From a virus: a stretch of DNA of 37,179 nt. Numbering within the stretch: position 1 is the first letter of the stretch; each line of letters opens with the position of its first letter. Both the position numbers and the translations under genes were made by a program. The notes below the pieces were generated by a model, which saw only the letters and a list, made by a program, of their open reading frames with translations, was not told the origin of the DNA and searched no databases. The stretch covers positions 1-37,179 of the IMG/VR virus record IMGVR_UViG_3300009420_001166. One strand, written 5' to 3'. Below are positions 1 through 37,179 of the stretch, in pieces.

Positions 1-894
1 GCTGTACTTAACGACTCTTCACCTGGAGCATATACTGCTGAAGGTGGAATGACTACTGCTACGGCAGAAGCATTAGGAGACTCGGCTAATAATAGTTTTG
101 CTGAAATGGCATTCTCAATTGAGAAGTCAACGGTAACTGCTAAGTCAAGAGCTCTTAAAGCTGAGTATACAATGGAACTTGCACAAGACCTTAAAGCTAT
201 TCACGGTTTAGACGCTGAGTCTGAATTAGCGAATATTCTTTCTGCTGAAATCCTTGCTGAAATTAACAGAGAAGTTGTTAGAACTATCTATGTAAATTCA
301 GAAAAAGGTGCTCAAACTGACACAACTGCTGCTGGTATCTTTGATTTAGATACTGACTCAAACGGTAGATGGTCTGTAGAGAGATTTAAAGGACTTATGT
401 TCCAACTAGAAAGAGACGCTAACGCTATCGCACAAAGAACAAGAAGAGGAAAAGGTAATGTTATTATCTGTTCTTCCGATGTTGCTAGTGCATTACAGAT
501 GGCTGGTGTTTTAGACTATACACCTGCATTGAACAACAACTTAGCTGTTGACGATACAGGGAACACTTTTGCTGGTGTCTTAAACGGCAGATTCAAAGTG
601 TACATTGATCCATATAGTGCGAACGGCTCTAGCAAACAATTTTATGTTGTTGGCTACAAAGGTACTTCACCTTATGACGCTGGTATGTTCTATTGCCCTT
701 ATGTGCCATTACAAATGGTTAGAGCAGTTGGACAAGACACTTTCCAACCGAAAATCGGTTTTAAAACTAGATACGGCTTACAAGCAAATCCTTTTGCTGA
801 AGCGGGTTCTGGTGATAATGCTGTTGTTAACGGTTCGGGTGCTGCTAACTCAAACAGATACTACAGAAAAGTACAAATCACTAACCTTGCGTAA
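1..894 (+). CDS. gp23: Major capsid protein gp23, C-terminal part (5' end outside window)
   Basis: This is the T4-type major capsid protein that builds the hexamers of the head shell. The frame is open from base 1, so the N-terminal part lies upstream; 297 residues are visible. The segments AKSRALKAEYTMELAQDL, INREVVRTIY, FAGVLNGRFKVYIDPY and the end PKIGFKTRYGLQANPFAE match the conserved gp23 core closely, including the GFKTRYG motif near the C terminus. The gene ends with TAA and is followed by a strong hairpin terminator, as expected for a highly expressed late gene. The ATG at base 49 is an internal methionine, not the start. In T4 gp23 is cut by the head protease near its N terminus, a part that cannot be seen here. 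Confidence 0.96.
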   Translation, partial: AVLNDSSPGAYTAEGGMTTATAEALGDSANNSFAEMAFSIEKSTVTAKSRALKAEYTMELAQDLKAIHGLDAESELANILSAEILAEINREVVRTIYVNSEKGAQTDTTAAGIFDLDTDSNGRWSVERFKGLMFQLERDANAIAQRTRRGKGNVIICSSDVASALQMAGVLDYTPALNNNLAVDDTGNTFAGVLNGRFKVYIDPYSANGSSKQFYVVGYKGTSPYDAGMFYCPYVPLQMVRAVGQDTFQPKIGFKTRYGLQANPFAEAGSGDNAVVNGSGAANSNRYYRKVQITNLA

Positions 895-932
895 TTGCAA
901 ATAGTGATTGTATAGTAGACAATCTTATGAAG

Positions 933-961
933 AAAGGCGATGTAAAAGTCGCCTTTTTTTT
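933..961 (+). terminator. Rho-independent terminator after gp23
   Basis: Arms AAAGGCGA (933-940) and TCGCCTTT (949-956) form an 8-bp stem with an 8-nt loop, followed at once by an uninterrupted T run. This is the clearest intrinsic terminator in the window and isolates the capsid gene from the AlkB-like gene. Confidence 0.9.
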
Positions 962-1013
962 GGCCCACATTACAATATAAGTATATTCAGATTTTATTAT
1001 ATACATCAAATAC

Positions 1014-1044
1014 TTGACATAGAAACTTCTTTATGTTATAAATA
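1014..1044 (+). promoter_or_regulatory. Composite early (sigma70-like) and late (TATAAATA) promoter for the AlkB-like gene
   Basis: TTGACA (1014-1019) is followed after exactly 17 bp by TATAAA (1037-1042). The same bases are the start of a perfect T4 late motif TATAAATA (1037-1044). One site could therefore be read by host sigma70 early and by gp55-type polymerase late, with a predicted start near 1049-1050. Confidence 0.7.
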
Positions 1045-1051
1045 ATATTAG

Positions 1052-1103
1052 AGTGATAAAAGACTTATCACTATGCAATTAATGACTAGTAATAGTCGGA
1101 GGA
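1052..1103 (+). promoter_or_regulatory. Two-hairpin 5' leader and Shine-Dalgarno of the AlkB-like gene
   Basis: The leader opens with a perfect hairpin, AGTGATAA (1052-1059) with TTATCACT (1065-1072), a few bases after the predicted start. A second hairpin, GACTA (1084-1088) with TAGTC (1093-1097) and a GTAA loop, abuts the GGAGGA ribosome binding site at 1098-1103. I infer mRNA stabilisation or control of ribosome access. Confidence 0.55.
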
Positions 1104-1107
1104 TATT

Positions 1108-2175
1108 ATGTTAAAACTCTTAACAAATATTCGTTATTTCATTGCACCAATATTAATCATCACTACTGCTTACGGTATCCACATAGGTGGTCTATTTGCG
1201 TGGACTGGTGTTGCTTTATTAGGTGTTGGAATAATAATAGATACATTAATCACATACCAAACTAAAGGTGCTGGGGTTGATGGAAATGGAGACTCATTAG
1301 GTATTGCGTGGTTGCAAAACAGCGTTATGTATTTAATGTTACCTGTTTTCTTAATCCTACAATTAGTTGTCGCTTACAAACTCTTTAACGGAGTTGGTGG
1401 CATGGAGTTAGTTGGTACAACATTATCTGCTGGTATCTTTTTAGGTATCGGTATCATATATGGACACGAACTATCTCATACAAAAGGTGGGTCATTTGTA
1501 ATAAGTAGATGGATGATGGCGTTAAGTGGGTCAGCACATTTTTGCTATGCTCATGTATACAATCATCATTTAGAACTTGCAAGTGAAGATGACCCAGCGA
1601 CTGCACCTCGTGGTCGTACAATATACGGACATTATCTATTGTCTTATCTTGGTCAATCAAAGTTTCTTTTTGAAATGGAGAAAGCAAGATTAAGTAGAAT
1701 AGGTAAATCTTTTATCAGTTTTGATAACAGATGGATAAGAGGATATCTTATGTCTGTACCTATAGTAAGTTTATTCTTTATGGCAGGTGGTTGGACAGGT
1801 GTTGCTGTATTAGCAACAATGTGGGTTATCTCAAACTTTGAGTTAGAAGCATTGAACTACCTAGAACACTACGGTTTAATAAGAGTAAAAAATCAACCAA
1901 TAGATTATCGACACAACTGGGATAACTCAACATTATTCACAAGTTGGTTCTTCATTGAAATTGGTCGTCAAGCAGACCACCACGATAGAGGTGAAACACA
2001 CTTCTGGGAACTTGATGATGTCGGTGCTCCTAATACTGGTGTTGGTTACTTTACACTTTTCACTATTGCGTTAATACCACCATTGTTTAATAAGTTTATG
2101 AAAAAACATTTAGACAAATGGGATAGTGATTATGCAAGTGCTGACGAGATTAAAATAGCACAAAAACTAGTATAA
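1108..2175 (+). CDS. AlkB-like integral-membrane non-haem di-iron monooxygenase (alkane hydroxylase / desaturase superfamily)
   Basis: The 355-residue protein has several hydrophobic helices (about 10-50, 70-92, 103-118, 213-243, 311-327) and the histidine boxes of the AlkB/XylM family: HELSH (120-124), HVYNHH (149-154) and NYLEHYG (250-256). Downstream segments such as RLSRIGKSFISFDN also match AlkB. Family members hydroxylate terminal methyl groups of alkanes or related lipids in the membrane, using electrons from rubredoxin or ferredoxin. The third box is odd: where AlkB has HSDHH, this protein reads QADHH (288-292), so one expected iron ligand is Gln. The gene sits alone between gp23 and a tail gene, with its own promoter and terminator, as a metabolic cargo gene would. 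A [2Fe-2S] ferredoxin is encoded at 25328. The substrate cannot be told from sequence; a fatty-acid or other lipid substrate is possible. Confidence 0.85.
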   Translation: MLKLLTNIRYFIAPILIITTAYGIHIGGLFAWTGVALLGVGIIIDTLITYQTKGAGVDGNGDSLGIAWLQNSVMYLMLPVFLILQLVVAYKLFNGVGGMELVGTTLSAGIFLGIGIIYGHELSHTKGGSFVISRWMMALSGSAHFCYAHVYNHHLELASEDDPATAPRGRTIYGHYLLSYLGQSKFLFEMEKARLSRIGKSFISFDNRWIRGYLMSVPIVSLFFMAGGWTGVAVLATMWVISNFELEALNYLEHYGLIRVKNQPIDYRHNWDNSTLFTSWFFIEIGRQADHHDRGETHFWELDDVGAPNTGVGYFTLFTIALIPPLFNKFMKKHLDKWDSDYASADEIKIAQKLV

Positions 2176-2181
2176 TTATGG

Positions 2182-2212
2182 CCCCTAGTAATTCAGTTTT
2201 GCTAGGGGTTTA
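2182..2212 (+). terminator. Probable terminator after the AlkB-like gene
   Basis: CCCCTAG (2182-2188) pairs with CTAGGGG (2202-2208), a 7-bp stem with a 13-nt loop, followed by a short GTTTATT stretch. The weak U tract makes it a moderate call. Confidence 0.6.
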
Positions 2213-2220
2213 TTAGGTCT

Positions 2221-2228
2221 TATAAATA
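2221..2228 (+). promoter_or_regulatory. T4-type late promoter TATAAATA
   Basis: A perfect late motif lies 5 bp before the ATG of the tail gene. Transcription would be expected to start at or next to that ATG, leaving almost no leader. The extended sequence CTTATAAATAGTA recurs at the late promoter near 36203. Confidence 0.75.
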
Positions 2229-2233
2229 GTATT

Positions 2234-2848
2234 ATGACAAGTACAAACGCAATCACTCGACAACCAACGCAACTTGATTATGCGTCACCAACGCAATTTA
2301 AGTTTAATATTACAAAACTTCCAAAGGTAGAATACTTTTGTACAGAAGTTAATATCCCAAGCCTACAGATGACCAATGCGACACAGGTAACTCCTTTGAG
2401 AGATATACCTTTGCCTGGAACTAAACTTGACTTTGGAGATTTAGTACTTACATTTATGATAGATGAAAAGTTAGAAAACTATGAAGAAGTATTTGCTTGG
2501 TTAAGAGGTCTTGGTTTTCCTGAAGACCATTCAGATTATTCTAATTTAGTAAAATCTGGAAGAGATAGATTTCCTACACAAGGTAAAGGTGTGCAAAATG
2601 CCAATGCTGGTAGAGAAGGAACTGCTACTCCTCAAGGAGGTATTTTGTCTGACGCCACACTAACAATATTAAGTGCAAAGAATAATCCGATTAAAGAAGT
2701 AAGATTTAGAGATATATTTCCTGTTTCATTAACCGGTGTAAATTATAGTCAACAAGCAGGTGATGTTCAATACTTAACTAGTAGTGTTAGCTTTAAATAT
2801 ACAACTTATTCTTTTGCTGAACCTGGCAAAACTTCTACAACTTATTAA
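2234..2848 (+). CDS. Virion structural protein, probable T4 gp19-like tail tube fold
   Basis: The 204-residue protein begins TSTNAITRQPTQLDY. It has the pattern of gp19-family proteins: an N-terminal FKFNITKLPKVEYF strand pair, an IPSLQ element, then a DFGDLVLTFMIDEKLENYEE segment like the 'DDWTVTVMNDE' region of T4 gp19, and a C-terminal beta-rich half ending in VSFKYTTYSF. Relatives in marine T4-like phages are annotated as tail tube or baseplate-tube structural proteins; I cannot decide between tube subunit and tube-initiation or baseplate paralogue. The late promoter directly upstream and the capsid gene nearby fit a virion role. No ribosome binding site is visible, so translation may be leaderless. 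Confidence 0.6.
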   Translation: MTSTNAITRQPTQLDYASPTQFKFNITKLPKVEYFCTEVNIPSLQMTNATQVTPLRDIPLPGTKLDFGDLVLTFMIDEKLENYEEVFAWLRGLGFPEDHSDYSNLVKSGRDRFPTQGKGVQNANAGREGTATPQGGILSDATLTILSAKNNPIKEVRFRDIFPVSLTGVNYSQQAGDVQYLTSSVSFKYTTYSFAEPGKTSTTY

Positions 2849-2857
2849 CAATAGAAG
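2832..2857 (+). other. Hairpin spanning the tail-gene stop codon
   Basis: CTTCTA (2832-2837) pairs with TAGAAG (2852-2857); the tail-gene stop codon (2846-2848) lies in the loop. The hairpin ends one base before the -35 box of the uvsY promoter and lacks a U tract. It may limit readthrough or shield mRNA 3' ends. Confidence 0.4.
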
Positions 2858-2858
2858 C

Positions 2859-2887
2859 TTGACAAAACACTAGATTTAGTATATAAT
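2859..2887 (+). promoter_or_regulatory. Sigma70-like promoter for uvsY-uvsW
   Basis: TTGACA (2859-2864), 17-bp spacer, TATAAT (2882-2887): a perfect consensus promoter. The predicted start is about 25 nt before the uvsY ATG, leaving room for the GGAG ribosome binding site near 2901. Confidence 0.85.
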
Positions 2888-2918
2888 TATACTTAAAACT
2901 GGAGAAAGATACTATATT

Positions 2919-3347
2919 ATGACATTAGAAGAATTACAAGAACTTTCAGATAAGAAATTAAAAATCAATGATACCGAGCTTGATATTGAAGCTCTTAAAA
3001 CACCACAACTACATAATGAATTTTTGAAGCATTACAACAAGTTTAATCTTTTACTTTCTAAAACTGAAAATGAACTAAAGATTATAAAATTACATAAATG
3101 GGAATATTACACAGGGAAAGCGGACCCAGCAGTTTATCAAACTAAACCATTCAATCTAAAACTTTTAAAGTATGATGTTGATAAGTACATTGACGCAGAT
3201 GAAGATTACATAAGAATAAAGCAAAAAGTAGATTACTTGAAAACTATATGTGATTATCTGGACAAAACAATCAAACAAATATCAAATCGTGGATTCCTAA
3301 TCAAGGATGCTATTGAATGGCGTAAGTTTACTTCTGGCGCTATTTGA
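2919..3347 (+). CDS. uvsY: UvsY recombination mediator
   Basis: UvsY helps load the UvsX recombinase on single-stranded DNA coated with gp32 during strand exchange and recombination-dependent replication. The 142-residue product is close to the 137 residues of T4 UvsY. It shares the start TLEELQE, the central LHKWEYYTGKADP (compare LDYYSGRGD in T4) and the C-terminal signature ISNRGFLIKDAIEWRKF. It is rich in charged residues and helical throughout, with no membrane segment. It leads a transcription unit with uvsW three bases downstream, the same pairing as in other T4-like phages. Confidence 0.93.
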   Translation: MTLEELQELSDKKLKINDTELDIEALKTPQLHNEFLKHYNKFNLLLSKTENELKIIKLHKWEYYTGKADPAVYQTKPFNLKLLKYDVDKYIDADEDYIRIKQKVDYLKTICDYLDKTIKQISNRGFLIKDAIEWRKFTSGAI

Positions 3348-3350
3348 TAA

Positions 3351-4835
3351 ATGGTAGAAAATCGTTATTTAATATTAGAAAAGAAAGATGAAGTCTATCT
3401 TTCAATAGAAGCCGAGAGCGATATTCGTAGAGAACTATCAGAGTTTTTTACATTTGAAGTTCCTGGTTATAAATTCATGCCTCAATATAGAAGTAGATAT
3501 TGGGATGGTAAGATAAGACTTTTTAAATATGCAAGTGGTGAGATATACTATGGTCTACTACCATATATTAAAAAGTTTTGTGAAGATAACAATATTAGTA
3601 TTGTATCTAAAATAAAAGAGAAAGCAAAACCATTAGATAAATTAGAGTGTGCTAGATTTTGTAAAGCATTAAAGATACCTAAGATTACTATTAGAGATTA
3701 TCAATTCAATGCTTTCTATCATGCCATACAAGAAGATAGATGTTTATTACTATCGCCAACTGCTAGTGGTAAATCACTTATTGCATATCTCATATTAAGA
3801 TTTCAGTTATTAAGAATTAAAGAAAAGAAATCAAATAAAGTATTAATCATTGTACCTACAACATCACTAGTAGAACAATTATATAAAGACTTTGCAGAAT
3901 ATGGATATAACACAAAACACATTCATAGAATATATCAAGGACACGATAAAGACACAACAAAGAAAGTAGTTATATCTACTTGGCAATCAATATATAAACT
4001 ACCTAAAACATGGTTTGCACAATTTGGTTGTATCATTGGTGATGAAGCACATCTATTCAAATCCCAGTCCCTTACAGGTATAATGACGAAGATGACTAAT
4101 TGTAAATATCGAATAGGTATGACTGGTACATTAGATGGTTCAAAGACGCATAAGCTCGTGCTAGAGGGTCTATTCGGGGCTGTAAACAGAGTTGCGAGTA
4201 CAACTGACTTGATAGATAAGAAACAACTAGCAGCCTTTAAAATACACTGCTTAGTACTCAAGCATGGAAAGAATAGTAAAGACTTTCTAAAAGATAAGAA
4301 CTACCAAGAAGAAATGGATTTCTTATGTGCTAGTAAAGCAAGAAACAAATATATCACTAACTTGACAAATGGTCTTCAAGGTAATACACTATTGTTATTT
4401 CAATTTGTAGAAAAACATGGTAAGATATTACAAGAACAAATTGAAAAGAAAGTAGATGATGGTCGTAAAGTATTTTTCGTATACGGAGGAGTGTCAGCAG
4501 ATGACAGAGAAAACATTAGAGCAATTACAGAGAAGAGTGATAATGCAATCATTGTCGCTTCCTATGGTACTTTTTCTACTGGTATTAATATTAGAAACTT
4601 GCATAATATTATTTTTTCTAGTCCTAGTAAGTCTAGGATAAGAAACTTACAATCTATTGGTCGTGGTTTAAGACTTGGTGACAATAAAGTAAATGCGACA
4701 TTATACGATATATCAGATGATGTTTCACATGGAGAAAAAGAGAATTATACATTACAGCACTTTAGAGAAAGAATAAATATATACAACGAAGAAAACTTTG
4801 ATTACGAAATACATAATGTGGAGCTGAAGGAGTAG
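3351..4835 (+). CDS. uvsW: UvsW superfamily 2 DNA/RNA helicase
   Basis: UvsW unwinds branched DNA (Holliday junctions, stalled forks, R-loops) and in T4 switches replication from origin-dependent to recombination-dependent mode. The 494-residue protein has an N-terminal DNA-binding region (FMPQYRSRYWDGKIRLF, 42-58). The helicase core follows: motif Ia-like RDYQ, Walker A SPTASGKS (135-142), DEAH (231-234), a TGT motif near GMTGTLDG, and a C-terminal domain with FSTGINIRNL and SIGRGLRLGD (motifs V and VI). Length and motif order match T4 UvsW. It starts three bases after uvsY and is followed by an Sm-like gene after one base. Confidence 0.95.
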   Translation: MVENRYLILEKKDEVYLSIEAESDIRRELSEFFTFEVPGYKFMPQYRSRYWDGKIRLFKYASGEIYYGLLPYIKKFCEDNNISIVSKIKEKAKPLDKLECARFCKALKIPKITIRDYQFNAFYHAIQEDRCLLLSPTASGKSLIAYLILRFQLLRIKEKKSNKVLIIVPTTSLVEQLYKDFAEYGYNTKHIHRIYQGHDKDTTKKVVISTWQSIYKLPKTWFAQFGCIIGDEAHLFKSQSLTGIMTKMTNCKYRIGMTGTLDGSKTHKLVLEGLFGAVNRVASTTDLIDKKQLAAFKIHCLVLKHGKNSKDFLKDKNYQEEMDFLCASKARNKYITNLTNGLQGNTLLLFQFVEKHGKILQEQIEKKVDDGRKVFFVYGGVSADDRENIRAITEKSDNAIIVASYGTFSTGINIRNLHNIIFSSPSKSRIRNLQSIGRGLRLGDNKVNATLYDISDDVSHGEKENYTLQHFRERINIYNEENFDYEIHNVELKE

Positions 4836-4836
4836 T

Positions 4837-5292
4837 ATGAACAAAGAAGAAACGAAACTAGAAATCAAAATCGTAAAGATTATAAATGGCACAGACATTG
4901 TTTGCCATATACCTACGGTAGCAAATCAACAAAGAAATCCGTTGCTGACATTAGACAAACCATTAGAAATAAAATATGTGCCACAGATTACTAACATTGG
5001 TATCAAAGATTATATAGCACTTGTGAAGTGGGCTGCATATACAAACGACCATATGGTTACTATACCTAAAGATAAGATACTAACTATTACTAATGCAAGT
5101 GAACAAATGATTAAATCTTATACGCAAGTTATTACTGACTACAACAACCACGACAAGGTTATGAGAAGAGAAGATAATCCATTAACTCAAAAACTTATGG
5201 ATAGAGAAATTATGCGAGACGAGGAACTGGAAGAGTATGATGAAATATTTGAGACCTTTAATGACATTAAAAAGAAAACTACATTTCACTAG
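4837..5292 (+). CDS. Sm/LSm-like small protein, paralogue of the gene at 25029
   Basis: The 151-residue protein has an N-terminal half that reads as an LSm-type beta barrel: KIVKIINGTDIVCHI, then KPLEIKYVPQ, then VTIPKDKILTITNAS, ending in a helix with SYTQVITDYN. The same order of elements (KIIRIITGEDIIGDF, KPYIIYP, INFKDDKIICVVEP, ASYEQSVSKI) occurs in the 99-residue protein at 25029, so the two are paralogues. This copy adds an acidic and basic C-terminal tail of about 50 residues. LSm proteins bind RNA in many organisms, but RNA binding here is only inferred. The gene follows uvsW by one base and precedes gp55. Confidence 0.55.
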   Translation: MNKEETKLEIKIVKIINGTDIVCHIPTVANQQRNPLLTLDKPLEIKYVPQITNIGIKDYIALVKWAAYTNDHMVTIPKDKILTITNASEQMIKSYTQVITDYNNHDKVMRREDNPLTQKLMDREIMRDEELEEYDEIFETFNDIKKKTTFH

Positions 5293-5360
5293 ACGCTACT
5301 CTATAGACTCTATCTCTCAGCAGCAACACGCTGATAATAACACACGATTCAGGATATGTC

Positions 5361-5400
5361 AAGCGCCTGTATCATTTAAAAATAAATGTGTTAGGTGCTT
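5361..5400 (+). other. Inverted repeat ending on the gp55 -35 box
   Basis: AAGCGCCT (5361-5368) pairs with AGGTGCTT (5393-5400) with one G-T pair; inside it CATTTA pairs with TAAATG. The right arm overlaps the first two bases of the -35 box. It could be a terminator for upstream RNA or an operator for gp55. Confidence 0.45.
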
Positions 5401-5427
5401 GACTTATTTAACAACATATAGTATAGT
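5399..5427 (+). promoter_or_regulatory. Sigma70-like promoter for gp55
   Basis: TTGACT (5399-5404), 17-bp spacer, TATAGT (5422-5427). The predicted start falls at about 5434, the A of the gp55 ATG, so the mRNA would be leaderless. Confidence 0.7.
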
Positions 5428-5433
5428 GAGAAC

Positions 5434-6063
5434 ATGATGAAAACTAAAAAAGAAAAAGTAGTTAAAGAAATTGAAACGGCCGAAGTGCCTGAAAAAAAGA
5501 AACGCATACGAACACCTGCGAAGAAGGAGCACTATGTTAATAACAAAGAGTTTCTAATTGCAATGGTAGAGTATAAAGACAAATGTAATAAAGCAGAAGC
5601 AAGAGGCAGAAAGAAACCTCCGGTTACTAATTACATTGGAGAATGTTTTTTAAAGATTGCAAACCATTTATCGTATAGACCTAACTTTATTAATTATACT
5701 TTTAGAGACGATATGATTTCAGATGGTATTGAGAATTGTTTACAATATCTTGGTAACTTTAATCCAGAGAAGTCAAACAATCCATTTGCATACTTTACAC
5801 AAATTATCTATTATGCCTTTATAAGAAGAATACAAAAAGAAAAGAAACAAACAACAATCAAACATAAACTTATTATGGATGCAAACTATGACGATATGAC
5901 ATTGCAACCTGGTGAAGATAGAGACTTTAAAAATCAATTTACAGAATTCTTACAAAAGAACTTACCAAACCAAGAAACTACAAGTGAACCTATAGAAGTA
6001 AAACCTAAAGGTGCAAAACTAAAGAGAACAAGAAAAGCAAAGATAAATTTAGAGAACTTTTAA
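5434..6063 (+). CDS. gp55: gp55 late-transcription sigma factor
   Basis: gp55 replaces host sigma70 on RNA polymerase and recognises the TATAAATA late promoter. The 209-residue product has a basic N-terminal extension rich in KKEK runs, then a helical sigma2-like core with YVNNKEFLIAMVEYKDKC, DDMISDGIENCLQYLGNF (region 2-like) and NPFAYFTQIIYYAFIRRIQ, the most conserved gp55 block. T4 gp55 is 185 residues. Five TATAAATA motifs in this window are its likely targets. Two ATGs lie in tandem at 5434 and 5437; neither has a ribosome binding site and the first coincides with the predicted transcript start. A basic C-terminal tail follows the core. The gp33 co-activator is not in the window. Confidence 0.93.
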   Translation: MMKTKKEKVVKEIETAEVPEKKKRIRTPAKKEHYVNNKEFLIAMVEYKDKCNKAEARGRKKPPVTNYIGECFLKIANHLSYRPNFINYTFRDDMISDGIENCLQYLGNFNPEKSNNPFAYFTQIIYYAFIRRIQKEKKQTTIKHKLIMDANYDDMTLQPGEDRDFKNQFTEFLQKNLPNQETTSEPIEVKPKGAKLKRTRKAKINLENF

Positions 6064-6072
6064 GGGTATATT

Positions 6073-7134
6073 ATGAAGATAGCATTGTTGAATGACACTC
6101 ACTTTGGTGCGAGAAGTGATAGTCCTGCATTTATTAAATATTTTAACAGGTTTTATGATGAGATATTTTTTCCATACTTGGAAGAGAATAACATCACAAC
6201 CTTAATACATTTAGGCGATGTAGTAGACAGAAGAAAGTTTATTAACTTTAATACTGCTCATAACTTTCAAAATAAGTTTTGGAAGAGACTATGGGAGATG
6301 AAGATTGATACACATATCATACTAGGTAACCATGACACATACTATAAGAACACAAACTCTATTAATAGTATGCAACAACTGATTACAACTTTTGATGGTG
6401 TAAATGAACCATTTATATATGAGAAACCAAAGACGGTTGAGTTTGATGGTTTGCCTATTCTATTCGTACCTTGGATATGTCCAGAGAATGAAGAAGAAAG
6501 TCTAAAGGCAATAACAGAAAGTCAAGCACAAATATGTATGGGTCACCTAGAAGTTAAAGGTTTTGAAATGCACAAAGGACACTTCCAAGACCACGGTTTA
6601 GAAATGGACTTGTTTAAAAGATTTGAGAAAGTATATTCTGGTCACTATCATAGAAAATCAGATAATGGTACTATCTTTTATCTAGGCACACAATACGAAA
6701 TTACTTGGTCTGATTATCAATGTCCTAAAGGTTTTCATGTCTTTGATACAAATACAAGAGAACTAACAAGAATTCCTAATCCTATCAGTATGTTTAAGAA
6801 GATATTATATAATGATAAAGTTAATTCATATAGTACTATGGATATAAGTGAATATGAAAATTGTTTTATTAAAGTTATTGTAGAAGAAAAAACAGATGTC
6901 AACCAGTTTGGTGACTTTATTGATAGACTACATAATGAGATACACACAAATGAAGTAAATGTAATTGAAGATAGTTATAATATCAATTCAACTGCTGATG
7001 TTAATATCGTAGACCAAGGAGAAGATACATTATCTTTCTTGCAAAATTATATTAATAGTTTAGATACTAAATTAGATAAAAATAAGATGAATAGTATAGT
7101 GAAAGACTTATATAGTGAGGTGCAAGATAAGTGA
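6073..7134 (+). CDS. gp47: gp47 recombination nuclease subunit (Mre11/SbcD-like)
   Basis: gp47 is the metallophosphoesterase nuclease that works with gp46 to resect DNA ends for recombination and to degrade host DNA. The 353-residue protein has the full calcineurin-like motif set: DTH (8-10), GDVVDRR (48-54), GNHD (85-88), a GH motif in MGHLEVKG and GHYHRK, so it should be active. Length is near T4 gp47 (339). It lies 9 bases after gp55 and its stop codon overlaps the GTG start of gp46, which suggests translational coupling of the two subunits. Confidence 0.95.
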   Translation: MKIALLNDTHFGARSDSPAFIKYFNRFYDEIFFPYLEENNITTLIHLGDVVDRRKFINFNTAHNFQNKFWKRLWEMKIDTHIILGNHDTYYKNTNSINSMQQLITTFDGVNEPFIYEKPKTVEFDGLPILFVPWICPENEEESLKAITESQAQICMGHLEVKGFEMHKGHFQDHGLEMDLFKRFEKVYSGHYHRKSDNGTIFYLGTQYEITWSDYQCPKGFHVFDTNTRELTRIPNPISMFKKILYNDKVNSYSTMDISEYENCFIKVIVEEKTDVNQFGDFIDRLHNEIHTNEVNVIEDSYNINSTADVNIVDQGEDTLSFLQNYINSLDTKLDKNKMNSIVKDLYSEVQDK

Positions 7135-8846
7135 TAATATTTCATAACATAACCTGGAAGAACTTTCTTTCTACAGGCAATACACCAATCAGCGTAAATT
7201 TAAACGAATCACCTACGACATTAATCATAGGTACTAATGGTTCAGGTAAATCAACTTTACTTGACGCTTTATGCTTTGCATTGTTTAACAAACCTTTTAG
7301 AATTATTAAGAAAGACCAGATGGTTAATACAATCAACAATGCTGATACCGTTGTTGAAGTTTACTTTAGTATTGGTCCAAAGAAATACAAGATACGAAGA
7401 GGTATTAAACCTAACATATTTGAAATATTCCAAGACGGTATTTTATTAAATCAGGATGCTTCTTCTATAGATTATCAAAAGTACCTTGAACAAAACATAA
7501 TGAAACTTAATTATAGGTCATTTTGTCAAGTTGTAATTTTAGGTTCTTCTTCTTATGAACCATTTATGAAGATGAGAGCAAGTTATCGTAGAGATGTAAT
7601 TGAAGAGATACTAGACATTAAAGTATTTGCAAGTATGAACTTATTGTTAAGAAGTAAACAACAAGACTTAACAAAAGACATTACCACAATGAGACACCAG
7701 GTAGACTTGATTGATAACAAAGTTAATCTACAAGAGAAACATTACGAAGAATTACAAGGTAGAGATACAGACGCTATCACTAGAAAAAAAGAAGACATAG
7801 AGAAAGCACAACAAGGTAAAAGAGATTATATGGTTCGTATCAATAGTCTCAATAACGAAATTGAAACAAACAAATTAAAATTACAAAACAAAGATAAGAC
7901 TAAAAGTAAGTTTCTTCAATTGCAGAAGTTAGAATCCAAGATTGATACTAATTTAAAGACACATAAAAGAACATTAAAATTCTTTGAAGAGAATACTAAT
8001 TGTCCAACTTGTACACAAGAACTTGAACCTAGTTTCAAACAAGAGAAAATCAATGAAGAGAAGGCTGCTGTAGATAAATTGAATAATGGTTATAAAGAAC
8101 TATTGACTGAAATCACTAATACAGAAGAGAAGATACTAACCATTGATAAGGTATCAGAAACTATTAGAACTATAGAAACAAATGTTTCAAAACTTAATCA
8201 TAGTGTTGATGAGATTAAAAGACATAGTGATAGAATACAAGATGAGATTGAACTCCTACAAGTAGAGGATGCTTCAGGCCTAAATATCAAAGAAGAGATA
8301 TTGAAGTTGAAACAAGACCTAGTTAAGACAATGGGAGAACGAGACGAAGTTATTGAAGAGAAAAAATACATTGATGTATTAAGACAGATTGTAGACGATA
8401 GTGGTGCAAGAGCACAAATTATTAAGAAGTATATTCCAGTAATGAATACACTTATCAATCAGTATCTACAATCAATGGACTTCTTTATATCTTTTCATTT
8501 AGACGAAGAGTTTAAAGAAACGGTTAAGAGTAGACATATGGATTCTTTTAACTATAACAATTTTAGTGAAGGTGAGAAGATGAGAATAGATTTATCATTA
8601 CTATTCACTTGGAGAAGTATTGCGAAGATGAAGAACTCCGTCAATACTAATTTATTAATACTTGATGAGATATTTGATAGTAGTTTAGATGGTCAAGGAA
8701 CAGACGACTTCTTTAAGATTATTGCTCAACTTTCAAAAGAAAATGTCTTTATCATATCACACAAAGGAGATATTATGTTTGACAAGTTTACTAATATATT
8801 AAAATTTGAGAAGTATCAAAACTTTACGAGGTTAGAAAATGCCTAA
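7131..8846 (+). CDS. gp46: gp46 recombination nuclease ATPase subunit (Rad50/SbcC-like)
   Basis: gp46 is the SMC-type ATPase that partners gp47. The 571-residue protein has Walker A GTNGSGKS (34-41), long charged coiled-coil arms on both sides of a zinc hook CPTC (291-294), the ABC signature FSEGEKMRIDLSLLF, and Walker B LLILDEIFDSSLD near the C terminus. All expected ATPase elements are present and the length is close to T4 (560). The start is GTG, inside the gp47 stop (GTGA overlap). Its last codons overlap the ATG of the peptide deformylase gene. Confidence 0.95.
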   Translation: MIIFHNITWKNFLSTGNTPISVNLNESPTTLIIGTNGSGKSTLLDALCFALFNKPFRIIKKDQMVNTINNADTVVEVYFSIGPKKYKIRRGIKPNIFEIFQDGILLNQDASSIDYQKYLEQNIMKLNYRSFCQVVILGSSSYEPFMKMRASYRRDVIEEILDIKVFASMNLLLRSKQQDLTKDITTMRHQVDLIDNKVNLQEKHYEELQGRDTDAITRKKEDIEKAQQGKRDYMVRINSLNNEIETNKLKLQNKDKTKSKFLQLQKLESKIDTNLKTHKRTLKFFEENTNCPTCTQELEPSFKQEKINEEKAAVDKLNNGYKELLTEITNTEEKILTIDKVSETIRTIETNVSKLNHSVDEIKRHSDRIQDEIELLQVEDASGLNIKEEILKLKQDLVKTMGERDEVIEEKKYIDVLRQIVDDSGARAQIIKKYIPVMNTLINQYLQSMDFFISFHLDEEFKETVKSRHMDSFNYNNFSEGEKMRIDLSLLFTWRSIAKMKNSVNTNLLILDEIFDSSLDGQGTDDFFKIIAQLSKENVFIISHKGDIMFDKFTNILKFEKYQNFTRLENA

Positions 8847-9717
8847 AAATTTAAAAGATAAACCACTTACTGCTATCTATACAGGTGACGAGAAAAGAAT
8901 GTCTGTTTATGAAGAAGAGAAATTTAAAGAGGACATGATGAGACAGGCAGAAGAGAAAATAAAAAAAGGTGAAGTTGAACAAGCAGCTGAAGACGGTCAA
9001 TGGATTGATAATGCTGATGTTATGAAAAAGTTGAATGAACAAAAAGATGAGAATTCACTTGTAGAAGACATGACAGATAAGAATAAAGATGTTGAAATTA
9101 GAAAAGGTATAGACCCTAAATCATTTCAATATGAATTACTACCACCATCGGATCCAAGAGTTAGACAACCTGTAGCAGTTTTCAAAGATGAAATGCTAGA
9201 AGAGTATGGTCTAAAAGATAGACAAGAACTTGTAGATGGTATGTTTGCTCTTATGCACAAATATGGTGGTATTGGTTTAAGTGCGATACAGATTGGGTTA
9301 CCTTTCAATATGTTTGTTGCAGGAGACCACGACTCAATAGAAAAAGGATTGAAGATAGCAGCTTTTAATCCAGTAATTATACAGACCAGTAGTGAAGATG
9401 TACTAATGAAAGAAGGCTGCTTGACTTTTCCTTTCTTATTTGTTAGTATGACTAGACCTAGAAAATGTGTTATGAAATACGAAGATGAGAATAAAGATTT
9501 AAAAGAAGCACATTTAGATGGTATGATGAGTAGAGTATGCCAACATGAATACGACCACCAGAAAGGTGAGTTGATGGTTCAGAAAGTTAGCAAACTAAAA
9601 CTAGACTTAGCATATCGTAAAGCAGAGAAGGAGATGAAAAAATGGAAACGATACCAAAAAGCAATGAAGGAGTCCCAGCCACAGAAAGTAAACCTTGGCA
9701 AAAAGGATTCCAAATAG
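8839..9717 (+). CDS. def: Peptide deformylase with long N-terminal extension
   Basis: Peptide deformylase removes the formyl group from nascent proteins at the ribosome exit. Residues from about 98 to 250 hold the three signature motifs: GIGLSAIQIG (motif 1), EGCLTF (motif 2, with the metal-binding Cys) and HEYDH (motif 3, two His and the catalytic Glu). All catalytic residues are intact. The 292-residue length is unusual; phage enzymes are often near 130-190 residues. About 95 charged residues precede the catalytic domain and a lysine-rich tail follows it. The ATG overlaps the last 8 bases of gp46. Phage deformylases are known in marine T4-like phages and are thought to favour phage proteins, for example rapidly turned-over ones. 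Confidence 0.88.
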   Translation: MPKNLKDKPLTAIYTGDEKRMSVYEEEKFKEDMMRQAEEKIKKGEVEQAAEDGQWIDNADVMKKLNEQKDENSLVEDMTDKNKDVEIRKGIDPKSFQYELLPPSDPRVRQPVAVFKDEMLEEYGLKDRQELVDGMFALMHKYGGIGLSAIQIGLPFNMFVAGDHDSIEKGLKIAAFNPVIIQTSSEDVLMKEGCLTFPFLFVSMTRPRKCVMKYEDENKDLKEAHLDGMMSRVCQHEYDHQKGELMVQKVSKLKLDLAYRKAEKEMKKWKRYQKAMKESQPQKVNLGKKDSK

Positions 9718-10841
9718 ACTATTTAAAAGATTTAGAAAAAAGATTTAAATCCTATAACGAGTACGCTCAACATGAAATGAGCAAGTTTAAGAAGAATAAT
9801 ATTGCAGAAGCGCTATCTAAAGGCGAGTTGCAACTATTAGGTAAAGGTCTTATTCACTATTCACAAGTAAAAGTTAAATCTAATATCTTTATGTCTCCTG
9901 GTGTATTGATAGGTACTAAACTACCTGGCGATATTCATATTAAACATCTAGGTTATACAGACGAATTTGATAAAAGAAATATCATTACAACATTAATGGA
10001 AGATACACAATATACTAATAATAATGTATGGTTGTTTATTAACGAAGAAAGTGGTCCTGATAAACATATTGCAAGTGAGACAGGATTTGAATATGTAGGT
10101 ACGAAGTTTAATTCAATTGCAGATATTATAGGTGTTTATTTTAGACACGCTAGTAATGTATTAGAAGATAGACAACACCCACAAGTACCTGTATATGAAA
10201 AGTATACATTGAAACCTATGAATGTATCGTTTGAAGATATTACAACACAACTTGCAAAACAACTACACGATATGGAAGTAGAGTTTACTAATCACTATTC
10301 AAACTACAACAAAGCAAAGTCTTGGAGTGCAATCTCATTAAGAGGTTATTCTTCTGACTATAAGTTTATTACAAAACCTGTAGAAATGAATAAGAAATGG
10401 AAAGAAGAAAACAAAGATGTACAATTTGAATTACAAGATACAGATTGGCGTAAGAAGTTTCCTTTAGTAGAAAAGATATTAGATGTATTTGAAACAGAAA
10501 TACATAGAGTAAGATTTATGAATTTGAAACCAGGTGGTGGAGAATTACAAAGACATACAGACCAAGTAGACCCTGACTTAGGAATTGCAGATGGTAGACT
10601 AATGAGAATCCATGTACCTATCAAAACAAATCTAAATGTAGAGTTTACAAGTTGGTCTACTTCAGGTAGTAAAGTTATGACTAACATGGTAGAAGGAAGT
10701 GCCTGGTACCTAGATATTAGAAAACCCCATATGGCAATTAACAATGGTGACGAATGGAGAACACATTTAGTTATTGATGTTGTTGCGAATGATAAAGTGA
10801 GAAAATTATTTAATGCTGACGCCCATAGAAAAATACGATAA
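9642..10841 (+). CDS. Two-domain protein: possible acetyltransferase-like N-terminal domain and Asp/Asn beta-hydroxylase-like 2OG-Fe(II) oxygenase
   Basis: The C-terminal part (about 225-385 of 399) matches the aspartyl/asparaginyl beta-hydroxylase family: the Fe-binding HTD (H305, D307) after PGGGELQR, and the distal histidine and 2OG-binding arginine in KPHMAINNGDEWRTH (H363, R373). These enzymes hydroxylate Asp, Asn or related residues with oxygen and 2-oxoglutarate. The N-terminal part (about 60-170) has the pattern of a degenerate GNAT-like domain (ETGFEYVGTKFNSIADIIGVYFR), an inference only. The start overlaps the deformylase gene by 76 bases but is supported by AAGGAG eight bases before the ATG. 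Its end overlaps the PLP enzyme gene. Neighbours suggest a protein or small-molecule modification pathway. Confidence 0.7.
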   Translation: METIPKSNEGVPATESKPWQKGFQIDYLKDLEKRFKSYNEYAQHEMSKFKKNNIAEALSKGELQLLGKGLIHYSQVKVKSNIFMSPGVLIGTKLPGDIHIKHLGYTDEFDKRNIITTLMEDTQYTNNNVWLFINEESGPDKHIASETGFEYVGTKFNSIADIIGVYFRHASNVLEDRQHPQVPVYEKYTLKPMNVSFEDITTQLAKQLHDMEVEFTNHYSNYNKAKSWSAISLRGYSSDYKFITKPVEMNKKWKEENKDVQFELQDTDWRKKFPLVEKILDVFETEIHRVRFMNLKPGGGELQRHTDQVDPDLGIADGRLMRIHVPIKTNLNVEFTSWSTSGSKVMTNMVEGSAWYLDIRKPHMAINNGDEWRTHLVIDVVANDKVRKLFNADAHRKIR

Positions 10842-11718
10842 CATATATTACAAACGAGACGATTTGTTTGCACCTTACGGAGATGTCAATGGTGGCAAAA
10901 TGCGACAAACGATTGCCTTGTTTGAAAAATATAAAGACAAGATAAGAAATGAACACAACAACGGAGTTATACAATCCGTTTCAGTACATAGTCCTACGGC
11001 TAGTGTTATTAGTAGAGTTGCAAAAGAGTTTGGTTTTAAATCAATATTTGCAGTAGGTGGAACTAAACCTGAAACATTAAAACAACGACATATTATGCAC
11101 CTTGCACAATACTATGGTGGTGAGATAAGAATAGTTGCAGGTCACGGTATCAATAGTGTACTTGCAAAGAGAACAAAAGATATTATAGAAAAAGAAAAAT
11201 ACTTCTACACATCTTTTGATAAATGGATTATGGAAGAACCTGAATTGATGTTAGAGACTAATGGTGAACAAGTGCAAAATCTACCAGACGAAATAGACAA
11301 TTTAGTTATGAGTTGTGGTGTAGGTATTCAGATGTCAGCAGTAATGTATGGTTTAAAGAAGTATAATAAGAAAGTAAAAAGAGTTATCGGTGTCGGTGTA
11401 GGACCTGATAGAACAAAGAATATAAGAAGTTATTTTGGCATAGAACAAAATGATTATCCTTTTGAATTTCACACACCTAAAACTAGTTATAGTACTCCTC
11501 TAAAAACACAGATAACAAATCCTAACTATTCAGAGTGGACTAGAGAAGAATACTATCCTAAAGAACCATCATTTATGTTAGATGACTTATACGAAGCAAA
11601 GGCTCATAAATGGATGACTGAAAATATAGACACAACTAAAGGTACTAATGTCTTCTGGTGTGTTGGTAGAAGACTAAATCAAAGTGAAGTACACGAAATT
11701 ACTGGAGGTATACAATGA
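10813..11718 (+). CDS. PLP-dependent enzyme of the ACC deaminase / D-cysteine desulfhydrase type
   Basis: The 301-residue protein begins with the family signature KRDDLFAPYGDVNGGKMRQ; Lys29 is the likely pyridoxal-phosphate Schiff-base lysine (GGNKxR in relatives). A second hallmark, SVHSPTASVISRVAKEFG, aligns with the helix after the substrate loop, and MSCGVGIQMS fits the phosphate-binding glycine turn. Fold type II enzymes of this group deaminate or desulfhydrate small amino acids to 2-oxo acids plus ammonia or sulfide, or act as synthases; the substrate cannot be read from sequence. The gene overlaps the dioxygenase gene upstream (29 bases) and the second dioxygenase downstream (ATGA), so it is translated as part of one block. 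PLP enzymes of other families serve phage DNA hypermodification, so such a role is conceivable but unproven. Confidence 0.75.
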   Translation: MLTPIEKYDNIYYKRDDLFAPYGDVNGGKMRQTIALFEKYKDKIRNEHNNGVIQSVSVHSPTASVISRVAKEFGFKSIFAVGGTKPETLKQRHIMHLAQYYGGEIRIVAGHGINSVLAKRTKDIIEKEKYFYTSFDKWIMEEPELMLETNGEQVQNLPDEIDNLVMSCGVGIQMSAVMYGLKKYNKKVKRVIGVGVGPDRTKNIRSYFGIEQNDYPFEFHTPKTSYSTPLKTQITNPNYSEWTREEYYPKEPSFMLDDLYEAKAHKWMTENIDTTKGTNVFWCVGRRLNQSEVHEITGGIQ

Positions 11719-12218
11719 AATATGATATGACAACTTTCTTTAAAGATGGTTTTTATACTGGTCATTTAGATTTAAATGTACAACTATTTGATGATGTAAA
11801 GTTTCCTAGTATTGACTATGACGCTAAAGACTTAATATTATCTGATATCTGTAAACAAGAGATTAAGAATGTACAAGAACAACTAGAAGAAGTTATATCA
11901 GAAACATATCCTAAATTTGAACTGACAGAAGAAGTTGGTTTATGGAATGGAGTAACCAAAGATAACAACGAATTTCATAATGATTTTGTTGCAGGTGACA
12001 AATTTAATTCAAACATATTAGTATACCTAGATGAAGGTAATGATGACAACGAAAACTACATTGAAATAAAAGGCGAAGATAAATGTAGAATATTCTGTAA
12101 CCCTGGACAATTTGTCTGGTTAAACCAATCGCCACAATTTGAGCATAGAGCAAACAATGGTAGAGGTAATAGAAGACTATTACACTTTGCATATTATATA
12201 CCGGAGATAAAAAAATGA
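11715..12218 (+). CDS. 2OG-Fe(II) oxygenase (prolyl 4-hydroxylase-like)
   Basis: The 167-residue protein has the double-stranded beta-helix signature: HND (H88, D90) before a SNILVYLDEGND strand, then the distal histidine in FEHRANNGRGNRR (H144) and an arginine (R153 or R154) to bind 2-oxoglutarate, ending in LLHFAYYIP. All Fe and cosubstrate ligands appear present. The short form is common in marine phages, where targets are unknown. The ATG overlaps the stop of the PLP gene, and its own stop overlaps the ATG of the following methyltransferase-like gene. It is distinct from the Asp-hydroxylase-like domain two genes upstream, so the block holds two different 2OG oxygenases. Confidence 0.75.
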   Translation: MKYDMTTFFKDGFYTGHLDLNVQLFDDVKFPSIDYDAKDLILSDICKQEIKNVQEQLEEVISETYPKFELTEEVGLWNGVTKDNNEFHNDFVAGDKFNSNILVYLDEGNDDNENYIEIKGEDKCRIFCNPGQFVWLNQSPQFEHRANNGRGNRRLLHFAYYIPEIKK

Positions 12219-12910
12219 AAGACATAATTAATCAATTTCATCACGGTGACGCTTTTGATATATTTCCTAAAGTAGAAGACAAGAGTATTGATTTAACCTT
12301 TACTAGTTTACCTGATATATCACAAGGTCCGTGGGGTAAAGATATAGAACAATACCAAGAGTTTCAAAATAGAAGTTGCGACCAGATGGCAAGAATTACG
12401 AAAGACGAAGGCTTCGTAGTTATATCACAAACAGATAGAAAGATTAATGGTGAGATACTACCTAACCATATAACATATCATCAAGCAATGATAAGAAATG
12501 GTTTTAAATTAAAAGACTATAAGATAATGGTAAGAAATACTCCTGTTGAAAAGAGAGATATGTATTACTTCAATTATCAACATACACTTGTATTCACAAA
12601 GAAAGGTACTATCAAACGAGGTGGTGACTGGTTAAAGAACATATTAGTATATGAAACAAAGAGACTAGGTAATATCAAAGGTCCTTTCAATCTATATGTG
12701 TGGAACGATAATTTTATTAAACTTATAGTTGATTATCTATCAAAAGAGAATCAAATAGTATTTGACCCATTTGCTGGTAGTGGTATTGTGCCTTGGATTG
12801 CAAAAGAAATGAGAAGACAATACATTGGAGTTGAACTGGATAAAGAGGTTTTTGATAAATCATACTTTAATCGACTCGACCTGCTTGACAAGTTTGGGAA
12901 AGTAATGTAG
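12215..12910 (+). CDS. DNA methyltransferase-like protein (N4/N6 class) with degenerate catalytic motif
   Basis: The 231-residue protein has the circularly permuted layout of N4-cytosine/N6-adenine methyltransferases: a catalytic-motif region first (DLTFTSLPDISQGPWG, 27-41) and the SAM-binding motif last (FDPFAGSG, 183-190), with YIGVELD after it. At the catalytic site the expected TSPPY reads TSLPD (30-34), so both the second motif proline and the aromatic residue that stacks on the flipped base are changed. It may be inactive, use another target, or have regulatory use. The SAM site is intact. The start overlaps the preceding stop (ATGA) and is preceded by GGAG. Its last bases contain the next promoter. 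Confidence 0.7.
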   Translation: MKDIINQFHHGDAFDIFPKVEDKSIDLTFTSLPDISQGPWGKDIEQYQEFQNRSCDQMARITKDEGFVVISQTDRKINGEILPNHITYHQAMIRNGFKLKDYKIMVRNTPVEKRDMYYFNYQHTLVFTKKGTIKRGGDWLKNILVYETKRLGNIKGPFNLYVWNDNFIKLIVDYLSKENQIVFDPFAGSGIVPWIAKEMRRQYIGVELDKEVFDKSYFNRLDLLDKFGKVM

Positions 12911-12913
12911 AAT
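12885..12913 (+). promoter_or_regulatory. Sigma70-like promoter for the small-gene cluster
   Basis: TTGACA (12885-12890), 17-bp spacer, TAGAAT (12908-12913), inside the 3' end of the methyltransferase-like gene. The predicted start at about 12920 is next to the ATG at 12921. Confidence 0.6.
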
Positions 12914-12920
12914 GAGTACT

Positions 12921-13070
12921 ATGAATAAAAATAAAGAAAAAATATATGAAAGGAATCCAAGCACAGATACTATTCGTTGGCGGTATGTAGGCGAAAAAGT
13001 TGATTGGCCTAATTATGGAAGAATCCTGCGAGAAAGAAAAAAGAAGAAGAACACTAATAACATTAAGTAA
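12921..13070 (+). CDS. Small hypothetical basic protein (49 aa)
   Basis: This short frame codes for 49 residues beginning NKNKEKIYERNPSTDTIRWR, with a YVGEKVDWPNYGRI middle and a lysine-rich end. The ATG lies eight bases after the -10 box of the preceding promoter, so the message would be essentially leaderless. I do not recognise the family. Support comes from position (promoter before it, next gene start seven bases after its stop) and a protein-like composition with Trp, Pro and Gly; it could also be a leader peptide. Confidence 0.5.
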   Translation: MNKNKEKIYERNPSTDTIRWRYVGEKVDWPNYGRILRERKKKKNTNNIK

Positions 13071-13077
13071 ACTGAAA

Positions 13078-13221
13078 ATGAACACACAACACAAAGTAGA
13101 CATAACAGACTATCAGGATATAGCAGATTGTATTAGAAGTGACCAAGTCCCTGCTAATCACATTGCAGAATACTTTACTGATAAGAAATTCTATGAGTGG
13201 TACAAAAAGAAATACTTATGA
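13078..13221 (+). CDS. Small hypothetical protein (47 aa)
   Basis: The 47-residue product begins NTQHKVDITDYQDIADCIRS and ends FYEWYKKKYL, an acidic helical stretch with an aromatic basic tail. An ATG at 13000 is in frame but would overlap the preceding small gene, so I chose 13078, just after that gene's stop. No clear ribosome binding site is seen. The stop codon overlaps the ATG of the next gene (ATGA), suggesting coupling. No family recognised. Confidence 0.5.
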   Translation: MNTQHKVDITDYQDIADCIRSDQVPANHIAEYFTDKKFYEWYKKKYL

Positions 13222-13406
13222 ACAGAAAAACAAAAGACGAACTCAAATATAAACTAACTACATCGGTTGATAGAATTCCATTAGAACTTCTAAAAACTAA
13301 GTTGAAAGAAACTGACACACCATTGTCTGCTTTTATAAACAAAATTATTGTTTACACATCAAACTCTAATTTAACACCTCATCAATTATTGAGTAAACTA
13401 ATATGA
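13218..13406 (+). CDS. Small hypothetical protein (62 aa)
   Basis: The 62-residue product begins NRKTKDELKYKLTTSVDRIP and contains DTPLSAFINKIIVYTSNSN, two probable helices. The start at 13218 forms an ATGA overlap with the preceding stop, and its stop overlaps the ATG at 13403 in the same way. It is one member of a chain of coupled small genes leading to the TSPPY methyltransferase. Family unknown. Confidence 0.5.
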   Translation: MNRKTKDELKYKLTTSVDRIPLELLKTKLKETDTPLSAFINKIIVYTSNSNLTPHQLLSKLI

Positions 13407-13696
13407 AAACTAATATGAAAACAGAAACGATAGAAGAGTTTTTAAAAAGAGGTGGCAAAGTAGAGAAGTTAAAACCTGGGTTTCCAACCAATATTGGAAG
13501 TATGGATAAATCTGGAAAACCTAGATTTAATAAACAAGAAGTAGAATCTGGCAATGACAAAGGTACAGCACCTATGCCTGATTTAACTAATATAAGAAGA
13601 CAAGTAGCGTACGGCAATGCGACCGTGACATATGGTGATAAAGTTCCAGTAAGTGGTCCTAAAGGCACCGGTAAACCTGACATGAGTGGACAATAG
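13403..13696 (+). CDS. Hypothetical protein with TIEEFLKRGGKV motif (97 aa)
   Basis: The 97-residue protein has a short helical N terminus with TIEEFLKRGGKVEKLKPG, a motif style often seen in small proteins of marine T4-like phages. A Gly/Pro/Lys-rich and likely disordered remainder (GPKGTGKPDMSGQ at the end) follows. The start overlaps the previous stop (ATGA). It precedes the methyltransferase gene by three bases, so the two are likely co-expressed. Function unknown. Confidence 0.6.
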   Translation: MKTNMKTETIEEFLKRGGKVEKLKPGFPTNIGSMDKSGKPRFNKQEVESGNDKGTAPMPDLTNIRRQVAYGNATVTYGDKVPVSGPKGTGKPDMSGQ

Positions 13697-13699
13697 AAT

Positions 13700-14848
13700 A
13701 TGAAAAAACTTACAGATACAAAAGGTAGTGCAACACTAGAAGCATTTGTTGACATACAAGGCGAAGAGAATATCACAAGAAAAGGTAATCTTAAAGGTGT
13801 TGTAACCGATGAAGTTGAACTAGAAAGAAACATTGATGAAGTATATCAATATTGGCAGACTAGAGGCTTTCCTTATTATTCTGTAGACGAACAATGGAGA
13901 AAAGAAAAGTTTGCTAAACTATCTTCTGTAAATTGTAAAGATTTATTGACACAAGATAAAATAATCAAACCACACCAAGAAGGTCTATCACTTGCATGGT
14001 CTTATATGCCACATAGTTTTGGCATTAGATGTGGTAAGATGAAAACTCCTATGGAGATATATGAAAATGAAGAACACTTTAAGAAAGGTATTAAGAAACT
14101 ATTAACTGGTTCTTTCTTTGGTAAGTATTCAGTAAATCAATTGAAACCTATTTCATATGATATCTATGGTAACGAGACACACACAAGTGACCAAGCGAAA
14201 CACAAAGCAGAAAGTACAATGCGAAGTCTACTAAGAAGATATACAGGTACTCAATGTGTATCTAATTTCAGACCAACAGCAGCTGCCTGTTTATATCAAA
14301 ACTTTATGCAACCTGGAGAACTAGTCTGGGATATGAGTATGGGTTATGGTGGTCGTATACTTGGTGCAATGATTTCAGATATTAACTATGTAGGTACAGA
14401 CCCTGCAACATTGACATTTAAAGGACTAACAGAAATTAAAGCGAATCACGCTAATCCTAATAGACATTACTTCTTAAATAAACAAGGTAGTGAAAATTTT
14501 AAACCTAAAGAGAATACACTAGACTTTGCATTTACAAGTCCACCGTATTTCAATTGGGAACATTATAGTGATGACGCTGAACAATCATTTAAGAACTTCA
14601 GCACTAACGAAGAATGGAACAACGGTTTCTTACGAGAGACTATTAAGAATGTTTATCAAGGATTGAAACCAGGTAAGTACATGGGATTGAATGTAGCGAA
14701 TATCAAATCACATAAAACCTTTGAAGTCGATACGGTGCGAATCGCTGAAGAAGAAGGCTTCAAACATACTGATACATACAAGCTTCAACTATCATCACAA
14801 GAGAGTGGCGCTAAATATGAACCAGTCTTTATACTACAAAAGCCCTAA
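13700..14848 (+). CDS. DNA methyltransferase with TSPPYF motif, paralogue of the gene at 29886
   Basis: The 382-residue protein has a SAM-binding motif LVWDMSMGYGGRI (about 208-220), a GTDP acidic loop (232-235) and an intact catalytic motif FTSPPYF (278-284), the N4-cytosine/N6-adenine class signature. About 200 residues precede the SAM motif and include LRRYTGTQCVSNFRPTAA, perhaps a target-recognition or specialised fold. The same element order (DTSCGWGDR, CDPNPNT, FTSPPYF) is found at 29886, showing two divergent copies in one window. It could methylate phage or host DNA, or another nucleic acid; the target is unknown. It ends the overlapping block that began with peptide deformylase. Confidence 0.8.
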   Translation: MKKLTDTKGSATLEAFVDIQGEENITRKGNLKGVVTDEVELERNIDEVYQYWQTRGFPYYSVDEQWRKEKFAKLSSVNCKDLLTQDKIIKPHQEGLSLAWSYMPHSFGIRCGKMKTPMEIYENEEHFKKGIKKLLTGSFFGKYSVNQLKPISYDIYGNETHTSDQAKHKAESTMRSLLRRYTGTQCVSNFRPTAAACLYQNFMQPGELVWDMSMGYGGRILGAMISDINYVGTDPATLTFKGLTEIKANHANPNRHYFLNKQGSENFKPKENTLDFAFTSPPYFNWEHYSDDAEQSFKNFSTNEEWNNGFLRETIKNVYQGLKPGKYMGLNVANIKSHKTFEVDTVRIAEEEGFKHTDTYKLQLSSQESGAKYEPVFILQKP

Positions 14849-14916
14849 TCCGGCAGATACTAACACTCACGGGAGCTCCTTAAACCCTCTTCTCCGCCCT
14901 CCTAGCCCCTCGTTTT
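14849..14916 (+). other. C-rich intergenic tract (G-rich on minus strand)
   Basis: In an AT-rich genome this 68-base stretch is strikingly C-rich, with runs CCC, CC, CCC, CC and CCCC between 14885 and 14909. On the minus strand these are closely spaced G runs that might form a two-layer G-quadruplex. A GGAGCTCC palindrome lies at 14872-14879. It has no coding signal and leads into a T run and a promoter. Confidence 0.4.
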
Positions 14917-14945
14917 TTGACACTTTTAGCAAAAGTCGATACAAT
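14917..14945 (+). promoter_or_regulatory. Sigma70-like promoter without an adjacent gene
   Basis: TTGACA (14917-14922), 17-bp spacer, TACAAT (14940-14945). The predicted start is near 14952, but the next gene is 128 bases on and has its own promoter. This could be an upstream tandem promoter or drive a short non-coding transcript. Confidence 0.55.
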
Positions 14946-15004
14946 ATACACAAAAACCCTATATTCTATACGGTTTAAAAATAAATGAAAAAAAAGTGAG
15001 CATT

Positions 15005-15047
15005 TGCTCGATTAGTGCTTGACATATGCTAGGAAGTATGGTATTAT
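15005..15047 (+). promoter_or_regulatory. TGCTC-type sigma70-like promoter for the peptidase-VWA gene
   Basis: TGCTC (15005-15009) lies nine bases before TTGACA (15019-15024), then a 17-bp spacer and TATTAT (15042-15047). An inverted GAGCA copy sits directly upstream, and an A-rich tract precedes it. The same TGCTC-N9-TTGACA layout occurs at 17432 and 34157. Confidence 0.75.
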
Positions 15048-15079
15048 GTATATATTGAATGAACGAAAGGCAACACACT

Positions 15080-17386
15080 ATGAAAAACACTACTATTAAC
15101 TTTGACGCCAAATCAGGACTTGCTAAACTATTAGCGACTGAAAATCTACAAGTACAACATGATAATGTAACCACTGCTTCTTTTAACTTAGAAGACAGGA
15201 TACTTACTATTCCAGTTTTCAAAAATCCAAAAGGTGCAGTTTACGATATGTTAATTGCCCACGAAGTCGCTCACGCTTTACATACTCCTTTTAAAGGTTG
15301 GAGAAAAGCAGTAGAAGACAATGGTGATATCAGAGATTATATCAATGTATTAGAAGATACTAGAATTGACAAGATTATTAAGAAACAATATCCTGGTGTA
15401 GTTGCCGACTACCAAGACGGTTTCAAAATCTTATGGGCTGATAACTTCTTCGGTTGTTCAAATAAAGATTTAAATAAAGACTTAATGTTAATTGACAAGA
15501 TTAACCTTTTCTCAAAATCATCTGAAACATTACAATTTGACTTATCAGATATTGATAAAACATGGTTTGCTAAAGTAGACAAAATCAAATCTTTCAAAGA
15601 TGTTGTCGAACTTGCAAAAAAACTTTCAGATTGGCAGAAAAAACAAAACGAGAAGTTATTGAAACTTCCTGACTTTGATAGTCACCCCCTAGTAAAAGCA
15701 TACGGACAAAAAGAAAAGGAACAAGAAAGTGATAATTCACAATCATCTTCTCAATCTCAATCGTCTGACCAATCTAACGAAGAGACGGAAGGTAGAGAAA
15801 ATAAACAAGACGGAAACAAATCTTCAAAAAAAGAAGGAGACAACTCATCAAAATCAGAGAACGGAAAAAGCGACAACAACGGAGACGGCGAAGACAAGGA
15901 AGATAAACCTACTAGTTTAGAAGACCAAGAAGCTAATCCAGACGGTGCCGGTGGTAAAGATGTAAAAATCAGTTTACCTTTGAAGTCTCTTACTAATGAG
16001 AACGCTGAACAAGCTACTCAAAAAGATTATGTTGATAATCAACACAGAGGTTATTCATATATGAGTTTGCCTGATAGTAACCTTGATGATATTATCATAA
16101 CTACTAAACAATGGTTAAACGAAAATATCAGAAAGTGTAAAGATACACCAAGTACATATTCAGATAACATGGAAAGATTTAAGAAATTCCATAAAGATAG
16201 TAAGAAGACTATTCAGTATCTTGTAAAAGAATTTGAAATGAAAAAATCTGCTGACGGTTATAAGAGAATGACTACCGATAAGACTGGTATCTTGGATCCT
16301 CTTAAACTAAAAGACTATAAATTTTCAGAAGATATTTTCAAAAGAATGTCTATTATTCCTGACGCTAAAAATCACGGTATGATTTTATTACTTGATTGGT
16401 CTGGAAGTATGGCACCTGTTATTGATAAGACGGTTGAACAATTATGTCAACTAGTTTGGTTTGTAAAACAAATCAATATTCCTTTCAAAGTGTATTTCTT
16501 TTCAGACAAAATTGAGTTTAATGACCAATACAATTATAGAAATAGAGAAGCAAAAAGAAAGGCAATGAAATCCTTTGCATATAAAGCTGGTGACGCTCAC
16601 TTTGATGACTTCAATCTAGTTGAAGTTGCCTCTCATACAATGAAGAAGATGGACTTAGAACAATCTTTAATGTTCTTGTGGTCATACGGAAAACATTATG
16701 CAGACAATAACCACTGGAGAAATAACAACTATGTTGAGTATCTTTATCCACCAACTGCTTTTTACCTTTCATCTACACCTTTGAATGAAAGTTTGGCTGC
16801 AATGAATAAGATTATTCCATTGTTCAAACAGAAGTATCAAGTTGAAAAGTTATCGTTAATTACTTTGACAGACGGTCACTCTAATAATGACAACAAAACA
16901 ACTTACAAAACTAATGATGAAGGTCAACTTGTTCCTAGAAGAGAAGGTTACGGTAAGACAGCATTACTTAAAGTCGGCAGTAAGTATATAAAGACTAAAG
17001 GTAATACAACTGCTTTAGTACTTCAAGGACTTAAAAGAAAGTTTAATGTAACCACTATCGGTTTCTTCATTGTTAAGAGACCAAGAGGTTGGGACTTTGA
17101 GAGATATCTTGGACTTGACCATATCAAAGATTACTTTTTGAGAGACCAGAAAATGCAAATGTTAAAGAAAGAATTTTCTAAAAACAAATCATGTGCTGTC
17201 TCCCAAAACGGTTACAATGAATTTTATCTAATCAACGGAAAAGATATGAATATCGAAAACGGTCAATTAGATGAGATAAAAGAAGACGCTAAGAAAGGTG
17301 ATATTAAGAGACTATTCACCAAATCAATGAAATCCAAGACGGTATCCAGAGTGCTGTTGAGTAAATTTATTAAGCAGGTTGCCTAA
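15080..17386 (+). CDS. Metallopeptidase-VWA fusion protein (CobT-like / DUF2201-like)
   Basis: The 768-residue protein has an N-terminal gluzincin-like domain with HEVAH (61-65) followed by NVLEDTRID (89-97), which can supply the third zinc ligand. A long low-complexity linker of Ser, Gln, Asp, Glu and Lys spans about 210-295, and a C-terminal von Willebrand factor A domain carries the MIDAS motif DWSGS (439-443). VWA proteins of this type act with MoxR/CobS-family AAA+ ATPases, such as the one encoded next. In cobaltochelatase the CobT subunit has such a linker and VWA domain, but the peptidase motif suggests processing or remodelling of a protein. The ATG at 15080 follows AAAGG; an ATG at 15059 lacks a site. 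The predicted leader is about 26 nt. Confidence 0.8.
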   Translation: MKNTTINFDAKSGLAKLLATENLQVQHDNVTTASFNLEDRILTIPVFKNPKGAVYDMLIAHEVAHALHTPFKGWRKAVEDNGDIRDYINVLEDTRIDKIIKKQYPGVVADYQDGFKILWADNFFGCSNKDLNKDLMLIDKINLFSKSSETLQFDLSDIDKTWFAKVDKIKSFKDVVELAKKLSDWQKKQNEKLLKLPDFDSHPLVKAYGQKEKEQESDNSQSSSQSQSSDQSNEETEGRENKQDGNKSSKKEGDNSSKSENGKSDNNGDGEDKEDKPTSLEDQEANPDGAGGKDVKISLPLKSLTNENAEQATQKDYVDNQHRGYSYMSLPDSNLDDIIITTKQWLNENIRKCKDTPSTYSDNMERFKKFHKDSKKTIQYLVKEFEMKKSADGYKRMTTDKTGILDPLKLKDYKFSEDIFKRMSIIPDAKNHGMILLLDWSGSMAPVIDKTVEQLCQLVWFVKQINIPFKVYFFSDKIEFNDQYNYRNREAKRKAMKSFAYKAGDAHFDDFNLVEVASHTMKKMDLEQSLMFLWSYGKHYADNNHWRNNNYVEYLYPPTAFYLSSTPLNESLAAMNKIIPLFKQKYQVEKLSLITLTDGHSNNDNKTTYKTNDEGQLVPRREGYGKTALLKVGSKYIKTKGNTTALVLQGLKRKFNVTTIGFFIVKRPRGWDFERYLGLDHIKDYFLRDQKMQMLKKEFSKNKSCAVSQNGYNEFYLINGKDMNIENGQLDEIKEDAKKGDIKRLFTKSMKSKTVSRVLLSKFIKQVA

Positions 17387-17431
17387 TGAGGGATAAATCG
17401 TTGATAACCTTAGTGAAAAAAAATGAAAAAA

Positions 17432-17474
17432 TGCTCACTTTTCGCTTGACAAAGCTTTTAAAGTGTGGTATAAT
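17432..17474 (+). promoter_or_regulatory. TGCTC-type sigma70-like promoter for the AAA+ ATPase gene
   Basis: TGCTC (17432-17436), nine bases, TTGACA (17446-17451), 17 bp, TATAAT (17469-17474). An A-rich tract precedes it. The distance from -10 to ATG (32 intervening bases) is the same as for the VWA gene, so the pair is probably co-regulated. Confidence 0.85.
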
Positions 17475-17506
17475 ACTTGTATATAATGAAACAAAAGGAT
17501 AACACT

Positions 17507-18760
17507 ATGATAACACTAAATGAAAAACAACAGGAATTCGTAAACGCCTGTATAAAAATGTTTCCGAATAACGATACTTTAGATAACGCTGAATTGTTAT
17601 CAGTATCTAAATCTCTCGGCATGAATTTCAAACCACAATGGTTAGTTAGGAATACAGAGTTAAGAGTAGGCAGAGGAAGTTATAAGATTCCTAAGAATGG
17701 CGAAGTGCCAACTGCTACTAAAATCACAATGCCTAATGTCTTAAATGATAATGCTGTTGATGTACCAACAATACCAGAAGTTGCTCAGACTACTAAAGTT
17801 TCAGAAGCTGCTTATGTTGTTTCATCTTTAGTTGACAATCTAGTGCCTAACAAAGACGCTACTTTTGTTCCTTTTGGAAATCATCCTGATGTTAGAAACA
17901 TTGTTAAGTCAAAACAATTTTATCCAATATTCATAACCGGTCTATCTGGTAATGGTAAGACTTTTTCAGTTGTTCAAGCTGCCGCTGAGGCAAAGAGAGA
18001 ATTGATAAGAGTAAACATTACGATTGAAACCGATGAAGATGATTTACTTGGAGGTTACAGATTAAGAGACGGTAACACTATTTGGCAGAATGGTCCTGTT
18101 ATCGAGGCGATGGAGAGAGGTGCAATATTGCTCCTTGATGAAGTTGACCTTGCTTCTAACAAGATTATGTGTCTACAACCAATCCTTGAAGGTAACGGAG
18201 TTTATGTTAAGAAGATTAACAAATTCGTTAAACCAAGTGCTGGTTTCAATGTAGTCGCTACTGCAAATACTAAAGGTCAAGGAAGTGATGATGGTAAGTT
18301 TATCGGTACTAACATACTGAACGAAGCTTTCCTAGAAAGATTTCCAGTTACCTTTGAACAGCAGTACCCATCTGCTAAAACTGAACAGAAGATACTTAAC
18401 AACACTCTTGCTTTAACCGGTAAGAAAGATGTCGAGTATGTTGAGAAGTTATCAACATGGGCTGATGTAATCAGAAAGACCTACTTTGAAGGTGGGGTTG
18501 ATGAGATTATCAGTACCAGAAGATTAGTACACATTGTACAAGCTTACGGAATCTTTGGAAATAAGATGAAGGCGATTGAACTATGTACTAATAGATTTGA
18601 TAACGATACAAAAGCTTCTTTTGTTGACTTGTACACGAAAGTGGACGCCGGTGCTACTGCCGAGAGTATTGCTCAAGAGCAGAAAGAATCAGCGTTAAAG
18701 GAACAAATGATGTCCAATGATAGTGAGGAAGATAATGAGTCCGAAGAGGACTTCGTTTAA
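17507..18760 (+). CDS. cobS: MoxR/CbbQ/CobS-like AAA+ ATPase
   Basis: The 417-residue protein has a poorly conserved N-terminal third (about 1-120) and a AAA+ core: Walker A GLSGNGKT (145-152), the family hallmark DDLLGGYRLRDG followed by WQNGPVIEAM, Walker B LLLDEVD (208-214), and an NLL-ERF segment near the sensor region. Marine T4-like phages carry this gene widely under the name cobS, after the cobaltochelatase ATPase. The CbbQ/NorQ/MoxR family more generally remodels protein complexes together with a VWA partner, and exactly such a partner lies upstream. Cobalamin synthesis is therefore only one option; no CobN-like subunit is visible. I chose ATG 17507, preceded by AAAGGAT, over upstream TTG or ATG codons. 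The C-terminal tail is acidic. Confidence 0.85.
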   Translation: MITLNEKQQEFVNACIKMFPNNDTLDNAELLSVSKSLGMNFKPQWLVRNTELRVGRGSYKIPKNGEVPTATKITMPNVLNDNAVDVPTIPEVAQTTKVSEAAYVVSSLVDNLVPNKDATFVPFGNHPDVRNIVKSKQFYPIFITGLSGNGKTFSVVQAAAEAKRELIRVNITIETDEDDLLGGYRLRDGNTIWQNGPVIEAMERGAILLLDEVDLASNKIMCLQPILEGNGVYVKKINKFVKPSAGFNVVATANTKGQGSDDGKFIGTNILNEAFLERFPVTFEQQYPSAKTEQKILNNTLALTGKKDVEYVEKLSTWADVIRKTYFEGGVDEIISTRRLVHIVQAYGIFGNKMKAIELCTNRFDNDTKASFVDLYTKVDAGATAESIAQEQKESALKEQMMSNDSEEDNESEEDFV

Positions 18761-18785
18761 GAAATCTATCCATAGTGTGGTCCTT

Positions 18786-18816
18786 GGAGAGAGGTGTAGT
18801 GGCCTCTCTCCATCTT
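18786..18816 (+). terminator. Terminator after the AAA+ ATPase gene
   Basis: GGAGAGAGG (18786-18794) pairs with CCTCTCTCC (18803-18811), a perfect 9-bp stem with an 8-nt loop, followed by ATCTTT. The U tract is short but the stem is strong. Confidence 0.7.
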
Positions 18817-18834
18817 TACACTAATAAATTTGAA

Positions 18835-18842
18835 TATAAATA
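18835..18842 (+). promoter_or_regulatory. T4-type late motif TATAAATA before DUF3310
   Basis: A perfect late motif lies 12 bases before the ATG at 18854. Transcription from it would start inside or just after the AGAAGG ribosome binding site, so either the message is nearly leaderless or the motif is not used. Confidence 0.5.
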
Positions 18843-18853
18843 GAAGGTACATT

Positions 18854-19129
18854 ATGAAATACAAAGAAGAAAAAATTATAAAAGAAATTCAAACATATGT
18901 TGAAAGCACATATGGCGAACACTATAGTACAACCAAAGATGGTTTCCAAGTGCAAGATATGTTAAGACACTTGAATATAGATAAAGATTTTTGCCAAGCA
19001 AATGCTATTAAATACCTTTGCAGATATGGTAAGAAAGCAGGAAGAAACAGAAAGGATTTGTTGAAAGCAATCCATTATGTTATATTATTAATGAGTAGTG
19101 AAGACAACACCTTGAAGGGAGGTAAATAA
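18854..19129 (+). CDS. DUF3310 family protein
   Basis: The 91-residue protein contains the DUF3310 signature FCQANAIKYLCRYGKKAGR followed by DLLKAIHYV, common in small phage proteins sometimes annotated as nucleotide-kinase-associated. No enzymatic residues are established for the family, so function is open. The start at 18854 is the first ATG after AGAAGG. It is followed after two bases by the bS21 gene, whose ribosome binding site lies in its last codons, suggesting coupled translation. Confidence 0.75.
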   Translation: MKYKEEKIIKEIQTYVESTYGEHYSTTKDGFQVQDMLRHLNIDKDFCQANAIKYLCRYGKKAGRNRKDLLKAIHYVILLMSSEDNTLKGGK

Positions 19130-19131
19130 GT

Positions 19132-19341
19132 TTGAGTATACTTGTAACCGTTCGGAATGGTAACTTAGAACAAGCAATGAAAGTGCTTAAGAAAAAAGTT
19201 ATGAAAGAAGGACTTGTGAAGGAGATACGCCAGAGACAATTTTACGAGAAACCTAGTGATAAGAGGGTTCGTAAAAATAAAGAAATGGCTGCTGCCTGGA
19301 AAAAGAAGCAAAAGAAACTAAAAGCACAAAGAGGCTTTTAA
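19132..19341 (+). CDS. rpsU: Ribosomal protein bS21 homologue
   Basis: The 69-residue protein matches bS21: a short N-terminal beta part (LVTVRNGNLEQAMKVLKKKV) and a basic helix with IRQRQFYEKPSDKRVRKNKE, where the REFYEKP core of bacterial S21 is nearly intact, and a Lys-rich end. bS21 sits on the 30S platform near the 3' end of 16S rRNA and helps start translation on structured messages. Phage copies are known in pelagiphages and could replace the host protein to favour phage mRNA. The start codon is TTG, supported by GGGAGG eight bases upstream; no better ATG exists. Confidence 0.9.
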   Translation: MSILVTVRNGNLEQAMKVLKKKVMKEGLVKEIRQRQFYEKPSDKRVRKNKEMAAAWKKKQKKLKAQRGF

Positions 19342-19579
19342 ATGGAATTGTCCTCCTCACCGATTGTGAGTGTATATATAATACTGATAGGCTATTCATA
19401 AGACCTTATCAGAGGATATAGGGTGCCGTAGTTACCCAATGTAGATAGAACATTAAATACGGTGTCGCTAGAGTAAGTTAGGTATGAAAATGTCCTATGG
19501 TTCTGCTCTCTAAACTCTGAACCTAAAACCATGATTGTTTTGGTAGTACACAATTAAAAGAAACTACCACCTAATTGAT
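19342..19579 (+). ncRNA. Gene-free region with several stable hairpins; possible structured RNA
   Basis: I find no coding frame here. Consecutive RNA stems can be drawn: CTGATAGG (19384-19391) with CCTTATCAG (19404-19412, one bulge); TGCCGTA (19424-19430) with TACGGTG (19458-19464), enclosing AATGT/ACATT (19438-19454); CTAAAAC/GTTTTGG around 19523-19543; and TGGTAGT/ACTACCA near 19541-19569, which partly competes with the previous stem. A TATAAT lies at 19377-19382 but has no good -35. A small RNA or a long leader of hsp20 is possible; it does not fold as a tRNA. Confidence 0.35.
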
Positions 19580-19620
19580 TTGAAAGACTTGATAAATGAG
19601 ATATAATGATTATATAAATA
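19580..19620 (+). promoter_or_regulatory. Early-like and late promoter elements before hsp20
   Basis: TTGAAA (19580-19585), 16 bp, TATAAT (19602-19607), followed by a perfect late motif TATAAATA (19613-19620). Both could serve hsp20; the late start would be near 19626. Confidence 0.6.
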
Positions 19621-19625
19621 ACTAT

Positions 19626-19647
19626 GAGAATGCCATAATGGGTTCTC
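19626..19647 (+). promoter_or_regulatory. Hairpin at the 5' end of the hsp20 late leader
   Basis: GAGAA (19626-19630) pairs with TTCTC (19643-19647), starting exactly at the predicted late transcript start. A strong AAGGAGG ribosome binding site follows at 19673-19679. The layout resembles the leader of the AlkB-like gene. Confidence 0.4.
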
Positions 19648-19683
19648 TAACATTAACTTTGCTTACTAATAAGGAGGTTCATA

Positions 19684-20166
19684 ATGACCAATCATAAAGC
19701 AATCCACATTTTTAACAACCTAAGACCTATGACCGTAGGGTTTGATAGCGTATTCACTTCGTTTGAAGCACTATTAGATTTAACAGATAACGGTAGTAGA
19801 GTCCCAAACTTTCCACCATATAATATCGTAAAGACAGGAATGTTTACTTACGATATCGAATTAGCATTAGCAGGATATTCTAAATCAGATGTTTCTGTTG
19901 ATTATGCTGATAGCGTCTTAACCGTAAAATCTTTACATAAGAGAGAGGAACTAAAACCTTTCCATAAAGATGATGACATGGAAGACGGTGAAGAACAACC
20001 TGATTTTTTACACAAAGGTATTGCGAAAAGACATTTTAATAGGTCTTTCACAATCGCTGATGATGTAGAAGTGAAAGGTGCCGAACTCAAAGACGGACTT
20101 TTAAAGGTCAGTTTAGAGAAGATTGTTCCAGATAGTAAAAAACCTAGAACAATCAAAATTAAGTAA
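19684..20166 (+). CDS. hsp20: Small heat shock protein (Hsp20/alpha-crystallin, IbpA-like)
   Basis: Hsp20 proteins bind unfolding proteins and hold them for refolding. The 160-residue product has a short N-terminal arm, an alpha-crystallin domain from about residue 40 (NIVKTGMFTYDIELALAGYSK to GLLKVSLEK) with the A-x-x-x-G-L-L consensus as AELKDGLLKVSL, and a basic tail PRTIKIK. An acidic insert (HKDDDMEDGEEQPD) sits in the loop region. Phage Hsp20 is a core gene of marine T4-like phages and may assist capsid assembly or protect host proteins. The start has a near-perfect AAGGAGG and a late promoter. Confidence 0.92.
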   Translation: MTNHKAIHIFNNLRPMTVGFDSVFTSFEALLDLTDNGSRVPNFPPYNIVKTGMFTYDIELALAGYSKSDVSVDYADSVLTVKSLHKREELKPFHKDDDMEDGEEQPDFLHKGIAKRHFNRSFTIADDVEVKGAELKDGLLKVSLEKIVPDSKKPRTIKIK

Positions 20167-20222
20167 GTCGCTGAATTAGATTCGGACATTACTTAATAAC
20201 ATACACAAAGGAAAACGGTTTA

Positions 20223-20269
20223 AATAGGCGGTGGGAAGTGCACCAGATAGAATTCGACCGTCGCCTATT
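20223..20269 (+). other. 12-bp hairpin ending on the peroxiredoxin -35 box
   Basis: The arms at 20223-20234 and 20258-20269 pair over 12 bp with two G-T pairs. The right arm overlaps the first two bases of the -35 box. It may be a terminator for hsp20 without U tract, or an operator. Confidence 0.5.
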
Positions 20270-20296
20270 GACTTAATTGTTTAGTTATGTTATATT
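20268..20296 (+). promoter_or_regulatory. Sigma70-like promoter for peroxiredoxin
   Basis: TTGACT (20268-20273), 17-bp spacer, TATATT (20291-20296). The 11-mer CGCCTATTGAC over its -35 recurs at the promoter near 24980. Confidence 0.65.
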
Positions 20297-20320
20297 ATAG
20301 AGAATTAACAAAGGAATAAT

Positions 20321-20866
20321 ATGAAGAATGAAATGAAGATACCAAAGGTTACTTTTAGAGTACGAGAAGGTGACGAGATTTCATCGGAAGGCGGTTGTCC
20401 TATCGGTGGTGAATGGTTGAATAAGACAACAAATGATTATTTCAAAAATAAGAGAGTTGTATTATTCAGTCTACCTGGTGCATTTACGCCGACTTGTTCA
20501 AGTCAGCAGTTGCCAGGGTTTGAAGAACACTATGATACTATCACAAAGTTTACAATAGATGAAGTTTATTGTATTTCAGTAAATGATAGTTTCGTAATGA
20601 ATGCCTGGAGAGACCATATGGACATTGAGAAAGTAAAATTTATTCCAGACGGTTCAGGAAACTTTACAAGATTTATGGGAATGCTAATTGGTAAGAACCA
20701 TTTAGGTTTCGGTAATAGAAGTTGGAGATATATGGCAGTTATTAATAACGGCATTGTTGAGAAATGGTTCCAAGAAAAAGGTATCAACAATGAAGGAAAA
20801 GATGATGACCCATATGTAGAAACAACTCCAGAGAAGATGTTAGAATATTTACGACAAAGTGAATAG
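20321..20866 (+). CDS. Peroxiredoxin (Prx5/AhpE-type thiol peroxidase)
   Basis: The 181-residue protein reduces peroxides with a reactive cysteine. The active-site block SLPGAFTPTCSSQQLPGFEEH carries the peroxidatic Cys59 in the P-x-x-x-T-x-x-C frame, typical of the Prx5 subfamily with its PGAFTPTCS sequence. Later conserved parts include AWRDHMDIEKVKFIPDGSG and RYMAVINNGIVEKWF. A second cysteine at 26 (GGCPIGG) and one near 84 might serve as resolving residues, which is not certain. It stands alone between its own promoter and that of the clamp gene. It would protect the infected cell or phage enzymes from oxidative stress. Confidence 0.88.
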   Translation: MKNEMKIPKVTFRVREGDEISSEGGCPIGGEWLNKTTNDYFKNKRVVLFSLPGAFTPTCSSQQLPGFEEHYDTITKFTIDEVYCISVNDSFVMNAWRDHMDIEKVKFIPDGSGNFTRFMGMLIGKNHLGFGNRSWRYMAVINNGIVEKWFQEKGINNEGKDDDPYVETTPEKMLEYLRQSE

Positions 20867-20870
20867 GCTA

Positions 20871-20899
20871 TTGACAACAACGACAAAATGATATATAAT
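20871..20899 (+). promoter_or_regulatory. Sigma70-like promoter for the sliding clamp operon
   Basis: TTGACA (20871-20876), 17-bp spacer, TATAAT (20894-20899), a perfect consensus. A short dyad AATAG-G-CTATT (20862-20872) overlaps the -35 and could bind a repressor. Confidence 0.85.
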
Positions 20900-20925
20900 G
20901 TTTAAATAATGACAAAGGAGAATAC

Positions 20926-21594
20926 ATGATGAACTTATCTAGTGACACACTCGCATTGCTTAAAAACTTTGCAAATATAAATCAGAATATTTTAATTAAA
21001 CCTGGTAAGAAATTAAATACAATTTCTACTATGAAAAATATTCTAGCAACAGCAGACATCAAAGAAGACTTTGACCAGCAGTTTGCAATCTATGACTTAC
21101 CAGAATTTTTAAGAACGGTTGACTTATTTGAGACACCTAACTTGAAATTCAATGGTGGTTCTAGTGTAGGTATTTCTGGCAAAGACGGAAGGTCACAAAG
21201 TAAATATACTTTTGCTGACGAATCTGTTATTGTTTCACCTACCAAATCAATCTCAATGCCTGATACAGAAGTATCTTTCGTATTTAAGAAAGCAGATATG
21301 GAGAGATTAATGAAAGGTGTGGTTACTCTTAACTTACCTGACATTTCAGTTATTGGTGATGGTAAGAATATGATACTTCTTGCAGAAGATAGAAAGAATA
21401 AAGCTTCTAACAAGTTTGATATTCAGGTTGGCGAAACTGATAAAACATTTAAAGCGTTTTTCAAAGCAGAAAACTTTAAAATGTTAGCAGATGACTATGA
21501 TGTTGCAATCTCTAAACAAAAGATTTCACATTTTGTCAATAGAACAAGACCAGTGCAATACTGGATTGCTTTAGAACCTGAAAGTGAATTTTAA
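20926..21594 (+). CDS. gp45: Sliding clamp gp45
   Basis: gp45 is the trimeric processivity clamp of the phage polymerase and also the mobile activator of late transcription through gp55. The 222-residue protein (T4: 228) begins NLSSDTLALLKNFANINQNI and contains FDQQFAIYDLPEFLRTVDLF, a typical gp45 block, and FVNRTRPVQYWIALEPE at the end. AAAGGAG lies six to twelve bases before the ATG at 20926; a second ATG at 20929 is equally usable. It heads the block clamp, clamp loader, RegA, polymerase, in the T4 order. Confidence 0.94.
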   Translation: MMNLSSDTLALLKNFANINQNILIKPGKKLNTISTMKNILATADIKEDFDQQFAIYDLPEFLRTVDLFETPNLKFNGGSSVGISGKDGRSQSKYTFADESVIVSPTKSISMPDTEVSFVFKKADMERLMKGVVTLNLPDISVIGDGKNMILLAEDRKNKASNKFDIQVGETDKTFKAFFKAENFKMLADDYDVAISKQKISHFVNRTRPVQYWIALEPESEF

Positions 21595-21697
21595 TCAAGT
21601 TAAAATCGCAATCAAGTATGTAATAGGTGTAAGTGGTATCGTTTGTTGTATGATAACCTTATCACTTTTACTTAACCTATTACAAGGTACAATTTAA
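21584..21697 (+). CDS. Possible small membrane protein (37 aa)
   Basis: A GTG inside the end of gp45 opens a 37-residue frame with one clear hydrophobic segment (VIGVSGIVCCMITLSLLLNLL). It fills most of the 120-base gap between gp45 and gp44, which has no other explanation. The ribosome binding site is weak, so this remains a tentative call; a single transmembrane helix is the only feature. Confidence 0.35.
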   Translation: MNFNQVKIAIKYVIGVSGIVCCMITLSLLLNLLQGTI

Positions 21698-21714
21698 ATT
21701 ATGGAGTATATATT

Positions 21715-22659
21715 ATGGCAGACTTTTTGTGGGTTGAAAAATACCGACCAAAGACAATTGAAGAGTGTATCTTACCAGAAGATATCAAATCAACTTTTCA
21801 AAACTTTTTAAAACAAGGCGAAATACCAAATCTACTCTTATCAGGTACAGCAGGTACAGGTAAGACAACGGTTGCTCGTGCATTGTGTGAAGAGTTAAAA
21901 TGTGACTATCTTATCATCAATGGTTCAGATGAAGGTAGACAGATTGATACATTAAGAACTAAAATTAAGAACTTTGCAAGTACGGTTTCTTTAACCGAAG
22001 ACGCTAATCATAAGGTAGTGATTATAGATGAAGCAGATTATACAAATGCTGATTCTGTACAACCTGCCATGAGAGCATTTATGGAAGAATTCCATAACAA
22101 TTGTAGATTTATTCTAACTTGCAATTTCAAAAACAAAATCATACCACCATTACATAGTCGTTGTACGGTAGTAGACTTTAGAATTGTCAACGGACAAAAG
22201 AAGAAGTGTGCTGACGCTATGATGATTAGACTAGGTAAAGTATTAGATGACAAAGGTATTCCTTTTGACAAGAAAGTTTTGGCAGAGCTTATCATTAAAT
22301 ACTTTCCTGATTTCAGACGGACTATCAATGAACTTCAAAGATATTCTGTAAGAGGTAAGATTGATAGTGGTATTTTATTTACATTATCTGAAGCGAATAA
22401 CAAAGAACTAGTTGCTACATTAAAAGAAAAAAGATTTAATGATATGCGAAAGTGGGTTATACAGAATATAGATAAAGAGCCTACAAGTATGTTTCGTAAT
22501 CTTTACGAAGTACTATGGAAAGCACTTGAAGCTAAATCTATACCACAGGCAGTTTTAGTTATCGCCGGTTATCAGTACAAGGCAGCTTTTGTTGCAGACC
22601 AAGAAATCAATATGGTCGCTTGTCTTACCGAGATAATGGCAAATTGTAAGTTTAAATAA
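21715..22659 (+). CDS. gp44: Clamp loader large subunit gp44
   Basis: gp44 is the AAA+ ATPase that opens and loads the gp45 clamp with gp62. The 314-residue protein (T4: 319) has WVEKYRPKTIEECILP at the start, Walker A GTAGTGKT (44-51), Walker B VVIIDEADY and the arginine-finger SRC motif in LHSRCTVVDF, all as in RFC-type loaders. The C-terminal collar domain follows. Its last base is shared with the ATG of gp62 (TAATG), so the two subunits are translationally coupled. Confidence 0.95.
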   Translation: MADFLWVEKYRPKTIEECILPEDIKSTFQNFLKQGEIPNLLLSGTAGTGKTTVARALCEELKCDYLIINGSDEGRQIDTLRTKIKNFASTVSLTEDANHKVVIIDEADYTNADSVQPAMRAFMEEFHNNCRFILTCNFKNKIIPPLHSRCTVVDFRIVNGQKKKCADAMMIRLGKVLDDKGIPFDKKVLAELIIKYFPDFRRTINELQRYSVRGKIDSGILFTLSEANNKELVATLKEKRFNDMRKWVIQNIDKEPTSMFRNLYEVLWKALEAKSIPQAVLVIAGYQYKAAFVADQEINMVACLTEIMANCKFK

Positions 22660-23054
22660 TGGCTTACGAACTCAAAGAATACTTGAATAGTATTAACTTC
22701 AACAAAGATGATGTGATGAAGACAGACGATATTACCTGGGAAAAGAAGTACCCAGCGTATATTGTAAACAAGTGTTTATCTTATCATTATGACACCTTAT
22801 TCGCTGCCAACGAAATGAATGGGTATCATTTTCTTCCCAATAATATGCAGTATCATTTTTTACTAAATATAGTAAGAAAGAAAAAGCGTTTTGCTAAATG
22901 GATGAAGGCAGAAAAGCTTAAAGATTTAGACTATGTAAAAGAGTATTATGGTTATAGTAATGAGAAAGCTAAAACCGCTCTTAGCATACTGACTAAAGAT
23001 GATATTGAACATATAAAAAAATCCTTAAATAAGGGTGGGAGAAACAAAAAATGA
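22659..23054 (+). CDS. gp62: Clamp loader small subunit gp62
   Basis: gp62 forms the 4:1 clamp loader with gp44. The 131-residue product is shorter than T4 gp62 (187) but keeps the N-terminal pattern YELKEYLNSIN, the central YPAYIVNKCLSYHYDTLFAANEMN and the polymerase-operon position. The C-terminal part is basic. Overlap with gp44 at the start and with regA at the end (ATGA) shows one translated block. Confidence 0.9.
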   Translation: MAYELKEYLNSINFNKDDVMKTDDITWEKKYPAYIVNKCLSYHYDTLFAANEMNGYHFLPNNMQYHFLLNIVRKKKRFAKWMKAEKLKDLDYVKEYYGYSNEKAKTALSILTKDDIEHIKKSLNKGGRNKK

Positions 23055-23500
23055 CGGACAATGTAAAATGGTCACCGGAAGATATGCTAGAGGTTACAAT
23101 AAAGCAACCTGACGATTTCCTAAAAGTAAGAGAAACACTAACTAGAATTGGTGTTGCAAGTCGTAAAGACAAAACACTATTTCAAAGTTGCCACATATTA
23201 CACAAACAAGGCAAGTACTTTATTGTACATTTCAAAGAACTATTTGCCCTTGATGGTAAGAAAGCAACCTTAACAGAGAATGACATTCAGAGAAGAAATA
23301 CTATTGCAGTATTACTTACTGATTGGAGTTTAATAACAATAGTGAAACCTGAAGACGCTACTGACAAAGCACCTTTATCACAAATTAAAGTACTACCTTT
23401 CAAAGAAAAGAAAGAGTGGAATCTATCTGCCAAATATAATATTGGTAAAAAGTTAGATGAAAAAACAGAAGATAAAGCAGTTTCAGATGAAGGTCAATAA
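23051..23500 (+). CDS. regA: RegA translational repressor
   Basis: RegA binds ribosome initiation sites of early phage mRNAs and blocks their translation. The 149-residue product contains the RegA core almost unchanged: PDDFLKVRETLTRIGVA, LFQSCHILHKQGKYFIVHFKE and the C-terminal KEKKEWNLSAKYNIG. T4 RegA has 122 residues; the extra residues are an N-terminal segment with DMLEVTIK and an acidic tail. It sits between gp62 and a RimK-like gene, near gp43 as in T4. Confidence 0.95.
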   Translation: MTDNVKWSPEDMLEVTIKQPDDFLKVRETLTRIGVASRKDKTLFQSCHILHKQGKYFIVHFKELFALDGKKATLTENDIQRRNTIAVLLTDWSLITIVKPEDATDKAPLSQIKVLPFKEKKEWNLSAKYNIGKKLDEKTEDKAVSDEGQ

Positions 23501-24993
23501 TGCAAGTACAAAACTTTACCGATTTTCTATCTGAACAAACTTTAGATAGAGAAAACAAACCAATTACAATTGCAGTAATTACTAAAACTAACCCTGACTT
23601 GAAGAAAAGAAAAGTCGGAGGTAAAGAAGGTAAAGAGCTGACGGTAAAGTTAATCAATGACGCTTGCGAAAAATTAAAGATTAAGTGTATAGTTATTGAA
23701 ACTAGACACGCTATTATCACAGGTAAAGACGAAGAAAAGAATACTCTAACCGTTTATAATTTTGACGGACAAGATAGTGAGTATACATTTATAGGTAAAG
23801 ATACCGTTTGTATTACAAGAGCAGGTTCTGTAGAAGACGAAAGTGGTTTATCAATCCTTTCTGCTTTTCAAAACTCTGGTTCATTTATGTGTAATACAAG
23901 AAACGCTATGTTAACTTGTAATAACAAACTTACTTCTGCTCTACTATTTGAGAAGTTTAATATACCAACACCTAAAACAGCATTTATATCTAACGAAAAA
24001 AACATAGATGACGCTTTAGAATTGATTGGTGGTATAGATAAGTTTCCTGTAATCTTAAAGACATTAACTGGTACACAAGGTATCGGTGTTGTGAAGGTAG
24101 ATAGTTATGACGGACTAGTGTCTACTATTCAAGCAATGTGGAAACACGGTGCTGAACTATTGATACAAGAATTTATGCCAAGTGATTTTGACATTAGAAC
24201 ATTTGTAGTAGATAACAAAATCTTTGCAAGTACAAAGAGAATTCAAGGCTCAGACGATTTTAGAACTAATACACATAGAGGTGCTGAAGCAGTTCCTTAT
24301 AAGTTGAAAGACGAGGAAATAGACATCATACTCCGTGCTAGCAGGGTGTCCAAGGCGTATCTTTGTGGTGTAGACCACATTATACACAAAGGAAAACCTT
24401 ATGTATTAGAAGTCAATGGCTCACCTGGAACTGGTGCAGAATATGAAGGATATGTTTATAAAGACTTCTATTCGGATCCAGAAAATAGTGGTGCAATCGG
24501 AGGAGACAAACTGGTAACTAACTTAATTAAATGGTTATCAGAAAGAAAGAATTGGGATAAACAATCCATTTCAGAAGTGGGTTGGTTAGAAACAATAGAA
24601 GTAGGCGACATCGGTAAGATGAGAGCAAAAATGGATACTGGTAACGGTGCTCATGCTTGTTCAATGCACGCTGAAAATATAAAAGTAGAAGGTAAAAAGG
24701 TAACCTGGAAGTATAATGGTAAAACATATTCAGCACCGAAGTACGGGGAGAGTAAAGTCTTTCGTGCTAATGCAGATGGTGAAGAACCATCAGAAACTAG
24801 AACAACAATTAAATTAGACCTTACCTTTAACGGTTTCACATATCCTGATATAGAATTTGGACTTGACCAACGACCAAGGTCTGGTTCAGATGTATTACTG
24901 AATAGAGAAGTAATCAGATTATTCAATGCCTCTGTTAATCCTAATAGAACATTTGTTTTATCAAAACGATTACCGCCTATTGACAAAGACTAA
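23500..24993 (+). CDS. RimK-like ATP-grasp ligase fused to a RimB-like retropepsin domain
   Basis: The 497-residue protein has a RimK-type ATP-grasp region (about 110-350): FEKFNIPTPKT, the ATP-binding PVILKTLTGTQGIGVV, LIQEFMPSDFDIRTFVVD and YVLEVNGSPG with the Mg ligands. RimK adds glutamates to the C terminus of ribosomal protein S6 in bacteria. The last 140 residues match RimB/DUF785-type retropepsin-like proteins: GWLETIEVGDIGKMRAKMDTG (catalytic Asp379 in DTG) and LDQRPRSGSDVLLNRE. RimB is known to trim or partner the RimK reaction in some bacteria, here fused in one chain. The first 110 residues are a variable N-terminal domain. The target, S6 or another peptide or small molecule, is inferred only. 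The gene overlaps regA by one base. Confidence 0.82.
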   Translation: MQVQNFTDFLSEQTLDRENKPITIAVITKTNPDLKKRKVGGKEGKELTVKLINDACEKLKIKCIVIETRHAIITGKDEEKNTLTVYNFDGQDSEYTFIGKDTVCITRAGSVEDESGLSILSAFQNSGSFMCNTRNAMLTCNNKLTSALLFEKFNIPTPKTAFISNEKNIDDALELIGGIDKFPVILKTLTGTQGIGVVKVDSYDGLVSTIQAMWKHGAELLIQEFMPSDFDIRTFVVDNKIFASTKRIQGSDDFRTNTHRGAEAVPYKLKDEEIDIILRASRVSKAYLCGVDHIIHKGKPYVLEVNGSPGTGAEYEGYVYKDFYSDPENSGAIGGDKLVTNLIKWLSERKNWDKQSISEVGWLETIEVGDIGKMRAKMDTGNGAHACSMHAENIKVEGKKVTWKYNGKTYSAPKYGESKVFRANADGEEPSETRTTIKLDLTFNGFTYPDIEFGLDQRPRSGSDVLLNREVIRLFNASVNPNRTFVLSKRLPPIDKD

Positions 24994-25008
24994 CAACTAG
25001 TATATAAT
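24980..25008 (+). promoter_or_regulatory. Sigma70-like promoter for Sm-like, ferredoxin and DNA polymerase
   Basis: TTGACA (24980-24985), 17-bp spacer, TATAAT (25003-25008), inside the end of the RimK-like gene. It gives the polymerase its own transcript, separate from the clamp promoter. Confidence 0.85.
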
Positions 25009-25028
25009 GATTAAACAATGGAGATATT

Positions 25029-25328
25029 ATGAAAAAAAATATAAAGATTATACGAATAATTACAGGTGAAGATATTATTGGCGATTTTAGTCAAGGCAAT
25101 GGTGAAGTAGTTGTAAAGAAACCTTACATCATTTATCCAACCTCACAACCTAAACCAGGTGAAGCAATTAAATTTGGTATGTTTACATACATTCCGTATG
25201 CTGAAACAGAAGAGATTAATTTTAAAGACGATAAGATTATATGTGTAGTAGAACCTAAACAGGATTTACTTGCGTCATATGAACAATCAGTTTCTAAAAT
25301 TATAACTGGACCGAGTTTAATAACCTAA
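25029..25328 (+). CDS. Sm/LSm-like small protein, paralogue of the gene at 4837
   Basis: The 99-residue protein is almost entirely an LSm-like barrel pattern: KIIRIITGEDIIGDF, KPYIIYPTSQ, FGMFTYIPYAETEEINFKDDKIICVVEP and a terminal helix with LASYEQSVSKI. It matches the N-terminal half of the protein at 4837 element by element but lacks the charged tail. It is cotranslated with the ferredoxin (stop and start overlap). Possible RNA binding is inferred from the fold pattern. Confidence 0.55.
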   Translation: MKKNIKIIRIITGEDIIGDFSQGNGEVVVKKPYIIYPTSQPKPGEAIKFGMFTYIPYAETEEINFKDDKIICVVEPKQDLLASYEQSVSKIITGPSLIT

Positions 25329-25693
25329 TGAGTGATAGTATCCAAACAAAGGATACTATAACTATTAACTTCATAAGTAAGAACGGAAAAACACAACAAG
25401 TTATAGTACCTACAGGTTACACAATTATGGAGGCAGCAAGAAGTTTTGCTGAACCTACGATTGATGAAGTACCGGGTGATTGTGGTGGGTGTACTGCCTG
25501 TGGTACTTGTCATATTAATATACGAGAGGACATTGACAAAGTAGGAAGAGTAGAGTATAATAGTTTAGAAAATGAGATATTAGAAATGAATATGGAATAT
25601 GATAGAATGTATTCCAGATTAGCTTGTAATGTTATGTTAGAAAAGAAACACAACAATTTGAAAATATATTTGAGAAGTATGGAGAGCGTATAG
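25328..25693 (+). CDS. [2Fe-2S] ferredoxin (plant/adrenodoxin-type)
   Basis: The 121-residue protein has the cluster motif C-x5-C-x2-C with Cys52, Cys58 and Cys61 in GDCGGCTACGTCHI and the distal Cys100 in SRLACNV, which completes the four ligands; Cys55 is an extra cysteine. Such ferredoxins pass single electrons to oxygenases or reductases. In this window possible partners are the AlkB-like oxygenase at 1108 or a host enzyme; a ribonucleotide reductase is not seen. It lies between the Sm-like protein and the DNA polymerase and overlaps both, so it is expressed early with replication genes. Confidence 0.88.
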   Translation: MSDSIQTKDTITINFISKNGKTQQVIVPTGYTIMEAARSFAEPTIDEVPGDCGGCTACGTCHINIREDIDKVGRVEYNSLENEILEMNMEYDRMYSRLACNVMLEKKHNNLKIYLRSMESV

Positions 25694-28185
25694 TGAATTT
25701 TTATAAAGATGTAGTTGAACATAGAGGTAAGTTGTTGGTTCGTGGTGTACACGATGGACAAGAGTTTAAAGAAAAGATTTCCTTTAGACCTACAATGTAT
25801 GCAAATACACAAGAAGAAACTAATCATAAAACTTTACAAGGCAACTATCTAAAACCTATTACCTTTGAAAGTATTTCAAAAGCAAGAGAATTCAAAAGAA
25901 GTTATGCAACTTCTAATAGTCCACTATATGGTAATGATAGATGGCACTTTCAATATATCAGTAAAGAATATCCACAACAGATTGAGTTTGATAAAACATT
26001 AATTAAAATCTTTACAATTGATATTGAGACAACTGCTGAAGGTGGTTTTCCTGATGTAAACAATCCAGAAGAAGAAATCATTTGTCTTACAATTAAAAAT
26101 CAATCTAATAAACAAATTATTACTTGGGGTACTAAACCATTCTTTGTTAAACAAGATAATGTTACCTATATAGAATGTAGTAATGAAAAACAATTACTAA
26201 TGGAGTTTTTCAAATTCTGGACTAAGAATTATCCTGATGTTATTACAGGTTGGAATACTAAATTCTTTGATATACCTTACCTATGCAATAGAACTAAAAG
26301 ACTTGTAGGTGATAAAGTTATTAATAAACTATCGCCTTGGGGTTTGGTTGAAGAAGAACAACTAACCGTTAGAGGTAGACAACAAACAATATTTAAGATT
26401 ACAGGTATATCTAATTTAGATTACCTAGACTTGTACATAAAATTTATTCCACAAAGACAAGAAAGTTATAAACTTGATTATATCGCAAAGGTAGAATTAG
26501 GTGGTGATGGTAAAGATAATAATCCATATGAAACTTTTAGAGAATGGTATAAGAATGATTTTCAATCCTTTGTCGAATACAATATCAAAGATGTTGAACT
26601 AGTTGATAGACTAGAAGATAAGTTAAAGTTGATTGAATTGATTATGACTATGGCCTATGAGGCAAAAGTTAATTATACAGATGTGTTTTCAGAAGTTAGA
26701 CTTTGGGATACATTGATTTACAATCATCTATTAAAAGAGAATATACATATACCACCTCGTACTGATAACATCAAAAACGAGAAATATGCTGGTGCATATG
26801 TTAAGTCACCACAAGTTGGTCAACACAAATGGATTTGTTCGTTTGACATTAACTCACTATACCCTCATTTGATTATGCAGTATAACATTAGTCCTGAAAA
26901 GATGATTGGTGTTAAACCTAATGGTATATCTGTAGATAGAATGTTGAAACACGCTACACCTCTTACACATTTAAAAACAGAAGGTGCAACTATTACACCT
27001 AACGGTGCAATGTTTAAAACAGATAGTCAAGGTTTCTTACCAAAGATTATGGAAGGTATGTATAATGATAGAGTACATTACAAGGCTTTAGAGTTTCAAG
27101 CAAAGAAAGATTTTCAAAAAACAAAAGACCCAATCTATTCAAACGAAGTATCTCGTTGTCATAATATTCAATGGGCAAAAAAGATTTCATTGAATAGTGC
27201 TTATGGTGCAATCGGTAATCAGTATTTCAGATTTTACAATGTCAATCAAGCGTCAGCGATTACAAGTGCTGGTCAGTTTGTTATTCAGTATATTGAAGAG
27301 AAGGTAAACAAATATGTAAATGATATATTACAAACAAAAGATAAGATTGATTATATCGTTGCCTCTGATACTGATAGTATCTACTTGTGCCTAGATAAAT
27401 TAGTAGAGAAGTTTTGTAAAGATAAAACTAAAGAACAGAAATTAAACTTTGTTGATAAGGTTGCAAAAGGTAAGATAGAACCGTTTATTGAAAAGTGTTT
27501 TGAAGAGATTGCTGATTACACAAATGCCTTTCAACAGAAGATGGTTATGAAACGAGAAGTTATCGCAGACAAAGGTATCTGGACTGCTAAGAAAAGATAT
27601 ATGTTGAATGTGTTAGACGAAGAAGGTTTCCGTTTTGAAGAACCTAAACTAAAGATTATGGGTATTGAAGCAGTAAAATCTTCAACACCAGAAGTTTGTC
27701 GTGTTGCAATTAAAGAAGCAATCAGATTGATTATGAATAAAGATGAAGAAGCATTACATACTTATATTAATGATTTCAAAAAGACTTACAATGCTTATCA
27801 ACCTGAACAGATTGCGTTTCCTAGAAGTTGTAATAATTTGAGAAAGTACTCATCATCAAGTAGTATATTCATCAAAGGTTCACCTATTCATATCAAAGGC
27901 AGTTTGATTTATAATTGGCACTTGAAGAATCAGAATTTAGACCAAAGGTATCCATTGATACAAGAAGGTGATAAGATAAAATTTATATTGTTGAAAGAAC
28001 CTAATCCTTTCAAGTTTAATGTGTGTGCTTACTTATCCACATTACCTAGAGAGTTTAAGTTGCAAGACTATATAGATTATGAGCTTCAGTTTGAAAAAAC
28101 ATTCCTAGACCCAATGAGATTTATTCTTGGTGCAATAGGTTGGCACGCTGAACCTCAAGCAAGTCTGGAACAATTTTTCGGATAA
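25693..28185 (+). CDS. gp43: DNA polymerase gp43 (family B)
   Basis: This is the replicative polymerase with proofreading exonuclease. The 830-residue protein (T4: 898) has Exo I FTIDIETTAEG (D110, E112), Exo II VITGWNTKFFDIPYL, Exo III with YNIKDVELVDRL, polymerase motif A SFDINSLYPHL (about 384-393), motif B KISLNSAYGAIGNQ (497 on) and motif C ASDTDSIYL (about 557-565). All catalytic aspartates are present, and it ends in a clamp-binding-like tail LEQFFG. The start is GTG with GGAG at 25681, overlapping the ferredoxin stop. Confidence 0.96.
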   Translation: MNFYKDVVEHRGKLLVRGVHDGQEFKEKISFRPTMYANTQEETNHKTLQGNYLKPITFESISKAREFKRSYATSNSPLYGNDRWHFQYISKEYPQQIEFDKTLIKIFTIDIETTAEGGFPDVNNPEEEIICLTIKNQSNKQIITWGTKPFFVKQDNVTYIECSNEKQLLMEFFKFWTKNYPDVITGWNTKFFDIPYLCNRTKRLVGDKVINKLSPWGLVEEEQLTVRGRQQTIFKITGISNLDYLDLYIKFIPQRQESYKLDYIAKVELGGDGKDNNPYETFREWYKNDFQSFVEYNIKDVELVDRLEDKLKLIELIMTMAYEAKVNYTDVFSEVRLWDTLIYNHLLKENIHIPPRTDNIKNEKYAGAYVKSPQVGQHKWICSFDINSLYPHLIMQYNISPEKMIGVKPNGISVDRMLKHATPLTHLKTEGATITPNGAMFKTDSQGFLPKIMEGMYNDRVHYKALEFQAKKDFQKTKDPIYSNEVSRCHNIQWAKKISLNSAYGAIGNQYFRFYNVNQASAITSAGQFVIQYIEEKVNKYVNDILQTKDKIDYIVASDTDSIYLCLDKLVEKFCKDKTKEQKLNFVDKVAKGKIEPFIEKCFEEIADYTNAFQQKMVMKREVIADKGIWTAKKRYMLNVLDEEGFRFEEPKLKIMGIEAVKSSTPEVCRVAIKEAIRLIMNKDEEALHTYINDFKKTYNAYQPEQIAFPRSCNNLRKYSSSSSIFIKGSPIHIKGSLIYNWHLKNQNLDQRYPLIQEGDKIKFILLKEPNPFKFNVCAYLSTLPREFKLQDYIDYELQFEKTFLDPMRFILGAIGWHAEPQASLEQFFG

Positions 28186-28721
28186 TGCTAGAATATTTAA
28201 ACAGAAACTATGAGTTATTAAAGATGAAATTTTTTAAAGATAAGACAGACGATTTTTTTAGATGGGTTAAAGGTACGGAGTTAGTCGAGTTAGATGACAT
28301 TGATGTATCAGAGGATCCAGTAAGACCTGAATTAACATTAGGTTGGCGTATCAGTAAAGGCAGAAAGATATTTGGTTTAAAATATAAAGAAGAGATTGAA
28401 GGTATTATTTGTATTGCGTTTACAAATGATATTCCTACAACTATAAAAGAGTTAGATATGATGTCTGAACTTGCAGACTTAAAAAACGAGAAACGAAATG
28501 CAATCGCATATACGGTATGGTCTCGTAAACGAGGTGCAGGTAAAGAGATTATTAATAAGGTATTAGAATATGCAAAAGCAAATCATATTGAAAGAGTGAT
28601 AACATTTTCACCTCTTACACCTATGGCAACACACTTTCATATTCGTAATGGTGCGAAACAAATATTAATTAACAAAGAGACGCAAAATTTTGAGTATAAA
28701 CTTACCGAAAAAAAAGTATAG
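28185..28721 (+). CDS. GNAT-family acetyltransferase
   Basis: The 178-residue protein has the acetyl-CoA binding signature in AYTVWSRKRGAGKEIINKVLEYA (R/Q-x-x-G-x-G/A pattern) and a C-terminal FHIRNGAKQIL like the F-Y-x-x-x-G-F block of GNAT enzymes. Its N-terminal 60 residues are variable. The substrate is unknown; protein N-termini, lysines or small molecules are possible. It overlaps the polymerase stop by one base and runs into the MT-A70 gene by 32 bases. Confidence 0.65.
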   Translation: MLEYLNRNYELLKMKFFKDKTDDFFRWVKGTELVELDDIDVSEDPVRPELTLGWRISKGRKIFGLKYKEEIEGIICIAFTNDIPTTIKELDMMSELADLKNEKRNAIAYTVWSRKRGAGKEIINKVLEYAKANHIERVITFSPLTPMATHFHIRNGAKQILINKETQNFEYKLTEKKV

Positions 28722-29229
28722 TGTAATCTATGCAGACCCACCGTGGTCTTTTAAATCGTTTAGTCCGAAAGGTGCTGATAGAAGTCCTAGTCAACACTAT
28801 CAGACTTTAGAACTTAAAGATATAACAGACTTACCAGTAAAAGATATTGCAGATGACAATTGTACTTTATTGATGTGGGTTGTTGACCATAGTTTAGATT
28901 TAGCATTTGATGTAATTGAAGCCTGGGGTTTCAAATATAAGACGGTAGGATTTACTTGGGCAAAAACAAATAAGAATAAACTAGGTTTCTTTACAGGTTT
29001 AGGATATTGGACTAGAGGTAATCCTGAAATGTGTTTACTTGCAACTAAAGGTAAACCTAAAAGACAATCTAAAGCAGTACCACAATTAGTCGTATCACAA
29101 AGAGAACGACATAGTAAGAAACCAGATATAATGTATACACATATTGAAAACTTATTAAACGGTCCGTACATTGAACTCTTTGCAAGACAGAAGAGAGAAG
29201 GTTGGGATAGTTGGGGGAACGAAGTATGA
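28690..29229 (+). CDS. MT-A70 family adenine methyltransferase
   Basis: The 179-residue protein is an N6-adenine methyltransferase of the MT-A70 class. YADPPWSFKSF carries the catalytic DPPW (16-19), followed by QHYQTLELKDI, TLLMWVVDH, TVGFTWAKTN, GYWTRGNPEMCLLATKGKP and IELFARQKREGWDSWGNE at the end, all family hallmarks. Phage MT-A70 proteins methylate DNA; the recognition site cannot be read. The start is TTG (TTG AGT ATA, as in the bS21 gene) inside the GNAT gene. The stop overlaps the next start (ATGA). Confidence 0.9.
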   Translation: MSINLPKKKYSVIYADPPWSFKSFSPKGADRSPSQHYQTLELKDITDLPVKDIADDNCTLLMWVVDHSLDLAFDVIEAWGFKYKTVGFTWAKTNKNKLGFFTGLGYWTRGNPEMCLLATKGKPKRQSKAVPQLVVSQRERHSKKPDIMYTHIENLLNGPYIELFARQKREGWDSWGNEV

Positions 29230-29807
29230 ATGCTTTAGCTGAACAATTAGGATATAAAAAGAAAAACAAAATTCAACAATTGAAACTAGACAACTGGTTA
29301 TGTTTAGGACAGATATATAAAGACCCAGGTTATGTACATCTACCAGAAGTCGCAATGAAAGTTAAATTTGCAGTATCAAAACAAGAACGACAAAATGCTT
29401 GTGGTAAAATATACATTATTACTTGTGATGATAAGATAGTTAAGATTGGTGGTAGTCAAACTAAAGGTGGTATTGAAGGTACAATCAATGCTTATCTAGG
29501 TGGTTTTAGAGAAGGTAATTCTAAAAGAACTTATGCAGTATGGAACTATATCAATCAACAAGTCAAAGCAGGTAAAACAATAGAAGTTTATTACTATAAT
29601 CTACCACAAGTGAGAGTTGAAATTCAGAAGATGAATGGCGACTATCAACAGCATTACATTAGTGTAGATTATCATACGATAGAAAAGAGTTATGTAGATG
29701 AATATAAATTACTCAATGGTAACTATCCTTACCTAAATGTACAAGAGAGTAATACTAAATGGGAAGACCTTGGATTAAGTGAAGGTTGGCCAGGTATGGG
29801 TGCTTGA
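29226..29807 (+). CDS. Possible GIY-YIG-like protein next to MT-A70 methyltransferase
   Basis: The 193-residue protein has a KIY (61-63) and a KIGGS (73-77) spaced by about ten residues, as in GIY-YIG/T5orf172-type folds, followed by GGIEGTINAYLGG and a later IEKSYVDEYKLLNGNYPYLN that resembles the C-terminal helix with the metal-binding Glu. The match is weak, so this is an inference. If right, a nuclease would lie directly behind a methyltransferase, with overlapping stop and start, as in restriction-modification pairs. I chose ATG 29226 for that overlap. Confidence 0.45.
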   Translation: MNALAEQLGYKKKNKIQQLKLDNWLCLGQIYKDPGYVHLPEVAMKVKFAVSKQERQNACGKIYIITCDDKIVKIGGSQTKGGIEGTINAYLGGFREGNSKRTYAVWNYINQQVKAGKTIEVYYYNLPQVRVEIQKMNGDYQQHYISVDYHTIEKSYVDEYKLLNGNYPYLNVQESNTKWEDLGLSEGWPGMGA

Positions 29808-29832
29808 CAATGCAGTTTTTTTATAGTATACT
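29804..29832 (+). promoter_or_regulatory. Sigma70-like promoter for the second TSPPY methyltransferase
   Basis: TTGACA (29804-29809), 17-bp spacer, TATACT (29827-29832). The predicted start near 29839 leaves a leader of about 47 nt. Confidence 0.75.
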
Positions 29833-29905
29833 ATATGTATTAATCGTTTATTTACCAATAATTTTTATTTTAATAATGTGGAACAATGAAGATACTAGAC
29901 CTTAA
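29810..29905 (+). CDS. Possible small membrane peptide (31 aa)
   Basis: An ATG two bases after the preceding stop opens a 31-residue frame with a strongly hydrophobic core (FFYSILYVLIVYLPIIFILI) and a charged end. It overlaps the promoter at 29804 and runs into the methyltransferase gene in another frame. The AT-rich promoter DNA could give this by chance, so confidence is low. Confidence 0.25.
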   Translation: MQFFYSILYVLIVYLPIIFILIMWNNEDTRP

Positions 29906-31118
29906 AGCATATGCCAATAGTGACGGACTGCCTATCATGGATACAATCCAGTTTGATAGATGGACCGAAGAACTAGGCAAAGAAAAATTTAGAGAATTAC
30001 TTTCAGAATACATTGCTGAAGAAAGACCAAAGTTTCCTTTGAAACAAATATCACATGAAGCGATGAGACATAGTATTATTGGTCTATCAAAGTTTGACAC
30101 AACAAAGATATGTAAACCAGTAGAACAAGTTGAGAAAAAAGTATTTGAGAAATATGATGATTATGAATATGATTTTAAGAGATATGGTTTAGGTTTGATT
30201 GACGCACCATCAACTTACAATATATCATCTAATTACTTTCATCAACATTTGAGATTGAATTGTAGTAGTTATGGTTTCAGAGCACCTATTGATGTATGGG
30301 AAAATGGTAATGCAAAAGATATATGGCGTTGTTTAGGTCCTATCTGGCGTGGTATTAATAGTGAACGACATTTAAAAGAAGGTACATATATGAGTGCCTT
30401 TAGATTAGGTACCTATATTGCAACACAATTTAAACCTGTTGTTGCAAAAACTTTATATGATATGACAAAGGCAAGAACGGTACTAGATACTTCTTGTGGT
30501 TGGGGCGATAGACTTGCAGGTTTCTTTAGTAGTAATGCAGAAGAGTTTTATGGCTGTGACCCAAACCCTAACACATATAAACAATACATGAAACAGATTG
30601 AAGAGTATAGTAAATTCTTTCCTAATAAAAAAGTTAAAATATATAATTGTGGTGCAGAAGATTTACCTTATGATGAATTACCAGATATAGATTGTGCCTT
30701 TACAAGTCCACCATACTTTAGTACTGAACAATATAATAAAGGTGGTGACAAAGAAGAGAATCAATCGTGGTTTAAATTTAATGAATATGAGAAGTGGCGT
30801 GATGAATTTTATTTACCTGTTGCAGAAAAGACTATGAACAAATCAAAGTTTATGTTAGTTAACATTATGGATCCAAAGATTAAGAATGTAAGATATAGGT
30901 CTAGTGACGAGTTAATAAATAAACACAGAGAAAAGTTTTTAGGCCAAATCGGTATGGTTATCATGCAACGACCTCAAGGAAATGCAAAGTTTAAAACAAA
31001 AGAAGAACTAAACGAATTTATGGCAATGAAGTACATTGAGAATATTTGGTGCTTTGGTCCTAAAGACTATGATTTCTTCTCTAGTAGTAGAAAAGGTACA
31101 TTAGAGAACTTTTTATGA
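29886..31118 (+). CDS. DNA methyltransferase with TSPPYF motif, paralogue of the gene at 13700
   Basis: The 410-residue protein has SAM motif TVLDTSCGWGDRLAGFF (198-214), acidic loop YGCDPNPNT (222-230) and catalytic motif CAFTSPPYF (270-278). Element order and spacing match the protein at 13700 (DMSMGYGGR, GTDPATLT, FTSPPYF), but the N-terminal 195 residues differ, with a conserved-looking FRAPIDVWENG region. This suggests an old duplication with changed specificity. Catalytic residues are intact. It has its own promoter and is followed by uvsX. Target unknown. Confidence 0.82.
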   Translation: MKILDLKAYANSDGLPIMDTIQFDRWTEELGKEKFRELLSEYIAEERPKFPLKQISHEAMRHSIIGLSKFDTTKICKPVEQVEKKVFEKYDDYEYDFKRYGLGLIDAPSTYNISSNYFHQHLRLNCSSYGFRAPIDVWENGNAKDIWRCLGPIWRGINSERHLKEGTYMSAFRLGTYIATQFKPVVAKTLYDMTKARTVLDTSCGWGDRLAGFFSSNAEEFYGCDPNPNTYKQYMKQIEEYSKFFPNKKVKIYNCGAEDLPYDELPDIDCAFTSPPYFSTEQYNKGGDKEENQSWFKFNEYEKWRDEFYLPVAEKTMNKSKFMLVNIMDPKIKNVRYRSSDELINKHREKFLGQIGMVIMQRPQGNAKFKTKEELNEFMAMKYIENIWCFGPKDYDFFSSSRKGTLENFL

Positions 31119-31133
31119 TAAGAACGAAGTATA

Positions 31134-31168
31134 CAAGCCTAATCATAAAAAAACAAAACAGGCTGTTG
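31134..31168 (+). other. Hairpin ending on the uvsX -35 box
   Basis: CAAGCCT (31134-31140) pairs with AGGCT (31160-31164) and, across a one-base bulge, TTG (31166-31168); the right arm enters the -35 box. The loop is A-rich. Same layout as before gp55 and peroxiredoxin. Confidence 0.4.
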
Positions 31169-31194
31169 ACAAACAAGCTATATTAGTATACAAT
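31166..31194 (+). promoter_or_regulatory. Sigma70-like promoter for uvsX
   Basis: TTGACA (31166-31171), 17-bp spacer, TACAAT (31189-31194). GGAG precedes the uvsX ATG. Confidence 0.75.
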
Positions 31195-31218
31195 GTAGAC
31201 AATTGAATGGAGTAATCT

Positions 31219-32232
31219 ATGAGTGATTTTTTAAAAGATATAATAAAAGAAACTGGCAATGAATACGCCACCCTTGCAAGTGAAGGTGTGGATGCTGGTG
31301 ATGTATCAAATTTTGTTGATACAGGTTGTTATTCATTAAATGCCTTACTATCAGGCAGTATATATGGTGGTATGCCAGGTAATAAGATTACAGCAATCGC
31401 TGGCGAAGCTGCAACAGGAAAGACTTTCTTTGCATTAGGTATCTGTAAACATTTTTTAGAGACAGACAAAGACGCAGGTGTTATTTACTTTGAAAGTGAA
31501 AGTGCCGTATCTAAAAATATGATTGAAGATAGAGGTATTGATAGTACAAGATTTGTCGTTGTACCAGTTGCAACCGTACAAGAGTTTAGAGCACAAGCAA
31601 TCAAAGTAGTAGACAAGTACCTAGAACAACCAGAGAGTGCTAGAAAACCTATTATGTTTGTATTAGATAGTTTAGGTATGTTATCTACAACTAAAGAAAT
31701 GGAAGATACTGCTGACGGTAAAGAAACAAGAGATATGACAAGGTCACAAATTGTCAAATCTACATTTAGAGTATTAACTTTAAAACTTGGTAAAGCAAAT
31801 GTTCCTATGATTATGACTAATCACACATATGATGTTATTGGTTCTATGTTTCCTCAAAAAGAAATGGGTGGTGGTTCAGGATTGAAATACGCCGCTAGTA
31901 ATATTGTTTATCTATCAAAGAGAAAAGTAAAAGACGGCACAGAAGTTGTCGGTAATATTATTCATTGTAAAAACTACAAGTCAAGGTTAACAAAAGAAAA
32001 TTCTATAGTTGATGTATTGTTAACTTATTCAAAAGGTTTAGACAAGTATTACGGACTATTAGATATTGCTGTTGAAGCAGAAATTTTCAAAAAAGTATCT
32101 ACTAGAATTGAGTTACCTGATGGAAAGAAAGTGTTTGGTAAAACAATCATTGATAATCCAGAAGAGTATTTTACAACTGAAATATTAGAGAAGATAGATG
32201 AAGCAGCCAAAAGAAAATTCCTCTACGGATAA
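31219..32232 (+). CDS. uvsX: UvsX RecA-like recombinase
   Basis: UvsX pairs homologous DNA in recombination and repair, with UvsY (encoded at 2919) as mediator. The 337-residue protein has Walker A GEAATGKT (62-69), the catalytic Glu region [10 protein letters not shown], Walker [13 protein letters not shown] and a loop-2 region around [18 protein letters not shown]. It is shorter than T4 UvsX (about 390) at the C terminus, as in other marine relatives. It overlaps the next small gene by 35 bases. Confidence 0.94.
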
Positions 32233-32515
32233 AAGATACACTTTTGCACAAAGACCAGGAGACGATTTTAGTTGTATAAAAATCGTTGAAGGTCAGTACA
32301 AAGATGTTATATACAAGTACGGCAAGGTACAATTTGCACAAGAAGAAAACGCAGATGGTAATTTGCCTTTGCAGTTTGAATGGACTCTATTAAAGAAACC
32401 AGAAGAACTGGACTTGGACCTTGACAAAGAAGCATTTTTAGTGTATATTGGTGATATATTAATCGAACTTTTAGATGAGAGAATAAATGATGGAACAATC
32501 CTTGATGACAAATAG
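32198..32515 (+). CDS. Conserved-position hypothetical protein between uvsX and gp41 (105 aa)
   Basis: The 105-residue protein has a beta-rich first half ([33 protein letters not shown]) and an acidic helical end ([18 protein letters not shown]). It lies between UvsX and the gp41 helicase, overlapping both, where T4 has gene 40. I do not recognise sequence similarity to gp40. The layout suggests a small partner of recombination or helicase, by position only. Confidence 0.6.
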
Positions 32516-33869
32516 ACTTGAAGACACAATATTGACAAACTTAGTATTCAATGAAGAATACGCTAGAAAGGTATTGCCGTTTTTAAAAGATGAATACTTT
32601 GGTACAAGAAGTGATAAACTTTTATTTGAGTCCGTCTATGATTTCATAACTAAATATAATAATCTTCCTACAAAAGAGACCTTGATTATAGAATTAAACA
32701 ATCGTAAAGATATTAACGAGGAAGAGTTTAAGGCTATTAAAACAACAATAAACGGATTAACTCCACAAGAGAGTGATATACAATGGTTGTTTGACACTAC
32801 GGAGAAATTCTGTAAAGACAAGGCGGTAAACAATGCAGTACTTAACGGCATTAAAATCTTGGATGGAAAAGACAAGGAAAGAAATGCAGAGGCCATTCCT
32901 TCAATTTTATCTGAAGCTCTTGCTGTGTCTTTTGATAATCATATTGGGCATGATTACATTGGGGACGCAGATGATAGATATGAATATTATCATAAAAAAG
33001 AATTAAGACTTCCATTTGACCTACAATATTTCAATAGAATAACTAAAGGCGGTGTGCCACAGAAGACATTGAATGTATGTCTTGCCGGTACCGGTGTAGG
33101 TAAATCTTTGTTTATGTGTCACCTCGCTGCTACTTCAATACTTGAAGGTAGAAATGTTTTATACATTACAATGGAGATGGCAGAAGAAAGAATCGCAGAA
33201 AGAATTGATAGTAATTTATTAGATGTAACCACAGATGACTTACACGCTTTACCTAAAGATATGTTTGATGACAGGATTAAAAAGTTAAAATCAAAAAGTC
33301 CTGGTACATTAATCGTCAAAGAATATCCAACAGCGTCTGCTCATAGTGGTCACTTCAAGTCATTATTAAATGAACTTGCATTAAAGAAAAGTTTTAAACC
33401 AGATGTAGTCTTCATAGATTATCTTAACATATGTGCTTCAAGTAGATTTAAAGGTGGTAACATATCATCTTACTTCTATATCAAAGCGATTGCAGAAGAG
33501 TTAAGAGGTCTTGCAGTAGAATTTAAATTACCTATATTTACTGCTACACAAACAACAAGAAGTGGTTTCACTTCTACTGATATTGGACTTGAAGATACTT
33601 CCGAAAGTTTTGGTCTACCTGCTACTGCCGACTTTATGTTTGCTTTGATGACTAACGAAGAGTTAGATAATCTTAATCAAATGAAAGTAAAACAATTGAA
33701 GAACCGGTATAGCGACCCATCAATCAATCGTAGTTTTATTATTGGCGTTGATAGAAGTAAGATGAGATTGTATGATGTAGAGCAAAAAGCACAAAACATT
33801 GTAGACGCTAACCAGGAGAAAGAATTTGCTGAAGACCCTTACGACAAATTTTCAGATTTTAAAATATAA
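32487..33869 (+). CDS. gp41: Replicative DNA helicase gp41 (DnaB-like)
   Basis: gp41 is the hexameric helicase that unwinds the fork and works with the gp61 primase. The 460-residue protein (T4: 475) has an N-terminal helical domain, the linker, and a RecA-like core with Walker A AGTGVGKS (200-207), the DnaB motif VLYITMEMAEERIAERID, Walker B VVFIDYLNIC and GLPATADFMFAL plus NRYSDPSINRSF near the C terminus. Start ATG 32487 is followed at once by a second ATG at 32490. The primase gp61 is outside the window. Confidence 0.94.
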   Translation: MMEQSLMTNRLEDTILTNLVFNEEYARKVLPFLKDEYFGTRSDKLLFESVYDFITKYNNLPTKETLIIELNNRKDINEEEFKAIKTTINGLTPQESDIQWLFDTTEKFCKDKAVNNAVLNGIKILDGKDKERNAEAIPSILSEALAVSFDNHIGHDYIGDADDRYEYYHKKELRLPFDLQYFNRITKGGVPQKTLNVCLAGTGVGKSLFMCHLAATSILEGRNVLYITMEMAEERIAERIDSNLLDVTTDDLHALPKDMFDDRIKKLKSKSPGTLIVKEYPTASAHSGHFKSLLNELALKKSFKPDVVFIDYLNICASSRFKGGNISSYFYIKAIAEELRGLAVEFKLPIFTATQTTRSGFTSTDIGLEDTSESFGLPATADFMFALMTNEELDNLNQMKVKQLKNRYSDPSINRSFIIGVDRSKMRLYDVEQKAQNIVDANQEKEFAEDPYDKFSDFKI

Positions 33870-33873
33870 ACTT

Positions 33874-34137
33874 ATGCCTAGAAAAAACACATCACCAACA
33901 AAACAAACACAAAGTAGAAGCTTAGAGCGTGGAGAAAAACTACACTATACTAAGACAATGATTAAGAAGAGAGGTAGGATGTACTGGAGAGTAATAGAAA
34001 AACCTACTAATGTTATTGTCAAAGATTTCTTTTTTGAAAAGGATGCTAGGTCACTAGTTAGATTTCAGAATAAAGAAAGAGTATGGGAAGTAAACGGTGG
34101 GATACCTCACTTTCTTTGTGAATTAGAACCAAATTAA
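33874..34137 (+). CDS. Small basic hypothetical protein (87 aa)
   Basis: The 87-residue protein starts PRKNTSPTKQTQSRSLERG, a basic probably disordered tail, then GRMYWRVIEKPTNVIVKDFFFEKDA, a compact strand-rich part. It starts four bases after gp41. An in-frame codon upstream inside gp41 is less likely as a start. I do not recognise a family; the basic head suggests nucleic-acid contact. Confidence 0.55.
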   Translation: MPRKNTSPTKQTQSRSLERGEKLHYTKTMIKKRGRMYWRVIEKPTNVIVKDFFFEKDARSLVRFQNKERVWEVNGGIPHFLCELEPN

Positions 34138-34156
34138 TTCACTTTTTTTTACTTTT

Positions 34157-34199
34157 TGCTCGTTTTTCGCTTGACACTATGCTATGAGTGTGTTATTAT
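34157..34199 (+). promoter_or_regulatory. TGCTC-type sigma70-like promoter
   Basis: TGCTC (34157-34161), nine bases, TTGACA (34171-34176), 17 bp, TATTAT (34194-34199), with a T-rich tract before it. Same design as the VWA and AAA+ gene promoters. Confidence 0.85.
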
Positions 34200-34241
34200 A
34201 TACACATAATCAATGATGAAACAACAACTAAAGGATTTACT

Positions 34242-34529
34242 ATGAACTTTCCAAACACTAACTCAAAAGACCTAATCAATTTCTTATCTGCTAACAATGG
34301 CGAACTTGAAATAACTACCGAAGAAGGTCTTATCTACAGCACAGCGAAGTTAGAGACTATCGCTAAAATAATTACTAATCACACAATGCCTATTGATGGT
34401 GTTTTGTCTTCTTCATCTATGGACTTTGCAAAAGAATATGGATTTAAGACTAATGACGCCGCTTCTAAACTATGGGAAAAGGCAGTTGACTTAGTTATCG
34501 CACAACAAACAACTACCGTTTACGCTTAA
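34242..34529 (+). CDS. Hypothetical protein (95 aa) sharing a promoter type with the VWA/AAA+ genes
   Basis: The 95-residue protein begins NFPNTNSKDLINFLSANNGE and is mostly helical, with TTEEGLIYSTAKLETIAKII. It ends with LWEKAVDLVIAQQTTTVYA. The ATG at 34242 follows AAAGGA. I do not recognise a family. Its promoter shares the TGCTC-N9-TTGACA layout with the peptidase-VWA and MoxR-like genes, which hints at a joint regulon. Confidence 0.65.
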   Translation: MNFPNTNSKDLINFLSANNGELEITTEEGLIYSTAKLETIAKIITNHTMPIDGVLSSSSMDFAKEYGFKTNDAASKLWEKAVDLVIAQQTTTVYA

Positions 34530-34540
34530 TATCTAAGGTC

Positions 34541-34625
34541 GCCACCGTGGTGAAATTGGTAAACACAACGGACTTAAAATCCGTCGGAGTAATCCTTACC
34601 GGTTCAAGTCCGGTCGGTGGCACCA
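34541..34625 (+). tRNA. tRNA-Leu (anticodon UAA)
   Basis: Acceptor GCCACCG (34541-34547) pairs with CGGTGGC (34615-34621), followed by A and an encoded CCA. The anticodon stem ACGGA/TCCGT holds the loop with TAA at 34575-34577. A 13-nt variable region with a GGA/TCC stem marks class II leucine tRNA, and the T arm is ACCGG/CCGGT. It reads UUA, a frequent codon in this AT-rich genome. Confidence 0.95.
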
Positions 34626-34636
34626 ATCTGGAGTAT

Positions 34637-34713
34637 GGCCTCGTAGCTCAACTGGATAGAGCACCAGTCTTCTAAACTGGATGTTGCAGGTTCAAGTCCT
34701 GCCGAGGTCGCCA
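34637..34713 (+). tRNA. tRNA-Arg (anticodon UCU)
   Basis: Acceptor GGCCTCG (34637-34643) pairs with CGAGGTC near the 3' end, with one G-T pair, then G and encoded CCA. The anticodon stem CCAGT/ACTGG holds TCT at 34671-34673. It reads AGA, the dominant arginine codon in these genes. It lies 11 bases after tRNA-Leu, and a promoter -35 begins 3 bases after its CCA. Confidence 0.95.
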
Positions 34714-34715
34714 GC

Positions 34716-34744
34716 TTGACAAATGAATAAATATGTTGTAGTAT
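34716..34744 (+). promoter_or_regulatory. Sigma70-like promoter after the tRNAs
   Basis: TTGACA (34716-34721), 17-bp spacer, TAGTAT (34739-34744). A near-late motif GATAAATA (34768-34775) follows, just before the ATG at 34779. Confidence 0.6.
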
Positions 34745-34778
34745 AAGAGAGTAATAAAAAATTAATGGATAAATAACA

Positions 34779-36200
34779 ATGGCAGTTTTTAAAAAGACAG
34801 ATTTTATAAGAGACAACAGACCATATGCAGCCAAGAATGGTAAGTATGCTGGTAAGTCTCGTTTTGAAATTGTACAATTAATGATAAACGCTAAAGAACG
34901 ATTTGCTGAAGGTTCTTCAGGTAGTGGTCGTAAACTAGAAGGTATCGCAATTGTATCAAAACCTAATACTTGGCCTTGTATTATTCAAGTCAAATCTTCT
35001 ACAGGAAGTAAGATAGAAGAAGTATCACTTACAACAATCCATAAGTCAACACTATTTGGTGGTGGAGGTGGTTCAGGTGGTGGTGCAGCCGTGACAGCAA
35101 TTACTGAAAGTGGACAATGTTATTATTGTTCATTAGCATTTAATGTTAAGAAAGGTCCAATAAAGTTAGCAGACATTACAGACGCCAATATGGAAAAGGC
35201 TGCTCGTTATGTACAGGCGACCGTTGCTTACAAAGCATTTAAAGATAGAGTACCAGAAGATTGGATTGATAGTGGTACATTTCTAAAAACAGCAAACGAA
35301 ATTTATAAAAAGTATTCATCAAGGGTTACTGGTGGTGTTTACTTTCATAGAGGCAGTACTTTTATGGGTAAAGTATATGCAGCTAAAAAAGAAGTAATTA
35401 GAATAGATAAACAAATGGCACAGAAAGATGGTAGAGCACCATTAGCGCCAGGTAGTTTTTCAGATGACAAATGGAATCCAGGTGATATATGGATGACTAC
35501 AATGACACCAGGTTCGGATCCTCTTGCATTGTTTAAGCAAGATTGGGGAATATTAAATCAAGCAGTATTAGATAAAGCAGGTAGATTAAATTCTCCTAGA
35601 ACTTTCTTACTAGGTATCTCTCTAAAGAAACTAGGTAGTACCGTTAAGTTAGAAGAGTATAATGCTCCTGAAAGAGTGAAGTTAATATCACACGATTACA
35701 AAAGTCATAAATTTGGAAGCAACAACGATTTCTTTTCGTCAATTGATATGTATATGGGTATGGGTGGTGCGAATGTTCAGTTTAGAGCATTTAATTCTAC
35801 TTCAAGTTGGCAAGGAGAAATAAAAGGATTGAGTGCTGCCGGTGGTAAAATCGGTGCAGGTAATGTAAATTTCTATTGTGAGAAACACATACGAAAATCT
35901 ATAGGTTCACAAGGTATAAGGTCTGGTTGGAAAGAAACACCAGGTAATCAAGTTAAGTTGAATGATATGTACCAACTATATAAGAAGTATGTTAATAATC
36001 CATTAGATAGTAGTAGTACTTTTAGCAAACAATGTATTGACAAAGGTGGTAGTTTTATATTCTCAAAGAATATGTGTCTATTGTTTTTAGACACTATGAT
36101 GACAGCTACAACAACACAAAGAAATAAAGTAAGTACAGATATTATAAAATATGCAGCTTCTAGTACTGATTTATCTTCTTTCTTTGTTAAGGTGTCATAA
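34779..36200 (+). CDS. Large conserved phage protein with KWNPGDIWM motif, possible PD-(D/E)xK-like nuclease
   Basis: The 473-residue protein has an N-terminal part with FEIVQLMIN, a glycine-rich stretch FGGGGGSGGGAA (93-104) followed by AITESGQCYYCSLAFN, then KWNPGDIWM (231-239) and, 40 residues on, LLGISLKK (277-284). The sequence G-D-I followed later by ISLK resembles the active-site layout of some PD-(D/E)xK nucleases, with Asp236 and Lys283; this is an inference. I know similar proteins only as hypothetical genes of marine T4-like phages. It lies after the tRNAs, before a second conserved unknown protein with a late promoter. No ribosome binding site is evident. Confidence 0.7.
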   Translation: MAVFKKTDFIRDNRPYAAKNGKYAGKSRFEIVQLMINAKERFAEGSSGSGRKLEGIAIVSKPNTWPCIIQVKSSTGSKIEEVSLTTIHKSTLFGGGGGSGGGAAVTAITESGQCYYCSLAFNVKKGPIKLADITDANMEKAARYVQATVAYKAFKDRVPEDWIDSGTFLKTANEIYKKYSSRVTGGVYFHRGSTFMGKVYAAKKEVIRIDKQMAQKDGRAPLAPGSFSDDKWNPGDIWMTTMTPGSDPLALFKQDWGILNQAVLDKAGRLNSPRTFLLGISLKKLGSTVKLEEYNAPERVKLISHDYKSHKFGSNNDFFSSIDMYMGMGGANVQFRAFNSTSSWQGEIKGLSAAGGKIGAGNVNFYCEKHIRKSIGSQGIRSGWKETPGNQVKLNDMYQLYKKYVNNPLDSSSTFSKQCIDKGGSFIFSKNMCLLFLDTMMTATTTQRNKVSTDIIKYAASSTDLSSFFVKVS

Positions 36201-36204
36201 GACT

Positions 36205-36212
36205 TATAAATA
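36205..36212 (+). promoter_or_regulatory. T4-type late promoter TATAAATA
   Basis: A perfect late motif within CTTATAAATAGTA, shared with the tail-gene promoter at 2221. The predicted start near 36218 leaves a leader of about 65 nt. Confidence 0.75.
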
Positions 36213-36282
36213 GTAGCACAACGAAGTGAAAATTTATATTAATGGATAGTTTATTTGTATATGGAAAAAATGAAGGACAAAA

Positions 36283-37179
36283 ATGTTTAGTTTTAAAGGA
36301 TATTCTAGCTCAGGTACGAACACACACCTTGAGCATTTAGAAGACGAAATAATTAATAACGGCCTGGCAGGCGGTAAGAACGCTATAGCGTTTCTACAAT
36401 CTTTACAGAAAATGTTAACAGGTAATGTTAGCAATAAAGTAAATGTAACCGTTAAGTGGGATGGCGCTCCTGCGATAGTATGTGGAACTAATCCTGAAAA
36501 CGGCAAATTCTTTGTCGGTACAAAATCTGTATTCAATAAAACTCCTAAAATCAATTACACTTCAGCAGACATAAGAAAGAATCACCCAGGTGGTGTTGGT
36601 CCAAAATTAGAAGTTGCATTAAGAGAACTAAAAAAATTAGGTATAAGAGGCATTGTCCAAGGTGATTGTCTCTTTACTAATGAAGATAAGAAAGTGAATA
36701 ACATTGACGGGCAATCAATGATTACCTTTACTCCTAATACTATAACATATGCTATGCCTGTTTCGAGTGCGGTCGGTAAAAAGATTGCTCGTGCTAGAAT
36801 GGGCATAGTGTTCCATACACAATATGTTGGTGACAGAATGGATAGCTTAAATGCTAACTTTGGTTATGTTAAAGGAATCAGAAGTAGTAGTGTGTGGGTA
36901 CCAAGTGCAGAATACAAAGACACTAGTGGTAGTGCAAGTTTCAATCGTGCAGAAGTTTCAGCGTTTAACGCTCAGTTAAGAATGGCACAAGGTAGTTTAC
37001 AAAAAGCAGGACCTATGTTAAATGAGTTTAATAGTACAGACGATTTAGGCGTAGGTATGAAAATTAAAACATATTTCAATAGTATCGTTAGAGGTACACA
37101 AGGTATGGGTAGTGTTAAATCACTAGTAGATGGTTTTGAACCATACTATACAAGTTTCATTGATAATGAAATAACAAAA
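36283..37179 (+). CDS. DUF6267-like conserved phage protein (3' end outside window)
   Basis: The frame starts at ATG 36283, after GAAGGA, and runs open to the window end; 299 residues are visible. It contains VTVKWDGAPAIVCGTNPENG (K58, D60, G61), FFVGTKSVFNKTPKINYT, GIVQGDCLF and ITFTPNTITYAMP, blocks I recall from DUF6267-type proteins of marine T4-like phages. K-x-D-G followed by a glycine-rich strand is like motif I of DNA/RNA ligases and related nucleotidyltransferases, and the order of the later blocks is compatible with that fold, though key later motifs are not clear. A late promoter suggests a virion or late role. The function is open. Confidence 0.7.
   Translation, partial: MFSFKGYSSSGTNTHLEHLEDEIINNGLAGGKNAIAFLQSLQKMLTGNVSNKVNVTVKWDGAPAIVCGTNPENGKFFVGTKSVFNKTPKINYTSADIRKNHPGGVGPKLEVALRELKKLGIRGIVQGDCLFTNEDKKVNNIDGQSMITFTPNTITYAMPVSSAVGKKIARARMGIVFHTQYVGDRMDSLNANFGYVKGIRSSSVWVPSAEYKDTSGSASFNRAEVSAFNAQLRMAQGSLQKAGPMLNEFNSTDDLGVGMKIKTYFNSIVRGTQGMGSVKSLVDGFEPYYTSFIDNEITK

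Follow-up and report, generated by a model that had tools for sequence, protein, structure and literature searches.

Does the "cobS" gene of marine phages serve vitamin B12 synthesis, or is it one half of a protein-processing machine? The gene is routinely listed among vitamin B12 auxiliary metabolic genes, and it and its neighbor are some of the most frequent genes in marine T4-like phages (the neighbor's product was matched in 463 phage records here). We studied the pair in IMGVR_UViG_3300009420_001166, where a peptidase-VWA gene is followed by a MoxR-class AAA+ gene, both on the plus strand; the window is the whole stretch of 37,179 nucleotides that was analyzed. This marine phage has a pelagimyophage-like genome and, judging by its nearest isolates, probably infects SAR11 bacteria.

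Distribution of the gene pair

Both proteins fall in widespread T4-like marine phage families, phrog_459 ("peptidase"; E 7e-178 over the whole length) and phrog_249 ("CobS"; E 2e-121). In the Kyanoviridae (T4-like cyanophages and pelagiphages) the two families, phrog_249 there as "CobS/porphyrin biosynthesis", and the gene order are identical to those of the window, and sequence divergence is the only difference: the peptidase-VWA protein is 42.5% and the AAA+ protein 66% identical to its counterpart in phage Mosig.

If the proteins work together, their genes should travel together, and a first-pass annotation of this DNA had named frequent cobS genes without the VWA gene as one finding that would speak against a joint machine. 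Co-occurrence is near-perfect. The genes lie side by side in all 80 records with room for both, and two homology searches, sorted by phage name, matched both genes in every Synechococcus (365/365), Cyanophage (61/61) and Prochlorococcus (24/24) record. Close relatives showed no such solitary cobS; a DUF7192 neighbor replaces the VWA gene beside some distant AAA proteins of this broad class (phage K, Acinetobacter Ab15). PADLOC returned no defence-system match.

The peptidase-VWA protein

The features of the upstream protein, with residues numbered on the 768-aa form, are as follows.

15080–17386 (+): metallopeptidase-like/VWA protein, 768 aa from its likely start, phrog_459 "peptidase"; mechanical ORF from 15059, 775 aa
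15260–15274 (+): HEVAH (residues 61-65), with H61 and H65 as putative zinc ligands and E62 as putative catalytic residue; invariant in sets of 48, 14 and 73 sequences
15353–15358 (+): E92-D93, candidate for the third ligand of a gluzincin-like site, 27 residues past H65; invariant, in helix 82-103 of the model
15716–15961 (+): disordered, mildly acidic linker, residues 213-294; pLDDT below 50
16373–17074 (+): VWA domain, about residues 432-665; invariant MIDAS residues, best Foldseek match the NorD VWA of the NorQ-NorD complex
16394–16408 (+): MIDAS DWSGS (D439-W-S-G-S443), completed by T566 and D598

Both open reading frames are present as the first-pass annotation described them, with a HEVAH peptidase-like domain, a linker and a MIDAS VWA domain in the upstream protein and the AAA+ partner downstream; the linker that it had called long and acidic carries 23 D/E against 11 K/R among its 82 residues. 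Ten residues (H61, E62, H65, E92, D93, D439, S441, S443, T566 and D598) are invariant in 48 sequences that are 39-61% identical to the window protein, and also in a set of 14 with identity down to 22%. The HExxH, ED and DxSxS columns are conserved in 73/73 sequences of a larger alignment, and all 27 full-length copies from MAG and isolate contigs retain HExxH. Judged from these alignments, the conservation of HExxH, ED and MIDAS is far beyond chance. HExxH followed by a putative downstream Glu ligand (H61 E62 H65 E92) is the gluzincin-like pattern, and the predicted model is confident around it (block pLDDT about 81-91). The Foldseek matches listed for the full-length model covered the VWA domain only; this domain dominated the query, and no metallopeptidase was returned for the N-terminal domain. 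A weak Pneumo_ncap match, the sole one in Pfam (E 0.053), and PDB sequence matches of the peptidase-VWA profile, all to low-complexity SNF5 linkers, were discarded.

The AAA+ partner and its nearest folds

17507–18760 (+): MoxR-class AAA+ ATPase, 417 aa from its likely start, "CobS", phrog_249; mechanical ORF from 17477
17939–17962 (+): Walker A GLSGNGKT; invariant in 25 sequences
18128–18142 (+): Walker B LLLDE; invariant in 25 sequences

The downstream protein matches Pfam AAA_5 (E 3e-17), and Walker A, the Walker B DE, sensor-1 N254, R278 and R338-R339 are all invariant. The AAA+ core expected of the MoxR class is complete, with Walker A and B, both sensors and the Arg finger, and the adjacent VWA gene encodes a MIDAS. 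Among PDB sequences, the AAA profile matches midasin best (Rea1/Mdn1; E about 1e-45), and midasin is also a fold match for VWA/MIDAS. Midasin is a single giant eukaryotic protein that acts in ribosome assembly and has no peptidase domain. The MoxR-VWA machines NorQ-NorD and CbbQ-CbbO provide fold matches for both halves of the pair (Foldseek, AAA+ protein against NorQ/CbbQ: E about 1e-9 to 5e-13), and the complex of NorQ with NorD, whose client is nitric oxide reductase, has been solved. We know of no HExxH peptidase-like domain in NorD.

This kinship suggests that the phage pair might open a phage or host metalloenzyme for insertion of a metal or cofactor, the HExxH domain being a metal carrier or docking site and not a peptidase. 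The nearest solved folds, NorQ and the NorD VWA, serve iron insertion (PMC13036017), and CobST itself works in metal insertion. Some relatives from phages and plasmids (nickie, BUCTxx99 and one Acinetobacter plasmid) moreover lack HExxH; not every member therefore needs catalysis, and the loss fits a non-catalytic role. However, the Glu at the catalytic position, E62, varies no more than the His ligands do, and gene order links no metalloenzyme client to the pair. We consider metal insertion quite unlikely.

The cobalamin question

According to Liu et al. (2021; PMC8651126), phage CobS and CobT are cobaltochelatase subunits that hijack host CobN, and the peptidase label is a mistake; in their proposal, as in earlier cyanophage papers, the phage subunits join CobN and raise cobalamin for ribonucleotide reduction. 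The pair does resemble the aerobic cobaltochelatase CobS-CobT(-CobN), with which it shares an AAA partner, an acidic linker, the VWA layout and remote homology; an E-x-x-R helix is retained in CobT, as in the phage peptidase-VWA protein. Nevertheless, the distant homology of the AAA+ protein to CobS amounts to 64.5 bits against TIGR01650, far under the curated cut-off of 558.55, and in a tree (with long branches flagged) the AAA+ protein and bona fide CobS fall in separate supported clades.

The window peptidase-VWA protein has no match to TIGR01651, PF06213 or PF11775 in Pfam and NCBIfam. A CobT profile built here scored through the low-complexity acidic linker alone and was not used as homology evidence. 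The connection comes from two bridging proteins, Methylobacter L123 and Klebsiella plasmid L173, in which CobT Pfam domains and HExxH occur together; the phage profile finds the Methylobacter protein, and through the two the CobT-like domain order and a homologous N-domain can be followed. By this sequence route the peptidase-VWA protein is a distant homologue of CobT, a point that the first-pass annotation missed. HExxH, conserved in the phage protein, is absent from 31/31 bona fide CobTs; alignment of the bridging proteins by MAFFT and HMM puts it on the CobT stretch GxADAxAL, and a hand alignment that had equated it with a CobT "HDxxVH" was dropped.

The first-pass annotation had also proposed a search for CobN-like partners. 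The CobN family is matched in none of the 58 genomes of the SAR11 order, which already counts against a chelatase in pelagiphages, whereas Prochlorococcus and Synechococcus genomes do contain CobN-family genes. In Caulobacter, CobT is present and CobN has no match, so the two are not inseparable even in cells. We therefore regard the pair as distant homologues of CobS and CobT that are not a cobalt chelatase, the auxiliary cobaltochelatase being very improbable. With an intact peptidase motif in the partner and no CobN in SAR11, the basis of the B12 reading is gone for pelagiphages, and the same evidence points to protein remodelling or processing by the pair.

Promoters and genomic setting

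14997–15010 (+): upstream element TGAGCATTTGCTCG, inverted-repeat form, of the peptidase-VWA gene; ATGCTCA in relatives L008-L012
15019–15047 (+): promoter of the peptidase-VWA gene, TTGACA-17-TATTAT, TGG before the -10
17431–17451 (+): upstream element ATGCTCACTTTTCGCTTGACA of the AAA+ gene, ending in the -35 box
17446–17474 (+): promoter of the AAA+ gene, TTGACA-17-TATAAT, TGG before the -10

The earlier claim that the two promoters are of identical design was right and even understated, since they share not only TTGACA-17-TATWAT but also an upstream element, TGCTCA...GCTTGACA. This element precedes both genes in 10/10 close loci, with one further match in the 1.07 Mb of loci searched. It is not exclusive to the pair: of 44 TGCTCA sites in IMG/VR, 18 had no assignment to these genes, although one is the AAA promoter at a sequence end; the others precede small ORFs. 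The likely true starts, ATG 15080 and ATG 17507, lie behind purine-rich Shine-Dalgarno-like stretches; they are favored because the mechanical starts, 15059 and 17477, are only 11 and 2 bases past the respective -10 boxes.

Strong sigma-70-like promoters are common to the pair, uvsY, gp45 and other replication-region genes, and the pair sits between gp46/47 and gp45/44/62. Phages and phage-plasmids unrelated to this one also have a CobS-CobT-like pair next to dnaE or close to a primase gene. Promoter type and neighborhood suggest that the pair is probably synthesized along with the replication genes, in the early or middle phase of infection. A late-type TATAAATA box is found at 2221, at the tail-tube gene of the window, and upstream of neither gene of the pair (0/80 loci each); given a background of 1.5% per stretch, about one per gene was expected by chance, and this absence is not significant alone. 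The pelagiphage transcriptome paper (PMC12753301) mentions neither HTVC008M nor myoviruses.

These observations bear on the proposal of Iyer et al. (2021; PMC7824862) that MoxR-vWA-metallopeptidase systems of jumbo phages are virion-assembly chaperones, with the MoxR-vWA pair assembling virion parts and the peptidase trimming structural proteins. Group 2.2 jumbo phages have the same architecture, a MoxR AAA+/vWA gene pair with an N-terminal metallopeptidase fused to the vWA protein, and the same paper reports that an archaeal virus requires its MoxR-vWA pair for tail assembly. The likeness to the jumbo phages is one of described architecture, and the pair studied here differs in its pelagimyophage-like genome, its early-type promoters and its replication-gene context. 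Sigma-70-like promoters and replication neighbors, the latter kept in phages with different replication systems, weaken the virion-assembly reading, which we think unlikely; the missing late motif points the same way within the limit given above. In any case, neither architecture nor idea is new: the first-pass annotation was right to see a MoxR-VWA machine whose peptidase motif is intact and which fits a cobalamin role poorly, but Iyer et al. (2021) for jumbo phages and the PHROGs label "peptidase" precede it.

A model for the pair

Together, our data suggest, with a probability of roughly 55%, that the pair is a two-component, ATP-driven MoxR-VWA protein-remodelling machine whose HExxH domain most likely cleaves the client. 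We infer that the two proteins form a complex, in which the AAA+ protein would be a hexameric ring. In NorQD, a finger of the VWA domain reaches into the AAA pore, and a linker is twisted (PMC13036017). In the phage machine, the VWA domain would dock on the ring, its MIDAS holding the client, and the flexible linker would tether the N-terminal HExxH...ED domain and bring this putative peptidase to the remodelled client, which it would most likely cleave. Since synthesis is probably early or mid-infection, along with replication genes, a client among early proteins of the phage or the host is likelier than one in the virion.

A bolder version is tentative and in our opinion doubtful: the pair may be an active early protease, driven by ATP and directed at a specific client, CobT may be a catalytically dead descendant of the peptidase-VWA lineage, and CobST of SAR11 may remodel a protein and have no role with cobalt.

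For the hosts, the analysis raises the question of the function of CobST in SAR11 and other Alphaproteobacteria without CobN. As a side observation, among the 58 SAR11-order genomes, none of which has CobN, CobT is kept in 55.

A conserved gene pair

The first-pass annotation described two ORFs, one for a peptidase-VWA protein and one for its MoxR-class AAA+ partner ('CobS'), and suggested that together they act as an ATP-driven machine for protein remodelling or processing. Both ORFs are present as described and the observation of a pair is confirmed, while the interpretation is partly supported.

15059-17386 (likely start 15080), + strand: peptidase-VWA gene; phrog_459 'peptidase', full length, E 7e-178
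17477-18760 (likely start 17507), + strand: AAA gene; phrog_249 'porphyrin biosynthesis', E 2e-121

The later starts are likely because the mechanical ones lie 11 bases (peptidase-VWA ORF) and 2 bases (AAA ORF) past the -10 hexamers, and because a purine-rich stretch precedes the ATGs at 15080 and 17507. In the window, an IMG/VR virus record of 37,179 bases, gene content and order agree with those of the T4-like pelagiphages Mosig and HTVC008M, and gene names such as gp45 were taken from PHROG matches or from synteny with these two phages. Systems of this kind were known before, and the window adds one more member. Our additions are a test of the cobalamin reading, the retention of HExxH where CobT lacks it, and evidence from promoters and gene context.

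By tblastn, 463 phage records match the peptidase-VWA protein and 522 the AAA protein, with the same counts for both genes in Synechococcus (365), Cyanophage (61) and Prochlorococcus (24) records. As to co-occurrence, the genes stand in tandem in all 80 compared records with enough flank, a sample that takes in the window and its own duplicate. Five compared records have no AAA gene, and each stops at or just past the peptidase-VWA gene. P-TIM68, in which five genes including purM separate the pair, is an exception to strict adjacency.

The HExxH, ED and MIDAS residues of the peptidase-VWA protein are invariant in alignments of 48, 14 and 73 sequences, and HExxH is intact in 27/27 full-length copies from MAG or isolate contigs; three of these copies do not match the regular expression DxS[GA]S, and one has EDVRV. 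The AlphaFold2 model of the peptidase-VWA protein is usable (mean pLDDT 74.5, mostly >80 in the N-terminal, putative peptidase domain), that of the AAA protein weaker (70.7). In Foldseek comparisons of the predicted models, the VWA domain groups with NorD and the MDN1 MIDAS domain, and the AAA protein with NorQ and CbbQ. NorQ and NorD together make up a single machine of solved structure, where a VWA finger sits inside the AAA pore and the linker is twisted and stretched (PMC13036017). This machine is the best available guide to how the pair may work, and we infer that the two proteins form a complex.

Relation to CobS and CobT

Phage CobS and CobT have been read as cobaltochelatase subunits acting with host CobN (Liu et al., 2021; PMC8651126), a claim taken up again later (PMC9503304), and cobS and cobT have been counted as auxiliary metabolic genes in pelagimyophages (PMC7029224). 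The homology is genuine, though distant. A search with the phage profile reaches Methylobacter-group proteins that have HExxH and an EDIRIEK helix, one of which is CobT by Pfam (E 4e-13), and in plasmid proteins of Klebsiella and Aeromonas HExxH likewise occurs alongside a strong match to the CobT VWA. In contrast to the phage protein, none of 31 bona fide alphaproteobacterial CobTs has HExxH in its N-terminal part, although the E-x-x-R helix is kept almost throughout. Since HExxH is also absent from relatives in nickie, BUCTxx99 and one Acinetobacter plasmid, it was either lost in some lineages, which seems likelier, or repeatedly gained. The window AAA protein falls under the CobS cut-off (64 vs 558 bits) and lies in a clade separate from bona fide and SAR11 CobS, in a tree whose long branches call for care.

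Two Methylococcaceae-group contigs (L123, 2481-7779, and L125) carry a module in which a CbbQ/CobS-like AAA and DUF3150 accompany a CobT-like protein whose HExxH is intact. Gordonia phage GodonK encodes, near a CobS-like AAA, a protein (L172, 6525-8789) that has no Pfam match but shows HETGH, further on EELRCED, and DVSGS; proteins of the peptidase-VWA kind may therefore also occur in actinophages.

CobN in likely hosts

The isolates nearest to the window phage infect Pelagibacter HTCC1062, which makes SAR11 its probable host. SAR11 genomes were located by 16S probe; two of the cellular genomes so found, G214 and G304, carry matches to the full set of four SAR11 FISH probes, and 58 genomes in the order of G214 formed the sample. 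The search for CobN-like partners proposed earlier found CobN in 0/58 of these but does recover it from Synechococcus elongatus, one of the controls, and from Prochlorococcus, so that a CobN-dependent role of the phage pair is unlikely in SAR11 hosts. This verdict applies to SAR11 hosts; for cyanophages that role could still hold. CobT is present in 55/58 SAR11-order genomes, and a CobS-like gene adjoins it in the loci examined (L160-L163, L166-L168). Caulobacter, among the controls, likewise has CobT without CobN, and in a mixed alphaproteobacterial sample a CobN match is missing in 20/41 genomes with CobT. In cells, CobST may do something other than insert cobalt.

Promoters and genomic context

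A virion-assembly role was suggested for the MoxR-vWA-metallopeptidase chaperone of jumbo phages (Iyer et al., 2021; PMC7824862). By inference from promoters and gene context, an early, replication-stage role is more probable. Unrelated phages and phage-plasmids likewise have the homologous pair next to replication genes or not far from them: in Ochrobactrum phage OC these are gp45/44, in nickie, BUCTxx99 and the Klebsiella and Aeromonas plasmids dnaE, in DLP6 a primase-helicase gene and in JPW a primase gene. Like promoters on the two genes, as claimed earlier, were found: strong TTGACA-17-TATAAT-like promoters precede both, as well as uvsY, gp45 and other replication-region genes. By contrast, TATAAATA stands 12 bases 5' of the ATG of the tail-tube gene.

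Both pair genes further share the element ATGCTCAYWTTTYGCTTGACA or an inverted-repeat variant (10/10 close loci). Its exact pattern occurs in IMG/VR at 44 sites on 37 stretches, with one to three copies per contig; 26 sites precede the pair, one is an AAA promoter at a stretch end and the others precede small ORFs, so the element is the mark of a small class of promoters, those of the pair among them.

Around the pair, the window has two DNA methyltransferase-like genes on the 5' side (12215-12910 and 13700-14848), where Mosig and HTVC008M have other genes; a bS21 ribosomal protein gene shortly 3' (19132-19341), as in those phages; and a peroxiredoxin-like gene (20321-20866, phrog_2281) in a region where they have small heat-shock protein genes. 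On other marine phage contigs (L180, L183, L193, L201-L203 and others), the pair's TGCTCA-GCTTGACA promoter element also precedes families of short ORFs of ~61-82 aa, some membrane-like, which are candidate early genes.
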